A DNA stretch of 62,173 bases from Burkholderiales bacterium (GTDB taxonomy: Bacteria > Pseudomonadota > Gammaproteobacteria > Burkholderiales > SG8-41): assembly GCA_022841375.1 (NCBI GenBank), contig JALHRQ010000017.1, positions 1-62,173 on the forward strand. The letters are read 5' to 3'. Shown here one piece after another: positions 1-62,173 of the stretch. A program made the position numbers and the translations under genes. Below the pieces are notes generated by a model. That model saw only the letters and a list, made by a program, of their open reading frames with translations, was not told where the DNA came from and made no database searches. Positions within the stretch are counted from its first letter, which is position 1; each line of letters opens with the position of its first letter.

Positions 1-479
1 CAAAAGCTGAACACGGACTTTTGTTGCCCAGCGCTGAGAAAATCTATTTGGCAGATGAAGTTCATGCCTTGTTTGACTTTTACGAGGCTTTTGCTGACGA
101 AAGACAAATATTGATGGAATTATCGGGTGATGCGGAGATTACTGGCGATCGCTTGATGATACGTAGAGCCATCAGTAATTTGCTGTCCAATGCCTTGCGT
201 TATGCTCCTTCCGGCGAACGAGTGATGGTGGTTATCGCAAAAGAACATGATGCGATATCCATTACGATTGAAAATACCGGGCCCGATATCAAACCCGAAT
301 TTCTCCCGAGGCTATTTGACCGGTTTTTCCGGGAGGATAAATCCAGAGCGAATCCGGATAACGACGGCGCTGGATTGGGGCTTTCCATTACTCGCGCAAT
401 AGCAGATGCGCACGGCGGCAGCGTTCATGTTACCTCCACAGAAGGGCTTACAAGGTTTGTTTTGACTTTTCCTGTGTAG
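1..479 (+). CDS. Sensor histidine kinase, C-terminal part (CusS-like, cut by window edge)
   Basis: The frame is open from the first bases of the window, so the gene begins upstream and only the ATPase end is seen. Visible are the N box (LLSNALRYAPSG), an F-box region (PRLFDRFFRED) and the G2 box GAGLGLSITRAIADAHGG, which together define a HATPase_c domain. The style of these boxes is that of heavy-metal sensor kinases such as CusS/IrlS. It sits beside a copper-resistance block on the opposite strand, so sensing Cu or Ag in the periplasm and signalling to an upstream regulator is a reasonable inference. The sensor and His-phosphorylation domains are outside the window. Confidence 0.85.
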   Translation, partial: KAEHGLLLPSAEKIYLADEVHALFDFYEAFADERQILMELSGDAEITGDRLMIRRAISNLLSNALRYAPSGERVMVVIAKEHDAISITIENTGPDIKPEFLPRLFDRFFREDKSRANPDNDGAGLGLSITRAIADAHGGSVHVTSTEGLTRFVLTFPV

Positions 480-700
480 CACATCCGGGCTTCTAGATTT
501 TCAATGTCAATATGAGCCAATATCGACGTTTTCACGGAGGGTCACGGTACTTGCCGTGCCCCCTAATAATGGGTGGCCACAGCTGTAACGAATCATCCCG
601 TAGGGCACCGCATCCAAGGTTTACCCCTATTTTCCGGCCCCGAGCCGTGATATGGCGATGACATCGATTGCCTTTTTTTGTATGCTCGGCATCAGGGGTG

Positions 701-832
701 TCACTTTCTACGGATGACCGCAACAATTCCGGCAATGACAACGATCACGACCAGCACCATCCATAATCCGCCCCACCCGGTCATGGGGCCGATTCCCCAG
801 TTACCCATCCAATCACTTTGCATCATGGCCAT
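701..832 (-). CDS. Small single-span membrane protein, 43 aa
   Basis: A short frame starts MAMMQSDWMG and ends in a hydrophobic run (roughly residues 23-40, Leu/Trp/Met then Val/Ile-rich) followed by RRK and a stop. A purine-rich AAAAGGTG lies directly before the start. The Met/Trp/Gly-rich head plus one transmembrane helix and a basic tail resembles the tiny membrane proteins that often accompany copper and heavy-metal clusters, some of which carry a C-terminal SHOCT domain that is absent here. I do not recognise a named family. The N-terminus probably faces the periplasm with the RRK tail in the cytoplasm (positive-inside rule). ATG at the fourth codon is an alternative start. Confidence 0.55.
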   Translation of the reverse strand: MAMMQSDWMGNWGIGPMTGWGGLWMVLVVIVVIAGIVAVIRRK

Positions 833-1172
833 CACCTTTTGATTATGTTGACTGCCGATTCCAGTGCCATTGCTTGCGTTATTTCTGCCTGTCCCGCTGG
901 CCTCCGCTGTTAAGCTTGGGGTTTACTAAATGGTCGTCCGCCTGCCCAGAATGCGGGTGTTCCCCGTGTGGCGAAGGGATCTCAGCGTCTTTAAACACAT
1001 TGGATGCGGTCAGCGGCGGTAGTCGGAGTGGCGAGAGGCAATAATTCTCCCGGTTTCATCTGGGATGGCCTAGGGCGCAGCCGGTCACACCTCTTCTTTT
1101 TTTCGCAACTTCTCCAACCTGCAGGCCGGGGGGCAACAGCTACCAGTGGCATGTAATTATTCATGTTCGCGG
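833..1172. other. Intergenic stretch with no recognisable gene
   Basis: About 340 bases between the 43-aa membrane protein and the Met-rich protein. I see no frame with protein-like composition, no tRNA and no strong terminator hairpin. Base composition is lower in G+C than the neighbouring genes. The promoter of the small membrane protein presumably lies here, but I cannot place it with confidence. Confidence 0.4.
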
Positions 1173-1592
1173 TTATTTGGCGGGCATCGCTCCCATTGCA
1201 TGATCATGTTGCATCATCTGCTCCATCATCATCTGCATCATGTCCATACGCTTTTCCATCATCTCCTGGTGCTGCTTCGGGTCCATGCCAGCCATCTGGC
1301 CGCCCATCATGGAACCCCCCATGCCGCGCATCATCTGCATGTTGGTGTGCATCGTATTCATGTGTTCCTGCATCAACTCCTGGCGTTCCTTTGGATCCTT
1401 GGTTTGGTGAACCTTGTCCATCTGCTGCTGCATGCGTCGCATGTTGTCCTGCATCTGCGCCATTTGTTTGTCGTCCATCTTGCCCATGGGCTTGCCTGAC
1501 ATGGTCTTGGTGGAAGAATTTTCCGCGGAGAGTGCGACGGGCGTTGTGATGGTGAGCATTGCCAGCATTGTTGCAGTAATTGCGGATTTCAT
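1173..1592 (-). CDS. Exported methionine-rich protein
   Basis: The start chosen is the ATG giving MKSAITATMLAMLTITTPVA, a clear Sec signal peptide, preceded by AGGAAC. The mature part (about 115 of 139 residues) is packed with Met, Gln, Lys and Asp: MQQQMDK, MQMMRGMGG, MMEKRMDMMQMMMEQMMQ. Such Met clusters bind Cu(I) or Ag(I) in periplasmic proteins like CopK, PcoE or CusB tails, so a periplasmic metal-sponge role is inferred. It is likely helical with coiled-coil character. No enzymatic domain is visible. It stands first in the minus-strand copper block but is separated from the next gene by about 100 bases. Confidence 0.75.
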   Translation of the reverse strand: MKSAITATMLAMLTITTPVALSAENSSTKTMSGKPMGKMDDKQMAQMQDNMRRMQQQMDKVHQTKDPKERQELMQEHMNTMHTNMQMMRGMGGSMMGGQMAGMDPKQHQEMMEKRMDMMQMMMEQMMQHDHAMGAMPAK

Positions 1593-1691
1593 GATTGTTC
1601 CTGGGTTGAATGAAACGAGGGGCATCGAAGATGTTCCCGGTGCAATGGTGCGTTGCGAGAGGGGACCGGTACGTTGCACCGGAAAAAGAAA

Positions 1692-2108
1692 CTAACTGCG
1701 GAAGTTGCCGAAGAGGATGTAGCGGGGCGGTCCGGAGTCGTATGCGTGGAGCACTACGGTGTGCAAATTTGTTACCGTTCCCATGGTGGAAACGGATGTT
1801 CCGCGGAACATCTGCAGCGGCAGATCAACTTCAACTGGCGTTTGGCTCAGACCACCTTGCTGCGGTTGGGGAGACTTGAGGTGACAGTGCAGGGGTGCTT
1901 CCGTTTGAAGGCTGGGTTGGTTCAAATTCTCCAGGCAATGTATTGCGCAGTGACTACTTGTGCCACCACCTTTCGAATGATCGGTGCGGTCTGGTGAACT
2001 TGCTGCTGATGTTGTCAACGGAGAAAAAAACAGAACGGCCAGTACCGCGATCAATCGCGCAATGCCGGAGCCTGGGCTGCTGTATTTACACATCCTTGAA
2101 TTTTCCAT
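1692..2108 (-). CDS. Hypothetical exported protein, Cys/His-containing
   Basis: The likely start (MENSRMCKYS) places a hydrophobic segment (LIAVLAVLFFSPLTTSAA) near the N-terminus that ends in a plausible signal-peptidase site. The mature protein has DRTDHSKGG, an SSHCAIHC motif and further His residues, and it ends GPPRYILFGNFRS. The overall plan (signal peptide, His/Cys stretch, proline-rich end) is like that of the protein at 6802-7185 in the same island, so both may be small periplasmic metal-binding accessories. I do not recognise the family. An upstream start at 2162 would add 18 residues before the signal peptide and is less likely. Confidence 0.5.
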   Translation of the reverse strand: MENSRMCKYSSPGSGIARLIAVLAVLFFSPLTTSAASSPDRTDHSKGGGTSSHCAIHCLENLNQPSLQTEAPLHCHLKSPQPQQGGLSQTPVEVDLPLQMFRGTSVSTMGTVTNLHTVVLHAYDSGPPRYILFGNFRS

Positions 2109-2243
2109 GCTGACGTTTATACCTATGCCGCTGTCAGAACTTCGTCCTGATACATACATCATGTTGCCGCATCAGCAGGGCATACGTAGGTGCGGTAACG
2201 TACGGTATCCCCCCGTCTCAGCCCATCCTGCCCGCTGGTCAAT

Positions 2244-2582
2244 TTACTTGGATGTTTCAATGTGGTTAACGGTGTAGGCGCCGCCCGATTTCTCTGCCGA
2301 GAACCGGACCTTGTCCCCAGCTTTCACCTTGTTGAGCACGGTCGGATCCTTGACCTGGAACACCATCGTCATCGGTGGCATGTCGAGATTGGGGATGGCG
2401 CTGTGACGCAGCGTGATTTTTTTGGTGTCGAAGTCGACCTTGCGTACTTCGCCGTCAACCAGCGGACCTTGTGACTGCGCCTGTGCTGGTGCAGGGTGAT
2501 GTGCCGAATGATCGTCGGCGGCTTTCTGGGCGAAGGTTGGGGCAGCGGCGAATAGGGTTGCGATGAGGATCAGTCGTTTCAT
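2244..2582 (-). CDS. CusF-like periplasmic copper-binding protein
   Basis: 112 aa with a signal peptide (MKRLILIATLFAAAPTFAQ), a His/Ala/Pro-rich linker and a small beta-barrel domain of the CusF type. The metal-site region reads RHSAIPNLDMPPMTMVF. H60, M71 and M73 match the His and two Met ligands of E. coli CusF, whereas the Trp that caps Cu(I) in CusF is replaced by Met (M68). CusF hands Cu(I)/Ag(I) to the CusCBA pump. No CusA or CusB is seen in this window, so its partner may be the multicopper oxidase or a pump encoded elsewhere. A good GGAGACACACC leader precedes the ATG. Confidence 0.88.
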   Translation of the reverse strand: MKRLILIATLFAAAPTFAQKAADDHSAHHPAPAQAQSQGPLVDGEVRKVDFDTKKITLRHSAIPNLDMPPMTMVFQVKDPTVLNKVKAGDKVRFSAEKSGGAYTVNHIETSK

Positions 2583-2615
2583 GGTGTGTCTCCTTTGAGT
2601 CGTTGAGTGTCTGTA

Positions 2616-3056
2616 TCAGTAACGTGCGTAAACCGAGTGGCGGCCGCTCTTGTCAACCAGCAGCACATCGTACGGTTGGGGTTTTGCGGATTCCATACCG
2701 GGTGAGCCCTGCGGCATGCCCGGCACGGCAAGCCCGGATGCCGCCGGTTTTTCAGCCAGCAGGCGCCTGATCTCGCGCGCCGGCACATGGCCCTCAATGG
2801 CATAACCTTCGATCACTGCGGTATGGCAGCCACCGAGTTTTTCAGGGATGCCCATGCGCTTGCGCATAACCGCGGAGTCTTCGACTGCAACCGGCTTCAC
2901 ACGGAAGCCGTTGGCGCGCAGATGGTCCATCCACGCGCCGCAGCAGCCTCAGGTCGGGTTCAGGTACACCGTGGCAAGTATCGGTTCCGCCGCGAGGACG
3001 GCGCCCGGAATCATCATTGCGGCAATTAAAGTCAGGAATTTGCGTCGATTGGTCAT
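2616..3056 (-). CDS. copG: CopG/DUF411 copper protein with in-frame TGA at the first motif Cys
   Basis: Read from ATG at 3056, the frame gives a signal peptide (MTNRRKFLTLIAAMMIPGAV), then YLNPT, a TGA at 2949-2951, GCCGAWMDHLRANGF and a complete DUF411 domain ending at 2616: 146 residues if the TGA is read. The family motif here is CxCC (as in PTCGCCGAW), so the TGA falls exactly on the first Cys at residue 36. C38, C39 and C77 remain. Pseudomonas CopG of this family is known to bind a Cys-bridged Cu(I) cluster. No other lesion is seen. Either the TGA is recoded as selenocysteine (see the hairpin at 2913-2939) or the gene is a fresh nonsense mutant or base error. It sits five bases from the cupredoxin gene. 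Confidence 0.8.
2913..2939 (-). promoter_or_regulatory. Hairpin just after the copG TGA, SECIS-like candidate
   Basis: On the mRNA strand, nine nucleotides after the TGA, a 12-bp stem closes without a bulge. The outer arm is GGCGCG with CGCGCC, then two G-U wobbles, then GATG with CATC, around a three-base loop GAC. The loop begins with G, about 21 nt from the TGA. From memory, bacterial SECIS models ask for a stem-loop shortly after UGA with an early G in the apical loop and a loop distance of some 16-37 nt, and this fits. The bases also encode conserved residues (GAWMDHLRA), so the stem could be coincidental. Confidence 0.45.
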
Positions 3057-3060
3057 GACA

Positions 3061-3567
3061 TCACCTTTGGGTTACGTTGATCTTGCCGACCATGCCGGCC
3101 TCGAAATGACCTGGCAGCAGGCAGCCGAAGTGGAATTCGCCGCCTTTGCTGAACTGCCAGATGATGGTTTCGGTTTTGCCGGGCGATACATGGGCCATGT
3201 ACGGCTCGTCGTGTTCCATCGCCGGAAATTTTTTCATCAGTTCGGCGTGTTCCTTCAGTTCGGGCCAAGTGCCCAGCACGAATTCGTGCAGGGTCTTTCC
3301 GGAATTGGTGACTACAAATCTTACCGTTTCGCCCTGTTTGATGGTCAGTGCGGCCGGCGTGAAGCGCATTTTGTCGCTCATGTCGACCTTGATGGTGCGC
3401 ACGATTTTTTTCGGGTCCCCGGCTTTGCCGAATGATTTTTCCTCGATGCTGATCGTGCCGGGCTTGGCGGATTTTTGGGCGTGCGGGTCGCCATGGGCCC
3501 AGACCGGTGCAGCGGCCAGGGTCGCGGTAATGCAGGCTGCGGTGAATAATGACTTGGATTTATGCAT
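3061..3567 (-). CDS. copI: CopI-like periplasmic cupredoxin
   Basis: 168 aa with a signal peptide (MHKSKSLFTAACITATLAAA...WA) and a His-containing linker, then a single cupredoxin domain. Type 1 copper ligands are visible in order: H94 in TLHEF, C149 in FGCLLPGH, H154 and M159. The segment MKKFPAMEHDEPYMAHV is typical of CopI, the cupredoxin known to support copper tolerance in Rubrivivax and relatives. The ATG at 3567 is chosen because it directly starts the signal peptide. The upstream 35 bases are strikingly A+T-rich (TAATAATATAATC) and may hold its promoter. It is the second gene of a tight pair with copG, in the order copI then copG. Confidence 0.88.
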   Translation of the reverse strand: MHKSKSLFTAACITATLAAAPVWAHGDPHAQKSAKPGTISIEEKSFGKAGDPKKIVRTIKVDMSDKMRFTPAALTIKQGETVRFVVTNSGKTLHEFVLGTWPELKEHAELMKKFPAMEHDEPYMAHVSPGKTETIIWQFSKGGEFHFGCLLPGHFEAGMVGKINVTQR

Positions 3568-3601
3568 ATTGATTTCAATAAATAATAATATAATCAAATA
3601 C

Positions 3602-4990
3602 TTAGTGTTTGTGCCCTGACGCAGGTTTGCGAGCTTGCAGCACTTGTTCACGTGGGCCGGTCGGGGTGGGGGCCGCGCTGGTGGCCGCCGGCGCTGCGCC
3701 GCTCCATTCGCGCGCCACGGTGCCCGGCGGATGCTTGAACCAGCCCGGATCCTTGTAATCATTGCGCGCGAGACCGTCGCGCACTTTGACCACAGTGAAC
3801 ATGCCGCCCATCTCCAGCGGTCCGAAGGGGCCGCGGCCGGTCATCATTGGCAGCGTGTTGTCGGGCAGCGGCATTTCCATTTCACCCATGTCGGCCATGC
3901 CGCGTTCGCCCATCACCATGTAGTCGGGCACCAGTTTCATGATTTTTTCGGCGACCCCGCGGTGGTCGACACCGATCATCGTCGGCACGCCGTGGCCCAT
4001 CGCATTCATCGTGTGGTGCGACTTGTGGCAATGGATGGCCCAGTCGCCCGGCGCGTCCGCAGTGAACTCGAAGGCACGCATCTGACCGACGGCAACGTCC
4101 ACCGTCACTTCCGGCCAGCGCGCGGACTTCGGCACCCAGCCGCCGTCGGTGCAGGTGACCTCAAAGTCGTAGCCGTGCATGTGCACCGGATGGTTGGTCA
4201 TCGTCAGATTGCCGAAGCGGATGCGTACCTTGTCGCCGGTGCGCACCACAAACGGATCGATTCCGGGAAACGCCCGTGAGTTCCAGCACCACAGGTTGAA
4301 GTCGAGCATGGTGTTGACGTTCGGGGTCGCCGCACCCGGTTCGATGTCGAAGGCATTGAGCAGGAACACGAAATCACGGTCCACTTTCATGAAGTTCGGA
4401 TTTTTCGGGTGCACTACGAAAAACCCCATCATGCCCATCGCCATCTGCGTCATTTCGTCGGCGTGCGGGTGGTACATGAAGGTGCCGGATTTTTTCATTT
4501 CGAATTCGTAGACAAAGGTCTTGCCGACCGGAATCTGCGGTTGCGTCAGCCCGCCGACGCCGTCCATGCCGTTGGGCAGCAGGATGCCGTGCCAGTGGAT
4601 GGTGGTGTGTTCGGGCAGCTTGTTGGTGACGAATATGCGCACCTTGTCGCCTTCGACGCATTCGATGGTCGGGCCCGGCGACTGGCCGTTGTAACCCCAC
4701 AGGTTGGCGGTCATGCCGGGAGCAATCTGGCGGCGTACCGGTTCGGCGATCAGGTGGAATTCCTTCCAGCCGCTGTTCATGCGCCAGGGAAGGGTCCAGC
4801 CGTTCAGCGTCGCCACCGGGTTGTAGGGACGACCGCTGGCCGGCATCAACGGGGGTTGTGTATCGGGTTTGGATTGCATTGGCGCTTCGGGCACTGCGCC
4901 CTGCGCGGCGCGGCTGACCGTTGCGGCACCGAGCAATGCAGCGCCGGAGGCGCGGAGGAAATTGCGGCGGTTATTCATGTCGTGATCCAT
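3602..4990 (-). CDS. Tat-exported multicopper oxidase (CopA/CueO-type)
   Basis: 462 aa. The N-terminus has a twin-arginine motif (NNRRNFLRASGAALLG), so the enzyme is folded with copper before export to the periplasm. All four multicopper motifs are present: HWHG (132-135), HPHAD (174-178), HPVHMHG (267-273) and HCHKSHH (320-326), supplying type 1, 2 and 3 copper ligands. A Met-rich region (MADMGEMEMPLPDNTLPMM) follows near residue 365. Function by family: oxidation of Cu(I) to less toxic Cu(II). The ATG at 4978 (MNNRRN) is an equally good start. It lies four bases downstream of the TolC-type gene and is surely cotranscribed with it. Confidence 0.9.
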   Translation of the reverse strand: MDHDMNNRRNFLRASGAALLGAATVSRAAQGAVPEAPMQSKPDTQPPLMPASGRPYNPVATLNGWTLPWRMNSGWKEFHLIAEPVRRQIAPGMTANLWGYNGQSPGPTIECVEGDKVRIFVTNKLPEHTTIHWHGILLPNGMDGVGGLTQPQIPVGKTFVYEFEMKKSGTFMYHPHADEMTQMAMGMMGFFVVHPKNPNFMKVDRDFVFLLNAFDIEPGAATPNVNTMLDFNLWCWNSRAFPGIDPFVVRTGDKVRIRFGNLTMTNHPVHMHGYDFEVTCTDGGWVPKSARWPEVTVDVAVGQMRAFEFTADAPGDWAIHCHKSHHTMNAMGHGVPTMIGVDHRGVAEKIMKLVPDYMVMGERGMADMGEMEMPLPDNTLPMMTGRGPFGPLEMGGMFTVVKVRDGLARNDYKDPGWFKHPPGTVAREWSGAAPAATSAAPTPTGPREQVLQARKPASGHKH

Positions 4991-4993
4991 TTT

Positions 4994-6409
4994 TTAGTGG
5001 CCGGCTTCGGCGGCGGGCGCGGTGGCGCGCAGGCTGCCGCCCGATGCTGCAATGGCGCCGGGCGACTTGCCGTTGATCGTGAACTGAAGGGTGGTGTCGG
5101 CGAGCCAGAAGTCTCGTTGCGCTTCGATGGCGTTGATGACTGCGCTGACCTGCTGGCGGGATTCGGCGAGCAGTTCAAACACGCTCATCAGCATGCCGTT
5201 GTAGCGCAGCAGCGTTTCTTCGCTGATGCGTGCGCGCAGCGGCACCACTTCGTCACGGTAGTGCCTGGCCAGGTCGTAGCTGGTGCGCCAGGCGCCATAG
5301 GCTTCGCGCACTTCCGAGCGGGCGCGTATCGCGAGGTCCGCCGCGCGGTTTACCGCTTGCCGGTGGGCGTTTTCGGCCCGCGCCAGTTTTGCCGAACCGG
5401 AATCGAATATCGGCAGCCGCAGTTCGATTTCGTAACCGGTCTGGCGCGGTTTGCCGCTTTCGCTGTTGCGGATGTATTTCGCTTCGAGCACGCTGAAATA
5501 TCCGGTGGCTCTGGTCAGGCCCAGCGAGTTGGCGATGTTTTCGGCATTGCCCACGGCCGCCTGCACATCAAGCCGCTGCTGCATGGCCTGTCGTTCGATA
5601 TCGGTCATCTCGCGCAGCGTTGGCGGAAGATCGGGCAGGCGCTCCGGCAGCTTGAATGCAATGTCGTTACCCCACAGTCCGAGCAGCCGGGTCAGTCGCT
5701 CGCGTTCGGCCAGTGACTGCTGGCGGGCGCGCGCGAGTTGTGCGGTGGCATCGGCATAAAACGCTTGCTCTCGCGCCTGGTCGAGTTTGCTGAAATTGCC
5801 TGCGTTCACCATGCGCCGCGCCAGCTCGGATGCCGCTTCGGCGGCCCCTTTGACCTGTTCGGCATAGGCCGCCGATTGTTGTGCGGCGATTGCGCTGATC
5901 CATGCGCGGCGGGTATCGGCGGCGACCTGGATGATGTCTGCAGCCATGCGACCCTGCACGAGTTCGAAACGTTCGCGTTCCAGCTGCGTGCGGAGCGGCA
6001 TCGTCAGCAAACCCATCAGGTCGAAAATGAAAGCGCGTTCATACTCGACTTCATCTGCGCGATGCGTACGACCAAACGAGAAACCCGGATTGCGCAGGCG
6101 GCCGGCCTGCACCAGTTCCGCTTCGGCAATGCCGAGTTCGGCGTAAGCGGCCTGCAGTCCGCGATTGTTGAGCAGCGCGATCTGAACGGCGTGCTCAGCG
6201 GTCAACGGCTGGGCCAGCAGCTTGCGCACCGCATCGGCGGCGCGGTCGGCATCGGCCTCGTTTTTGATCCACGGCGCCTGCTGCGTGATGCCGCGCTGGC
6301 TAAGTGCGGCATTGACTTTGCCGGTGCCACCGTCGTCCGAAAACGTCGCGCAGCCGCCCAGCAGCAGCACGGCGAGGGCGATGGTCCATTTTCCGGATGC
6401 GCCGATCAT
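4994..6409 (-). CDS. TolC/CusC-family outer membrane lipoprotein
   Basis: 471 aa. The signal peptide ends in a lipobox (LLLGGC, Cys20), so it is an outer-membrane lipoprotein. It has the two-fold repeated helical plan of outer-membrane efflux proteins: LTAEHAVQIALLNNRGLQAAYA near residue 70 and a long coiled-coil with AEREL-type repeats. In CusCBA systems such a channel works with an RND pump and adaptor, but neither is encoded nearby, so its inner-membrane partner must be elsewhere or it serves the multicopper oxidase export route. The ATG overlaps the stop of the preceding small gene (ATGA), showing translational coupling. Confidence 0.88.
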   Translation of the reverse strand: MIGASGKWTIALAVLLLGGCATFSDDGGTGKVNAALSQRGITQQAPWIKNEADADRAADAVRKLLAQPLTAEHAVQIALLNNRGLQAAYAELGIAEAELVQAGRLRNPGFSFGRTHRADEVEYERAFIFDLMGLLTMPLRTQLERERFELVQGRMAADIIQVAADTRRAWISAIAAQQSAAYAEQVKGAAEAASELARRMVNAGNFSKLDQAREQAFYADATAQLARARQQSLAERERLTRLLGLWGNDIAFKLPERLPDLPPTLREMTDIERQAMQQRLDVQAAVGNAENIANSLGLTRATGYFSVLEAKYIRNSESGKPRQTGYEIELRLPIFDSGSAKLARAENAHRQAVNRAADLAIRARSEVREAYGAWRTSYDLARHYRDEVVPLRARISEETLLRYNGMLMSVFELLAESRQQVSAVINAIEAQRDFWLADTTLQFTINGKSPGAIAASGGSLRATAPAAEAGH

Positions 6410-6711
6410 TTTGCGGCTCCCGGATGATGGCCGGCGTGTCCGCCTGTTGCGGCGGGCGGTGAGCCTGAGGTTTGATTGCGGAATATGCCGAGATGTCCAC
6501 CGACCCGGGCCACTTCATCATTGATTTCGCGCCACGGCGCGATTTTTTCATCGCCCAGCGGCTGGTAGCCGGCGAAGGCGGATGAATAGCGGGTTGCCGG
6601 AACGGCGGTTGCCGGATCCGACGGATTGCCGCGCGACTGCGCGATTGCGGCTGCGGATTGCAGCACCAGGGCGACAAGCGCGCAGCTTAAAACTGCAAAT
6701 TTGGGTTGCAT
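6406..6711 (-). CDS. Small exported protein coupled to the TolC-type gene
   Basis: 101 aa starting MQPKFAVLSCALVALVLQSA, a Sec signal peptide. The mature chain contains ATRYSSAFAGYQPLGDEKIAPW followed by REINDEVARVGGHLGIF and ends in a His/Gly tail (GGHAGHHPGAAK). The phrase YSSAF.GYQP....PW.. is one I associate with small proteins adjacent to copper-resistance multicopper oxidases, but I cannot name the family. The His-rich tail suggests weak metal binding. It overlaps the downstream tolC-like start by four bases and is probably the second gene of the operon after 6802-7185. Confidence 0.65.
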   Translation of the reverse strand: MQPKFAVLSCALVALVLQSAAAIAQSRGNPSDPATAVPATRYSSAFAGYQPLGDEKIAPWREINDEVARVGGHLGIFRNQTSGSPPAATGGHAGHHPGAAK

Positions 6712-6801
6712 GTGATACCCCTGAACAACGGGCGGGCGATCAATTGCCCAATCCGGCGCGTCTGCGCGAAGCGCAGAGCACCGATGCACTACAGCAGGGG
6801 A

Positions 6802-7185
6802 TCAGGCCCGGGGCGGGCGCTGGGGCATTTCAGGAATAAACAGGGTATTCAGCAGCGACACACGCGGCATAACGACGCGCGGAGCCTGAGGAGCAAAGGG
6901 CATTGCCACAGTTGCGGCGCCCGTAAACACGTTGTAGCAGCAGGAATGGCCGTCGAAGTCGTTTGAGGAGTCGCTGTCATGGCGCTGATGTTCGTTAGAA
7001 GCCTGCAGCCCGTGATCAGCCGCGGATGTTGTAGCGTAATGACCGGAATGATCCGCGTGGGTCTGGCTCAATGCTGTAGTCAGTTCTTCGCCACAAGTTG
7101 TCGCAACCGGCGCGTACGCTGCCACCGCCTGCAGGGGCAGGATCAGCATCAGCATCCAAACGGCGATTAGTCTTGCAAGTTTCAT
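6802..7185 (-). CDS. Hypothetical exported His/Cys-rich protein
   Basis: 127 aa with an N-terminal hydrophobic signal (ARLIAVWMLMLILPLQAVAAYA), then a Cys/His-rich stretch (TTCGEEL, QTHADHSGHY, HQRHDSDSS, DGHSCCYNVF) and a proline-rich C-terminus (FIPEMPQRPPRA). It is likely a periplasmic or membrane-attached metal-binding accessory of the copper operon, which would make it the first gene of that operon. It resembles in layout the protein at 1692-2108. The family is not recognised with certainty; DUF2946-type copper-cluster proteins have similar design. The upstream 205 bases are shared with the divergent cydA gene. Confidence 0.65.
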   Translation of the reverse strand: MKLARLIAVWMLMLILPLQAVAAYAPVATTCGEELTTALSQTHADHSGHYATTSAADHGLQASNEHQRHDSDSSNDFDGHSCCYNVFTGAATVAMPFAPQAPRVVMPRVSLLNTLFIPEMPQRPPRA

Positions 7186-7390
7186 AAGATGGAAGTTTAT
7201 GGGTATTTCCTGGCCCCCGCAATCTCATATCAGACCGGTACGCCAGTAAAAAGTTCGTCAACCGATGCGCGCGACGGCGCACAGACGGTCAAAATCGGTG
7301 CATCCATGCTGTTGATATAGAGAGTCATCCTGTTGCGGTAGCATGTCGTTTGCTGGCGGAAATTCGATGCCCTTGTCTGAGGAGCAATAG

Positions 7391-8710
7391 ATGGACGCTG
7401 CTGCCGAAGCACTACTCCTTGCCCGTGCCCAGTTCGGATTGAACATTGCGTTCCATATCCTCTTTCCCACCTTGACCATAGGACTGGCGTGGTTTTTGGT
7501 GTATTTCCGCGTGTGTTATCACCGCAACGGCGATGCCGCCTGGCTGGCAACGTACAAACTCTGGGTCAAGGTGTTTGCGCTGACGTTTGCGATGGGCGTA
7601 GTGTCAGGCATCGTCATGAGTTTCCAGTTCGGCACCAACTGGCCGGGTTTCATGAACAACGTCGGCAATATCGCGGGCCCACTGCTCGCCTACGAAGTGC
7701 TGACCGCGTTTTTCCTCGAAGCGACCTTTCTTGGCGTGATGCTGTTCGGCATGAAACGCGTGCCGGCGTGGCTGCATATCCTGTCAACGATCATCGTCGC
7801 GGTGGGCACGTCGCTGTCGGCATTCTGGATTCTCGCGCTCAATTCGTGGATGCATACACCCACCGGCCATGTGATGGTTGACGGCGTGTGGATCGCCGGT
7901 GACTGGCTGCAGGTGATCTTCAATCCGTCGTTCCCGTACCGTCTCACGCACATGATGCTGGCCTCGGGGCTGACCGCTTCGTTCGCCATTGCAGGGTTAT
8001 CGGCGTGGCGGCTGTTGCGCGAAGCCGGCGATGCCTCGGCAATGAAAACGCTGCGCGCCAGCGTGCTGGTTGCGGCAATACTGGTGCCGCTGCAGATTTT
8101 TGTCGGTGACCTGCATGGCCTCAATACGCTGAAACACCAGCCGGCGAAAATTGCCGCGATCGAGGGCCTCTGGGAAACGCAGAAGGGCGCGCCGCTGGTG
8201 TTGTTCGCGGTGCCCAATGAACAGACACGGCGCAATGACTTTGCGATCGAGATTCCCAAGGGCGCGGCACTGGTGCTCAAGCATGATGCCGATGGGGAGC
8301 TGAAAGGGCTCAACGAATTCGAGCCCGATCGTCCGCCGGTGGCGCCGCTGTTCTACGGCTTCCGGCTGATGGTGGGCGTCGGCGTCGGCATGCTGCTGCT
8401 CGCCTGGTTCGGCACCTGGCGCCTGCGCCGCGGCGCGCCGCCGCGAGCGCTGTTGTGGACGTTTGCGGCGTTCACTTTTTCCGGATGGATTGCCACGCTG
8501 GCCGGGTGGATCGTTACCGAAGTCGGCCGCCAGCCCTGGCTGGTCACCGGTGTGCTGCGTACGGCCGATGCTGTCGGCAATATTACCGGCGCGCAGCTCG
8601 GTGCCAGTCTCACCGGATATGTGCTGACTTACACCCTGATGCTGCTCGCCTACTTTGTGGTGATCACGCATATGGCCGGCAAGGGCGCTGTCACGGAGGT
8701 GCAGCCATGA
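7391..8710 (+). CDS. cydA: Cytochrome bd-type quinol oxidase subunit I
   Basis: 439 aa multi-span membrane protein. The N-terminus ARAQFGLNIAFHILFPTLTIG carries the conserved His ligand (H22). The Q-loop region has the signature DLHGLNTLKHQPAKIAAIEG. The short Q-loop and total length match the cyanide-insensitive (CioA) branch rather than long-loop E. coli CydA. It reduces O2 to water with electrons from ubiquinol in the inner membrane. GAGGAGCAATAG directly precedes the ATG. It is divergent from the copper operon. In copper-stressed cells a copper-free terminal oxidase would be useful, but this link is inference. Confidence 0.93.
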   Translation: MDAAAEALLLARAQFGLNIAFHILFPTLTIGLAWFLVYFRVCYHRNGDAAWLATYKLWVKVFALTFAMGVVSGIVMSFQFGTNWPGFMNNVGNIAGPLLAYEVLTAFFLEATFLGVMLFGMKRVPAWLHILSTIIVAVGTSLSAFWILALNSWMHTPTGHVMVDGVWIAGDWLQVIFNPSFPYRLTHMMLASGLTASFAIAGLSAWRLLREAGDASAMKTLRASVLVAAILVPLQIFVGDLHGLNTLKHQPAKIAAIEGLWETQKGAPLVLFAVPNEQTRRNDFAIEIPKGAALVLKHDADGELKGLNEFEPDRPPVAPLFYGFRLMVGVGVGMLLLAWFGTWRLRRGAPPRALLWTFAAFTFSGWIATLAGWIVTEVGRQPWLVTGVLRTADAVGNITGAQLGASLTGYVLTYTLMLLAYFVVITHMAGKGAVTEVQP

Positions 8711-9684
8711 ACATCGATCTGGCAGTGATATTTGCGGCGCTGATGGGTGTTTCCATCCTCGCTTATGTCGTGCTCGACGGCTATGACCTCGGTGTCGGCA
8801 TGCTGATGCCGGCGGCGACGCCCGAGCAACAGGATCTGATGGTGGCGTCGATAGGTCCGTTCTGGGATGCCAACGAAACCTGGCTGGTGCTGGGCATTGG
8901 CCTGCTACTGGTGGCATTTCCGAAAGCGCACGGTGTCGTGCTCGGTCAGTTGTATCTGCCGGTGGCGATCATGCTGATCGGCCTGATGTTCCGCGGCGTG
9001 GCCTTCGAGTTTCGGATGAAGGCCGAAGGCTGGCATGCGCAGTTATGGAACTGGCTGTTCTGGTTCGGTTCATTCATGGCCAGTCTGGCGCAGGGCTTCA
9101 TGCTTGGCCGTTACATCACCGGCTTCCAGCCGGGTGTCGGTTACTGGCTGTTTGCCATTCTGGTCGGCGCCAGCCTGTGTGGCGGTTATGTGCTGCTGGG
9201 CGCGACCTGGCTGGTGCTGCGCACTGAGGGCGAATTGCAGAAAAAAGCCTATGCATGGGCGCGCTGGGGCCTGCTGTGGGTGGCGCTGGGTGTCGCGCTG
9301 GTGTCGATCGCGACGCCGCTGGCCAGCGAAACCGTGCGCGATAAATGGTTCGATTTCCCGCGCACGCTGTGGCTGATGATTTTGCCCGGGGCAAGTGTCG
9401 CGACTGGATTATGGCTCTGGCGCAGCCTGCGTCCCGAAGTGGCCGACTGGAAACCCTTTGCCGGCGCGGTGACGATTTATGTGCTGGCGTTTCTCGGGCT
9501 GGCTTACAGCATCTTTCCTTATGTCGTCGTTGATCGCATGACCATCTGGGATGCGGCCTCGCACGACAGCGCACTGCGATTCATGATGTGGGGCGCGGCG
9601 ATCGTGCTGCCGTTTATCGCCGGATACACAGTGTTTTCGTATCGCGTGTTTCGCGGCAAGGTGCGCGAGGCGTTGTACAGCTAA
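8707..9684 (+). CDS. cydB: Cytochrome bd-type quinol oxidase subunit II
   Basis: 325 aa, about eight to nine membrane helices. Family marks are VVLDGYDLGVGMLMP near the N-terminus and GPFWDANETWLVLG around residue 52. It pairs with CydA to form the oxidase. The ATG overlaps the cydA stop (ATGA), so the two are translationally coupled. Its stop codon overlaps the stop of the convergent methyltransferase gene in the four bases CTAA, leaving no room for an intrinsic terminator between them. No cydX-like small gene is visible after it. Confidence 0.93.
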   Translation: MNIDLAVIFAALMGVSILAYVVLDGYDLGVGMLMPAATPEQQDLMVASIGPFWDANETWLVLGIGLLLVAFPKAHGVVLGQLYLPVAIMLIGLMFRGVAFEFRMKAEGWHAQLWNWLFWFGSFMASLAQGFMLGRYITGFQPGVGYWLFAILVGASLCGGYVLLGATWLVLRTEGELQKKAYAWARWGLLWVALGVALVSIATPLASETVRDKWFDFPRTLWLMILPGASVATGLWLWRSLRPEVADWKPFAGAVTIYVLAFLGLAYSIFPYVVVDRMTIWDAASHDSALRFMMWGAAIVLPFIAGYTVFSYRVFRGKVREALYS

Positions 9685-10898
9685 GTCCGGCCCGGACGGA
9701 ACACCAGGAAATACTGATTGGGCAGAAAGCCATGTTCTTCGCTCAGGGCATAACCTGCGCGCTGCAGTTCGGCCTTGACCTGTTCCGGCGCGATGCGGGC
9801 GGCTTTGGGCGGACCTTGCGGTGAATCCATGGTGAAATCGATGATCGCGAGGCGGCCGCCGGGTTTCAGCGAGGCTTGCAACTGGCGGAAATACAATTCG
9901 CGGTTTTCAACATGGTGATAGACGTCGACCAGAATCACCACATCGGCTTTTTCCGGCAATCGCGAATCGCCCGGTTTTGCCTGCACCGCCGTGATGTTGT
10001 TCAGGCCTTCGCGTTTGGCGCGTTCGGCAAGGTACTTCACCATGTCCGGTTCGGTGTCGAGGCCATAGACCCTGCCTTTCGGCACCATGTGCGCAAAACG
10101 CACCGAGAAATAGCCGGTGCCCGAGCCGATGTCGGCAACAACGGCGTCCGGTTTCAGTTTCAGCGCCTGGATCACTTCATGGGGTTTCTGCCACGCATCG
10201 CGTTTCGGATCGTCGAACACTTTTGCCCATTGGTCAGCGCCGCTGAAACTGTGGTCATGGGTGTGCGGCGACTGTGAGGCGCTAACGGCGGGTTTCGTGG
10301 TTTGCGCCGTGCGTTTCATCGCGCCGCGCGGACCGTCGGGGCCCATCGCCATGCGGGCGCTCAGGCCGCGGTGAAACGCGGTCGGGCCTTCCTGCACCAG
10401 TTCGCTGACTTCAGCTGCGTGCGCCTGCAGGGCGGCCGCCACTTTGGCATCGGCGGAGGTGCGGTTGACGATGGCGCCCTTGTCGGTCATCTCGACCACG
10501 GACTTGATCTTGTCGGCGTTGTCGAAAATCACCGGCAGCGTGGTGCTGAAAATATTGAATTCCTTGCCGTCTTTCAGCCGGCCCGACATGCTGGCGACAT
10601 GCGCCTGGATTGCCTGCGCCACTTTCGGGTCATCGGATTCGGTAACGGTTTTGATGCCGTCAGGCAGATGGGTGACGGTGCGCCGGAGCTTGGTGTTGTT
10701 GTGCACCAGATCCATCACCAGTCGCATGTCGGTGGGGGAGTTGGCATCCTGACTGGTCAGCATTCCAGCCGGGCCTCTCATCATGCCGCCGCCCATGCCG
10801 TGTTGCATGCCGGATGGCATGCCCGGTGACTGCGCAAAAACTGCAGAAGAGCCGAGCGCCAGCGTTGTGGCGATGAAGATCTGAGCGGCATGTTTCAT
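9681..10898 (-). CDS. Exported Met-rich duplicated domain fused to a SAM methyltransferase
   Basis: 405 aa. Residues 1-22 are a clear Sec signal peptide. Residues 23-47 are Met/Gly-rich (GMQHGMGGGMM). Residues 70-104 and 130-164 are two copies of one unit at exactly 60-residue spacing: compare PKVAQAIQAHVASM with AKVAAALQAHAAEV. A His-containing linker (SQSPHTHDHSFSG) leads to a class I methyltransferase domain with motif I VVADIGSGTGYFSVRFA near residue 257 and later VILVDVYHHVENREL and LKPGGRLAIIDF. A SAM enzyme with an export signal is odd, since SAM is cytoplasmic. GGAGAACACC precedes the ATG. The substrate is unknown. Confidence 0.8.
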   Translation of the reverse strand: MKHAAQIFIATTLALGSSAVFAQSPGMPSGMQHGMGGGMMRGPAGMLTSQDANSPTDMRLVMDLVHNNTKLRRTVTHLPDGIKTVTESDDPKVAQAIQAHVASMSGRLKDGKEFNIFSTTLPVIFDNADKIKSVVEMTDKGAIVNRTSADAKVAAALQAHAAEVSELVQEGPTAFHRGLSARMAMGPDGPRGAMKRTAQTTKPAVSASQSPHTHDHSFSGADQWAKVFDDPKRDAWQKPHEVIQALKLKPDAVVADIGSGTGYFSVRFAHMVPKGRVYGLDTEPDMVKYLAERAKREGLNNITAVQAKPGDSRLPEKADVVILVDVYHHVENRELYFRQLQASLKPGGRLAIIDFTMDSPQGPPKAARIAPEQVKAELQRAGYALSEEHGFLPNQYFLVFRPGRT

Positions 10899-10940
10899 GG
10901 TGTTCTCCAGGCGATACCGGTTGTGTCAGGTACAAACGGA

Positions 10941-10964
10941 ACGGGGCGGATTGTACCGCCCCGT
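10941..10964 (-). terminator. Inverted repeat after the Met/Gln-rich gene
   Basis: Arms ACGGGGCGG and CCGCCCCGT (nine base pairs) enclose a six-base loop, 16 bases past the stop of the minus-strand gene at 10980. The following run on the minus strand is TCCGTTTG, only weakly T-rich, so it is a plausible attenuating terminator between that gene and the methyltransferase fusion rather than a strong one. Confidence 0.5.
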
Positions 10965-10979
10965 ATTGCTGCTGCTGGA

Positions 10980-11453
10980 TCAGTTGGGCCGTGTGGCCGG
11001 TGCTGCGTTCGGACCCAAGCCGCGACCCTGATGATTACCGTGCTCCGGCAGCGTGATGCCTTTTTCCGTTGCACGCTTCTGCATTTCGCTGTGGTTGGCC
11101 AGTGCGATCTGCTGGCGCTCTTCAGGCGATTGGGCATTGCGCATTTTGTCGCGCATCGCAGTGCGCTCGTCCGGCGTCATCAGTTGCTGACCGGCTTGCG
11201 GGCGGGTGCCCTGGGCCTTTGCGCCGTCGCAGCCTTCGCCGCGATTGGCTTGCTGGCCGCCTGCTGCGTGTTTGCCGCCATGGTTCATGCCCTGCATGCG
11301 GCCCTGGCCCATATTGCCCTGCATCGGGTGCTGACCGCCTTGCTGTGCGCCCGGTCCCATGCCGTTACCCATCTGGCCCGGGTGGGCGTAGGCGGTGGTG
11401 GCGAGGCCGAGGGAAAGTGCAACGGCGGTGGCGATTTTGTTGAAGGTTTTCAT
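10980..11453 (-). CDS. Exported Met/Gln/Gly-rich protein
   Basis: 157 aa. A signal peptide (MKTFNKIATAVALSLGLATT...A) is followed by a low-complexity Met/Gln/Gly/His region (GQMGNGMGPGAQQGG, MQGNMGQGRMQGMNHGGKH) and then a helical segment with MTPDERTAMRDKMRNAQSPEERQQIA. The second half resembles the DUF-type helical repeats seen in periplasmic metal-responsive proteins such as the CpxP/Spy/CnrX group, though no LTxxQ motif is present. Proposed role: periplasmic copper or metal buffering. AAGGAACC precedes the ATG. It is divergent from the response-regulator gene, with which it probably shares control. Confidence 0.75.
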   Translation of the reverse strand: MKTFNKIATAVALSLGLATTAYAHPGQMGNGMGPGAQQGGQHPMQGNMGQGRMQGMNHGGKHAAGGQQANRGEGCDGAKAQGTRPQAGQQLMTPDERTAMRDKMRNAQSPEERQQIALANHSEMQKRATEKGITLPEHGNHQGRGLGPNAAPATRPN

Positions 11454-11590
11454 GATGGTTCCTTTGCTTGATGGTTATGGAGGTTTACCTTGGAAGTCCT
11501 TGTGTTGCAGTTCAGGTCATTCCGGGCTCTCAAAGTGATTTCATTAACGCATTAATCTGTAACCCGACTGTGTCGGGCAAGCGGCTTTTG

Positions 11591-11636
11591 GTATCGCAGC
11601 GTTGCAGGCGCCGACCGCTTGATACACTGCGATACA
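11591..11636. promoter_or_regulatory. Candidate regulator-binding region before the two-component genes
   Basis: In the divergent gap between the Met/Gln-rich gene and the response regulator there is a perfect nine-base inverted repeat, GTATCGCAG (11591-11599) with CTGCGATAC (11627-11635). Within it lies a direct repeat GATACA-ctgc-GATACA (11621-11636) with ten-base periodicity, the spacing typical of OmpR-family regulator sites. Autoregulation by the adjacent regulator is an inference. Confidence 0.4.
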
Positions 11637-11702
11637 ATTTTCCGGGCAGGCTGCGCATTGAAATCCTCGTGTGATGCACACTCCTCCGGTATAAATATAA
11701 CC

Positions 11703-12437
11703 ATGGGAGCCCTGAACACGCCCGACCACATCCTCGTGGTGGATGACGACACCGAGATCCGCAGCCTGCTGCATGAATATCTGCAGAAGCAGGGTTATCG
11801 CGTTACAGCGGTGGCTGACGGCAAGGGATTGCGCACGGCGGTGGCCACATCCCATCCCGACCTGATCATTCTCGACCTGATGCTGCCCGGCGAGGATGGC
11901 CTGACGCTGTGCCGCGACCTGCGCGCAAAATCCGCAATTCCGATCATCATGCTCACCGCGCGGGGTGACGAAACCGACCGCATCGTCGGCCTCGAACTCG
12001 GTGCTGATGATTACGTCGCCAAACCGTTCAGTCCCCGCGAACTGCTGGCGCGCATCAAGAGCGTGCTGCGGCGTGCGCGGGCATTGCCCGAAAACCTGAA
12101 GACCGAAGAATCCGGCCTGTTCCTTTTTGCCGGCTGGACGCTGGATGCCGCCACGCGCAATCTGACTTCGCCGCAGGGTGTGGTGGTCGCGCTATCGGGT
12201 ACCGATTTCCGTTTACTGAAAATTTTTGTCGACCATCCCAACCGCGTGCTGACGCGCGACCAGTTGATCGACCTGATGCTGTCGCGAGACGCCGGCCCTT
12301 ATGACCGCGCCATCGACGTGCAGGTCAGCCGCCTGCGCCAGCGTCTGGGCGACGATGCCAAGGAGCCGGCGATCATCAAGACCGTGCGCGGGCAGGGTTA
12401 TGTATTCGCCGCGCACGTTGAAGCGGGTGCGCGGTGA
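11703..12437 (+). CDS. OmpR-family response regulator
   Basis: 244 aa. The receiver domain has the acidic pair VVDDDTE, the phospho-acceptor D58 in IILDLMLPGEDG and the Lys in YVAKPFSP. A winged-helix DNA-binding domain occupies roughly residues 135-240, with RVLTRDQLIDL and RAIDVQVSRLRQRLGD typical of OmpR/PhoB members. The ATG at 11703 is the start because the receiver fold begins immediately after it. The stop overlaps the kinase GTG start (GTGA). The setting, flanked by Met-rich exported proteins, suggests control of the envelope and copper genes nearby, but the signal is not shown by sequence. Confidence 0.9.
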   Translation: MGALNTPDHILVVDDDTEIRSLLHEYLQKQGYRVTAVADGKGLRTAVATSHPDLIILDLMLPGEDGLTLCRDLRAKSAIPIIMLTARGDETDRIVGLELGADDYVAKPFSPRELLARIKSVLRRARALPENLKTEESGLFLFAGWTLDAATRNLTSPQGVVVALSGTDFRLLKIFVDHPNRVLTRDQLIDLMLSRDAGPYDRAIDVQVSRLRQRLGDDAKEPAIIKTVRGQGYVFAAHVEAGAR

Positions 12438-13861
12438 GACTGCTGCCTCGCTCACTGTTCAGTCGACTGGTGCTGGTGCTGCTGGGCGGATTGCTGACGG
12501 CGCAGCTTCTGAGTTTTGCCATTCACATGCACGACCGCAGCGAACTGCTGATGCAGGCCAGCGGCCTGCAGTCTGCACAACGTATAGCCGACATTGTCAA
12601 TCTGCTCGATACGCTGACGCCGGCGGAGCGGCAGAAAATCGTCAAGGTGCTGGCTGCGCCGCCGCTGGCGGTGAGCCTCGACCGTCCGCTGCTGGCGACC
12701 GCCGACGCAGATGGTGAAACGGGCGCACGTGCCTTGTTGTTTGCATCCCTGCTGCGGCGTTTTCTGGGCGAGGATCGCCCTGTCGTGGTCGGCATGGCGG
12801 TGGGCGGTCCTTATCCAGGCGGTCCCTATCCGGGTGGCGGTGCGATGCGCGGGCCCGGCGGTACGGGTGAATGGACGCCGCCGATGATGCGTCATGGCGG
12901 TGGCTCCGGTGGTCTGACTTTTGTCGCGCAGGTGGCCTTGCGTGACGGTACCCGGGTGACTTTCGATGCGCGTCAGCCGCAGGCCACCGAGAGCTGGCCG
13001 TATCGCGTGTTGCTGAGCATCGTGTTGTTGCTGGTGGCAGTGATTGGGGTGTCACTGGTTGCGGTGCGCTGGGCGACGCGGCCGCTGAAAACGCTGGCCG
13101 AGGCGGCGGACGAACTGGGCAAAAATATCAACCGCCCGCCGCTGGCGGAAACCGGCCCCACCGAAGTGGCGCGCGCCGCGCGCGCCTTCAACACCATGCA
13201 ATCGCGACTCGCGGCGTACTTGCGCGAACGCACCCAGGTGCTGGCGGCAATGTCGCATGACCTCAAAACACCGATTACGCGGCTAAGACTGCGCGCCGAA
13301 CTGCTCGACGATGCGCAACTGCGCACCAAGTTCGGCAACGACCTGCAGGAAATGGAAGCGATGGTCGCGTCCGCGCTTGATTTTCTGCGCGGCATGGACA
13401 ACGGTGAGCCGGTGCAACCGGTGGATGTAAACGCGTTGCTTCAAAGCCTCCAGGCTGATCTGCGCGAAACCGGTGGTGCGGTCACCATTGAAGGGCAGGC
13501 CGCGCGTCCCTATCCGGGCCGACCGCAGGCGCTGAAGCGCGGCCTCGCCAATTTGCTCGAAAACGCCATCAAATATGGCAAGAGCGCCCAAGTGCTCGTG
13601 AATGACGATGCCGCACGGTTGCAGATCAGCATTCTTGATCAAGGCCCCGGCCTGGCGCCTGATCAACTGAGCAAAGTGTTTGAACCGTTTTATCGCGTGG
13701 AAGGTTCACGCAACCGCGACACCGGCGGCACCGGACTCGGGCTGGCGATTGCGAAGAATGTGGCAGAACTGCACGGTGGCAGTATCGAACTGCGCAATCG
13801 CGCGGAAGGTGGCTTGGCAGCGATGCTGGTTTTGCCAAGGCGATCCGTGCGAGGCGATTGA
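12434..13861 (+). CDS. Sensor histidine kinase with Gly/Pro/Met-rich periplasmic loop
   Basis: 475 aa from a GTG start. A transmembrane helix (about 8-30), a periplasmic segment, a second helix (about 195-215), a HAMP domain, HisKA with H275 in MSHDLKTPITRL, and HATPase_c with LLENAIKYG and DTGGTGLGLAIAKN are all readable. The periplasmic segment holds an unusual low-complexity stretch near residues 122-155: repeats of GGPYP, then GGGAMRGPGG and PPMMRHGGG. Met and His in that loop make metal sensing attractive as a hypothesis. It is the cognate kinase of the preceding regulator. Confidence 0.9.
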   Translation: MRLLPRSLFSRLVLVLLGGLLTAQLLSFAIHMHDRSELLMQASGLQSAQRIADIVNLLDTLTPAERQKIVKVLAAPPLAVSLDRPLLATADADGETGARALLFASLLRRFLGEDRPVVVGMAVGGPYPGGPYPGGGAMRGPGGTGEWTPPMMRHGGGSGGLTFVAQVALRDGTRVTFDARQPQATESWPYRVLLSIVLLLVAVIGVSLVAVRWATRPLKTLAEAADELGKNINRPPLAETGPTEVARAARAFNTMQSRLAAYLRERTQVLAAMSHDLKTPITRLRLRAELLDDAQLRTKFGNDLQEMEAMVASALDFLRGMDNGEPVQPVDVNALLQSLQADLRETGGAVTIEGQAARPYPGRPQALKRGLANLLENAIKYGKSAQVLVNDDAARLQISILDQGPGLAPDQLSKVFEPFYRVEGSRNRDTGGTGLGLAIAKNVAELHGGSIELRNRAEGGLAAMLVLPRRSVRGD

Positions 13862-14047
13862 TATCCAGCAAAGCGGTGTTTGCCGTATTTCGGGTTCTGT
13901 GAATAACGGTTTCCGAACTTCTTGATCATGCCTTCGCGCTCAAGCGACTGCTTATGCCGCAGTGTTCCGGGTTCGCGATCAAATTTGTCCTCTAGGGTGC
14001 ATATTTCGGAAACATATCGGTCTTCAAGCTTACGCAGCTCCGTCTTT
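13862..14047 (-). pseudogene. Unrecognised charged ORF remnant
   Basis: Reading the minus strand from a stop at about 14048, the frame gives KTELRKLEDRYVSEICTLED, then KFDREPGTLRHKQSLEREG and MIKKFGNRYSQNPKYGKHRF, then runs antisense through the kinase gene. The first 62 residues look protein-like (highly charged, Tyr/Lys/Arg-rich, likely helical), while the remainder is plainly antisense of the kinase. No start codon with a ribosome site is seen except the internal ATG at about 13929. I read this as a possible truncated gene remnant, though I recognise no family and chance cannot be excluded. Confidence 0.25.
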
Positions 14048-14057
14048 TACAATGGGT

Positions 14058-14222
14058 TCAGAACGTTGGGGCGTCTGTATTACGGCCCTCCCCAATTGCC
14101 ACGTAGCTGTTGGCTACCACGAGCGGTGTTGGTGGTGATTTCGTCGATTGTGAAAATGCAATTGTTGATGTAGCCGCAAGCACGATCTAGCAGGCCAGCA
14201 TTGCAATTGTTTTGTTTTTCAT
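14058..14222 (-). pseudogene. Small exported ORF interrupted by an amber codon
   Basis: An AAAGGAGCAAGCC leader precedes ATG at 14222, followed by MKNKTIAMLAC, a TAG, then IVLAATSTIAFSQSTKSPPT and about 20 further residues to a TGA at 14058. If read through, the product is about 54 aa with a typical signal peptide and an FSQ cleavage site. Ribosome site and leader are intact, so this looks like a small exported protein recently lost to a nonsense change, or a sequence error. It lies 57 bases past the NrfD-type gene on the same strand. Confidence 0.4.
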
Positions 14223-14279
14223 GGCTTGCTCCTTTGCTTTCCGGGCGGGCCGGCGCCCGCCCGAGAAATGCTATCCGTA

Positions 14280-15470
14280 TCAATGCGCGTTTGCCGGTGC
14301 CCGGTGGTCGGCGAGGTTGAACAACCAGTTGCCTGCGCCATACAGCATGAACACGATGCCGAAGCCCGCTGGAATCAACAGCCATTCGGTGAACGACGGG
14401 GTGTATTCCACGTAACCAGCCCAGTAGTCTTTGAACAGCGGAACCTCCTGGCCCATGATCAACAGGTGCAGGCGCGAAGCGAAAATGCCGATCATGAACA
14501 GCAGTGCCGAAAGGATCTGAATGGATACGTTGGTGCGCCGCTCGCGGCTACCCATCAATACCAACGGGATTACGAAACCGATCCAGATCTCGATATGGAA
14601 CATGACCGATGTCAGCGACCGCCAGTGGGCTTCCATGCCCTCGTAATTGCCCCACAAGCCGGTGATGATCTGACCGAAGCGGGTCACAACAACGGCTAGC
14701 AGTGTGATGAAAAACAACCGGGGCAGCACGTCATCAAACAGTTTGCGGACGTTTTCCGGGGTGCCGCTGACTCGGCGCATCAAACTGGTAAATAACACGG
14801 TGAACGCGACCGCCGTCATGAAACCGGTCAGGATGAAATACATCGGCATTGCCGGGCTATACCAGGCCGGTCGCATCGCCATCATGCCGAATGCCAGGCC
14901 GAGCGTGCCGGAGGCGAAGATGCAGATCACGAACGACCCGACTGATATCAGGTGAGTGCGCTTGCTGTCCCACTCTCCGGTGTGCAGCAGATAAAACTTG
15001 ATGCATAGCAGTGCCAGGTCGATCGAGTAGAAAATGCCCATCCACCACATCGGTGACTTGAACTGTGCGGATATGGGTACCGCCCAGAGCAAGCGAAACG
15101 GGTTGCCCAGTTCCAGCGCCAGCAGGGTGAAGCCCGCGACCAGCGTGATAATCGACAGCCAGATGCAGCGTTTTGCGACCGGGTAGAAAGTCTTCAGGCC
15201 AAAAACCGTATCCAGCGAAGAAATGATCGACAGGCCGGACGAGGCGAGCAGGAAAAACATGTAAAAGGCGATCGGCGCACCCCACGGAAAATCACTGGAG
15301 GTGTTGTAAGCCGAATGGCCTTTTGTAAACAGCATGAACAGGACGATGGACAGGCTGACGCCTGCAACTACGGCGCCGCCAATCATCATCAGGGCCGACA
15401 AGCCGTCGGGTTTGGACTGCAGGTCAAGCAACGGCCGGCCGTCGGGGGTTCGCAGGGCAAGAATGTTCAT
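14280..15470 (-). CDS. NrfD/PsrC-type quinone-interacting membrane subunit
   Basis: 396 aa with about ten hydrophobic helices, for example LMMIGGAVVAGVSLSIVLFM near residue 28 and the PAWYSPAMPMYFILTGFMTA segment in the middle. The size and the ELGNPFRLLW and FHIEIWIGFVIPLVL phrases match NrfD-family anchors that pass electrons between the quinone pool and a periplasmic iron-sulfur/molybdenum module. It is the last subunit of the operon, 12 bases after the ferredoxin subunit. No heme-ligating pattern is evident, as expected for this family. Confidence 0.88.
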   Translation of the reverse strand: MNILALRTPDGRPLLDLQSKPDGLSALMMIGGAVVAGVSLSIVLFMLFTKGHSAYNTSSDFPWGAPIAFYMFFLLASSGLSIISSLDTVFGLKTFYPVAKRCIWLSIITLVAGFTLLALELGNPFRLLWAVPISAQFKSPMWWMGIFYSIDLALLCIKFYLLHTGEWDSKRTHLISVGSFVICIFASGTLGLAFGMMAMRPAWYSPAMPMYFILTGFMTAVAFTVLFTSLMRRVSGTPENVRKLFDDVLPRLFFITLLAVVVTRFGQIITGLWGNYEGMEAHWRSLTSVMFHIEIWIGFVIPLVLMGSRERRTNVSIQILSALLFMIGIFASRLHLLIMGQEVPLFKDYWAGYVEYTPSFTEWLLIPAGFGIVFMLYGAGNWLFNLADHRAPANAH

Positions 15471-15482
15471 GATGGTTCTCCC

Positions 15483-16244
15483 TTAAACTTTTTTCGTGCG
15501 GGTCGACCGCGTTTCCGGAATGGAAGCCGCCTCGCCAGCGAGGTAATAGACCTGCGGGCGGTTACCCGTGTGGTCCTGCAACCGGACGCCCCTTTTTTCA
15601 GCGATCAGTTTCCTGACATAGCTTTTCGGGTTGTCGAGGTCGCCAAAGTAGCGCGCAGTGGGGGCGCAGGTAACAACGCACGCCGGTGTAAAATCCCGTG
15701 TTTTCGGATCATTCGGATCGAGATCCGGGGTTCCCTGAGGCGCTTTGCTGACTCGGTGGTAGCAGAACGTGCATTTGGAAACCACGTTTTTGGGTTGGAT
15801 TCCAACGCCGTGTTTCGGGTCATTCAGGTGGCTGGGCATGGCCCACGGCGGATCCCAAACCTTGCCGTCCTTGCTCGGCCAGACCTCGCGCACGTCGGGC
15901 AGCGTCTTCTGCTTCTCTTCGGCATAGAACCTCACGCCATAAGGGCAGGCGATCATGCAATATTTGCACCCGATGCAGAGATCCCAGTTGATAAGGACGA
16001 ATCCGTCCTTGTCTTTGTAAGTCGCCTTCGTCGGGCAGACATCCACGCATGACGCATTCTCGCAGTGCATGCACGGCCTCGGCAGCCAGGTCAGTTTGCC
16101 GCTGGGATATTCACCCTCGTTGTAGAACAGGACATCCTGCCAGTTCTCCCCGGGTAACCGTGAGTTTTCCATCGAGCAGGCGGTGGTGCAGGCCTGACAG
16201 CCGGTGCACTTTTCCAGATCAATTACCATTCCCCAACGGGCCAT
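15483..16244 (-). CDS. Four-cluster ferredoxin subunit (PsrB/DmsB-type)
   Basis: 253 aa with the four Cys groups of the DmsB/PsrB family: CTGCQACTTACS near the N-terminus, CMHCENASCVDVCP, CIGCKYCMIACP and CTFCYHRV with a later CVVTCAPTARYFGD. These carry four [4Fe-4S] clusters as an electron wire between the molybdenum subunit and the NrfD anchor. There is no signal peptide of its own, so it would be exported with the Tat-tagged catalytic subunit. GGAGAATAGCC precedes the ATG. Gene order A-B-C is that of Psr/Phs/Arx-type complexes. Confidence 0.9.
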   Translation of the reverse strand: MARWGMVIDLEKCTGCQACTTACSMENSRLPGENWQDVLFYNEGEYPSGKLTWLPRPCMHCENASCVDVCPTKATYKDKDGFVLINWDLCIGCKYCMIACPYGVRFYAEEKQKTLPDVREVWPSKDGKVWDPPWAMPSHLNDPKHGVGIQPKNVVSKCTFCYHRVSKAPQGTPDLDPNDPKTRDFTPACVVTCAPTARYFGDLDNPKSYVRKLIAEKRGVRLQDHTGNRPQVYYLAGEAASIPETRSTRTKKV

Positions 16245-16283
16245 GGCTATTCTCCTTTATTCATTCGGCGTATTAGTTGCTGA

Positions 16284-18773
16284 TTAAACTTTTTCAACCT
16301 TGACCGTTACCGTGTGTACCGCTGCGGCGTTCGAAATCGGTTCGGATACGTTGGGAATGATTTCGTTGGTATTGCCTTCCATCCGACCCTTGGCCCAGCG
16401 GCCATGCGCCCAGTGACCGAAACCGAACGGCAGCGTGACGGTATCCGGCCGGCATGCCGGGAACAGGTGTGCCCGCGCATAGATCGCACCGAGATCGTTA
16501 TGGATTTTTACCCGGTCACCGTTGCGGATGCCGCGTTTTGCCGCGGTCTCCGGATGGATTTCCAGGAACAGCTCGTTACGGCCTCCGGAGGTGGACTGAT
16601 ATAGAGAAATGGCTACCGGAATGTTTGCCGTCCGTCCTTCGCCATGCATCGGGGTTTTGGTTGCGATGAAGTGCAAGTCGCCGCCACCGGTGTACTTCGG
16701 CTGAATCCATTGCGGAAAACCGACTTTCTCCTTGGGGATGCCCAGCGCATTGGCGATGAACTCGTCGTAGTGCTCCAGATAACTCGACTTCAGTTCGAAC
16801 TTGCCTGACTCGGTTATCAACAGCTTCTTTTTGACGTCTTCGGCGCTCATCGGCTTGCGATAGTCTTCACCATCCCACTCGTAGAATTCCCCGGCGATTT
16901 GACGATAGAGGTAAGGCTTCTTGTACCAGACGCCTTTTTCGACCCATTTTTCGTAACTGTCGACGCCGTTAGATCCGGGATTGGCTTCAAAACCCTTGGC
17001 AATGGATTTGAGTACGTTCTCCACGTTGCTGACCTTCTGGTAATACTCGCTGGTCGGTCCCTTGATGCGCTTGCCGATCTCGATCAGGGTGTCACCAAAG
17101 TGTTTGGTGTCATACAGCGGTTTCACCGCCGGCACCCTGATGTTGGTCAACGGCCAACCCTCAAACGGATAAGTCGGCGTGTCCTGAAAGCGTTCCAGGA
17201 AGGTGTGATCGGGGAGCACAAGGTCGGAAAATACCGAGGTCTCGCTCGGGAACGGCGATGTCTCGATGACGAACACTTTTTTCAGCGCTTCTTCCCATTC
17301 CTTCGAGTTGGGCGCGCTGTAAATCGGGTTCGTGATGTAAAACATGATCGTGTCGAGCGTGTACGGCTTGCCTTCGAGAATGCTCTTGGCGATGCCCTGG
17401 ATGTTGTTGGCAGCCAAAGGCAGTTCTTTGCTTTTTACACGGTCAATCCGCGGCATTTTCCTTGCTGCGGCTTCCTTGGCGGCGTCATCGACGAAATCAT
17501 CCGAACTGACCGACAGCTTGCCGTAAGGCACTCCCATCTGATTGGCAAGGCCGCCGACCGCATACATGGCGCCGACCAGAGCATTCAGCACATGCACGGC
17601 CATGCCGCTGTACAAGCCGTTGGTGTGCAGCGTCACGCCCCGTTCGAAAATCGCCATCGCCGGGCGAGTCGAGCCGAATTCGCGGGCAATCCTGGTGATG
17701 TCGCGTTCGGAAACCGTGGTGATTTCGGCGGCCCATTTCGGTGTCCGGTCTTTCAATTCCGCGTTCCACCACTCGATCAGCCCGAGGGTCCATTTTTCCT
17801 TGAAGCTTTTGGGGTCCAGTTGTTCACCGGTCTTGAACAGATTGATGCTGTCGACGAAGTCGCCGACGAATTTCCGGTCCCACAGCCCTTCGGTGAGGAT
17901 CACATGTGCGATGGCCAGCGCCAGCGCACCGTCGGTTCCCGGCTTGACCAGCATCAGGCGGTCGGCCGCCGCACCGGTTGTGGTCACGCGCACATCAGCA
18001 ACCGCAACCTTGGTTTTGGGCGCCTTGCTGCGGATATGACCCCATGCCTGCATGTTGGCGTTGTAAGGGCGGTACGCTTCAAGAAAAGCAGCGCCGAAAA
18101 TCAGCAGATAATTGGTGTTTTTGTAGTCGTAAGAGTTGTAGTTGTAGTTGCCGTCGATAGCCGCTTTCGCTTTTTTGCTGGTATCGGCGCAGATTGACGA
18201 ATGGCCAAGCGTGGAATTTGGCGTGCCGTAGAGCTTGCCGAAGTTTCCGAGCAGTCCGACGTCGGTGCTGCCCCAGCCACGGCCGTTGACGATCGCAAAG
18301 CGGTGTGGCTCAGCCTTTTCACGCAGGGCGTTCAGGCGTGCCGCGACGGTATTGAGCGCCTCTTCCCAGCTGATGGCCTGCCACTTCGGATCCTCGTTGC
18401 GGCCCTTGTTGGGGTTGGTGCGTTTCATCGGACCCTTGAAACGGTCAGGGTCGTAAAGAATGTAGGCGCCGAGATGGCCCTTGGGACACAGCTTGCCATT
18501 TGAAATCGGGTGATCCGGCGACCCGTAGATCGCGTGAACCTTGCCATCAGTGACGTAGACGTCAATGCCGCAGCGCGCTGGGCACTGATGACACACGTTT
18601 TTGGTGATCTTGGTTTCAGGTACCGGCCCATCCGGACGGTTCCCCATGCCCGTTGCTTCGGGGCTCAAGGTGGAAACCACCGCGCCGCCCCCAATGGCGG
18701 CAGAACCTGCAACTCCTGCTGCAACCGAGGTTTTGAGGAATCCCCGCCGGTTCATCTGTTCAAAGTCGCCCAC
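16284..18773 (-). CDS. Periplasmic molybdopterin oxidoreductase, DMSO-reductase family
   Basis: 829 aa. I place the start at GTG 18773: AGGAGG stands eight bases before it, whereas the in-frame TTG at 18779 is too close. A Tat motif (NRRGFLKTSVAAG) follows. The [4Fe-4S] motif is CHQCPARCGI with a later KLCPKGHLG. The molybdenum-ligand region GHSSICADTSK supplies Cys rather than Sec. The C-terminal domain has HPETAAKRGIRNGDRVKIHN. The plan fits PsrA/PhsA/ArxA-like enzymes (sulfur or arsenic compounds); the substrate cannot be decided from sequence. SoeA-type sulfite dehydrogenase is less likely because SoeA lacks a Tat signal. Confidence 0.88.
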   Translation of the reverse strand: MGDFEQMNRRGFLKTSVAAGVAGSAAIGGGAVVSTLSPEATGMGNRPDGPVPETKITKNVCHQCPARCGIDVYVTDGKVHAIYGSPDHPISNGKLCPKGHLGAYILYDPDRFKGPMKRTNPNKGRNEDPKWQAISWEEALNTVAARLNALREKAEPHRFAIVNGRGWGSTDVGLLGNFGKLYGTPNSTLGHSSICADTSKKAKAAIDGNYNYNSYDYKNTNYLLIFGAAFLEAYRPYNANMQAWGHIRSKAPKTKVAVADVRVTTTGAAADRLMLVKPGTDGALALAIAHVILTEGLWDRKFVGDFVDSINLFKTGEQLDPKSFKEKWTLGLIEWWNAELKDRTPKWAAEITTVSERDITRIAREFGSTRPAMAIFERGVTLHTNGLYSGMAVHVLNALVGAMYAVGGLANQMGVPYGKLSVSSDDFVDDAAKEAAARKMPRIDRVKSKELPLAANNIQGIAKSILEGKPYTLDTIMFYITNPIYSAPNSKEWEEALKKVFVIETSPFPSETSVFSDLVLPDHTFLERFQDTPTYPFEGWPLTNIRVPAVKPLYDTKHFGDTLIEIGKRIKGPTSEYYQKVSNVENVLKSIAKGFEANPGSNGVDSYEKWVEKGVWYKKPYLYRQIAGEFYEWDGEDYRKPMSAEDVKKKLLITESGKFELKSSYLEHYDEFIANALGIPKEKVGFPQWIQPKYTGGGDLHFIATKTPMHGEGRTANIPVAISLYQSTSGGRNELFLEIHPETAAKRGIRNGDRVKIHNDLGAIYARAHLFPACRPDTVTLPFGFGHWAHGRWAKGRMEGNTNEIIPNVSEPISNAAAVHTVTVKVEKV

Positions 18774-18794
18774 GATCAATACCTCCTGTGCAAT

Positions 18795-19991
18795 TCAAGC
18801 AACCGCGTTGCCTGAGGGTTCGTTCGTAACATCGCGTCGTACAAACAGCGCTTGCGTCTTGCGGCAAACCGGGCATGTTTCACCCGGATCGCCAGAAAAT
18901 TCGTCCTCGCACTTCACGCACACCTTCACCGGATGGCGGGTGAGTTCCCGGTCGATGTCTTGCGGCGTTGTGCCGCGCAGCGTCGTGAAGCGGACGGCCT
19001 GTTGCGGGCAATCGCGCTCACACTGACGGCAGCTTACGCACAGCAGCGCATTGAAGCGGATGCCGGCGGTGCCGTTGTCATCGTATTTCGCCAGCGCACC
19101 GGTCGGACATACCGCCGAGCAGATGCCGTGGTTCTCGCACTGATCGCTATCAATGGATACGGCTGGCAACGGCAATGTCGCCGGCGTACCGGGATGGCGG
19201 CTGCGGATGTTCAGGAGCGCGGTCATGCGCCGGATCTGTTCGGCTGGTATCACACGTCCCAATGCGACTAGCGGTGGCAAGGGTGCATGCCCCGTAGAGC
19301 CGTTGACACTCAAGGCCCCGGATGCCAGGCCTGCGGCCTCCGAGAATCCACGGCTAAAAAAGCCGCGGCGCGAAATCATTGTTTCCTCAACAGCTGCCGG
19401 AATGGCTTCGGGCATTTGCGCCAGCGGCAAGGGATGGAGTTCGATTCGCGCCTGCAATTGCGCGGGCAATCCCGCGTCGGCCAGCATGCGACCGGCGTCG
19501 GCTACAACAGCATTAGCGCTGCATGTGGAGGCGTCGCCTGACGGGCAGCTTGCACACCAGCCGCGATTCAGCAAGATGACAGGCGTGTCACCGATTTGGT
19601 CCTGAAGCGTCAGCAACCATCCTGTTGAAATCGCGCCCAGACACGGTACGCGTATCGCACCCTCCGGGCTGCGTGTGCGTGGCACCTTGCTGCAGTCAAT
19701 GTACGCTGAGTCACCGGCTCGCAGGACCGGGGCGGCAGGTGCGGGAAAATGTTTTCTGGTGAGAGCGTCGGTGGGGCACGCTGCAGCACAACGAGCGCAT
19801 TCGGTACATTGCGGAGTTACGGATGGGATGCCGGTTCTGAAATGCAGTGCATCCGCCGGGCAAGCATCAGCGCACTGGCGGCAACCCTGGGCTGAGAGGG
19901 GCAGGCAGGCCGCGTTGTTCCACAACAAGGAAGATCCGGCAATTTCTTGTCGGCTGACGGCTTTGCTGGGACTTTGCGACAACTGGTCCAC
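18795..19991 (-). CDS. Multi-cluster ferredoxin-like protein of the molybdoenzyme operon
   Basis: The first half holds CRQCADACPADAL and CTECARCAAACPTDAL, two [4Fe-4S] sites. The second half holds CENHGICSAVCPTGAL and CVSCRQCERDCPQQAV, two more. The C-terminus has a zinc-ribbon-like CVKCEDEFSG...CPVCRK. A central part (SPEGAIRVPCLGAISTG) is like HdrA/FrhB-linked proteins. The start is taken as GTG 19991, which has AGGGGAG eight bases upstream and lies about 38 nt after the predicted transcription start. The upstream ATG at 20069 overlaps the FNR box and is unlikely. Likely role: electron transfer or maturation for the complex. 398 aa; no signal peptide seen. Confidence 0.75.
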   Translation of the reverse strand: MDQLSQSPSKAVSRQEIAGSSLLWNNAACLPLSAQGCRQCADACPADALHFRTGIPSVTPQCTECARCAAACPTDALTRKHFPAPAAPVLRAGDSAYIDCSKVPRTRSPEGAIRVPCLGAISTGWLLTLQDQIGDTPVILLNRGWCASCPSGDASTCSANAVVADAGRMLADAGLPAQLQARIELHPLPLAQMPEAIPAAVEETMISRRGFFSRGFSEAAGLASGALSVNGSTGHAPLPPLVALGRVIPAEQIRRMTALLNIRSRHPGTPATLPLPAVSIDSDQCENHGICSAVCPTGALAKYDDNGTAGIRFNALLCVSCRQCERDCPQQAVRFTTLRGTTPQDIDRELTRHPVKVCVKCEDEFSGDPGETCPVCRKTQALFVRRDVTNEPSGNAVA

Positions 19992-20035
19992 GATTTCCGC
20001 TCCCCTTTGGACTGCACTTGCCGAACATGCAAACA

Positions 20036-20076
20036 ATCTTATGCGCGCGCAAGTGTGCTGAGTTGACATAGATCAA
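20036..20076 (-). promoter_or_regulatory. FNR/ANR-type promoter of the molybdoenzyme operon
   Basis: The minus strand carries TTGAT-ctat-GTCAA (20076-20063), nine of ten matches to the FNR consensus TTGAT-N4-ATCAA. Downstream, TAAGAT (20041-20036) sits within one base of where a -10 element should be if the box is centred at -41.5, the class II activating position. This predicts a start of transcription near 20029 and anaerobic control by an FNR/ANR/DNR-family protein. Confidence 0.65.
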
Positions 20077-20363
20077 TGTCGCAATGATTGGAGTGCAACG
20101 GTTGCTATCCGCGGGTGTCACCAATACGTCGTGGCTGATGAGCAAAGACAAGCTGGTGTCTTCGCATTGCATCCCCGGCACGGTGACCCACTGGATTCGC
20201 GATGCTCGTGGTCATTCGCGGGATTGCAGCGTCAGCCGACTATTCCCCGAGCGTGATGACCTGCGTTATCCTCGAGCACGACTGCACGTGCAGCGTCCAT
20301 CGCGCCGCGCTTAAAATATAATTAATAATCAACTATTTATAATAATCCCAGAGGAGCAGCACC

Positions 20364-21320
20364 ATGAAAACACTGATAGCCGGCATCGTCGGCGCCACCC
20401 TGGCGTTCAGCGGCGCCGCATACGCGCAGGACAAATATCCGTCAAAGCCGATCCGCATGATCGTCGGCTACGCCCCCGGTGGCGGCAGCGACATCATGGG
20501 CCGGCTGATCGCGCCGCAGATCACCGAGGCGCTGGGCCAGCAGGTCATTGTCGAGAATCGTGGGGGCCAGGCGCAGAACATCGCCGCGGAATACATCATC
20601 CGCCAGCCAGCCGACGGCTATACGCTGTTCCTCAGCTCGGCTGCGCTGGGCGTCAACGCCTCGTTGTATCCCAAACTCGGTTATGACCCGGTCAAGGATT
20701 TCATTCCGGTCGCGGTGTTCTCGTCGAGCGCTAATCTGCTGATGACGCATCCGTCGGTGCCGGTGAAAAACGTCAAGGAATTCCTCGCGCTGGTGAAGAA
20801 GAGTTCCAGCAAGATGAACTACTCCTCGTCAGGCAGCGGCAGCACCCAGCATCTGTCGGGTGAAATGCTCAAGCTGCTGGTCAAGGGCGAGTTCACACAC
20901 ATCCCGTACAAGGGCACCGGCCCGTCGATGATTGCGCTGGCCAGCGGCGAAGTGGAGTTCTCCTTCAGCAACATCCCGGGCGCGCAGCCCGTGCTCAACC
21001 GCGTCCGCGTGCTCGGCATCACCAGCGAAAAACGCTCCGCGTTGATGCCTGAAGTGCCGACGATGATCGAAGCCGGCCTGCCGGGTTTTGTCACGCAGAC
21101 CTGGTACGGCGTGCTGGTTACCCGTGGCACCCCGCAACCCATCGTCGACACCCTGAACCGGGTGATCGTCAACGCGGTGAAGCGCGAGGACTTCCGCGGC
21201 AAGCTGGCGCAGCTGGGCGCCGACCCGATTGCTGAGTCGCCGGAGTATTTCAGGAAAATGCTGGCGGAGGAGATCGAGCGCTGGGGCAAGGTGGTGCGGG
21301 CTTCGGGGATTAAGCCCTGA
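20364..21320 (+). CDS. Tripartite tricarboxylate (Bug-family) substrate-binding protein
   Basis: 318 aa with a signal peptide (MKTLIAGIVGATLAFSGAAYA) and the family marks PSKPIRMIVGYAPGGGSDIMGR, then NYSSSGSGSTQHLSGEML in the middle and a typical C-terminal helix. These periplasmic receptors bind organic acids or aromatic carboxylates and are greatly expanded in Burkholderiales. No TctA or TctB membrane partner is encoded in the window, so it is an orphan. AGAGGAGCAGCACC precedes the ATG. An A+T-rich stretch (TATAATTAATAATC) about 40 bases upstream is probably its promoter. Confidence 0.93.
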   Translation: MKTLIAGIVGATLAFSGAAYAQDKYPSKPIRMIVGYAPGGGSDIMGRLIAPQITEALGQQVIVENRGGQAQNIAAEYIIRQPADGYTLFLSSAALGVNASLYPKLGYDPVKDFIPVAVFSSSANLLMTHPSVPVKNVKEFLALVKKSSSKMNYSSSGSGSTQHLSGEMLKLLVKGEFTHIPYKGTGPSMIALASGEVEFSFSNIPGAQPVLNRVRVLGITSEKRSALMPEVPTMIEAGLPGFVTQTWYGVLVTRGTPQPIVDTLNRVIVNAVKREDFRGKLAQLGADPIAESPEYFRKMLAEEIERWGKVVRASGIKP

Positions 21321-21336
21321 TGGTTTAAGGATTCTT

Positions 21337-21366
21337 AAAAACGGCGCTCTGAGGAGCGCCGTTTTT
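21337..21366 (+). terminator. Intrinsic terminator after the Bug receptor
   Basis: AAAAACGGCGCTC and GAGCGCCGTTTTT form a 13-bp stem around TGAG, 17 bases after the stop codon, ending in a run of T. This is a textbook rho-independent terminator and, by symmetry, could work on both strands. Confidence 0.9.
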
Positions 21367-21479
21367 ATGGTTCCACTAGCTAGAGCTAGCGTAACCCGTA
21401 TGTAACGAATTGAAATTCGGGATCGTGTTTCCCGTAATTCGTTTCACTCCTTATGGGCTACAACTACGAATCAATTCCA

Positions 21480-22085
21480 TCACCGCTTGCGCGATGGCTT
21501 TATTTCCGGGTTCATCGATTCGATCAACCGGCAGGCAATGTCGATGGTGCTACGCACCGGCAGTACATTGCCGATATACGCTTCAAGCGCCGCTTCCGCG
21601 CGCTTGCGCAAGGCCGGCGCGGTGATGAGCTTGCGTCTTGCCAGCAGCAGGATGTCTTCGCGGTCCTGATCTGAAAATCTCGCCAGCTTGGACACCGCCA
21701 GGTCGAGCGGCGTCAGCACGCGCACGTCGAGCACCTTGCGATCGATGCTCTTGATGTCCACGCGCAGTGCATCGCCCTCGGCATCCTCGTGCATCAGGCC
21801 CAGCGTGTCGTTGTAGTTGCGGTCAAGGTACAACAGGGCGGCGCGGCCGTCGGCGTCGCGGTAGGCGACTTCGATGTCCTGTCCGAGCAGCACACGTCGC
21901 GAGAATGTCGCATCGACGTCCTCGGTCACCCGTTCGCCGGTGTGCAGGTACAGCGCGGTGCCGCCGGCGATGACCATGCGGATCGGCAGTGCGGCCTTGT
22001 CATAGCCGCGGAATTCGACCTCGATACGCTTGAGCACTTCGAGCAGCGCCGCGCCGTAACCCGCGTCGAAGTCGGGCTTGATCAT
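21480..22085 (-). CDS. Nucleotidyltransferase-fold protein (DUF6036/AbiEii-like)
   Basis: 201 aa. The core motif VIAGGTALYLHTGERVTEDV with DVDATFS gives the GG(T/S)...DxD pattern of minimal nucleotidyltransferases. The later VRVLTPLDLAVSKLARFSDQ and REDILLL match DUF6036/AbiEii-type proteins, where the Lys and Asp residues are conserved. In AbiE systems the nucleotidyltransferase is the toxin. Its ATG overlaps the stop of the upstream HTH gene (ATGA), which is the antitoxin-first order of such modules. Role as toxin is inferred. Confidence 0.7.
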   Translation of the reverse strand: MIKPDFDAGYGAALLEVLKRIEVEFRGYDKAALPIRMVIAGGTALYLHTGERVTEDVDATFSRRVLLGQDIEVAYRDADGRAALLYLDRNYNDTLGLMHEDAEGDALRVDIKSIDRKVLDVRVLTPLDLAVSKLARFSDQDREDILLLARRKLITAPALRKRAEAALEAYIGNVLPVRSTIDIACRLIESMNPEIKPSRKR

Positions 22086-22609
22086 GCAAGTCCCCTGCGC
22101 TTGCGCGCCATCGGCAGGAAGCGTGCTGCGCGCAGCGGTGTCATCTGCAGCCAGCGGCCAAACACTTCAGGGGTCGATACGCCGGTGTGTAGCGTTTCGG
22201 CAAGCCGCAGGTAGTGTTCGCGGTCGTATCCGCGCGCGCCGGCGAGCATTACCGCGAGGCCGCCCATGAAGAACGCTGAGCCGTGCTGGCGCCATGCGGC
22301 GCTGTCGGTATTGCCGGATGCGGCGAGGTCGAGCAGCCGCATTTCCAGTTCGCGCGTCAGTGCGCTCGGGAAGTCGCCGGTTTCGGCAGCAGCGGCCTGT
22401 GCCATGGTGATGACGTAGCCTGCCGCGGCGGCGAGCGCCGCGAGCGTGCGCAGATCGCAGGACGCCTGCGACTTCAGCCGCGACAGCGTTTCCTTGGGCA
22501 CGCCGGCGGCCCGCGCCCAGGCGCCGAGGTTGCCGAATTGCTGAATCGCCGACGCCTTCATCTGCTCGAGCAGCAAACCGGGGCTGGTGGATGATGTTGA
22601 GGTATTCAT
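22082..22609 (-). CDS. HTH protein paired with the nucleotidyltransferase
   Basis: 175 aa from ATG 22609 (two in-frame TTG codons directly before it are alternatives). Residues 15-60 form a helix-turn-helix (NLGAWARAAGVPKETLSRL) of Xre type. The C-terminal half (SAAWRQHGSAFFMGGLAVML, LHTGVSTPEVFGRWLQMTPL) is a separate helical domain that I do not recognise by name. It overlaps the next gene by four bases. By analogy with two-gene AbiE-like modules it could repress the operon and neutralise the partner. The upstream region contains GAGTT...AACTC arms spaced by 21 bases, a possible weak operator. Confidence 0.65.
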   Translation of the reverse strand: MNTSTSSTSPGLLLEQMKASAIQQFGNLGAWARAAGVPKETLSRLKSQASCDLRTLAALAAAAGYVITMAQAAAAETGDFPSALTRELEMRLLDLAASGNTDSAAWRQHGSAFFMGGLAVMLAGARGYDREHYLRLAETLHTGVSTPEVFGRWLQMTPLRAARFLPMARKRRGLA

Positions 22610-22728
22610 CAACAAAGAGTTACAAAAATTGAGCTATTCGTCAACTCTGAATGAATGGCAATTCGTAGTATTGAAAAATAATAATAAAAACAACAAGTTA
22701 TGCGATTCCCCCGATCACGGGCAGGAAG

Positions 22729-24237
22729 CTAGGACTCCAGCAGTTTCAACCGCTGCACCTTCCCCGAAGGTCCCTTGGGCAGCTCGCTGACAAACTTGAT
22801 CACCTTCGGCGTCTTGTACGGGCCGAGTTCCTGCCGTGAAAACGCCGTCAGCGTTTCCACCGAACATTCCACCCCCGGTTTCAGGATCACGCAGGCCATG
22901 ATTTCCTGGCCGTAGTTGGCGTCGGGGATGCCGACTGCGGCGGCTTCGAGTACGGCAGGGTGTTTCAGCAGCGCTTCGTCGATCTCGCGCGGCGCGATGT
23001 TTTCGCCACCCTTGATGATCAGTTCCTTGATGCGGCCGGTGACAAAAACAAAACCGTCGTTATCCATATAACCGAGGTCGCCGCTGTGCAGCCAGCCGTC
23101 GGGTTCCAGCGTCTTCGCGGTGTTTTCCGGGTCCTTGTAATAGCCCGTCATCACGTTGTCGCCGCGCACCATCAGTTCGCCGGGCGTGCCGCGCGGCTGT
23201 TCGCAGCCGGTAGCCGGGTCGATGACCTTGGCTTCGTTGCCATAGGCGGTGCCGGGGCTGCCGATCTTGCGTTTGTTCGGATCGTAGGGATTGGTGAAGC
23301 AGGGCGCGTTGGTTTCGGTCATGCCGAAGGTTTCGATGATGCCGATGCCGAATTTGTCTTCGAACGCGCGGTGCAGTTCCGGCGGCAGCGGCGCCGAGGC
23401 GGAGCGGCAGAATTTCACCTGCGAGACGTCGAGGCCTTTGTCCTTCGGTGTCGGCGCGTTCATCAAATAGGCGATGATCGTCGGCACCACGTTGATCCAC
23501 GTGCACTGGTATTTGGCGACCAGTTCCCAGTAATGGCTGACGCTGAAGCGGTGCGGCATCACCACGCTGCCGCCGTGCACCAAGGGGGCTACCGCAGTCA
23601 CGATCTGGCCGTTGATGTGGTACAGCGGCATTGCGCACAACACGCGGTCTTGGGCGGTGAGTTCATGCGCGGCACTGGTGAATTCGCCGCCGGCCACTAC
23701 GCTGCGATTCGATAATACGCAGCCCTTGGGTTTGCCGGTGGTGCCCGAGGTGTACATCAGCAGCGCGTCGTCGTTTTCAGTGACGTCGGGCAGCTTCACG
23801 TCGGGCAGCGTGGTGTGTTCAAACAGCGTCGTCGCGTCGGGATCGATGGCGATGATGGTGATGCCGTGGTCGAGTCCGGCCAGCGCGGTTTCCAGCCGTT
23901 CGGCGAATTCTTCACTGGTAAAGATCAGGCGCGTATCCGAGTGCTGCAGCACATAGGCGAGCTGCGACGGCTGCGCCAGCAAGTTCAGCGGCGCGACCAT
24001 GAAGCCGCCGTACATCACGCCGATCAGCAGCCGCGCGGTCTGGTAGCTGTTGTGCAGCATCAGCGCGACCTTGTCGCCTTTTTTGAGTCCGGCGCCGAGC
24101 AGAAAACGCGTGAGGTCCTGCGAGTTGCGCTGCAACTGCGCGAAGCTCATCGTTGCGCCGGTTTCGGGCGCGATCAGCCAGGTGGCGTCGGGGCGCTCGC
24201 GTGCCTGGTGGTCAACGATGTGGCGGAGGGTGCGCAT
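22729..24237 (-). CDS. AMP-forming acyl-CoA ligase (SauT-like)
   Basis: 502 aa from ATG 24237. The P-loop-like motif LLMYTSGTTGKPKGC, the ETFGMTETNAP region, the SGDLGYMDNDGFVFVTGR hinge and the C-terminal catalytic Lys in GPSGKVQR are all present, so the protein should activate a carboxylate with ATP and CoA. Directly upstream in the same operon is an acylating aldehyde dehydrogenase. This pair matches sauS-sauT of Cupriavidus, where SauT makes sulfoacetyl-CoA from sulfoacetate. Assignment of sulfoacetate as substrate is inference from the neighbour. An earlier start at 24327 would overlap that gene by 32 bases. Confidence 0.75.
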   Translation of the reverse strand: MRTLRHIVDHQARERPDATWLIAPETGATMSFAQLQRNSQDLTRFLLGAGLKKGDKVALMLHNSYQTARLLIGVMYGGFMVAPLNLLAQPSQLAYVLQHSDTRLIFTSEEFAERLETALAGLDHGITIIAIDPDATTLFEHTTLPDVKLPDVTENDDALLMYTSGTTGKPKGCVLSNRSVVAGGEFTSAAHELTAQDRVLCAMPLYHINGQIVTAVAPLVHGGSVVMPHRFSVSHYWELVAKYQCTWINVVPTIIAYLMNAPTPKDKGLDVSQVKFCRSASAPLPPELHRAFEDKFGIGIIETFGMTETNAPCFTNPYDPNKRKIGSPGTAYGNEAKVIDPATGCEQPRGTPGELMVRGDNVMTGYYKDPENTAKTLEPDGWLHSGDLGYMDNDGFVFVTGRIKELIIKGGENIAPREIDEALLKHPAVLEAAAVGIPDANYGQEIMACVILKPGVECSVETLTAFSRQELGPYKTPKVIKFVSELPKGPSGKVQRLKLLES

Positions 24238-24295
24238 CTGGAAGCGGTGGCTGGTGGACGGTGGCTTGTGGCTGGTGAGGTGCAGCCGCGGTGCG

Positions 24296-25723
24296 TCAGG
24301 CGCCGTATTTTTTCCGGTAAGCGCCAAAGATGTCGTCGACTGACGGTTCGCGCGGCGGAATGGTGCGCACGATGCGCGTGGTATTCATGAAGTGTTTGTA
24401 GTTCAGGTTTTCCGAGAAGCTGTTGCCGCCCCAGGTGCCGCAGCCCATGGTCAGCGAGAACGGCAGGCCGTTGTCGAAGTTGCCGCCGTTGGCGATGGCG
24501 TGGGCTTGGTTGACGATCACCCGGCACACCGTCATCTGCATTCCAAGTCTTTGAATATGCTCATTATTTTTGGTGTGTATGCCGCAGGAGTGGCCGTCGC
24601 CCTGATAGTCGTAAATGGCGCGCAGCGTGTTGAAGGCGTGGTCGAAATCACGCGCTTTGTACAGCGTCATCACCGGTGACAGTTTTTCGCCGGAGAACGG
24701 CGCCGAAGGTCCGGTGCCGGTTTCTTCGACCATCAGGCATTTGGCGTTGACCAGTTCCGCACGTGACAGGCCGGCGATGCCGCAGATTTTGGCGACGCTT
24801 TGCGCGGTAACCGCAGACGACAGCTTGCCGCCGGGGAATAGGGTTTGCTGCAGCGTGGCCTTTTCATCCGCACTGAGCAGCGCGCCGCCGACCTGGGTCA
24901 GCGCGGCGATCATTTTGTCGTACACCGCGGCGTGGATGATCAGGCTGTTTTCGGATGAGCAGCTGGTCGCGTTGTCGAAAATTTTCGAGCGCATGATTTT
25001 TTGGGCGGCGTCATCGAGATCGGCGGAGTCGTCGACAATCACCGCGACATTGCCGGCGCCGACGCCCAGCGCCGGCGTGCCGCTGGAATAACCCGCACGC
25101 ACATTGGCCTGTGAGCCGGTGATGACCACGAGGTCGCACTGCTGCATCAGTTGCTGGCTGAGTTCCTTGGTCACCGGATGCGGCAGCGTCAGCACCAGGT
25201 CTTTCGGTGCGCCGATGCGCGCGAATTCTTCGTAGATGTATTCAATCAGTTGCGCCGACGTCGAATAACCCTTGGGCGACGGCGACAGGATCACCGCGTT
25301 GCCGCACTTTAGCGCGTTGATGATGTTGTTGGCGGGTGTGGCGCCGGGATTGGTCGACGGCACCACTGCAGCGACGACGCCGACCGGGCGGGCGATTTCG
25401 GTGAGGCCGAGTTCCGGCAATTCAGCGAGCACGCCGGTGGAGATCGCGCCCTGGAGGTCGCGCAGCAGGCCCAGCGTCTTGCGGTGGTTTTTGTTGATCT
25501 TGTCGTCGACGCTGCCCAGCCCGGTGTCGCGTACGGCGATTTCGGCGAGCAGGCGATTGCGTGCCGGCTCCATGATCGCCCAGCCGGCGGCGGTGACCAG
25601 TTCGTCGAGCTGCGCCTGCGAGTACTTCGCGATCGCCGCCTGTGCCTTGCGCGCACGCGCAACGAGGGCAGCCACGGTCTGTGCGGCGGGTGACGGCGCG
25701 GATTGCGGATTTGTTTCAGCCAT
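24296..25723 (-). CDS. Acylating aldehyde dehydrogenase (SauS-like)
   Basis: 475 aa from ATG 25723. The NAD-binding region reads VAAVVPSTNPGATPANNIIN and the catalytic Cys lies in FDNATSCSSENSLI, as in CoA-acylating aldehyde dehydrogenases of the EutE/AdhE/SauS group. The C-terminal NGLPFSLTMGCGTWGGNSFS is characteristic. SauS converts sulfoacetyl-CoA to sulfoacetaldehyde with NADPH. Here the CoA ligase follows at once, supporting that assignment. No xsc gene is seen in the window, so the later steps must be encoded elsewhere. Confidence 0.78.
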   Translation of the reverse strand: MAETNPQSAPSPAAQTVAALVARARKAQAAIAKYSQAQLDELVTAAGWAIMEPARNRLLAEIAVRDTGLGSVDDKINKNHRKTLGLLRDLQGAISTGVLAELPELGLTEIARPVGVVAAVVPSTNPGATPANNIINALKCGNAVILSPSPKGYSTSAQLIEYIYEEFARIGAPKDLVLTLPHPVTKELSQQLMQQCDLVVITGSQANVRAGYSSGTPALGVGAGNVAVIVDDSADLDDAAQKIMRSKIFDNATSCSSENSLIIHAAVYDKMIAALTQVGGALLSADEKATLQQTLFPGGKLSSAVTAQSVAKICGIAGLSRAELVNAKCLMVEETGTGPSAPFSGEKLSPVMTLYKARDFDHAFNTLRAIYDYQGDGHSCGIHTKNNEHIQRLGMQMTVCRVIVNQAHAIANGGNFDNGLPFSLTMGCGTWGGNSFSENLNYKHFMNTTRIVRTIPPREPSVDDIFGAYRKKYGA

Positions 25724-25887
25724 GTCGGTTCCCGGAGTTGCGCCGGTCTGCAGGGGCTTTGCGGCCGGCGTCGTGTTGATTTGATGGACATTATAGCCAG
25801 CGCCGGCGCGGGGCCGGTTTTGCTGTGCGCGCCGGACAAAAATTGATAGACTCCGGCTTCCGCAAAACGACAAAACCAGTTTATGAA

Positions 25888-27303
25888 ATGGCCGATCAAA
25901 AATATTTCAAATTCCAGGGAAAAATCGTTTTCGTCGGTTTCGGTTCCGTAGCGCAGGGTGTACTGCCGCTGCTGCTGCGGCATATCGAGATACCGAAAGA
26001 ACGCATTTCCATCATTACCGCGCACGAGCGCGGTCGTGCCGAGGCCGAAGCCTACGGCATCCGCTATGAAATCAACCCGCTGACGCGCGAGAACTACCGC
26101 GCCATCCTCGGCCCGCGGCTGGGCCCGGGCGATTTCCTGATCAATCTGTCAGTCGACGTGGCGAGTTCTGCGCTGATCGAATTCTGCTGTGAGCACGGCG
26201 TGATCTATCTCGACTCGTGCATCGAGCCGTGGGCGGGCGGCTATACCGACCAGTCGGTGTCGGCGTCGCGGCGTTCCAATTACGGCCAGCGCGAGGAAGT
26301 GCTTGAGCTGCGCAAGAAATTTCCGAGCGGAGTCACCGTCATCCCGACCAATGGCGCGAACCCGGGGCTGATCTCGCACTGGGTGAAACAAGGCCTGGTC
26401 GACCTCGCGCGCGACATCCTCGGCCGCACCGACATTCCGCAATCGCGGGCGGAGTGGGCGCAGCTGGCGATGGAACTGAACATCAAGAGCATTCATTGCT
26501 CGGAGCGCGACACCCAGGTCGCCAGCCCGCGCAAGCGGCGCGGCGAATTCGTCAACACCTGGTCCGTCGACGGCTTCATCGGCGAAGGTTCGCAGCCCTG
26601 CGAACTGGGCTGGGGCAGTCACGAAAAACATTTCCCGCCCGACGGTCGCGAACACGATTTCGGCTGCAAGGCAGCGATTTACCTCGACCGGCCCGGTGCT
26701 TCAGTCAAGGTGCGCACCTGGGCACCCGATGAAGGCGAGTTTCAGGGTTTCCTGATCACCCACGGCGAGGCGATTTCGATTTCGGATTACCTGACCGTCA
26801 AAAAAGGCGATCAGGTGGTGTACCGGCCGACCTGCCATTACGCCTACCACCCCTGCGACGATACCGTGTTGTCAGTGCACGAACTCGCCGGGCGCAACTG
26901 GGTGGGGCAGGAGCAGCGGCGCCTTTACCGCGATGAGATTACCGAAGGCTTCGACGAACTCGGCGCGCTGCTGCTGGGTCACAAGAAGGGTGCGTACTGG
27001 TACGGCTCGAAACTGTCGATCGATGAAGCACGCAAGCTGGCGCCGCACAACAACGCCACCAGCCTGCAGGTTTCTGCCGGCGTGCTCGGCGCGGTGGTGT
27101 GGGCGATGGAGAATCCGCAGGCCGGCATCATTGATCCGGAAGAAATGGATTACCGCCGCGTGCTGGAGATTGCCAATCCCTATCTGGGCAAGGTGTTCGG
27201 CCAGTATTCCGACTGGAATCCGTTGCAGGGGCGCAATCATCCGTTCCCGGAAGATCTCGACGAGTCGGATCCCTGGCAGTTCAAAAATATTCGCGTGACC
27301 TGA
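25888..27303 (+). CDS. hss: Homospermidine synthase
   Basis: 471 aa from ATG 25888 (MADQKYFKFQGKIV). An N-terminal Rossmann motif (IVFVGFGSVAQGVLPLLLRH) is followed by the saccharopine-dehydrogenase-like fold, with LDSCIEPWAGGY, VIPTNGANPGLISHWVKQGL and HNNATSLQVSAGVLGAVVWA, all signatures of bacterial homospermidine synthase. The enzyme makes the polyamine homospermidine from putrescine (or putrescine and spermidine) using NAD. It is divergent from the sauST-like pair with a 164-base gap between starts. Confidence 0.9.
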   Translation: MADQKYFKFQGKIVFVGFGSVAQGVLPLLLRHIEIPKERISIITAHERGRAEAEAYGIRYEINPLTRENYRAILGPRLGPGDFLINLSVDVASSALIEFCCEHGVIYLDSCIEPWAGGYTDQSVSASRRSNYGQREEVLELRKKFPSGVTVIPTNGANPGLISHWVKQGLVDLARDILGRTDIPQSRAEWAQLAMELNIKSIHCSERDTQVASPRKRRGEFVNTWSVDGFIGEGSQPCELGWGSHEKHFPPDGREHDFGCKAAIYLDRPGASVKVRTWAPDEGEFQGFLITHGEAISISDYLTVKKGDQVVYRPTCHYAYHPCDDTVLSVHELAGRNWVGQEQRRLYRDEITEGFDELGALLLGHKKGAYWYGSKLSIDEARKLAPHNNATSLQVSAGVLGAVVWAMENPQAGIIDPEEMDYRRVLEIANPYLGKVFGQYSDWNPLQGRNHPFPEDLDESDPWQFKNIRVT

Positions 27304-27320
27304 GCGTCACCGAAAAAACT

Positions 27321-27377
27321 CCGTTCACCCTTCGACAGGCCTGTCCTGAGCTTAGCCGAAGGGCTCAGGGCGAACGG
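27321..27377. repeat. REP-type palindromic repeat
   Basis: Ends CCGTTCACCC and AGGGCGAACGG pair with one mismatch. The interior holds TTCGACAGG and CCTGTCCTGAGC, with CCGAAGGG and GCTCAGGG. The motif TTCGACAGG-CTCAGGGCGAACGG is a repeat I recognise from many proteobacterial genomes, where it occurs dispersed between genes. It lies between convergent hss and a Bug receptor gene, so it may also serve as a two-way terminator. Confidence 0.8.
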
Positions 27378-27389
27378 ATTTCGATTGCA

Positions 27390-28355
27390 TCAGTTCAGCG
27401 TAATTTTCGCTTCGGCGACAATCTTCTTGAACTTGGCGATTTCGGTTTTCACCAATTCGCCCAGTTGTTCCGGTGTGCCGCCAACCGGGTCGACGCCCAA
27501 CTCAGCCATGCGCCCCTTCATTTCCGCATTTTTGACGATCGCGGAAATTTCGGTGTGCAGTTTGGCGACGATGTCGTTCGGCGTGCCGCGCGGCACCAGG
27601 ATCGCCCACCATTGACTGACTTCGAAGCCGGGCATGCCCGATTCATCGAATGTCGGCACATTGGGGAAGGCCGATGAGCGTTTGGCCGAGGTCATGCCGA
27701 CGGCACGAATGCGATTGTTCTTGATGTTGGGGGCCGCGACCGGCAGTGCGAGAAAACCGCTGGGCGAATGACCGCCCAGCAGGTCGGTCATCTGCGGTCC
27801 GCCGCCTTTGTACGGCACATGGATGATGTTGATGCCGGTGAGCAGGCGCATCCATTCCCCCGCCATGTGCTGGGCGCTGCCGGCGCCGATCGAGGAGTAG
27901 CTGATCGAGCCCGGCTGTTTTTTCGCCAGTGCGACGTAGTCCTTGACGTCTTTGACCGGCAGCGACGGATGCGCGACCAGTACCAGCGGCGAAATGCCGA
28001 CCTGGGTGACCGGCGTGAAATCGCGGATCGGGTCGTAGCTCATTTTCGGATACAGCGCGACGTTGAGCGCGGCTTCGCCGGAGGTGCTCATCAGGATGGT
28101 GTATCCGTCGGCCGCGCTGCGCGCCGCGATTTCGGCGCCAACCATGCCGGAGGCGCCGCCGCGGTTGTCGATGAGGACCTGTTGTCCCAGCTTGTCGCCG
28201 AGCAGTTTGGCGATCGGGCGGCCGAGAATGTCGGTGCCGCCGCCGGGCGGGTAGGGAATGATCATGCGCATCGGCTTGGCCGGATACTGACCCTGCGCCG
28301 ATGCAAAACCGGCAACCATGAACAGCAATAGGGAAACGAGTATGCGTGCGAACAT
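27390..28355 (-). CDS. Tripartite tricarboxylate (Bug-family) substrate-binding protein
   Basis: 321 aa from ATG 28355 with GGAG four bases upstream. The signal peptide is MFARILVSLLLFMVAGFASA. Family marks are YPAKPMRMIIPYPPGGGTDILG, then SISYSSIGAGSAQHMAGEW and a C-terminal Lys-rich helix. It is the second orphan receptor of this type here. The ligand is unknown. The longer frame to 28445 lacks a signal-peptide start and is not favoured. It stands alone, convergent with homospermidine synthase and separated from it by the palindromic repeat. Confidence 0.92.
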   Translation of the reverse strand: MFARILVSLLLFMVAGFASAQGQYPAKPMRMIIPYPPGGGTDILGRPIAKLLGDKLGQQVLIDNRGGASGMVGAEIAARSAADGYTILMSTSGEAALNVALYPKMSYDPIRDFTPVTQVGISPLVLVAHPSLPVKDVKDYVALAKKQPGSISYSSIGAGSAQHMAGEWMRLLTGINIIHVPYKGGGPQMTDLLGGHSPSGFLALPVAAPNIKNNRIRAVGMTSAKRSSAFPNVPTFDESGMPGFEVSQWWAILVPRGTPNDIVAKLHTEISAIVKNAEMKGRMAELGVDPVGGTPEQLGELVKTEIAKFKKIVAEAKITLN

Positions 28356-28544
28356 GATGCTCCTCCGTGTTGGCGTGTGGATGCCTCGGTGCTGCGCTTG
28401 CTGCTGCGTGCCGATTTTTGTCGATTCTGGGCTGACGCAGCGCACAGACTAGAGGACTTTCCGCCGGCGAGGCAAGCGCGGCGAAGCGCCCACGGGAATT
28501 ACGGATGTAGTTGATTAAAATGCAAATTTTGCAATTCTGGGGCA

Positions 28545-29123
28545 ATGGCTACGATGACTGGACATTTGGCGATGACAAACCCGTCGGCTTGGGTGCAGCG
28601 CTGGGCGCCACTGGTGCGCAAAGGCGGCGCGGTGCTCGACGTAGCGTGCGGCGGTGGCCGTCATGCGCGGTTTTTTGCCGCGCTCGGCCATCCTGTCGAT
28701 GCGGTGGACCGCGATCCCGCAGCCATTACGGCGTTGGCGGGAGTGCCCGGTGTGACCGCGCGATGCGCCGATATCGAAGGCGGTCCCTGGCCTTATCCCG
28801 GTCGCACCTATGCCGCGGTGGTGGTCACTAATTACCTGCATCGCCCGTTGTTTCCGGCACTGCTGTCGGCGCTGGCGCCGGACGGTTTGCTGATCTACGA
28901 GACCTTTGGCGTCGGCAACGAGGCCTATGGCAGGCCGGCCAATCCGGAATTTCTGTTGCGGCCGCGCGAGCTGCTCGAGGCGGTCGGCCCTGAACGGCAT
29001 GTGCTGGGCTATGAAAACGGGTTTGAAGCCAGTCCGAAGCTTGCCGTGATCCAGCGCATTTGCGCGTTAAATAAGCCGTTGACAGAAGTCGCTCCAAACC
29101 TGAAATTCTTTTTGAATTCATAA
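28545..29123 (+). CDS. Class I SAM-dependent methyltransferase
   Basis: 192 aa. Motif I AVLDVACGGGRHARFFAALG and the acidic VDAVDRDP mark a TehB/UbiE-like small methyltransferase. A VVVTNYLHRPLFPAL segment and a C-terminal basic tail follow. The substrate is unknown. The start may be ATG 28572 (MTNPSAWVQRW), which is how relatives usually begin, rather than the first ATG at 28545. It is followed by tpiA about 90 bases later, an arrangement found in several betaproteobacteria. Confidence 0.8.
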   Translation: MATMTGHLAMTNPSAWVQRWAPLVRKGGAVLDVACGGGRHARFFAALGHPVDAVDRDPAAITALAGVPGVTARCADIEGGPWPYPGRTYAAVVVTNYLHRPLFPALLSALAPDGLLIYETFGVGNEAYGRPANPEFLLRPRELLEAVGPERHVLGYENGFEASPKLAVIQRICALNKPLTEVAPNLKFFLNS

Positions 29124-29213
29124 GCTTTTCGCGTTGCAGCAGAAATTGCCATAAATTGACCCGGGTGGTCGCAAACGGTAAAATTCGGGGGTTTATTCAA
29201 GGCCGGACAGGAA

Positions 29214-29969
29214 ATGCGCACCAAGTTCGTTGCAGGCAACTGGAAGATGAATGGCAGTCTGTCCGCTAACGACACCTTGCTGAAGGATCTGGTGCCGGCG
29301 CTTGCGGTTCTGCACGACATGGAAAGCGCGGTTTGTCCCCCGTATCCATATCTGGCGCAGGTGCAGCGCGCATTGCAGGGTTCACCTGTTGCGCTGGGCG
29401 GTCAGGATCTTTGCCAGTTCGGCAATGGTGCGTATACCGGTGGCGTTTCGGCGGTGATGCTGAAGGATTTCGGTTGCAGTCATGTGATCGTCGGGCATTC
29501 AGAGCGGCGCACGCTGTTTGCCGAGAGTGACGCGCTGGTGGCGGAGAAGTTTGCGGTTGCGCAGCAGGCCGGCCTGAAGCCGATCCTGTGTGTGGGCGAG
29601 ACGCTGGCGGAGCGCGAGTCCGGCGCGACCGGGAGCGTGGTGGCGAGGCAGTTGAATGCGGTATTGCAGCGTTCCGGCGCAGAGGCATTGCGCGATGCGG
29701 TGATTGCCTACGAACCGGTGTGGGCGATCGGCACCGGCAAGACGGCATCTCCGGAAGAAGCGCAGGCGGTGCATGCGGGGATCCGCGACCTGCTGGCGAA
29801 AGCGGATTCTGCGGTGGCCGGTGCAGTGCGCATCGTTTACGGCGGCAGTGTGAAGGCTTCGAATGCAGTGCAGTTGTTCGGCATGCCGGACATAGATGGC
29901 GGTTTGATTGGCGGCGCCGCACTGGTAGCCGGCGAATTTGCAGCAATCTGCCGGGCGGCGTCCCGGTAA
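29214..29969 (+). CDS. tpiA: Triose-phosphate isomerase
   Basis: 251 aa, the normal length. The catalytic Lys lies in AGNWKMNG at the N-terminus, the catalytic His in VIVGHSERR, and the catalytic Glu in AYEPVWAIGTGK; the phosphate-binding IVYGGSVKASN and GLIGGAAL are present. It interconverts dihydroxyacetone phosphate and glyceraldehyde 3-phosphate in the cytoplasm. GGACAGGAA precedes the ATG. tpiA-secG-tRNA-Leu-nuo is the usual order in betaproteobacteria and many other proteobacteria. Confidence 0.97.
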   Translation: MRTKFVAGNWKMNGSLSANDTLLKDLVPALAVLHDMESAVCPPYPYLAQVQRALQGSPVALGGQDLCQFGNGAYTGGVSAVMLKDFGCSHVIVGHSERRTLFAESDALVAEKFAVAQQAGLKPILCVGETLAERESGATGSVVARQLNAVLQRSGAEALRDAVIAYEPVWAIGTGKTASPEEAQAVHAGIRDLLAKADSAVAGAVRIVYGGSVKASNAVQLFGMPDIDGGLIGGAALVAGEFAAICRAASR

Positions 29970-30000
29970 CAGAAACAGAACAAGACTGGATGAGAACGAG

Positions 30001-30408
30001 ATGGATGTACTGATACTGGTGGTTCACGTCATTGCCGCCCTGGCCATCATCGGGCTGGTACTGCTGCAGCATGGCAAGGGCGCCGACATGGGCGCAGCGT
30101 TCGGCAGCGGATCCTCGGGCAGCGTGTTCGGCTCCGCGGGTTCGGCCAATTTCATGAGCCGCACCACGGCGGTCCTGGCGGTGATCTTTTTCATTACCAG
30201 TATTGGTTTGACGATCGTTTCGACCAAGAAGACCGATAACAAGGGTGTGATGACCAAGGATGTGTCGTCGCAGCCGGCAGATCCGGCGGCACAGACGCTG
30301 CCGGCGCAGATTCCGACTTCTCCGCTGACCGCGCCGGTGCCGGTGGTCCCTGTGCCCGTGGTGCCGGGATCTCCTGCCGGTTCCAAAGCAGGTGACGTTC
30401 CGAAGTAA
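30001..30408 (+). CDS. secG: Preprotein translocase subunit SecG
   Basis: 135 aa. Two membrane helices (VLILVVHVIAALAIIGLVLL and SRTTAVLAVIFFITSIGLTI) flank the family loop QHGKGADMGAAFGSGSSGS and VFGSAGSANFM. The C-terminal tail is Ala/Pro/Val-rich, a variable feature of SecG. It is the accessory subunit of the SecYEG channel. The start at 30001 is chosen because the first helix follows directly; the open frame upstream overlaps tpiA. Confidence 0.95.
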   Translation: MDVLILVVHVIAALAIIGLVLLQHGKGADMGAAFGSGSSGSVFGSAGSANFMSRTTAVLAVIFFITSIGLTIVSTKKTDNKGVMTKDVSSQPADPAAQTLPAQIPTSPLTAPVPVVPVPVVPGSPAGSKAGDVPK

Positions 30409-30471
30409 AAATAATTGAATTCACCGGGTCGCTGCAGTCGCGCGGCCGGTTTAGTCGAGTGCAGTGGGTAG

Positions 30472-30556
30472 GTCGACGTGGTGGAATTGGTAGACACGCC
30501 GTCTTGAGGGGGCGGTGGCGAAAGCCGTGAGAGTTCGAGTCTCTTCGTCGACACCA
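30472..30556 (+). tRNA. tRNA-Leu (anticodon GAG)
   Basis: The acceptor arms GTCGACG and CGTCGAC pair fully. The D-arm GGTGGAATTGGTAGACAC is typical of leucine tRNA, the anticodon stem-loop is CCGTC-TTGAGGG-GGCGG giving anticodon GAG, and a long class II variable arm (TGGCGAAAGCCGT) precedes the T-arm GAGAGTTCGAGTCTC. The CCA end is encoded in the DNA (30554-30556). It lies between secG and nuoA, as in related genomes. Confidence 0.97.
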
Positions 30557-30669
30557 GACTGTGGATTGCAGGTGTTTGAAATGTAGTGCTGATTTGATGT
30601 AACGCAACCCGATTACAGGCAGCGGTCGGCTAGTATGGCCGCGGGTTCAAACGTTTCTGAAAGCGGCAG

Positions 30670-31038
30670 ATGCTGGAAGGTTATTTCCCGATCCTGATGT
30701 TTATCGCCGTAGGTGCGGCGTTCGGTATCGCGCCGATCGCGTCCGGCTGGGTCGTCAGCCGGCTGGTCGGGATGCACCGTCCCGACCCCCAGAAACTATC
30801 GCCTTACGAGTGCGGCTTCGAAGCCTTCGAAGATGCGCGCATGCGCTTCGACGTGCGTTATTACCTCGTCGCCATTCTGTTCATCCTGTTCGATCTTGAA
30901 ATCGCCTTCATGTTTCCATGGGCCGTGGTGCTCCAGGAAATCGGCCTGTTCGGTTTCGTCGCCATGATGATTTTCCTCGCCATCCTCGTCGTGGGTTTCA
31001 TCTACGAGTGGAAAAAAGGGGCGCTGGATTGGGAATGA
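30670..31038 (+). CDS. nuoA: NADH-quinone oxidoreductase subunit A
   Basis: 122 aa with three membrane helices. The conserved loop [20 protein letters not shown], with its redox-sensitive Cys, and the acidic [13 protein letters not shown] helix are diagnostic. It is the first gene of the 14-gene complex I operon, 113 bases after the tRNA. NuoA helps form the quinone-binding junction between the peripheral and membrane arms. Confidence 0.96.
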
Positions 31039-31186
31039 AACTGCGAGCTACCCGGCGAGGGGCCCCATTCATGGGGATCGACGGAACGGCGAGCGGTTTC
31101 GGGCGCCGACACGCGGGCGCTGTTTGCTTGCAGCATTTTGTCGGAGGCGCCGAATGAGCCTCCAAACTTCAGGTTCGAGGTAATAC

Positions 31187-31678
31187 ATGGGTGCCATCGA
31201 AACCATCAACGAGAACCTCAACGAGCGCGGCTTCATGACCACCTCGGTGGACGCGCTGATCAACTGGACCCGCACGGGTTCGATGTGGCCGATGTCCTTC
31301 GGCCTTGCCTGCTGCGCGGTGGAAATGATGCATGCCGGCGCTTCACGCTACGACCTCGATCGATTCGGCATCGTGTTCCGTCCCAGCCCGCGCCAGTCCG
31401 ACGTGATGATTGTCGCGGGTACGCTTTGCAACAAGATGGCCCCGGCGCTGCGCAAAGTCTATGACCAGATGGCCGAGCCGCGTTGGGTCATTTCGATGGG
31501 CTCGTGCGCCAACGGCGGCGGTTATTACCACTATTCCTATTCGGTCGTTCGCGGTTGCGACCGCATCGTGCCGGTCGACATCTATGTGCCGGGCTGCCCG
31601 CCGACGGCGGAAGCGCTGCTCTACAGCATCATCCAGTTGCAGAACAAGATCAAACGCACCAATACGATCTCACGCTGA
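31187..31678 (+). CDS. nuoB: NADH-quinone oxidoreductase subunit B
   Basis: 163 aa. The tandem Cys pair [13 protein letters not shown], with GSCANGGG and [10 protein letters not shown], binds cluster N2, the last cluster before quinone. CGAGGTAATAC precedes the ATG. A 148-base gap separates it from nuoA, longer than usual in this operon, and no gene is visible in that gap. Confidence 0.97.
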
Positions 31679-31706
31679 GACGATTCCGGAACAACAACGA
31701 GATTTC

Positions 31707-32321
31707 ATGTCCAAAAGCATCGAAACCCTGACAGCCGCGATCCAGGAAGTCCTGGGCGAACAGGTGGTCAGTGCCACGACAGCGCTGGATGAGCTGACCA
31801 TAGTCGTCAAGGCCGAACATCTGCTGGCGGTGTGCGCCGCATTGCGCGACGACGCGAAACTGCAATTCGAGCAGCTGCTCGACATCACCGGCATCGATTA
31901 CAGCCATTACGGCGACGGCGCTGGTGAAGGCTCGCGTTTTGCCGCGATCTACCACCTGCTGAGCCTCAAGCACAACCGCCGCCTGCGGCTGCGCGCATTC
32001 GCGGCGAATGATGATTTCCCGGTGCTGGAGTCGGTGATTGGCGTGTGGGCTTGCGCCAACTGGTACGAACGCGAGGCCTTCGATCTCTACGGCATCATGT
32101 TCACCGGTCACCCGGACCTGCGCCGCATCCTCACCGACTACGGTTTTGTCGGCCACCCGTTCCGCAAGGATTTCCCGCTGTCGGGCAACGTCGAGATGCG
32201 TTATGACCCCGATCAGAAACGCGTGATTTACCAGCCGGTGACCATTGAACCGCGCGTGATCACGCCGCGCATCGTGCGCGAGGACAACTTCGCGGACTCT
32301 GAAGGGTTCCGCAAGGGGTGA
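31707..32321 (+). CDS. nuoC: NADH-quinone oxidoreductase subunit C
   Basis: 204 aa from ATG 31707 ([13 protein letters not shown]). The family block [20 protein letters not shown] and [20 protein letters not shown] is clear. It is a peripheral-arm subunit that contacts NuoD near the quinone site. It is a separate gene here, not the NuoCD fusion of enterics, as expected for betaproteobacteria. The long open frame before 31707 is the shadow of nuoB. Confidence 0.96.
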
Positions 32322-32339
32322 TTAATTGAAAAAACTTTT

Positions 32340-32438
32340 GCCACAGAGGACACAGAGAATACAAAGAGAGCACAGAGAAATGCCTAAAACCGGTGCATTG
32401 CAGAGAGTTTTCTCTGTGATCTCTGTGTTATCTGTGGC
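32340..32438. repeat. Dispersed ~100-bp palindromic element, copy 1 (nuoC-nuoD gap)
   Basis: The left part contains GCCACAGAGG, ACACAGAGAA and GCACAGAGAAA; the right part contains TTTTCTCTGTGATCTCTGTG and TATCTGTGGC. The ends are perfect inverted repeats and the interior arms are CACAGAG/CTCTGTG units. A second copy of the same design is at 54414-54518. It ends 22 bases before the nuoD ATG and leaves that gene without an obvious Shine-Dalgarno sequence. Confidence 0.8.
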
Positions 32439-32460
32439 TAATTTGTTTTTCAGTTTTTAA

Positions 32461-33714
32461 ATGGCTGAAATCAAAAATTACACGATGAACTTCGGGCCGC
32501 AGCATCCGGCGGCCCACGGCGTATTGCGTCTGGTGCTGGAACTGGACGGCGAGGTCATCGAGCGCGCCGATCCGCACATCGGGCTGCTGCATCGCGCGAC
32601 CGAAAAACTCGCCGAACACAAGACATTCCTACAATCGGTGCCGTACATGGACCGCCTCGACTATATGTCGATGATGGCCAACGAGCATGCGTATGTGATG
32701 GCGATCGAAAAGCTGCTCGGCATCGAGGTGCCTGAACGCGCGCAGTACATCCGCGTCATGTTCGACGAGATCACCCGTCTGCTGAACCACCTGCTGTGGC
32801 TGGGCGCGCACGGGCTGGACATCGGCGCGATGACCATCTTTTTGTATTGCTTCCGCGAGCGTGAAGACCTGTTTGACGTCTACGAGGCGGTATCCGGCGC
32901 GCGCATGCACGCGGCCTATTACCGGCCGGGCGGCGTCTATCGCGACCTGCCGGACACCATGCCGCAGTACACCGCGACGCGCCTCCACAACGACAAGGCC
33001 ACCAGGGCGCTGAACGAAAACCGACAGGGTTCGGTGCTCGATTTTATCGACGACTTCACCAAACGTTTTCCGGCCTACGTCGATGAATACGAAACGCTGC
33101 TCACCGATAATCGTATCTGGAAGCAAAGGACGGTCGGCATCGGCGTGGTGTCGCCGGAGCGCGCACTGCAACTGGGCTTTACCGGCCCGATGCTGCGCGG
33201 GTCGGGCATCGCCTGGGATCTGCGCAAGAAGCAGCCGTACGAAGTGTATGACCGTATGGATTTCGACGTCGCCATCGGCGTCAATGGCGATTGCTACGAC
33301 CGTTATCTGGTACGCGTCGAAGAAATGCGCCAGTCCAACCGCATCATCAAGCAGTGCGTTGACTGGCTGCGCAAGAATCCGGGCCCGGTGATGGTCGACA
33401 GCCACAAGGTCGCGCCGCCTTCACGCGTAGCGATGAAAACCAACATGGAAGAGCTGATCCACCATTTCAAGCTCTTCACCGAAGGCATGCACGTGCCCCC
33501 GGGCGAGGCTTATGCCGCCGTCGAGCATCCGAAAGGCGAGTTCGGCATTTACCTGGTGTCCGACGGCGCCAACAAACCGTACCGTTTGAAAATCCGCGCA
33601 CCGGGCTTCCCGCATCTTGCGGCGCTCGACGAAATGGTCAAGGGGCACATGATTGCCGACGTGGTGGCGATCATCGGCACCTTGGACATCGTGTTCGGTG
33701 ACATTGACAGATGA
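32461..33714 (+). CDS. nuoD: NADH-quinone oxidoreductase subunit D
   Basis: 417 aa, normal length. Marks are [19 protein letters not shown] at the N-terminus, [14 protein letters not shown] with the quinone-site His, and [19 protein letters not shown] near the end. It is the 49-kDa-type subunit that lines the quinone pocket with NuoB. The ATG directly follows the dispersed palindrome and is preceded by TTTTTAA, not by a purine-rich ribosome site, so its translation may depend on coupling or on the palindrome fold. Confidence 0.97.
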
Positions 33715-33721
33715 GTGATCG

Positions 33722-34222
33722 ATGAACGCGCCCACCATGAATACCGCCGGGCTTTCTCCTGACTCCCTGGCGAAAATCGACAAGGCGGTCGCCAAGTATC
33801 CGCCCGACCGCAAGGATTCGGCGGTGATGGCGGCACTGACCATTGCCCAGGACGAGAAGGGCTGGCTGTCCACAGAGACCATGGATTTTGTCGCGCAGTA
33901 TCTCGGCATGGCGCCAGTCGCCGTGTATGAGGTTGCGACGTTCTACACGATGTATGACCTGAAGCCGACGGGCAAATACAAGCTGACCCTGTGCACCAAC
34001 CTGCCGTGCGCACTGCAGGGGGCAAACCATGCCGCGGACCATCTGAAGAAATCGCTGGGCATCGGTTTCGGTGAAACCACGGCAGACGGTCGCATCACTC
34101 TGAAAGAGGGCGAGTGCATGGGCGCCTGCGGCGATGCGCCGGTAATGATCCGCAACAACAAGGTCATGCTTTGTGCGATGAGCAATGAAAAAATCGACCA
34201 GTTGCTGAAGGATCTCAAATAA
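33722..34222 (+). CDS. nuoE: NADH-quinone oxidoreductase subunit E
   Basis: 166 aa. The [2Fe-2S] cluster N1a ligands are in [10 protein letters not shown] and [11 protein letters not shown]. The N-terminal helical part ([20 protein letters not shown]) is typical. It pairs with NuoF in the NADH-oxidising module. It starts seven bases after nuoD, and its TAA shares a base with the ATG of nuoF (TAATG). Confidence 0.96.
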
Positions 34223-35535
34223 TGGGTCTGCCGATCCCACCGTTTGCAGGCGATATATTCGGGCCGGATGCCGTGATCATGAAGGGCATCAACGGCACGA
34301 ACTGGCATCTGAAGGATTATGAGGCGCGCGGCGGTTATGCGGCGCTGAAAAAGATCATTGCCGAGAGCATATCCCCCGAGCAGGTTGTCAACGAACTGAA
34401 AAAATCCGCGCTGCGCGGCCGCGGCGGCGCCGGTTTCCCGACGGGATTGAAGTGGAGCTTCATGCCCAAGCAGTACACGGGGCAGAAATACCTGGTGTGC
34501 AATTCCGACGAAGGCGAGCCGGGCACATTCAAGGACCGCGACATCCTGCGTTATAACCCGCATTCGCTGATCGAAGGCATGATCATCGGCGGCTATGCGA
34601 TGGGCATCACCGTGGGCTACAACTATATCCACGGCGAGATCTGGGACGTCTACGAGCGCTTCGAGGAGGCGCTGGAAGAGGCGCGCGCCGCGGGTTATCT
34701 CGGCGACAAAATCCTCGGTACCGATTTTTCATTCCAACTGCATGCGCACCACGGTTTCGGTGCCTATATCTGCGGCGAAGAGACTGCGCTGCTCGAGTCG
34801 CTGGAAGGCAAGAAGGGACAGCCGCGGTTCAAGCCGCCGTTCCCCGCCAGCTTCGGTCTTTACGGCAAGCCGACGACGATCAACAACACCGAGACCTTTG
34901 CCGCGGTGCCGTGGATCATCAACAACGGCGGCGATGCTTTTCTTGCGCTTGGCAAGCCGAACAATGGCGGCACCAAGATTTTCTCGATTTCCGGTGACGT
35001 CGCGCGTCCCGGCAACTTTGAAATCAAGCTTGGCACGCCGTTTGCGACGCTGCTGGAAATGGCCGGCGGCATGCGCGACGGCAAAAAACTCAAGGCGGTG
35101 ATCCCCGGCGGCTCGTCGATGCCGGTGCTGCCGGCCGAGATCATGATGGCCACCGACATGGACTATGACTCGATCGCCAAGGCGGGATCGATGCTCGGCT
35201 CCGGTGCGGTGATCGTGATGGACGAGACACGCTGCATGGTGAAGTCGCTGTTGCGATTGTCCTATTTCTATTACGAAGAGTCGTGTGGCCAGTGCACCCC
35301 GTGCCGTGAAGGCACCGGGTGGCTTTACCGCATGGTCGATCGCATCGAGCACGGCAAGGGCCGGCCCGAGGATCTCGACATGCTCGACAACGTGGCGCAG
35401 AACATCCAGGGGCGCACGATCTGCGCGCTGGGTGACGCCGCGGCAATGCCGGTGCGGGCGTTCCTCAAGCACTACCGCGACGAATTCCAACACCACATCG
35501 ACCACAAGAAGTGCCTGGTCGCACCTTATTTCTAG
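34222..35535 (+). CDS. nuoF: NADH-quinone oxidoreductase subunit F
   Basis: 437 aa. The NADH-binding region [17 protein letters not shown], the FMN region [15 protein letters not shown] and the cluster N3 motif [14 protein letters not shown] with a later Cys (RTICALGD) are all there. It is the catalytic NADH dehydrogenase subunit holding FMN. Its end is separated from nuoG by nine bases. Confidence 0.97.
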
Positions 35536-35544
35536 ACTGACGCC

Positions 35545-37914
35545 ATGCTCGAAATCGAAATTGACGGCAAGCTGATGGAAGTGCCAGAAGGCAGCACGAT
35601 CATGGATGCTGCCAACAAGGCAGGCACCTTCGTGCCGCATTTCTGTTATCACAAAAAGCTGTCGATCGCGGCGAACTGCCGCATGTGTCTGGTCGAGGTC
35701 GAGAAAGCGCCGAAGCCGCTGCCCGCCTGCGCAACACCGGTGACCAAAGGCATGAAGGTATGGACGCATTCCGATGCCGCAGTGATCGCCCAGAAGGGCG
35801 TCATGGAATTTCTGCTGATCAACCATCCGCTGGATTGCCCTATTTGCGATCAAGGCGGTGAATGCCAGCTGCAGGATCTGGCGATGGGTTACGGCAGCAG
35901 TGAATCGCGTTACGCGGAAGACAAGCGCGTTGTCACCAACAAGAATCTCGGTCCGTTGATTGCCACCGACATGACGCGCTGCATCCACTGCACGCGTTGC
36001 GTGCGCTTCGGGCAGGAAATAGCCGGCATCATGGAACTCGGCATGATCGGCCGCGGTGAACATTCGGAAATCATCACCTTCGTCGGCAAGACCGTCGATT
36101 CCGAACTGTCGGGCAACGCCATCGACCTGTGTCCGGTGGGCGCGCTGACCTCGAAACCGTTCCGTTACAGCGCCCGCACCTGGGAGTTGACGCGCCGGCC
36201 GACCGTGAGCCCCCACTGCGGTCTCGGTACCAACCTGACGCTGCAGATCAAGCAGAACCGCGTGATGCGTACGCTGCCGCGCGACAATGAAGCGATCAAC
36301 GAATGCTGGATTGCCGACAAGGATCGTTTTTCCTATGAAGCGCTGAATTCGGAAAAACGCCTGGCCCGGCCGATGGTCAAACGCGACGGCAAGTGGCAGG
36401 ACGTCGAATGGCCGGTGGCGCTGGAGTTTGTCGCCTCGGAATTGAAGCGCATCAAGGCCGCGAATGGTGCCGCCGCTATCGGCGCGCTGGCCACGCCGCA
36501 CCAGACACTGGAAGAAATGCACCTGCTGCAGAAACTGCTGCGCGGGCTGGGTTCGGGCAACGTCGATTTCCGCCTGCGTCACGCAGACTTCAGCGCCGAT
36601 GGCAAACGCGCCGGCGTACCCTGGCTGGGCATGAGCATCACCGAGTTCGCGCATCTCGATCGCACGCTGGTGATCGGCTCGACGCTGCGCAAGGATCATC
36701 CGCTGCTGACGCATCGCCTGCGTCAGGCGACGAAAAAGGGCGCTGAACTCAATATCATTCATGCCGTCGATGACGATCTGCTGATGCGCGTCGCGAACAA
36801 GGCGATTGTCGCCCCCGCATTGTTGCCGCAAGTGCTGGCGCAGGTGGTCAAAGCCGCCACCGAACTGAAAAACGTTGCGATCCCCGAAGGTGTGCGCAGT
36901 GCAGTGACCGGGGTTACGGTTGACGATGCATCCAAACGTATTGCTGCCAGCCTGGTTGCCGGTCAAAAAGCCGGCGTGTTCCTCGGCAACTTTGCTGAAC
37001 AGCACGCTGCTGCGGCGACGCTGCAGGCATTGGCGCAGGCCCTGGCCTCGATTGTGGGTTGCCCGTTTGGCGTGCTGGGTGCCGCGGCCAACAGCGTCGG
37101 CGCTTATGTCGCGGGCTGCGTGCCGACCGGCAAGGTTTCCGGCGTCAACGCACGGCAGATGATCGAGACGCCGCTCAAAGCCTATCTGCTGCTGGGCGTC
37201 GAACCCGAACTGGATATGCACAATCCGCGGCAGGCGATTGCGGCGATGAAACAGGCGGAGCTGGTAGTGGCGATGAGCCCGTTCCAGCATGGCGCCACCG
37301 AATACGCGAATGTGTTGCTGCCGATTGCGCCGTTTACCGAAACCGCCGGCACGTATGTCAGCAGCGAGGGTCGCGTGCAGACTTTTGCCGGCGTGGTGCA
37401 GCCGCTGGGTGAAACCCGGCCCGCGTGGAAAGTATTGCGCGTGCTCGGCAATTTGCTCGGTCTGACCGGCTTTGAACACGACAGCGCCGAAGACGCGAAG
37501 CGCGAAGCGCTTCACGGTAAGTCAGAAATATTCAATAAAAACAATAATTTAACTTTTAATGTCGTCGCGTTGCCGAGCGCAGCTACCGGCATTGCGCGGA
37601 TCGCCGAAACGCCGATCTACGCCGCCGATGCACTGGTGCGCCGCGCGCCCAGCCTGCAACTGACGCGGGATGCGCTGCCGCCGGTGGCGACGCTGAATCG
37701 TGCACTGGCCGACAAACTGGGCCTGCGTGATGGCGATGCACTGCGGGTGGTGCAGGATGGCGGCTCCGCAGTGGTGCCGTACGGCATCGATGACAAACTG
37801 CCTGCTGAATGTGTACGCCTTGCCGCAGCCCGCGGTGAAACCGCCACGCTCGGCGCTGACGATGCGCCGCTGGTGCTCGAGCGCGTCGCCCAGGCGCAGA
37901 AAGCGAGCGCATGA
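35545..37914 (+). CDS. nuoG: NADH-quinone oxidoreductase subunit G
   Basis: 789 aa. The N-terminal ferredoxin region has [20 protein letters not shown], then the [18 protein letters not shown] motif and [16 protein letters not shown]; a molybdopterin-like domain without cofactor follows. [11 protein letters not shown] is the segment just before that domain. A short A+T-rich patch near 37522-37563 encodes an Asn-rich stretch ([10 protein letters not shown]) unlike the rest of the protein, perhaps a surface-loop insertion. The stop overlaps the nuoH start. Confidence 0.96.
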
Positions 37915-38981
37915 TGCTCGATTCGCTGCTCGCCTACCCGCAAGCGCTGCTCGGTCCGTTGTGGCCGGTGGTGTGGACGCTGGTCAAGATCATGCTGATC
38001 GTTGCACCGCTGATGCTGTGTGTTGCCTATCTGACCTTGTGGGAACGCAAGCTGATCGGCTACATGCAGATCCGCAAGGGTCCGAACCGGGTGACTTTCT
38101 TCGGCATCCGCTGGCTCGGCGGCTGGGCGCAGCCGATCGCTGACGGCTTGAAGCTGCTGGTCAAGGAAGTGATCATCCCCGCAGGTTCGAACAAGTTCCT
38201 GTTCGTGCTGGCGCCGGTACTGGCGCTGGGACCGGCGCTGGCGGCGTGGGCGGTGATCCCGTTTTCGCCTGAACTGATCCTGTCGAACATCGACGCCGGC
38301 CTGCTGTATCTGATGGCGATGACCTCGCTTGGCGTCTACGGCATCATCATCGCCGGCTGGGCGTCGAATTCCAAATACGCCTTCCTCGGCAGCCTGCGCT
38401 CCGCAGCGCAGATCGTTTCGTATGAAATCGCCATGGGTTTTTCTCTGGTCGGCGTGCTGATGGCCGCGCAGAGCCTGAATCTGGCCGAGATCGTCAAAGC
38501 GCAGCAGAATTCAGCTGGCGCTTTTGGCTGGTTTTGGCTGCCGCTGTTCCCGTTGTTCATCACCTACCTTATTTCCGGTGTGGCCGAGTCCAACCGCGCG
38601 CCATTTGACGTCGCCGAGGGTGAGTCCGAGATTGTCGGCTTTCACGTTGAATATTCGGGTATGACCTTCGCCGTGTTCTCGCTGGCGGAATACTCGGCGA
38701 TGATCCTGATTTCGACGCTGACCTCGATCATGTTTCTCGGCGGCTGGCTGTCGCCGTTCCCGGTCTCATGGGGCTTGCTCGGCACTGGCGGCTTCGGCTG
38801 GCTGTTCGCCAAAATTTTCTTTGTCGCGTCGATGTTCCTGTGGTTCCGCGCGACATTCCCGCGTTACCGCTATGACCAGATCATGCGCCTGGGCTGGAAA
38901 GTGTTCATCCCGGTGACGCTGGTATGGATTGTAGTGCTCGGCGCATGGATGCAAACCCCGCTGTGGATATGGTGGAAATGA
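37911..38981 (+). CDS. nuoH: NADH-quinone oxidoreductase subunit H
   Basis: 356 aa, about eight to nine helices. Marks are [30 protein letters not shown] and [20 protein letters not shown], which form the quinone-entry chamber of complex I. The ATG overlaps the nuoG stop by four bases (ATGATG context). The stop overlaps the nuoI start in the same way. Confidence 0.97.
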
Positions 38982-39472
38982 TGATCCAGGGCATCCGCAG
39001 ATTCTTCAATACCTTCCTGCTGTTCGAACTGCTGAAGGGCATGGCGGTCACCGGCCGCTACCTGTTCGCGCGCAAGATCACGGTCGAATATCCGGAAGAA
39101 AAAGCCCCAATGAGCCCGCGTTTTCGCGGTCTGCATGCGCTGCGCCGTTATCCCAACGGCGAGGAGCGTTGCATCGCGTGCAAGCTGTGCGAGGCGGTGT
39201 GCCCGGCGATGGCGATTACCATCGAATCCGAACAGCGCGAGGACGGCACGCGCCGAACCACACGTTACGACATCGACCTGACCAAGTGCATTTTCTGCGG
39301 TTTCTGCGAGGAATCTTGCCCGGTGGATTCGATTGTTGAGACGCGGATCTATGAATACCACGGCGAAAAGCGCGGCGACCTGATTTACACCAAGCCGATG
39401 TTGCTGGCGATCGGCGACGCTTACGAAGAACAGATCGCGCAGGACCGTGCGGCAGATGCGAAATACCGTTAA
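38978..39472 (+). CDS. nuoI: NADH-quinone oxidoreductase subunit I
   Basis: 164 aa from ATG 38978, which overlaps the nuoH stop. Two [4Fe-4S] motifs are present: [15 protein letters not shown] and [15 protein letters not shown] (clusters N6a and N6b). The longer open frame from 38924 is antisense-free but would extend into nuoH, and homologues begin near the chosen Met. The [20 protein letters not shown] stretch is typical of betaproteobacteria. Confidence 0.96.
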
Positions 39473-39570
39473 ACGTGAAAAGTAAAGAGACAGGGGTGAT
39501 GAGTAAAACGCACAAAGCGGAAATCTTGCGGATGTCGCAGGTTGACGCCTCACGCCTTACTCTTCACGCA
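39473..39570. repeat. Inverted repeat region in the nuoI-nuoJ gap
   Basis: The gap begins CGTGAAAAGTAAA just after the nuoI stop and ends TTACTCTTCACG just before nuoJ. These arms pair with one mismatch, so a ~98-base palindrome-bounded element fills the gap. A GCCTCACGCC segment is next to the right arm. I associate such GTGA/TCAC-rich units with dispersed repeats in betaproteobacteria, but only one copy is visible here. Confidence 0.5.
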
Positions 39571-39575
39571 CAACA

Positions 39576-40184
39576 ATGACATTTCAACAACTCATATTCT
39601 GGTTTTTCTCGGCGGTGCTGATTTTTGCGGCGCTGCGGGTGATTACCGCGCGCAATCCGGTGCATGCCGCGCTGTTCCTGGTGCTGGCGTTCTGCACGGC
39701 GGCGGGGCTGTGGATACAACTTGAGGCGGAGTTCCTCGGCATCGCGCTGGTGCTGGTCTATGTCGGTGCGGTAATGGTACTGTTCCTGTTCGTGGTGATG
39801 ATGCTCGACATCAACATCGAGAAGCTGCGCGAGGGTTTCTGGAGCTACCTGCCGGTGGGCGCGACGGTTGCGCTGCTGATGGTGGCAGAAATGGCACTGG
39901 TGCTGACCGGGCCCTGGTTCGGGCTGGAGGACGCGCCGCGCCCGCCGGCTGCGCCGGCGGGTTACAGCAACACCAAGGAACTGGGCCGGCTGCTCTACAC
40001 CGACTATGTCTACCCGTTCGAACTGGCCGCGGTGATCCTGCTGGTGGCCATCGTCGCCGCCATCGCGCTGACGCTGCGTCGCCGCAAACACGGCAAATAC
40101 ATCAATCCGGGCGATCAGGTGCAGGTCCGGCGCAATGACCGGCTGAAGATCATTTCGATGCCGGCCGAAAAGAAGGGGGACTGA
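39576..40184 (+). CDS. nuoJ: NADH-quinone oxidoreductase subunit J
   Basis: 202 aa with five helices. [20 protein letters not shown] and the [20 protein letters not shown] helix, which contains the pi-bulge region of the family, are clear. The C-terminal tail is charged ([20 protein letters not shown]). It is a proton-path subunit next to NuoA, NuoH and NuoK. It is separated from nuoI by the inverted-repeat element. Confidence 0.95.
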
Positions 40185-40186
40185 AA

Positions 40187-40492
40187 ATGATTTCACTGTC
40201 CCATTACCTGGTCCTCGGCGCGATCCTGTTCGCGATTTCGGTGATCGGCATATTTCTCAACCGCAAGAACATCATCGTGCTGCTGATGGCGATCGAACTG
40301 ATGCTGCTGGCGGTGAATACGAATTTTGTCGCGTTCTCCCATTTCCTCGGTGATACCGCCGGCCAGGTGTTCGTGTTTTTCATCCTGACCGTTGCTGCAG
40401 CCGAATCGGCGATCGGTCTGGCGATCCTGGTGGTGCTGTTCCGCAATCTGCGCACCATCAATGTCGAAGACCTCGATCAGTTGAAGGGCTGA
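40187..40492 (+). CDS. nuoK: NADH-quinone oxidoreductase subunit K
   Basis: 101 aa, three helices, the standard size. [20 protein letters not shown] contains the conserved membrane Glu, and [18 protein letters not shown] contains the second one. It begins two bases after the nuoJ stop. It acts in the proton-transfer chain between the quinone site and the antiporter-like subunits. Confidence 0.97.
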
Positions 40493-40499
40493 ACCGCAC

Positions 40500-42533
40500 A
40501 TGACCGAGATGCAAAAACTTTATCTGCTGGTACCGCTGGCGCCCCTGTTCGGCGCGATCATCGCCGGCCTGTTCGGCTGGGCCATCGGTCGCCGCGCTTC
40601 GCACACCATCACCATTCTGGGCATGGTGGTGTGTCTGGTCGCCTCGATCGTGGTGTTCCAGGACGTGATGGCGGGCAATATCTTCAACGGCCCGGTCTAC
40701 ACCTGGCTGGCTTCCGGCAGCATCCGCTTTGAAATCGGCTTCCTGATCGATCCGTTGTCGGCGACGATGATGATTGTGGTGTCGTTTGTGTCGCTGATGG
40801 TGCATATCTACACCATCGGTTACATGGCCGACGATCCCGGCTACCAGCGTTTTTTCAGCTACATCTCGCTGTTCACGTTCTCGATGCTGATGCTGGTGAT
40901 GAGCAACAACTTCCTGCAGCTGTTCTTCGGCTGGGAGGCGGTGGGTCTGGTGTCGTACCTGCTTATCGGTTTCTGGTACACCCGACCGACGGCAATCTAC
41001 GCCAACATGAAGGCCTTCCTGGTCAACCGCGTCGGCGATTTCGGCTTTCTGCTGGGCATCGCGCTTGTATTGATGTATTTCGGCACGCTCGATTACGCCG
41101 CGGTGTTTGCCGGCGCCGAGCGCTTGTCCGGCAACACCATCGAACTGTTCCCCGGTGTGCCGTGGTCGCTGATGACGGTGATCTGCATCCTGCTGTTCAT
41201 CGGCGCGATGGGCAAGTCTGCTCAGTTTCCGCTGCATGTCTGGCTGCCGGATTCGATGGAAGGGCCGACGCCGATTTCCGCGCTGATCCACGCGGCGACA
41301 ATGGTCACCGCCGGCATTTTCATGGTGGCGCGGATGTCGCCGCTGTTCGAACTCTCGGAAACCGCACTGTCGTTCGTGCTGGTGATTGGCGCGATCACCG
41401 CATTCTTCATGGCGCTGATCGCCACTGTGCAGTACGACATCAAACGTGTGGTGGCCTACTCAACGCTGTCACAACTCGGCTACATGACCATGGCGCTGGG
41501 CGCCTCGGCGTATTCGGCGGCGATATTCCATTTGTTCACCCACGCCTTTTTCAAGGCTGTGTTGTTCCTCGGCGCGGGCTCGGTGATCATCGCGATGCAT
41601 CACCAGCAGGACATGCGCAAGATGGGCGGCCTCGCCAAATACATGCCGATCACCTATATGACGATGCTGATTGGTGCGCTGGCCAATGCCGGCCTGCCGC
41701 CATTCGCCGGCTTTTTCTCCAAGGAAACCATCGTCGAGGCGCTGCATCACGCCACGGTGCCAGGCGCCGGTTTTGCCTACGCGCTGGCGGTGGCCGGCGT
41801 GTTTGTCGGCGGCTTTTACTCGTTCCGGCTGGTGTTTTATGCATTCCACGGCAAGGAGCGTTTTGCCGATCCGCACCATCCCGATGTGAAGGCTGCTGAT
41901 GCGGAAGCTGCCGCGGCGGGCCATGACGATCACGGACATGACGACCATCACGCCGAGGCGCACAAGCCGCATGAATCGCCGGCGGTGGTGTGGGTGCCAC
42001 TGGTATTGCTGGCGATTCCGTCGATTTGCGCCGGTTGGCTGATCGGCTCCTTCCTCTACGGCAATTATTTCGGCAGTTCGATCATGGTGCATCCGTCGCA
42101 TACCGCGATGGCGACGCTGGCGCAGGGCTTCCACGGCGTCATCGGCATGATGACCCACGCGCTGTCGACGCTGCCGTTCTGGCTGGCGATTGCCGGCGCG
42201 GCAACGGCCTGGTTCCTCTACATCGTTCGTCCGGAACTGCCGGCAAAGCTGCGCCGCCAATGGGGTTTCGTGGTGACGATACTGATGGAGAAATACGGTC
42301 TCGATCGTTTCAATGACTGGTTTTTTGCCGGCGGCGCGCGCGCGCTGGGCATGGGCCTGTGGAAGGGCGGCGACGTCGCCGTGATCGACAACGTGATGGT
42401 GAACGGCTCGGCGCGCGTGGTCGGCTGGTTCGCCTCGGTGATCCGCCATGTGCAGTCGGGGTACATCTACCACTACGCATTCGCGATGATCATCGGCATC
42501 CTGCTGCTGCTGACACTGGCCTATATCCGGTGA
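40500..42533 (+). CDS. nuoL: NADH-quinone oxidoreductase subunit L
   Basis: 677 aa antiporter-like subunit with the long lateral helix expected at the C-terminus. FFGWEAVGLVSYLLIGFWY, FPLHVWLPDSMEGPTPISAL and HLFTHAFFKAVLFLGAGS carry the conserved Glu and Lys/His residues. A His-rich insert (HDDHGHDDHHAEAHKPHES) interrupts the region near residue 480; related bacteria have similar but shorter His stretches. Confidence 0.97.
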   Translation: MTEMQKLYLLVPLAPLFGAIIAGLFGWAIGRRASHTITILGMVVCLVASIVVFQDVMAGNIFNGPVYTWLASGSIRFEIGFLIDPLSATMMIVVSFVSLMVHIYTIGYMADDPGYQRFFSYISLFTFSMLMLVMSNNFLQLFFGWEAVGLVSYLLIGFWYTRPTAIYANMKAFLVNRVGDFGFLLGIALVLMYFGTLDYAAVFAGAERLSGNTIELFPGVPWSLMTVICILLFIGAMGKSAQFPLHVWLPDSMEGPTPISALIHAATMVTAGIFMVARMSPLFELSETALSFVLVIGAITAFFMALIATVQYDIKRVVAYSTLSQLGYMTMALGASAYSAAIFHLFTHAFFKAVLFLGAGSVIIAMHHQQDMRKMGGLAKYMPITYMTMLIGALANAGLPPFAGFFSKETIVEALHHATVPGAGFAYALAVAGVFVGGFYSFRLVFYAFHGKERFADPHHPDVKAADAEAAAAGHDDHGHDDHHAEAHKPHESPAVVWVPLVLLAIPSICAGWLIGSFLYGNYFGSSIMVHPSHTAMATLAQGFHGVIGMMTHALSTLPFWLAIAGAATAWFLYIVRPELPAKLRRQWGFVVTILMEKYGLDRFNDWFFAGGARALGMGLWKGGDVAVIDNVMVNGSARVVGWFASVIRHVQSGYIYHYAFAMIIGILLLLTLAYIR

Positions 42534-42552
42534 AACTGAAGAAAAAGACCAA

Positions 42553-44046
42553 ATGATGCAGGGATTACCACTACTGAGTCTCGCCATCTGGGCACCGATC
42601 ATCGCCGGTGTGGCGGTATTGCTGACCGGCGGCGACCGCAATGCGTCGGCCGCGCGCATGATCGCGCTGATCGGCGCGCTGATCGGTTTTGCGGTGACCA
42701 TCCCGCTGTACACCGGATTCAACCTGCAGCAGGGCGGTTTCCAGTTCGTCGAAATGCGCACCTGGATCGACACGCTGAACGCCAATTACCATCTCGGCAT
42801 CGACGGCATTTCGCTGCTGCTGATCCTGTTGAACAGCCTGACCACGGTGCTGGTGGTGGTGGCGGGCTGGCAGGTCATCGAGTCGCGCGTGTCGCAGTAC
42901 ATGGCGGCCTTCCTGTTCCTGTCGGGCCTGATGAACGGCGTGTTCTCGTCGCTCGATGCGCTGCTGTTCTACGTGTTCTTCGAGGCGACGCTGATCCCGA
43001 TGTTCATCATCATCGGCGTCTGGGGCGGCCCCAACCGCGTGTATGCGGCGATCAAGTTCTTCCTCTACACGCTGATGGGTTCGCTGCTGTCGCTGGTTGC
43101 GCTGATCTATCTGTATTTCTCAGCGGGCGGCAGTTTCAGTCTCTTCGATTTCTACCAGACCCAGTTGCCGCTTGTTGTGCAAGTATCTGTTTTTATTGCA
43201 TTTTTTATGGCATTCGCGGTCAAAGTGCCGATGTGGCCGGTTCACACCTGGCTGCCCGACGCCCACGTCGAGGCGCCCACCGGCGGCTCCGTGGTGCTGG
43301 CCGCGGTGATGCTGAAACTCGGCGGTTACGGTTTCCTGCGGCTGTCGCTGCCCATCGTGCCCGATGCCAGCCACCTGCTGGCGCCGGTGGTCATCGGGCT
43401 GTCGCTGATCGCCGTGGTCTACATCGGCCTGGTCGCACTGGTGCAGACCGACATGAAAAAGCTGATCGCCTATTCGTCGATCTCGCACATGGGTTTTGTC
43501 ACGCTCGGCATTTTCCTGTTCAACGCCCAGGGCATGGAAGGCGCGGTCATCCAGATGATTTCGCACGGTTTCATCTCAGGTGCGATGTTCCTTTGCGTCG
43601 GCGTGCTGTATGACCGCATGCACTCGCGGCTGATCGCCGATTACGGCGGTGTCGCCAACCGCATGCCGGTGTTTGCCGCGCTGTTCATGTTCTTCTCGAT
43701 GGCCAATGCCGGTCTGCCCGGCACCAGCGGCTTCGTCGGTGAATTCCTGGTGATCATGGGCGCGATGCAGGTCAATTTCTGGTTCGCCTTCGCCGCCGCG
43801 ATCACGCTGATTTTCGGCGCCGCGTACACGCTGTGGATGTACAAGCGGGTGATCTTCGGCGCGGTGGCCAACGCGCATGTCGGCGAACTGCAGGACATCA
43901 ACGCCCGCGAGTTCCTGGTGCTGGGCGTTCTCGCCGTGCTGGTGCTGGTGATGGGCGTGTGGCCGCAGCCTTTTGCCGATGTGCTGCACGTTTCGGTCAA
44001 TGAACTGCTGGCGCACGTGTCCTTCAGCAAGCTGCCGGCGCAATAG
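42553..44046 (+). CDS. nuoM: NADH-quinone oxidoreductase subunit M
   Basis: 497 aa antiporter-like subunit. [20 protein letters not shown] carries the key membrane Glu. [20 protein letters not shown] and [18 protein letters not shown] are also typical. It starts 19 bases after nuoL. A short A+T-rich patch near 43190-43210 (VFIAFFMAF) differs from the G+C-rich background but encodes the normal sequence. Confidence 0.97.
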
Positions 44047-44054
44047 AGCTGACT

Positions 44055-45503
44055 ATGGAATACATCATGCCGCTGTGGCCCGCCTACCCCGAGCTGTTTT
44101 TGCTCGTGATGGCGTGCGTGATCCTGATCGTCGACCTGTTTGTCAGCGACGACAACCGCATCGTCACCTACGGGCTGACCCAGTTCACGCTCGCCGGCTG
44201 CGCGCTGCTGACCTTTTTCACCGGCAATGCAGAACCCGTCTACACCTTCAGCGGCATGTTCGTCGACGACCTGATGGCCGACGCGCTGAAACTGCTGACC
44301 TGCGTTGCAGTGATCGTGGTGATGGTTTACGCCCGCGCCTATAACGCCGCGCGCGGCCTGTTCCGCGGCGAATTTTTCACGCTGGCACTGTTTGCGACGC
44401 TGGGCATGATGGTGATGATCTCGGCCAATCATCTGCTGACGCTGTATCTCGGCCTCGAGCTGCTGTCGCTGTCACTGTATGCGATGGTCGCGCTGCAGCG
44501 CGATTCGGTGCGCGCGACCGAAGCGGCGATGAAATATTTCGTGCTCGGCGCATTGGCTTCCGGCGTGCTGCTCTACGGCATGTCGATGCTCTACGGTGCC
44601 ACCGGCACGCTGGAGATCACCGAACTCGCGCAGTTATCCACTGAAGGCGTGCAGGCCCAGCTGGTGCTGGTATTCGGCCTGGTGTTTATCGTGGCCGGTC
44701 TGGGTTTCAAGCTCGGCGCGGTACCCTTCCACATGTGGGTGCCTGACGTTTATCAGGGCGCGCCGACGGCGGTGACGCTGTTCATCGGTTCGGCGCCGAA
44801 ATTCGCCGCATTTGCCATTGTGATGCGTCTGCTGGCCCAGGGCCTGGGCGCGGAAATGCTGGTCGAGGAATGGCGCCACATGCTGGCGGTGATGGCGATC
44901 CTGTCGCTGGTCATCGGCAACCTGACGGCGATCATGCAGACCAATCTGAAACGGATGCTGGCCTATTCGACGATCTCGCACATGGGCTTCCTGCTGCTCG
45001 GCGTGCTGTCGGGCACCATCGACGGCTACGGCGCGAGCATGTTCTACGTGGTGGTCTACGTGCTGATGACGCTGGGTTCTTTCGGCATCATCCTGCTGCT
45101 CGCGCGCAGCGGTTTCGAGGCCGAGAATCTTGATGACTACAAGGGGCTCAACCAGCGCAATCCCTGGTACGCCTTCCTGATGCTGCTGCTGATGTTCTCA
45201 ATGGCCGGCATCCCGCCGACCGTCGGCTTCTACGCCAAGCTGTCGGTGCTGCAGGCAGTGGTGCATATCGGCATGTGGTGGATCGCCGTCGTGGCGGTGA
45301 TTTTCTCGCTGATCGGGGCTTTTTATTACCTGCGCATCGTCAAGCTGATGTATTTCGATGCGCCGGTGGATACCGCGCCGATCACCGCGTCGGGTGACGT
45401 GCGCGCGCTGCTGTCGGTCAACGGCCTCGCCGTGCTGATGCTGGGCATCGCGCCGCAGCCGCTGCTGGTACTCTGCATCGAAGCCGTCCGCGCTTCGATC
45501 TGA
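44055..45503 (+). CDS. nuoN: NADH-quinone oxidoreductase subunit N
   Basis: 482 aa, the third antiporter-like subunit and last complex I gene of the operon. [20 protein letters not shown] carries the conserved Glu. [20 protein letters not shown] and [18 protein letters not shown] are as expected. The DUF2818 gene follows at once after two bases, so the two are probably cotranscribed. Confidence 0.97.
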
Positions 45504-45505
45504 TC

Positions 45506-45823
45506 ATGGACTGGAGCACCGCCGCGCTGCTGTTGCTGGCGTTGGTGCTCGCCCATCTGGCGTTTCTGAGCGAACGAATTCTTTTCGTGCGGCCCGCCCC
45601 CGTCAGCGGTAAAGCGGGGGGCTGGCGGGTACTGGAACTGATGCTGCTGTATTGCGTCGCCGGCATCGCGGCATGGCTGATGGAAAGCCGTGCCGGCCAG
45701 GTGCATCCGCAGCGCTGGGAGTTTTACGCGGTCACCGTCTGCCTGTTCCTGGTGTTCGCCTACCCGGGTTTTGCCTACCCGGGTTTTGCCTACCGCCTTT
45801 TCTGGCGCAAGCCGGGAATCTGA
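45506..45823 (+). CDS. DUF2818 family membrane protein
   Basis: 105 aa, with three hydrophobic segments and the family phrase FLSERILFVRP. DUF2818 proteins follow nuoN in many betaproteobacteria and their role is unknown; a link to complex I assembly is often assumed from position only. A tandem 15-base repeat (TACCCGGGTTTTGCC twice) gives YPGFAYPGFAY near the C-terminus, a possible recent slippage duplication. Confidence 0.85.
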   Translation: MDWSTAALLLLALVLAHLAFLSERILFVRPAPVSGKAGGWRVLELMLLYCVAGIAAWLMESRAGQVHPQRWEFYAVTVCLFLVFAYPGFAYPGFAYRLFWRKPGI

Positions 45824-45831
45824 TCCCCGGC

Positions 45832-46392
45832 ATGAAGCCGCACATTCCCGCTGATTTCACCGAAACGTTGTTGTCCTCGGAATCGGTGTTTGAGGGGCAA
45901 CTGCTTCGCGTGCACCGCGACACCGTGCGACTGCCCGGCGGCGACACGGCGACACGTGAATACATCAAACATCCCGGCGCTGTTATCGTCATTGCCCAGC
46001 CCGATTCACAAAGCGTGTTGTTGGAGCGGCAGTTCCGGTACCCGGCAGGGCAACATTTCATCGAACTGCCTGCGGGCAAGATCGATCAAGGCGAGCAGCC
46101 ATTGGCCACCGCAAAGCGCGAACTGCTGGAGGAGTGCGGCTATACCGCGGGTCAGTGGCGGCATCTTACGACGCAGTATCCGTGCATCGGTTACGCCGAT
46201 GAGCGAGTCGAGCTTTTTCTGGCTACAGATCTGCGCCATGTCGGCGAACGGCTCGACGAGGGGGAATTTCTCGAAGTCATGACCGTTTCGCTGGATGAGG
46301 CTATCGCCTGGGTCGGTGAAGGCCGGATCAGCGACTCAAAAACCGCGCTCGGTCTGCTATGGGCCGAGAAAATCGCAAGGGGTGAGTGGTAA
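45832..46392 (+). CDS. nudF: NUDIX hydrolase, ADP-ribose pyrophosphatase type
   Basis: 186 aa from ATG 45832. The Nudix box lies around GKIDQGEQPLATAKRELLEE and continues CGYTAG; it fits GX5EX7REUXEEXGU with G at the start and RELLEE at its core. The N-terminal FEGQLLRVHRDTV and the PGAVIVIAQ phrase match ADP-ribose pyrophosphatase. It hydrolyses ADP-ribose to AMP and ribose 5-phosphate. Position after nuoN and DUF2818 is usual in betaproteobacteria. Confidence 0.88.
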   Translation: MKPHIPADFTETLLSSESVFEGQLLRVHRDTVRLPGGDTATREYIKHPGAVIVIAQPDSQSVLLERQFRYPAGQHFIELPAGKIDQGEQPLATAKRELLEECGYTAGQWRHLTTQYPCIGYADERVELFLATDLRHVGERLDEGEFLEVMTVSLDEAIAWVGEGRISDSKTALGLLWAEKIARGEW

Positions 46393-46433
46393 GGCTCTGC
46401 TGTTCGGCCGCCCCTCGCGGCACCGCCGTGTGA

Positions 46434-48368
46434 TCAGCCGCGCGAGGTTTTGCGTCCGGGAACCGGTATCACCGTGCTCAGCGGTGCGGCCGGCTGGAAA
46501 TAATGCCCCTGGGCGTAGAGCGCGCCGGCCTCCTTCAGCAAGTTCAGCATCAATTCGGTCTCCACACCTTTTGCGATCACCTGGCGTTTGAGGTTGCGGG
46601 CGAGATCGTTGACGGCCTTGACGAATACCCGGCTTTCTTCGTTGTCGCTCAGATCCTGGGTGAATGCGCCGCTGATTTTCAGGTAATCCACGTCGAAGCG
46701 CTTCAGGTAATAGAACGAGCTGAAGCCGGTGCCGAAGTCATCGAGCGCGGCGCGCGCACCGAGCGCGCGCATCTGGGCGATGAAGGCTGCGGTGGCATCG
46801 ATGTTTTCCATCGCCGCTTTTTCGCTGATTTCGAAAATCAGGCGGTTGCCGGGAACGTCCGAAGTGCGGATGATGTCGGCCAGTTCGCGCACCCAGTTCG
46901 CATCGGCAATGGATGTTGCGGATACATTGACGGCATAACGCAGTGACGAATTTTTGCCCTGCTCGTGGATGTGGGTCAGCACGCGGGCGATCACGCGCTG
47001 GTCGAGTGCTGGTGCGAAACCGAGCGATTCCGCGGTACCCATGAACTGTTGCGGATCGGCCCAGGCGCCGTGTTCGTCGCGGATGCGCAGGAAGATTTCA
47101 TGGTGGATGGGTGCGCCGGTCCGGATATTCATCGCTGATTGCACATAGAGCGCGATTTCGTCCTGCTCGATCGCCTCGGTGATCAGCCGCGACCAGTGGG
47201 TGCGCCGGTGGTTGGCACGCAAGGAGTCCGAAGCGGGATTAAACAGCACCACGCGATTGCGGCCCTCGTCCTTGGCCTGATGAGTCGCCGCGTCAACGGC
47301 GGCCAGCAGCGCCGGCCAGTCGCTGCCGTGGAAGGGATACATCGCAATGCCGATGGAGGCGGTAATGTTGGAGACCACCCGGTTGCGCGCCATCTCCAGC
47401 CTGTAGTTGTGCACGGCGTCGAGCAGCACGGCGGCGATGGACTGCGCGTCTTCGCGCAGCGCTTCCGCCACATGCAGCACGAACTGGTCTTCACCGATGC
47501 GGAACAGGTCGCCGTTGCGGCTGCGTGCGACGCTGCGCAGCACGCCGGAGAGGCCGAGTACCAGCTGTTCGCCGGCGCCATGGCCGAATACCGCGTTGAC
47601 GCGCTTGAAGTGGTCCATGTCGACCATGATGATGGCGCCGACCTGGTTGTTTTGGAGGGCGTTCTCGACTTGCCGCTGCAGTTCATTGCGGTTCGGCAGG
47701 TCGGTCAGCGCGTCGTGCATCGCCACGTGTTCCGCGCGACGGATCGCCAGATGCTGATCGGTGACATCGCGGGCGGTGCCGCGGATGCCGAGCATGCCGC
47801 CGTTTTCATCGCGGGTGACGCGCGCGTTGATGCCGATCCAGCGGTCTTCGCCGCGGGCGGTGGTCAGGTGGGTCACATGGTTCTGCACTTCCCCGTTGCG
47901 GCGCAGCGTCGACAGGAAGCGGCGGTTCGGCACGTGCGAACCGTTGGTTTCAAAACTGAAAAAGCAGCGTCCGAGCAGGTCGGGCGGAGTGAGTCCGAAA
48001 ATCTCCTGGGCGGCGGCGTTCAGATAGGTGAAGCGGCCTTCGGCGTCGGTTTGCCAGATCAGGTCATGGGAAGTTTCGACCAGATCGCGGTAACGGCCTT
48101 CGCTTTCGATCAGCAACTGGATGATCCGCCGCTTTTCAGCCAGCGTGCGTTTGACGCTCGCCAGTTCGCGCGAGGTTTTTTCGGCGAATCCGCCACCGTT
48201 GGCGCGGACCAGCCGGTCGACGACTTCCTTGGGATAACGACGGTGTCCGCCTTCGGTGCGCAGCGCGCCGAGAATGCCCTGCTCATCCCAGCGCCGCAGC
48301 TTTTGCGCCGAAATGCCCAGCAGCTGGGACGTTTGTTCTATGGTGTATGAGTGCTCAAGTTCGGACAT
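46434..48368 (-). CDS. MerR-HTH/PAS/GGDEF/EAL fusion regulator, both enzyme motifs degenerate
   Basis: 644 aa. Residues 1-75 form a MerR-type HTH (TIEQTSQLLGISAQKLRRWD, then TEGGHRRYPKEVVDRL). A PAS domain follows near 88-210 (YRDLVETSHDLIWQTDAEGR). The GGDEF domain (about 215-380) has GEDQF instead of GGDEF, losing the catalytic Glu. The EAL domain (about 395-640) has HHEIFLRI in place of EAL, KGVETE in place of EGVE, and KISGAF in place of KIDxxF, though DDFGTGFSSF is kept. So it is more likely a c-di-GMP or signal-responsive DNA-binding protein than an enzyme. It follows the RpfF-like gene by 104 bases on the same strand. Confidence 0.85.
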   Translation of the reverse strand: MSELEHSYTIEQTSQLLGISAQKLRRWDEQGILGALRTEGGHRRYPKEVVDRLVRANGGGFAEKTSRELASVKRTLAEKRRIIQLLIESEGRYRDLVETSHDLIWQTDAEGRFTYLNAAAQEIFGLTPPDLLGRCFFSFETNGSHVPNRRFLSTLRRNGEVQNHVTHLTTARGEDRWIGINARVTRDENGGMLGIRGTARDVTDQHLAIRRAEHVAMHDALTDLPNRNELQRQVENALQNNQVGAIIMVDMDHFKRVNAVFGHGAGEQLVLGLSGVLRSVARSRNGDLFRIGEDQFVLHVAEALREDAQSIAAVLLDAVHNYRLEMARNRVVSNITASIGIAMYPFHGSDWPALLAAVDAATHQAKDEGRNRVVLFNPASDSLRANHRRTHWSRLITEAIEQDEIALYVQSAMNIRTGAPIHHEIFLRIRDEHGAWADPQQFMGTAESLGFAPALDQRVIARVLTHIHEQGKNSSLRYAVNVSATSIADANWVRELADIIRTSDVPGNRLIFEISEKAAMENIDATAAFIAQMRALGARAALDDFGTGFSSFYYLKRFDVDYLKISGAFTQDLSDNEESRVFVKAVNDLARNLKRQVIAKGVETELMLNLLKEAGALYAQGHYFQPAAPLSTVIPVPGRKTSRG

Positions 48369-48472
48369 GCGTCAGGCTTTCTTTTGCGCCGGCCTTGCGG
48401 GCCGGTAAGGGTAAGTTCAGCCGCTGCCGGACCAGTCTAGCAGAGCAGGACAGGCTGCGTTTAAACGCTGTT

Positions 48473-49399
48473 TCAGTGAATGATCGCCGGTTCCTGGAGG
48501 CCGTTCTGGCGGGTAACCAGGCGCTGCATCAACTTCAGGTCGCGGGTGGTCAGCCGCAGTGCAGCATCGACCCACACGCCGACGATGTCTTCGAGTTCCT
48601 CGTAGGTGATCTGGTGCACCCGGCGTCGCACTGCGGCAAGCGCAGCCAGGCCGTTGCGAGAGCGCGAGCGCTGCTTGATCAGGGCATTGACGGCGGTTTC
48701 GCCGCTGCCATCCTCGGCGACGACGTCGATGACGCCCAGTTCCAGCATTTCGTCGGCGCTGTAGATCTTGCCCGAGGAGATGATGTCCTCGGCCTTGCGC
48801 TGGCCTACCTTGCGGTCAAGGAAGGAGTACGCGCCCATGCCCGGGAACAGGTTGAACAGGATTTCGGGGAAACCGAAACGCGAGCTTTTTTCGGCGACGA
48901 TGACGTCGCTCGACAGCGCGGCCTCAAAGCCGCCGCCCAGGCATTCGCCCTGCACCAGCGACACAGTGGTCAGCGGCAGATCGTGGCCGCGGTAGTTGCG
49001 GTACAGCACATCAATGCAGGCGCGGCCGTAGGTGGTGAGGGCATTGCGGTCGCGGTTGTCGATTTTCTGCCGGAAAAGGTCGAGGTCGCCGCCGAGCTGG
49101 AACACGCCGGGCATGCCCGAGGCGAGGATCACGTATTCGATCGGCTCTTCGTTGTCGCCGCAGGCGATGACGCCGTCGCTGCCGGCAATGAAGTTGTAAT
49201 AGGCGCGGATGTCGGAAAGCAGTCCGGCGTTGAAGCAGGGGCGCGGGGCCGCGGTCCAGCGTGACCACAGCGCGCGGGTCTGCCGGTCAAAATGCGCATT
49301 GAGCTGTGGCGAGAAGCGGAAATCCGATCCGCTGCTGAAATCGGGCTTGACGACGGCGTGATGTACGTCGATGACTGCGGCCGGAATTTGCATTTCCAT
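48473..49399 (-). CDS. rpfF: RpfF-like DSF-family fatty-acid signal synthase
   Basis: 308 aa of the crotonase fold from ATG 49399, with AGGGGA eight bases before it. The two Glu residues required in Xanthomonas RpfF have counterparts at E159 (GECLGGGFEAALSSDV) and E179 (RFGFPEILFNLFPGMGAYSF), exactly 20 residues apart as in RpfF. VFQLGGDLDLFRQKI and the C-terminal DIVGVWVDAALRLTTRDLKL also agree. RpfF makes cis-2-unsaturated fatty acids (DSF, BDSF) from acyl-ACP by dehydratase plus thioesterase action. An ordinary enoyl-CoA hydratase is less likely. It stands upstream of a PAS/GGDEF/EAL gene, as rpfF does beside rpfR in Burkholderia. Confidence 0.82.
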   Translation of the reverse strand: MEMQIPAAVIDVHHAVVKPDFSSGSDFRFSPQLNAHFDRQTRALWSRWTAAPRPCFNAGLLSDIRAYYNFIAGSDGVIACGDNEEPIEYVILASGMPGVFQLGGDLDLFRQKIDNRDRNALTTYGRACIDVLYRNYRGHDLPLTTVSLVQGECLGGGFEAALSSDVIVAEKSSRFGFPEILFNLFPGMGAYSFLDRKVGQRKAEDIISSGKIYSADEMLELGVIDVVAEDGSGETAVNALIKQRSRSRNGLAALAAVRRRVHQITYEELEDIVGVWVDAALRLTTRDLKLMQRLVTRQNGLQEPAIIH

Positions 49400-49784
49400 G
49401 ATGAATGTCCCCTGCGGTGGTTTTATGTGGATCGGTCGGCGGGATCTGGTGATATTCCCGGGAGTGATTAAGCGTCGGGGTGCGGCGACAGGCAAATCTA
49501 ACAAAATGGGAGGTTTAAAAAAACACCCACTAAAACAAGGATTTAATTCGCTAAAATTGCCAGATATAGTGGTGTCTGGAAGGTTTTTGGGGGACTTGCG
49601 CAATTTCCTGCGTTGGTTATAAGGACTCGGCAAGTCCCCGCTGTAGTAGTTGCATGCCCGCCAAACCCGATAGCCTGCCGTTTGACTCTGACCTGCGGAG
49701 CCGTTAAAAACGTCGCTGCTTTAATCGCCGATCAACAACAGATTTCGCGTCGCTCGTTCACGAAACCTCATAACGGAACCGCAA
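49400..49784. promoter_or_regulatory. Divergent control region between rpfF-like and aas-like genes
   Basis: This 385-base gap holds the promoters of both divergent genes. It is locally A+T-rich (around 49500-49565). Its most striking feature is a ten-base perfect inverted repeat, GGGGACTTGC (49590-49599) with GCAAGTCCCC (49630-49639), separated by 30 bases. It could be an operator for the MerR-domain regulator or a terminator-like structure. A plus-strand frame through the A+T-rich part (to 49622) is not convincing as a gene. Confidence 0.45.
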
Positions 49785-51911
49785 GTGCTGCTTCGTGCCA
49801 CACTCAGATTTATGCTCGGTCTGCTGTTCCGCGTGCGAGTTACAGGGCATGCGAGCCAGCTCGCCCGCGGCCGGCCGCTGGTTGTCGCCAATCATGATTC
49901 ACTGATCGACGCGCTGCTGGCGGCGTTGTTCCTGCCGGGGAATCCGCTGATCGTGCTGCCCCGTGTGCTTTCCGGTCACCGGCTGGGGCGCCTGCTGCGG
50001 CGGGTTGCGGATTGTGCCGAACTTGGCATTGCCGGCGATTACACCGTCAAGGGTCTGGTCCGCGTCGTGCGATCGGGGCGGCCGGTGGTGGTGTTTCCGC
50101 AGGATCGGGTGACGACCACCGGCAGCACGATGAAAATTTACGGCGCCGCTGCAGTCATAGCGGCGCGGGCCGATGCCGACATCGTGCCCTTGCGCATCGA
50201 GGGCACCCTGCAGTCGCGATGGACGGCCACCAGCCACCGCTGGCCGCGCCGCCTGTTCCCGCGCGTCACCCTCGCGGTGCAACCCTCCACGCGGTTCCCG
50301 GCGCGCGGCGGCGCCGGCGGCGTGCGCCGCCGCCAGCTGTCGGAAGACCTGCTGCGCATCCTCCAGCAATCGATGGCCAACGCCACCCCGCGCCGCGCAC
50401 TGTTTGACGCGCTGGTGGATGCTGCCGCACGGTATGGCCACCGCACCCGCATCATCGAAGACCTGCGCCGCCAGGTGAATACCTACGGCGATCTGCTCAA
50501 GGGCAGTCTGGCGCTGGGACGGCTGACGGCGCGTTTCACCGAGCCCGGCGAACGTGTCGGCGTGATGCTGCCCAATCTCGGCGCAACCGTCTGCCTGGTG
50601 TTCGGCCTGACCTCGCGCGGGCGGGTGGCGGCGATGCTCAATTATTCCAGCGGCGTCGAAGCGTTGCGTACAGCCTGTGTTGCCGCAACGCTGCGCACCG
50701 TGATCACTTCGCGCGCATTCATCCAGGCCGCGCATCTAGACCATCTTCTGGTAGCCCTGGAGGGCTGCCGCATTGTTTATCTTGAAGATCTGCGCGAGAC
50801 GATGACGCTGGCCGACAAGCTGTGGATCCTCAAGTCGCTGCTGCGACCGGGCGCCGCGCTGCCCGCGCAGGATCCCGCATCGCCGGCCATCGTGCTGTTC
50901 ACCTCGGGTTCCGAGGCGCGGCCCAAGGGCGTGGTCATCAGCCATGACACCATGCTCGGCGTGATGGCCCAACTGCGCGCGGTGATTGATTTCGGGCCGG
51001 ACGACAAATATCTCAATGCGCTGCCGATGTATCACACCTTCGGCCTGATCGCCTGCACGTTGATGCCTCTGCTGACCGGAACGCGGCTGTTTTTATATAC
51101 CAATCCGCTGCATTACAAGGTGGTCCCGGAGTACGCCTACACCCGCGACTGCACCTACATTTTCGGCACCAGCACCTTCCTCGGCAATTACGCGCGTCAG
51201 GCGCACCCATACGATTTTTACCGCACGCGTTTTATCATCGCCGGGGGTGAAAAACTCAATCCCGAAGTGTCGAAGCTGTGGTTCAGCAAATTCGGTCTGC
51301 GCGTTTATGAAGGCTATGGCGCCACTGAATGCGGACCGGCGATGTCGCTCAATACACCGCTGGCCTTCCGTGTCGGCAGTGTCGGCCGTTTCCTACCGGG
51401 CATTGAATATCGCGTGGTGCCGGTGCCGGGTATCGGGGAGGGTGGCGTGCTGCATGTGCGTGGACCCAACCTGATGATGGGCTATATGTTCTCCGATGCG
51501 CCGGGCGTGCTGCAGCCGCCACGCTCCGAACTTGGCGCCGGCTGGTACAACACTGGTGATGTGGTCAGCGTCGATGACGACGGCTTTGTCACCATCCATG
51601 GCCGGGTCAAACGCTTTGCCAAGATCGCCGGCGAACTGGTGTCGCTGGAGCGCGTCGAACACATCGCCTATCAGGCTTCGCCCGATTTCAAACATGCCGC
51701 GCTGGTGGAGATGACGCAAAACGGCGAAAGCACGGTGCTGCTGACCACTGACCCCGCGCTCGATCGCATCGCGCTGCTGCATGCGGCGCGGAAGATCAAC
51801 GCGCAGGATCTGGCGGTGGCGCGGCGGGTGGTGAAGGTGGACACGCTGCCGCTGCTCGGCTCGGGCAAGGTCGACTACGTCACGCTCAAGCAGAATTCAC
51901 TGCCGTCCTGA
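49785..51911 (+). CDS. Aas-like acyltransferase/acyl-activating bifunctional protein
   Basis: 708 aa from GTG 49785 (ATG at 49812 is an alternative). Residues 1-200 form a PlsC-type acyltransferase with the HX4D motif in NHDSLID. The second motif is FPQDRVTTTGSTMKIY where E. coli Aas has FPEGR, so the usual Glu-Gly pair is lost and acyl transfer may be weakened. Residues 210-700 form an AMP-forming domain: VLFTSGSEARPKGVVISHD, GYGATECGPAMSLN, NTGDVVSVDDDGFVTIHGRV and GSGKVDYVTLK. It probably activates free fatty acids to acyl-ACP for lipid repair. Divergence from rpfF suggests recycling of fatty acids released by it. Confidence 0.8.
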   Translation: MLLRATLRFMLGLLFRVRVTGHASQLARGRPLVVANHDSLIDALLAALFLPGNPLIVLPRVLSGHRLGRLLRRVADCAELGIAGDYTVKGLVRVVRSGRPVVVFPQDRVTTTGSTMKIYGAAAVIAARADADIVPLRIEGTLQSRWTATSHRWPRRLFPRVTLAVQPSTRFPARGGAGGVRRRQLSEDLLRILQQSMANATPRRALFDALVDAAARYGHRTRIIEDLRRQVNTYGDLLKGSLALGRLTARFTEPGERVGVMLPNLGATVCLVFGLTSRGRVAAMLNYSSGVEALRTACVAATLRTVITSRAFIQAAHLDHLLVALEGCRIVYLEDLRETMTLADKLWILKSLLRPGAALPAQDPASPAIVLFTSGSEARPKGVVISHDTMLGVMAQLRAVIDFGPDDKYLNALPMYHTFGLIACTLMPLLTGTRLFLYTNPLHYKVVPEYAYTRDCTYIFGTSTFLGNYARQAHPYDFYRTRFIIAGGEKLNPEVSKLWFSKFGLRVYEGYGATECGPAMSLNTPLAFRVGSVGRFLPGIEYRVVPVPGIGEGGVLHVRGPNLMMGYMFSDAPGVLQPPRSELGAGWYNTGDVVSVDDDGFVTIHGRVKRFAKIAGELVSLERVEHIAYQASPDFKHAALVEMTQNGESTVLLTTDPALDRIALLHAARKINAQDLAVARRVVKVDTLPLLGSGKVDYVTLKQNSLPS

Positions 51912-51938
51912 ATCTGCCGTCACCGGCAATGGTGCACT

Positions 51939-52811
51939 TCAGCGTGGCTCGTCGGGCAGCGCTGGCAGTGAGCGCAGGTAGGCGATGATCGCGGCGAGAT
52001 CCTCGGGCGTGATGCGGCTCAGGGTGTTGGTGACAACTTCGCCCATGGATTCAGCGGTGATGTCGCCATCAGCAGTGATTCCGGTAGTGAGGAAATCCTT
52101 CAGTTCGACGTCGCCCCATTTTTTCAGCTTTGTCGGGGTCAGGTTGGGCACACCTTTGCCATCCGGACCTTTGCCGCCCGCCAGGAAACGGTCGCGTTTG
52201 GGGCCTCCAAGGAAATTGCGCGGCGTATGGCATTCGCCGCAATGGCTCAGCGCATTTACCAGATAGGCGCCGCGCGCGACCGGTGTTTTGGCCTGTGCGT
52301 CGGAAACGGCCGGTCCAGGAGTGAAGAACAACTGTTTCCAGCCCCACACCAGAAAGCGGAAGCCGAATGGGAATTGCAGGTCGTGATTCTGATTTTGCCG
52401 GGCATTGGGCGGCAGGTTGCGCAAATAGGCCCACAGATCTTTCAGATCATCGTCGACAATCTTTGTGTAAGACGGATAAGGAAATGCCGGAAAATAATGC
52501 GCGCCGTCAGGGCGCAGCCCGGCGCGCATTGCCCGAATGAAATCGGCCTCGCTCCAGCGGCCGATCCCGGCCTGCGGGTGCGGCGTGATGTTGGGGCCGT
52601 AAAAAGTGCCGAACGGTGTTTTGAGGGCATGGCCGCCGGCGAAACGCACGGCTTCTTTGCCGCTTGCGGTGTGACAGGCGACACATCCGCCCGCGATGGC
52701 AATGTATTCACCGCGTTTGGCATCCCCTTGCGCGGCCGCGAATGCGTTAACTGCCGCAGTGACAAGCAGCATGCAGATGCCGGTGCGCAGTAGTGACGGG
52801 TTCATGAACAT
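51939..52811 (-). CDS. Exported diheme cytochrome c
   Basis: 290 aa with a signal peptide (LLRTGICMLLVTAAVNAFAAA) and two heme-binding motifs, CVACH near residue 43 and CGECH near residue 193. Segments like FYGPNITPHPQAGIGRWSE and NLTPTKLKKWGDVELKDFLT match the cytochrome subunit of quinohemoprotein alcohol/sugar dehydrogenases. No such dehydrogenase is next door, so the electron donor is unknown. The start may be ATG 52811 or the ATG at 52805. It follows the cytochrome c' gene on the same strand but with a strong terminator between them. Confidence 0.85.
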   Translation of the reverse strand: MFMNPSLLRTGICMLLVTAAVNAFAAAQGDAKRGEYIAIAGGCVACHTASGKEAVRFAGGHALKTPFGTFYGPNITPHPQAGIGRWSEADFIRAMRAGLRPDGAHYFPAFPYPSYTKIVDDDLKDLWAYLRNLPPNARQNQNHDLQFPFGFRFLVWGWKQLFFTPGPAVSDAQAKTPVARGAYLVNALSHCGECHTPRNFLGGPKRDRFLAGGKGPDGKGVPNLTPTKLKKWGDVELKDFLTTGITADGDITAESMGEVVTNTLSRITPEDLAAIIAYLRSLPALPDEPR

Positions 52812-52844
52812 CTCACTTGGAGTTTACAAGAAACGAAGCCCAAA

Positions 52845-52870
52845 AAAAGCCCCGCTGTGACGGGGCTTTT
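52845..52870 (-). terminator. Intrinsic terminator after cytochrome c'
   Basis: Arms AAAAGCCCCG and CGGGGCTTTT (ten base pairs) enclose CTGTGA. On the minus strand the stem runs into seven T residues, 19 bases after the stop of the cytochrome c' gene. It therefore separates that gene from the diheme cytochrome gene downstream. Confidence 0.9.
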
Positions 52871-52888
52871 GATGGTGAACGCGAATGC

Positions 52889-53344
52889 TCAGTTTTTCTC
52901 GCGGAAGCCCTCGTGGCAGCTGCCGCAGTTTTTGGCGACGACGCCAATCTGGGTCTTGATGGCTGCTTCATCGCCGCCGTTCGTGGTGGCGACCAGCTTG
53001 CCGACTTCGCTCATGAAGCTGTCCTGGGCGGCTTTGAATTTTGCCGCGTCGCTGTAAGCTGCGGGCAGCGTTCTGCTTTTGATTTCCTGGGTGGCGGGGG
53101 TGAATCCGTCCCATGACATTTTGCTGAGTGCATCGAGGAATGCCACATTGCGTTTCACGACCTCGGCGTTGTACGGAACCTTGCCCTGAGCCATGCCGGC
53201 AATCGGGCCGAAGTATTTGCCCTGCAGCGTCATCGCGGCCTGGCGTTGTTTGACCAGCGTATCCGGCTTGGCTTGCGCCAATACGGTGCCGCTGGCGAGC
53301 AGCGTCGAGGTGCCGATGAGTGCGGCGATCAGTGCGTGCTTCAT
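52889..53344 (-). CDS. Cytochrome c' (four-helix c-type cytochrome)
   Basis: 151 aa. A signal peptide (MKHALIAALIGTSTLLASGT...A) is followed by a helical domain and a C-terminal heme motif CGSCHEGFR, the hallmark position of cytochrome c'. KQRQAAMTLQGKYFGPIAGM at the N-terminus is typical, and the Arg after the motif is a usual feature of c' proteins. These proteins bind NO and protect against nitrosative stress, or carry electrons in the periplasm. It has its own terminator. Confidence 0.9.
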   Translation of the reverse strand: MKHALIAALIGTSTLLASGTVLAQAKPDTLVKQRQAAMTLQGKYFGPIAGMAQGKVPYNAEVVKRNVAFLDALSKMSWDGFTPATQEIKSRTLPAAYSDAAKFKAAQDSFMSEVGKLVATTNGGDEAAIKTQIGVVAKNCGSCHEGFREKN

Positions 53345-53560
53345 AAATAAGTCTCCCGTCGGTGGATGAAACGAATGATATCAATGTAACGAATTGAACA
53401 GGTTGCCAGTCGGCAAACGCTTGCAGCAGCGGCTTTATTCCTTCAGGCCGCGCAGTTTACCAGCTTGAAGTGACAAAATGAGTACGGGTGACGGCGTTGG
53501 AAAAACTCAGTAACCCGTTGTTTTATTTGAATATTAGTATTTTTGCGAATACTGGTCCAT

Positions 53561-53977
53561 TCAATCCCAACCACTGTCGCTGCGTTCGCGTTTCCGTGTT
53601 CCTTGTTGCCGTTTGTCATCCACCCGTCGCCGTTTTGCCGCACGCGAAGGGCGGGTGGCTCGGCGCAGTTTGGGGGGCGTTGCCGCTTCGCGGATCAGCC
53701 CGGTCAGGCGTTCGCGGGCGTCCTCGCGATTGCGCGGCTGGCTGCGGAAGCGCTGAGCGGTGATCACCAGTATGCCGGCGGATGACAGCCGTTTGCCGGC
53801 GAGCGCAATGAGGCGTTCGCGCACCGCGGCAGGCAGGCTTTTGGAATGCGCGACGTCAAAGCGCAGTTCAACCGCGGTGGCGACCTTGTTGACGTTCTGA
53901 CCGCCGGGGCCCGACGCCAGTATAAAGCGCTCGGTCAGTTCGGCTTCGTCAATGGTGATGCTGTGCGTGACTCGCAT
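53561..53977 (-). CDS. arfB: Alternative ribosome-rescue factor ArfB (peptidyl-tRNA hydrolase domain)
   Basis: 138 aa. The release-factor-like motif ASGPGGQNVNKVATAVELRF contains the GGQ catalytic triplet. The C-terminal tail is very basic (RRATRPSRAAKRRRVDDKRQ), as needed to thread into the empty mRNA channel of a stalled ribosome. It releases nascent chains from non-stop ribosomes. It is a single gene with about 215 bases of non-coding DNA on its 3' side, in which I see nothing notable. Confidence 0.92.
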   Translation of the reverse strand: MRVTHSITIDEAELTERFILASGPGGQNVNKVATAVELRFDVAHSKSLPAAVRERLIALAGKRLSSAGILVITAQRFRSQPRNREDARERLTGLIREAATPPKLRRATRPSRAAKRRRVDDKRQQGTRKRERSDSGWD

Positions 53978-54038
53978 ATTCGATTAAGTATAAAGTAACG
54001 CGCCCGCACGATCTGCGCCGCGGGGGAGGAGCAAGGAC

Positions 54039-54395
54039 ATGCTGAGAATCGCTGCATTGGTTGTGCCGGCCGCGCTGACCGTTGCGCTGAGCCTGCCCGT
54101 CGCCGCGCATCATGGCTGGAGCGAATACGACAGCAGCAAGGAACTCAAGCTCACCGGCACCATCGCCGAATCCGGTTACGAACATCCCCACGGCCACATC
54201 AAACTGGTGACGCCGGGCAAAACCTGGGTTGCGGTGCTTGCGCCGCCGTCGCGGATGACCGCGCGCGGGCTGCCGCCGGCCGATCTCAAAACCGGAAGCA
54301 CGGTGACTGTTGTCGGCTATCAGAACCGCAATAAACCTGAAGAGATGCGCGCCGAGCGCATCATCGTTGGCAGCAAGACTGTTGAATTGCGTTAA
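54039..54395 (+). CDS. DUF6152 family exported protein
   Basis: 118 aa with a signal peptide (MLRIAALVVPAALTVALSLP...A) and the phrase HHGWSEYDSSKELKLTGTIA, then HPHGHIKLVTPGKTWVAVLA and a small beta-barrel-like body. These match DUF6152, a periplasmic family of unknown function often next to copper or metal membrane proteins. The HHGW start of the mature chain may bind metal (amino-terminal His motif), but this is speculation. GGGGAGGAGCAAGGAC precedes the ATG. Confidence 0.75.
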   Translation: MLRIAALVVPAALTVALSLPVAAHHGWSEYDSSKELKLTGTIAESGYEHPHGHIKLVTPGKTWVAVLAPPSRMTARGLPPADLKTGSTVTVVGYQNRNKPEEMRAERIIVGSKTVELR

Positions 54396-54413
54396 AACGA
54401 AAATCAAAAGCAA

Positions 54414-54518
54414 GCCACAGAGGTCACAGAGTGCACAGAGAAGAGCTTAAATCAGCAATACCTTTGCTGCAGCTAATTGCAATTCCTATCGCCGGTTTTT
54501 CTCTGTGATCTCTGTGGC
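54414..54518. repeat. Dispersed ~100-bp palindromic element, copy 2
   Basis: The left part is GCCACAGAGGTCACAGAG with a following GCACAGAGAAG; the right part is TTTTTCTCTGTGATCTCTG and TGTGGC. Termini and arm units match the copy at 32340-32438, while the central ~45 bases differ. It ends 15 bases before the next start codon, the same placement as copy 1, suggesting a mobile or recombinational origin for non-autonomous elements. Confidence 0.8.
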
Positions 54519-54533
54519 TAAAAGGTTTTTTCC

Positions 54534-55025
54534 ATGATTTCGGATCCGGGCGCGCCGCTCGCCGCAATCGAGCGTCTGCCGCTGGCGGTGGCGATGCGCC
54601 AGGAGCTCTGGCTGTATCCGGCGGTGGAGATTGCGCACATCCTGGGTTTTGTCACGCTGGTCGGATCGATACTGGTGTTCGATTTGCGATTGCTCGGCTT
54701 GACGCGGAGTTTGCCGGTGCGTGCGCTGGCGCGTCACGTGCTGCCGTGGAGTTTCGGCGCGCTGCTGCTGATCGTGCCGTCGGGATTGCTGATGTTCATC
54801 GCCCATGCCGGCGATCTGGTCGGCAACACGGCGTTTGTCGTAAAAATGTCCCTGCTGTTCGGCGCCGGGCTGAATGCGGCGTTGTTTCATGCCGGCGTGT
54901 TTCGAACTGCCGCGGCCTGGGACTGCGGCGCTGCCGTCCCGGTGATGGCGAAAATGCATGCGATGGTCTCGCTGCTGATCTGGATCGGCGTCATTGCCTG
55001 CGGCCGACTGCTGGCTTATGTGTAA
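54534..55025 (+). CDS. Four-helix integral membrane protein (DUF6644-like)
   Basis: 163 aa. Hydrophobic helices occur near EIAHILGFVTLVGSILVFDL, SFGALLLIVPSGLLMFIAHA, VVKMSLLFGAGLNAALFHAG and MVSLLIWIGVIACGRLLAYV. Conserved His in the first and third helix suggest heme or metal binding, as in small di-heme membrane cytochromes, but I cannot prove it. The DUF6644/DUF2214-like families are commonly paired with DUF6152 proteins, as here. The palindromic repeat lies between them. Confidence 0.7.
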   Translation: MISDPGAPLAAIERLPLAVAMRQELWLYPAVEIAHILGFVTLVGSILVFDLRLLGLTRSLPVRALARHVLPWSFGALLLIVPSGLLMFIAHAGDLVGNTAFVVKMSLLFGAGLNAALFHAGVFRTAAAWDCGAAVPVMAKMHAMVSLLIWIGVIACGRLLAYV

Positions 55026-55037
55026 AGTGTGGAGCTT

Positions 55038-55535
55038 ATGAATAAACGTATCGGTTATCTGTTTGGCGCCGGGGTCTGCGCGGCGCTGCTCGGCTTCGGC
55101 CTCTATCTGCAGCATGTTGAAGGCCTGGAGCCCTGTCCGTTGTGCGTATTCCAGCGCGTCGCGTTCATCGCGCTGGGCCTGGTGTTTGTCATCGCGGCGC
55201 TGCACGGCCCGCGCAAAACCGGCGCGGTGGTGTATGCGGTTTCCGGTGGATTGATTGCGGCGACCGGCGCAGGCATTGCCATGCGCCATATCTGGTTGCA
55301 GAACCTGCCGCCGGACCAGGTGCCGGCGTGCGGACCGGGACTGTCGTACATGCTTGAGCAATACGCAGTGACACGCATGCTCGAAAAAGTATTGTCCGGC
55401 TCGGGCGAATGCGCCGAAGCCGGCTGGCGTTTCCTAGGGCTGACCATCCCGGGCTGGTCGTTGCTGTGGTTTGTGCTGCTGGGGATAATGCTGGTGTGGC
55501 TGGCGTGGCGCAGTCCGCGCGCCGCGCGATACTGA
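55038..55535 (+). CDS. dsbB: Disulfide bond formation protein DsbB
   Basis: 165 aa from ATG 55038, with GGAG five bases upstream. Four helices, the redox pair in EPCPLCVFQRVAF and the second periplasmic Cys pair (VPACGPG and SGECAEAG) are visible. DsbB passes electrons from DsbA to quinone and so keeps the periplasm oxidising. The IWLQNLPPDQVPACGPGLSY segment is typical of betaproteobacteria. The exported Cys-containing copper proteins in this window may depend on it. Confidence 0.92.
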   Translation: MNKRIGYLFGAGVCAALLGFGLYLQHVEGLEPCPLCVFQRVAFIALGLVFVIAALHGPRKTGAVVYAVSGGLIAATGAGIAMRHIWLQNLPPDQVPACGPGLSYMLEQYAVTRMLEKVLSGSGECAEAGWRFLGLTIPGWSLLWFVLLGIMLVWLAWRSPRAARY

Positions 55536-55546
55536 AATTCCGGGTA

Positions 55547-55756
55547 CTAGGCGAGAATGTCGGGCGTCAATTGCCGTTCGAGCAACGTGATCTGATCCTT
55601 GACCATCAGCTTGCGTTTTTTCAGCCGCTGCAATTGCAACTGATCGACCACCGGGGTCTGCGTGAGCCGGAAGATCACGTCGTCGAGATCGCGATGCTCA
55701 AGCTTGAGCTCGGCAATGCGCGCTTCGATGGCGTCGGTCTCGTCGCGGTCGGACAT
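55547..55756 (-). CDS. DUF465 (YdcH) family small coiled-coil protein
   Basis: 69 aa. The body is highly charged and helical: IEARIAELKLEHRDLDDVIF, then QTPVVDQLQLQRLKKRKLMV and KDQITLLERQLTP. This is the DUF465/YdcH plan (two antiparallel helices with LK-H-LD and LKK-KL-LKD motifs). The function of the family is unknown. It is convergent with dsbB, with 11 bases between stops, and no terminator is evident there. Confidence 0.88.
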   Translation of the reverse strand: MSDRDETDAIEARIAELKLEHRDLDDVIFRLTQTPVVDQLQLQRLKKRKLMVKDQITLLERQLTPDILA

Positions 55757-55858
55757 AGGCGGTGCGTAGAACAGTTGGTGGGAACCGGAGTATAGACTGG
55801 CGTGTTGGCGACGGCAAGCCGGGTTATTTATAACTATCTGTTTTTATTGGTAAAATTT

Positions 55859-56326
55859 ATGGCCCTGACAATACAGGTAAACGGCAAATCACACGAAGTG
55901 CAGGCCGATGCGGAAACACCGCTGCTCTACGCCCTGCGCAACGACCTCGGCTTGATCGGCACCCGTTACGGTTGCGGCATTGGCCAGTGCGGCACGTGCA
56001 CCGTGATCATCGATGGCAAACCGGTGCAGTCCTGCGATGTGCCGGTGTCCGCGGTCGTCGGCAAACAGATCACCACAGTGGAAGCGCTCGGTTCTGATGC
56101 TGCGATGCATCCGCTGCAGCAGGCGTTCATCGCCGAACAGGCTGCGCAGTGCGGCTACTGTTCCAGCGGCATCCTGATGGCAGCGAAAGCGCTGCTCGAC
56201 GTCAACAAGGATCCCTCCGACGCCGATATTCGCAAGGCGCTGGAAGGCAATCTGTGCCGCTGCGGAACGCACAGCCGCATCCTGCGCGCGATCAAACGCG
56301 CGGCCAAAGAAATTCGCGGAGCATAA
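55859..56326 (+). CDS. Molybdenum hydroxylase [2Fe-2S] small subunit (IorA-like)
   Basis: 155 aa from ATG 55859. The N-terminal plant-type [2Fe-2S] motif is YGCGIGQCGTC with a further Cys in PVQSCDVP; the second cluster is CGYCSSGILMAAKALL and GNLCRCGTHSRI. It passes electrons from the molybdenum subunit encoded directly after it. The family oxidises N-heteroaromatics such as isoquinoline or nicotinate, or aldehydes. The start is ATG at the beginning of the ferredoxin fold; an upstream in-frame start adds a hydrophobic 19-residue leader that is unlikely. Confidence 0.92.
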   Translation: MALTIQVNGKSHEVQADAETPLLYALRNDLGLIGTRYGCGIGQCGTCTVIIDGKPVQSCDVPVSAVVGKQITTVEALGSDAAMHPLQQAFIAEQAAQCGYCSSGILMAAKALLDVNKDPSDADIRKALEGNLCRCGTHSRILRAIKRAAKEIRGA

Positions 56327-56331
56327 CCACC

Positions 56332-58485
56332 ATGGCACAAGCTAATTCTCCCGCACCCGCACCCGCACGCAAACTGCCGGGCAGCCTCGACACCAACCGC
56401 CGCCTCGACCGCTGGTTAAACATCAACGCCGACGGTACGGTGACGTTGTACACCGGCAAGGTCGAAATCGGTCAGGGCATCCTCACTGCGGTGATGCAGA
56501 TGACCGCCGAGGAACTTGATATCAATGTTTCGCGCCTGCGCCTGAAGGCTGCCAGCACCGCGTTCAGTCCCGATGAGGGCATTACCTCGGGCAGCCGTTC
56601 GATCCAGGAAAGCGGCCTCGCGTTGCGCCACGTTGCCGCCGAAACGCGCGACCTGCTGCTGACGCGCGCTGCGCAGAAGCTCGGTGTGACGCTGGAAAGC
56701 CTGACCGTCGCCGACGGCGTGGTCTCCGCGCGCGGTGGCGGTTCGGTGACGTACTGGGAACTGGCGACGCCGGACCTGCTCGCACGTGAAGCCACTTTTG
56801 ATGTCACCGCGAAACTGCCGCAGGAACATGTCGTCGTCGGCACTTCGCTGGAGCGTGTCGACATCCCGAACAAGGTCACGGGCAAGCCGTCGTTCGTGCA
56901 GGACATGCAACCGCCGGGCCTGCTGCATGGCCGCATCTGCCGTCCGTCGGGACCGAAGGCGACGCTGAAGTCGATTGATTTTAAAGAAGTCGAGCAGATG
57001 CCGGGCGTCGTCGCTGTGGTCCGCGACGGTTCATTCCTCGGCGTGGTCGCTGAACGCGAAGAGCAGGCGATCCGCGCCGAGCGCCGTCTCGCGCGTATCG
57101 CGCAATGGAATAACGGTCCCGATCTGCCGGCCAATGATCCGCGCCATCTGCTGACGCTGCAGGCGCAGGCTGAAAGCGAAGTCATCAACACCAAGGGCGA
57201 TCCTGCGACCGCGGGCGCGAAGCAATTCAGCGCTGAATACACCAAACCGTATCTGGCTCATGCCTCACTCGCGCCGTCGTGCGCGCTGGCGCATTGGGGT
57301 GAGGGCAAGGACAGCGGCAAGGTGTGGATCTGGACCCACAGCCAGGGCATCTATCCCTTGCGCGGCGACATGGCACAAGTCCTCGGCCTCCCTGAACATG
57401 ACATCATCATCACCCACGCCGAAGGCGCGGGCTGCTACGGCCACAATGCCGCCGACGACGTCACGCTGGATGCCGTGCTGCTGGCGCGCGCGGTGCCCGG
57501 CAGACCGGTGCGCGTGCAGTGGATGCGCGAGGACGAATTTGCGTGGGAGCCGTTCAGCTCGCCGATGGTGGTCAAACTCAACGCTGCGCTCGACGACCAG
57601 GGCAACATCGTCAACTGGAGCCATGAACTGTGGAGCCACGCGCACAGCACGCGGCCCGGCGGCAAGGGCGGCGTCAACCTGCTCGCGGCGTGGCATCTGG
57701 AAAAACCGTTGCCTGCAGCCAAACCCGGCAATCCGCCGCTGCCTGGCGGCGGCAGCCATCGCAATGCGGTGCCGCTGTATGACTTCCCCAACCAGAAAAT
57801 TACCAACCACCTGATCCGCCAGTCGCCGCTGCGCACCTCCGCCTTGCGTGCGCTGGGCGGCCATGCCAATGCGTATGCGATTGAGTGTTTTATCGATGAA
57901 CTGGCGGAAGCGGCAGGCGCCGATCCGGTGGAATTCCGCCTGCGCCACTTGAAAGATGCGCGCGCCAAGGCGGTCATCGAAAAAGTCGCGAAAATGGCGA
58001 ACTGGAAGCCCAATGAAAAGGGTGACGGTGAACGCGGCCGCGGCATCGCTTTTGCGCGTTACAAAAATCTCGCCGCGTACATTGCGGTGATCGCCGAAGT
58101 GCATATTGCCGAAGAGGTACGTGTCATCAAGCTTTGGGGCGCGGTCGACGTCGGCCAGGCGATCAATCCCGACGGCGTGATCAACCAGATTGAAGGCGGC
58201 ATGATCCAGAGCGCGAGTTGGACGCTGAAGGAGCGCGTCGATTTCGACAAGGTCGGCGTGACCACGCGCAACTGGCTGGATTACCCGATTCTCAGTTTTG
58301 TCGAAGTGCCCGAGATTGAAGTGGCGCTGATCAACCGGCCGGACGCGCCGCCGGTCGGTGCGGGCGAGGGCACACAGGGCCCCGTATCGGGTGCGATCGG
58401 CAATGCCATTTACAATGCCATCGGTGCGCGGCTGCGCGACATGCCGTTCACGCGCGACCGCATTGTTGCGGCGCTGAGCGCCTGA
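56332..58485 (+). CDS. Molybdenum hydroxylase large subunit (IorB/xanthine dehydrogenase family)
   Basis: 717 aa. GKVEIGQGILTAVMQMTAEE, ITSGSRSIQESGLALRHVAA, a central GCYGHNAADDVTLDAVLLAR and the C-terminal catalytic-Glu motif VGAGEGTQGPVSGAIGNAIY are all characteristic. Unlike many IorB proteins, it has no Tat signal, so it should stay in the cytoplasm, although one could be lost. The Pro/Ala-rich start (SPAPAPARK) is unusual. It is five bases after the small subunit. The substrate is unknown; the following Bug receptor and dehydroquinase-like gene point to a carboxylated aromatic or hydroaromatic compound. Confidence 0.9.
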   Translation: MAQANSPAPAPARKLPGSLDTNRRLDRWLNINADGTVTLYTGKVEIGQGILTAVMQMTAEELDINVSRLRLKAASTAFSPDEGITSGSRSIQESGLALRHVAAETRDLLLTRAAQKLGVTLESLTVADGVVSARGGGSVTYWELATPDLLAREATFDVTAKLPQEHVVVGTSLERVDIPNKVTGKPSFVQDMQPPGLLHGRICRPSGPKATLKSIDFKEVEQMPGVVAVVRDGSFLGVVAEREEQAIRAERRLARIAQWNNGPDLPANDPRHLLTLQAQAESEVINTKGDPATAGAKQFSAEYTKPYLAHASLAPSCALAHWGEGKDSGKVWIWTHSQGIYPLRGDMAQVLGLPEHDIIITHAEGAGCYGHNAADDVTLDAVLLARAVPGRPVRVQWMREDEFAWEPFSSPMVVKLNAALDDQGNIVNWSHELWSHAHSTRPGGKGGVNLLAAWHLEKPLPAAKPGNPPLPGGGSHRNAVPLYDFPNQKITNHLIRQSPLRTSALRALGGHANAYAIECFIDELAEAAGADPVEFRLRHLKDARAKAVIEKVAKMANWKPNEKGDGERGRGIAFARYKNLAAYIAVIAEVHIAEEVRVIKLWGAVDVGQAINPDGVINQIEGGMIQSASWTLKERVDFDKVGVTTRNWLDYPILSFVEVPEIEVALINRPDAPPVGAGEGTQGPVSGAIGNAIYNAIGARLRDMPFTRDRIVAALSA

Positions 58486-58496
58486 TTGAGATCAAC

Positions 58497-59462
58497 ATGA
58501 AAAAACAATTGTCAAAAGCAATGCTGGCCATGCTGGTTGCGGCCTGTTTTCAAAATGCGGCTGCGGCCTGGCCCGAACGGCCGATCCGGCTGATCGTGCC
58601 TTTTGCGCCGGGCGGCAACGTCGACCTGACCGCGCGCGCGATCACGCCTGGCATGAGTGAGCTGCTCGGCCGCAACTTCATCATCGACAACCGTGCCGGC
58701 GCCGGCGGCGCAGTCGGTTCCGAAATCGTCGCGACTTCACAACCTGATGGCTACACGCTGCTGTTTTCGTCGACCGGATCGCTGACCATCGCGCCGGTGG
58801 TATCGACCAAACTGCGTTACGACCCGGTGAAGGATTTCGAGACCATCAACCTGGCGTCCAACGTGCCGGTGATCATGCTGGTGCCGCTGTCGTCACCGGC
58901 GAAGACGGTGAAGGAATTCGTCGCCCACGCCAAATCGCGCGGCGAACTGATCATGGGCTCATCGGGTAATTTCTCCACCGGCCGGCTGGCGGGTGAACTG
59001 TTTCAAGGCATCACCGGCATAAAATTTACGCACGTGCCGTACAAGGGCGGCAATCCGGCGATGCTCGACCTGATCGGCGGTCGCATCGACGTGATGTTCG
59101 ACCAGATCTCGTCAGCCATCGGTCATATCAAGGGCGGCAAGGTGCGGGCGCTGGCGGTCAACGCCACCAACCGTTCGGCTGAACTGCCGGAAGTACTGAC
59201 GATGAAGGAGGCCGGCGTGGCCGGCGTCGAGGCTGGCACCTTTACCGCAATGCTGGCACCGGCAAAAACCCCCAGGGCCATTGTTACGCGTCTTAACGAA
59301 GACATGAACAAGGTCATGAAAACCCCGCAGGTACAACAGAACTTCGCCAAATACAGCGCGGAAATGATCGGCACCACACCGGCTGCGAGCCAGGCCTTCA
59401 TCAAGGCTGAAATCGAGAAGTGGCGCAAGGTGGTGCGCGCCGCCAACATCAAGGAAGAGTAA
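58497..59462 (+). CDS. Tripartite tricarboxylate (Bug-family) substrate-binding protein
   Basis: 321 aa with a signal peptide (MLAMLVAACFQNAAAA) and the family marks WPERPIRLIVPFAPGGNVDL, then VGSEIVATSQPDGYTLLFSS and HVPYKGGNPAMLDLIGGRID. It is in one operon with the molybdenum hydroxylase (11 bases after it) and the dehydroquinase-like gene (two bases before it), so it likely captures the substrate of that pathway. No TctAB permease is present. Confidence 0.93.
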   Translation: MKKQLSKAMLAMLVAACFQNAAAAWPERPIRLIVPFAPGGNVDLTARAITPGMSELLGRNFIIDNRAGAGGAVGSEIVATSQPDGYTLLFSSTGSLTIAPVVSTKLRYDPVKDFETINLASNVPVIMLVPLSSPAKTVKEFVAHAKSRGELIMGSSGNFSTGRLAGELFQGITGIKFTHVPYKGGNPAMLDLIGGRIDVMFDQISSAIGHIKGGKVRALAVNATNRSAELPEVLTMKEAGVAGVEAGTFTAMLAPAKTPRAIVTRLNEDMNKVMKTPQVQQNFAKYSAEMIGTTPAASQAFIKAEIEKWRKVVRAANIKEE

Positions 59463-59464
59463 TC

Positions 59465-59893
59465 ATGAAAGTGCTGGTCATCCACGGCGCCGGCCTCGAC
59501 ATGCGCGGCAAGGTGCAGCTCGAAGTGTTTGGTCCGATGACGCTGCCGCAGTATGAGGAGCACATCCGCGGCTATGCCAGGGAACTCGGTATCGAGGTGT
59601 CGTTTTTCCACTCCAACATCGAAGGCGAAGTGGTCAACAAGCTCTACCAAGCCTTCGACAGCGACATCGCCGGCGTGGTGATGAACCCGGGCGGCTACAC
59701 CATGGTCACCGGCCCGTTGCGCGCGGCGGTGGCGCAGATGAAATTCCCGGTGATCGAAGTCCACCTGAGCAACCCGACGGCGCGCGGCACCACCTCGGTG
59801 ATGCTGCCGGTGTGCAAGGCCTGCGTCTACGGCTTCGGCATCGAGAGTTACAAGTTCGCGCTGAGCGGACTCAAATCGCTGCTGAAGAAATAA
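59465..59893 (+). CDS. Type II dehydroquinase-like protein lacking catalytic Arg and Tyr
   Basis: 142 aa. The fold matches AroQ: NPGGYTMVTGPLRAAV, the catalytic His in EVHLSNPTARG, and HSNIEGEVVNKLYQAF near the middle. The active-site lid, however, is HGAGLDMRGKVQLEVFG where AroQ has NGPNLNLLG-REP--YG: the catalytic Arg is Val, the catalytic Tyr is Phe, and the Asn/Pro pattern is altered. So it probably does not dehydrate 3-dehydroquinate and may have a related new activity on a small cyclic acid. It lies at the end of the operon with the hydroxylase and the Bug receptor, with a terminator after it. Confidence 0.75.
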   Translation: MKVLVIHGAGLDMRGKVQLEVFGPMTLPQYEEHIRGYARELGIEVSFFHSNIEGEVVNKLYQAFDSDIAGVVMNPGGYTMVTGPLRAAVAQMKFPVIEVHLSNPTARGTTSVMLPVCKACVYGFGIESYKFALSGLKSLLKK

Positions 59894-59909
59894 TCCGCTT
59901 CATCCAAAG

Positions 59910-59943
59910 AAAGCGGCAGGGCATGATGCCCCGCCGCTTTTTA
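59910..59943. terminator. Bidirectional terminator
   Basis: AAAGCGGC-A-GGGC pairs with GCCC-C-GCCGCTTT around ATGAT, with flanking A and T runs on either side. It sits between the stops of the convergent dehydroquinase-like gene and the small Tyr/His-rich gene, so it can serve both. Confidence 0.9.
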
Positions 59944-59959
59944 TTGCGCCGCCAGTCCA

Positions 59960-60253
59960 TTAACGGATTGGAATGTAAATATTCGGCAACGTGATTTGTA
60001 TGCCTGCCGAGGGCTGCACATAGTGCTGTTGCGGGTAATACACGGGTGCCGGCGCGTAGTAGCTGTGGTGGCGCACCACTTCCCGGTAAACCACGCGCGG
60101 CGGCTCGTAGTAATGGTGGCCGCGATGGGCGTGTTTCCAGTAATGTTTGTCGCGGCCATGACCACGATCACGATCGTGGTCACCGCGATCGGCGTAAGCC
60201 GGCACGGCGACGAGCATTGCGGCGGCTAACATGGTACCTGTCAGTAGTTTCAT
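59960..60253 (-). CDS. Small exported Tyr/His-rich protein
   Basis: 97 aa. A signal peptide (MKLLTGTMLAAAMLVAVPAYA) is followed by a His/Asp/Arg-rich stretch (DRGDHDRDRGHGRDKHYWKH), then HHYYEPPRVVYREVVRHHSY, and a C-terminal hydrophobic strand (ITLPNIYIPIR). AGGAGACCAAG precedes the ATG. It is a low-complexity secreted or surface protein like others seen in Burkholderiales. No function is known; His clusters could bind metal. Confidence 0.75.
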   Translation of the reverse strand: MKLLTGTMLAAAMLVAVPAYADRGDHDRDRGHGRDKHYWKHAHRGHHYYEPPRVVYREVVRHHSYYAPAPVYYPQQHYVQPSAGIQITLPNIYIPIR

Positions 60254-60519
60254 CTTGGTCTCCTGGTGCGGAAAGCATTCAGCGCCTTCCTTGCTGCCCC
60301 TGTGCTGAGGTTCTGTCTGTCGTGACTCGTTACTGCAGGTCACGTGTTGAATACTAGGGAACCGGGGAGTGGCGGTGTGGCGAAGTTGTAAGCAGTTGTT
60401 TCTATTACTGCGGCCGCAAGGAATCTTTACAACTCGGCCCCGGTAAAACGGGGTATCGGTAATTCTTGCCAGCATCGGGCTCACCCGCCAAAATCTCCGC
60501 TCACTCTTCAGGGGCATCC

Positions 60520-61995
<1,476 letters not shown>

Positions 61996-62173
61996 CCTAC
62001 TGTATGGGGTGCTGGCGCTTTGGGTCGGAAGCCGCCCCCACCCTGTATGACCGCTATCGGCTGCGGATTCAACCGATCGACGCAACAGATTGTCGATATC
62101 GTTCGGCGGGTGTTTCGTAGTGTAGTGTTTTCCTTGGGCGGTCATTTAATTTCCTCGCCACTGCATTTAGCTT

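Follow-up and report, generated by a model that had tools for sequence, protein, structure and literature searches.

The copG (DUF411) gene of a Burkholderiales bacterium very probably encodes selenocysteine (Sec) at codon 36, where an in-frame TGA takes the place of the first cysteine of the CxCC copper motif. This reading of the sequence is supported by the conservation of the codon, by covariation and codon-shuffle analyses of the hairpin that follows it, and by the presence of the selenocysteine machinery. We analyzed a contig of 62,173 nucleotides (JALHRQ010000017.1), referred to below as the window, together with relatives of its copG gene in other genomes. An earlier note on this DNA had suggested that the TGA might be a selenocysteine codon, and the conserved TGA, the sel genes and a hairpin that fits a SECIS element all bear this out. 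More tentatively, we propose that such Sec-CopG proteins may make up a widespread and uncatalogued selenoprotein family, spread over at least eight phyla, in which an encoded Sec would bridge a polynuclear copper cluster.

The copG gene occupies positions 2616 to 3056 of the minus strand, from an ATG at 3056-3054 to a TGA terminator at 2618-2616, and its predicted product has 146 residues with Sec at codon 36. The assignment draws on the sequence, the Pfam model PF04214, an alignment with CopG and the predicted fold. The putative selenocysteine codon (Sec36; 2949-2951, minus strand) is conserved in relatives, and the peptide around it reads YLNPT-U-GCCGAWMDHLRANG. All coordinates were verified in the sequence, which confirmed that the frame is intact apart from this TGA and that the TGA stands in place of a family Cys, opposite the first C of NCGCC in the CopG of structures 6WIS and 6WJE. 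By alignment, U-G-C-C (2940-2951, minus strand) would be the Sec form of CxCC, which a review describes as a copper-binding motif (PMC7558416), and the same stretch contains a UxxC pair, Sec36 with Cys39. The window protein exceeded the gathering score of DUF411 (PF04214; 93.5 bits for a cut-off of 27), a model that spans its residues 75-121 only, and it aligned along its whole mature length to the solved CopG (6WIS/6WJE), the sole sequence match among solved structures. Judging from a median dN/dS of 0.18 after the TGA (96 codons, gap-free, 105 pairs of 15 genes), the frame 3′ of that codon is under purifying selection.

We then read the codon in relatives. A copG match was present in 46 of the 74 genomes of the window's family. 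Fifty loci were read out of 56 places, with two pieces in genome G001, one piece in G002 and a weak G032 match with three stops left out, and 48 of them were single copies spanning the site. The codon was TGA in 45 of these 48 copies, TGC in the other three (L029, L057 and L063), and TAA or TAG in none. Across the DUF411 relatives read, the column held TGA or a Cys codon and no other stop. Loss of the Sec pathway was considered as an explanation for the TGC copy of genome G021 and dropped: selB was not over the cut-off there but tRNA-Sec is present, and the genome is 74% complete. In G058, which also carries a TGC copy, selB is present and tRNA-Sec was not over the cut-off. On one contig (G054:C120), a Sec-CopG gene (L040) and a Cys-CopG gene (L063) lie about 9.5 kb apart. 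Second copG copies at L065 (G036:C213) and L066 (G002:C15) are split across two frames and stand outside the 45 of 48; their N-terminal pieces keep the TGA, and they are pseudogenes or assembly errors.

Of 399 genomes sampled from the wider order, 144 carried a copG match; among the matches listed, the internal TGA was confined to the window's family. A sample of 251 Chloroflexota genomes gave a CopG match in 4, with TGA in the sample's centre genome only. CopG is also common on plasmids (3,453 of 72,556 records). A Sec/Cys tree of 129 rows, built by a quick method from few columns with the Sec column masked and the family Sec rows thinned, needs at least six Sec/Cys changes, of which the starred branches force only two, the tree being unrootable and its Cys rows coming from one order.

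The same codon was recovered far beyond the family by scanning genome contigs for TGA, TAA, TAG or TGG followed by G-C-C-x-x-W and, at a fixed distance, C-H-T. At least 117 stretches matched this pattern; 115 of those listed are CopG, and all 115 have TGA at the codon, with TAA or TAG at none of these listed loci. The two non-CopG matches among those listed carry TAA in one case and TGG in the other. Decayed genes would be expected to show all three stops, so that the restriction of the CopG loci to TGA disfavors decay. Because 26 of 113 pattern loci were identical over 210 nt to family loci, the family count and the pattern-scan count share members. Going by the organism names in the records, which in the case of metagenome-bin titles can be wrong, the CopG loci among the matches listed belong to Pseudomonadota (30), Chloroflexota (28), Actinomycetota (16), Acidobacteriota (12), Gemmatimonadota (8), Rokuibacteriota (5), Thermodesulfobacteriota (4), Myxococcota (3), Campylobacterota (2) and Methylomirabilota (1), with 6 unresolved. 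We state the spread as at least eight phyla because bin titles are fallible, the Myxococcota loci carry no title more specific than 'Deltaproteobacteria', and Rokuibacteriota is a close relative of Methylomirabilota. Among the Sec-CopG records with titles of named strains and not of metagenome bins are those of Helicobacter brantae, H. cholecystus and Parendozoicomonas callyspongiae. No viral contig matched the CopG pattern.

Some individual loci deserve mention. The Chloroflexi CopG gene at L104 (1073-1203) has, besides the TGA, an internal TAA 36 codons later. Some Acidimicrobiaceae bins hold two Sec-CopG genes, namely L137 and L176 on contig CAMYMH010000057.1, and L128 and L181 in bin NAT239. 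The contigs of L092, L099 and L193 are titled Bordetella parapertussis, and these species names are probably wrong.

The TGA is followed by a putative SECIS element. Its apical hairpin (2913-2939, minus strand) begins nine bases past the TGA and consists, as the earlier note had it, of 12 pairs, two of them G-U, closed by the loop GAC, with 21 nt from the TGA to the loop; the predicted fold as a whole, which includes a lower stem of 7 bp, extends over 2904-2950 (minus strand). The 48 nt from the TGA on folded at −28.2 kcal/mol, compared with a mean of −16.8 for dinucleotide-shuffled sequences (z −4.36; 0 of 200 as low). Bacterial SECIS elements are described as having a loop of 3-9 nt, an upper stem of 4-16 bp, a G in the first two loop positions, a distance of 16-37 nt from the UGA and a minimum free energy of at most −7.5 (PMC13188914). 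Scored in this way, the hairpin lies within every range (a 3-nt loop opening with G, a 12-bp stem, a distance of 21 nt and −28.2 kcal/mol for the 48 nt), and its loop GAC differs from the commoner type, G then G or U. Rfam models found nothing in the window at curated thresholds; between 2600 and 3100, a single sRNA match at chance level (E 3.4) lay on the opposite strand.

Conservation of the pairing was assessed with 32 distinct rows of family Sec genes. The 12 pairs were kept in 85.2% of cells, both partners had changed in 21 cells, and the covariation score was reached by 0 of 500 shuffles; in 24 Cys genes, the same pairs formed in 53.5% of cells and the score was reached by 222 of 500 shuffles, figures to be read with the kinship of the sequences, which can inflate covariation, and with the derivation of the tested structure from the window's own sequence in mind. 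As the TGA is conserved across many genomes and the hairpin covaries, their combination is more than chance.

Raw hairpin energies hardly split the two kinds of gene, with means of −13.5 (Sec) and −12.4 (Cys). They mislead because the protein motif W-V-x-H-L codes for the core stem in Sec and Cys genes, and tests against synonymous codons were needed. The mean z of the stem score against synonymous-codon shuffles was +1.50 for 38 family Sec genes, +0.92 for 87 other Sec genes and −0.38 for 24 Cys genes, and the proportion of genes passing at p 0.05 was 61%, 16% and 4%, respectively. For folding energy, the corresponding mean z values were −2.26 (42 family Sec genes), −0.44 (87 other Sec genes) and −0.11 (24 Cys genes). 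For the window and its family, the case for a SECIS element is strong; in other lineages it is moderate, and in many Chloroflexota it is weak. In the alignment of the Cys genes, W-V-x-H-L imposes the core hairpin at columns 19-33, and the SECIS element may have grown on a stem already imposed by the protein motif.

The window's genome (99% complete, 66 contigs) contains selA, selB, selC (tRNA-Sec) and selD. selB (421.5 bits) and the adjoining selA (573.5 bits) were both over the cut-off, and a tRNA-Sec with anticodon TCA (75.9 bits) lies about 1.7 kb on from them. Between selB and the tRNA-Sec sits a thioredoxin-reductase-like gene (contig C3, L001 433-1341, minus strand; 223.9 bits, below the cut-off of 343), possibly part of the selenium cluster. 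selD, also over the cut-off, is itself Sec-containing, with an in-frame TGA at GGGUGCK (L208 1501-2430, minus strand; C15:11228-12157), which we take to be the known Sec position of SelD. None of the formate dehydrogenase alpha matches in this genome (including C22:33856-35907) has an internal TGA, so that CopG and SelD may belong to a small number of selenoproteins for which this genome maintains the Sec pathway.

In the window's family, selB was over the cut-off in 66 of 74 genomes and tRNA-Sec in 43 of the 46 that bear copG, the other three being 79-83% complete. Outside the family, 50 of 59 non-betaproteobacterial Sec loci, picked from the first 80 listed, were compared with 22 Cys genomes. 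selB was over the cut-off in 44 of the 50 Sec-CopG genomes and in 6 of the 22 Cys-CopG genomes of the window's order (Fisher p 7e-7), a comparison confounded by ancestry because the Cys set comes from one order. One of the six Sec-CopG genomes outside the family in which selB was not over the cut-off is titled as a chromosome (G500, locus L149).

The predicted structure of the window protein (pLDDT 94.9) confirmed the CopG fold in the model, with TM scores of 0.93-0.94 (query length) to 6WIS and 6WJE and 6WJE as the best PDB match (TM 0.94). An alignment of 62 Sec and Cys forms, with U read as C, showed the Sec/Cys36 column, C38, C39, C77-H78, M114 and M121 to be invariant. In the window, Cys77-His-Thr is encoded at 2820-2828, Met114 at 2715-2717 and Met121 at 2694-2696, all on the minus strand, and we infer that the two methionines are the Cu-binding Met of CopG. 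The protein begins with a putative signal peptide, MTNRRKFLTLIAAMMIPGAVLAA (2988-3056, minus strand), in which a Tat-like RRKFL motif was read by eye. By a crude motif search, 22 of 42 Sec proteins of the family carry a Tat-like RRxFL, as do 12 of 87 Sec proteins from elsewhere and 7 of 24 Cys proteins; an equally crude search found lipobox-like signals in 37 of the 87 from elsewhere.

All neighbors of copG described here are on the minus strand. The next gene downstream (2244-2582) is predicted to code for a CusF-like copper-binding protein (PF11604, 94.9 bits), and the next upstream (3061-3567), at a 4-bp gap from copG, for a plastocyanin/azurin-like cupredoxin (PF00127, 38.2 bits). They are joined by genes for a multicopper oxidase (3602-4990; PF07732 and PF07731) and an outer-membrane efflux protein of the OEP type (4994-6409; PF02321). 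By homology and by these copper-gene neighbors, the view that the window protein is a copper protein is supported. A review presents CopG itself as a thioredoxin-like protein of the periplasm in which CxCC and two Met hold a tetranuclear copper cluster, and which is proposed to oxidize Cu(I) and hand copper on (PMC7558416).

From these elements we propose the following sequence of events. SelB with Sec-tRNA-Sec would bind the hairpin just 3′ of the UGA, and selenocysteine would be inserted as residue 36 of CopG. The Sec-CopG protein would be exported and fold as CopG, with its thioredoxin-like architecture. Sec36, replacing the first Cys of CxCC, would provide a selenolate ligand to the Cu(I) cluster, and/or would act as the nucleophile of the U36xxC39 pair, helping Cu(I)/Cu(II) cycling or keeping the site reduced. 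The likely setting is the run of copper genes made up of those for the outer-membrane efflux protein and the multicopper oxidase, the cupredoxin gene, copG and cusF. Sec as a copper-cluster ligand is plausible on these sequence grounds; we infer that Sec36 binds copper in the cluster, forms the U36xxC39 redox pair, or both.

The second of these roles leads to the alternative that survives best, and we regard it as possible if somewhat doubtful: Sec36 is real, but the protein works mainly as a UxxC thiol/selenol oxidoreductase of the cell envelope, for which copper is incidental or was lost outside Pseudomonadota. It shares the Sec step with our preferred explanation and is compatible with it. 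A U36xxC39 pair on a thioredoxin-like fold is what such an enzyme would have, weak glutaredoxin-family profile matches point the same way, and most uncharacterized selenoproteins are expected to be redox proteins (PMC13188914). Neighborhoods cut both ways. With 1.5-kb flanks, 27 of 42 family Sec loci, like the window copy, adjoin homologues of the window's copper genes, which argues for a role in copper handling; outside Pseudomonadota, with the window's proteins as query, a copper-gene homologue was near 1 of 83 Sec loci among the matches listed and was not found at the other 82, 37 of the 83 stretches ending within 1.5 kb on one side. These neighbor tests, like the overlap tests, used 113 loci, the short or cut frames of L104 and L140 being left out. 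Also against a mainly redox function is the invariance of C38, C39, Cys77-His and both Met in the 62 aligned Sec and Cys forms.

It is improbable that the UGA serves mainly as a regulated stop, at which low selenium would yield a short peptide only, or a restart inside the gene at Met42. As a rule, termination competes with recoding, and an ATG-started ORF does run from 2930. However, outside the window's genus most family sequences have Ile or Val in place of Met42, and a form started there would have neither signal peptide nor copper motif. The purifying selection after the TGA speaks for the full-length product, though it would be equally expected for the short form. Still less credit is due to the idea that a suppressor tRNA or a changed genetic code has the UGA read as Cys, Ser or Trp. 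Sequence reveals the codon and not the inserted residue, but most of the genomes carry selB and tRNA-Sec, the family has conserved the hairpin, and since TGA serves as terminator in 93 of 155 Sec-CopG loci, there is no general reassignment of this codon. A nonsense mutation in a copG pseudogene or a misread TGC, the alternatives raised by the earlier note, have only the normal meaning of TGA as a stop in their favor and can practically be dismissed, given that 45 of 48 family copies and at least 115 pattern loci from many separate records share the TGA at this codon, which excludes a base-call error of the window, that no CopG among the loci listed has TAA or TAG there, and that dN/dS downstream is 0.18.

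A 2026 catalogue of 119 prokaryotic selenoprotein families and subfamilies has no entry for DUF411, PF04214 or CopG in its table (PMC13188914), in line with the earlier note, which did not know such a protein to have been described. Literature searches, with subscription papers, preprints and supplements outside their scope, found no earlier record of a DUF411/CopG selenoprotein, and Sec-CopG is likely an uncatalogued selenoprotein family. The window protein shares its family score, fold, CxCC, C77-H and Met positions with CopG/DUF411 of structures 6WIS and 6WJE; the solved form has Cys, whereas in the window a TGA with a SECIS-type hairpin would encode the first residue of CxCC. With the thioredoxin-fold UxxC selenoproteins (Trx, Grx and DsbA-like; PMC13188914) it has in common Sec at the N-terminal position of CxxC and a thioredoxin-like fold, but these are families other than DUF411, and the pair in the window protein sits in a U-G-C-C metal motif.

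The likeness to the glutaredoxin-like UXX-star selenoproteins (NF041212) is weak: residues 29-68 of the window protein scored 14.3 bits, short of the cut-off of 66, and UXX-star has no DUF411 region. More generally, the NCBIfam matches of 25 Sec-CopG proteins were all weak and confined to three glutaredoxin-type models (best E 0.0008), and the window protein scored 16.5 bits against a glutaredoxin-type model with a cut-off of 88.55. Two catalogued selenoproteins are copper-linked by name, the SO_0444 family Cu/Zn efflux transporter (NF033936) and a CopZ-family [2Fe-2S] protein (cd10141) (PMC13188914). Both are different proteins from Sec-CopG, and NF033936 is absent from the NCBIfam matches of the 25 Sec-CopG proteins.

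If the proposal is true, the catalogue of 119 would gain a selenoprotein family with members in at least eight phyla, each of which would be truncated or started too late by gene callers that stop at TGA. The Cys form has solved structures and is described with a copper cluster, so that natural Sec and Cys homologues could be compared for the effect of selenium on copper chemistry, and the carriers of Sec-CopG include strains with names of cultured isolates. In these bacteria, the supply of selenium would be tied to the handling of copper.
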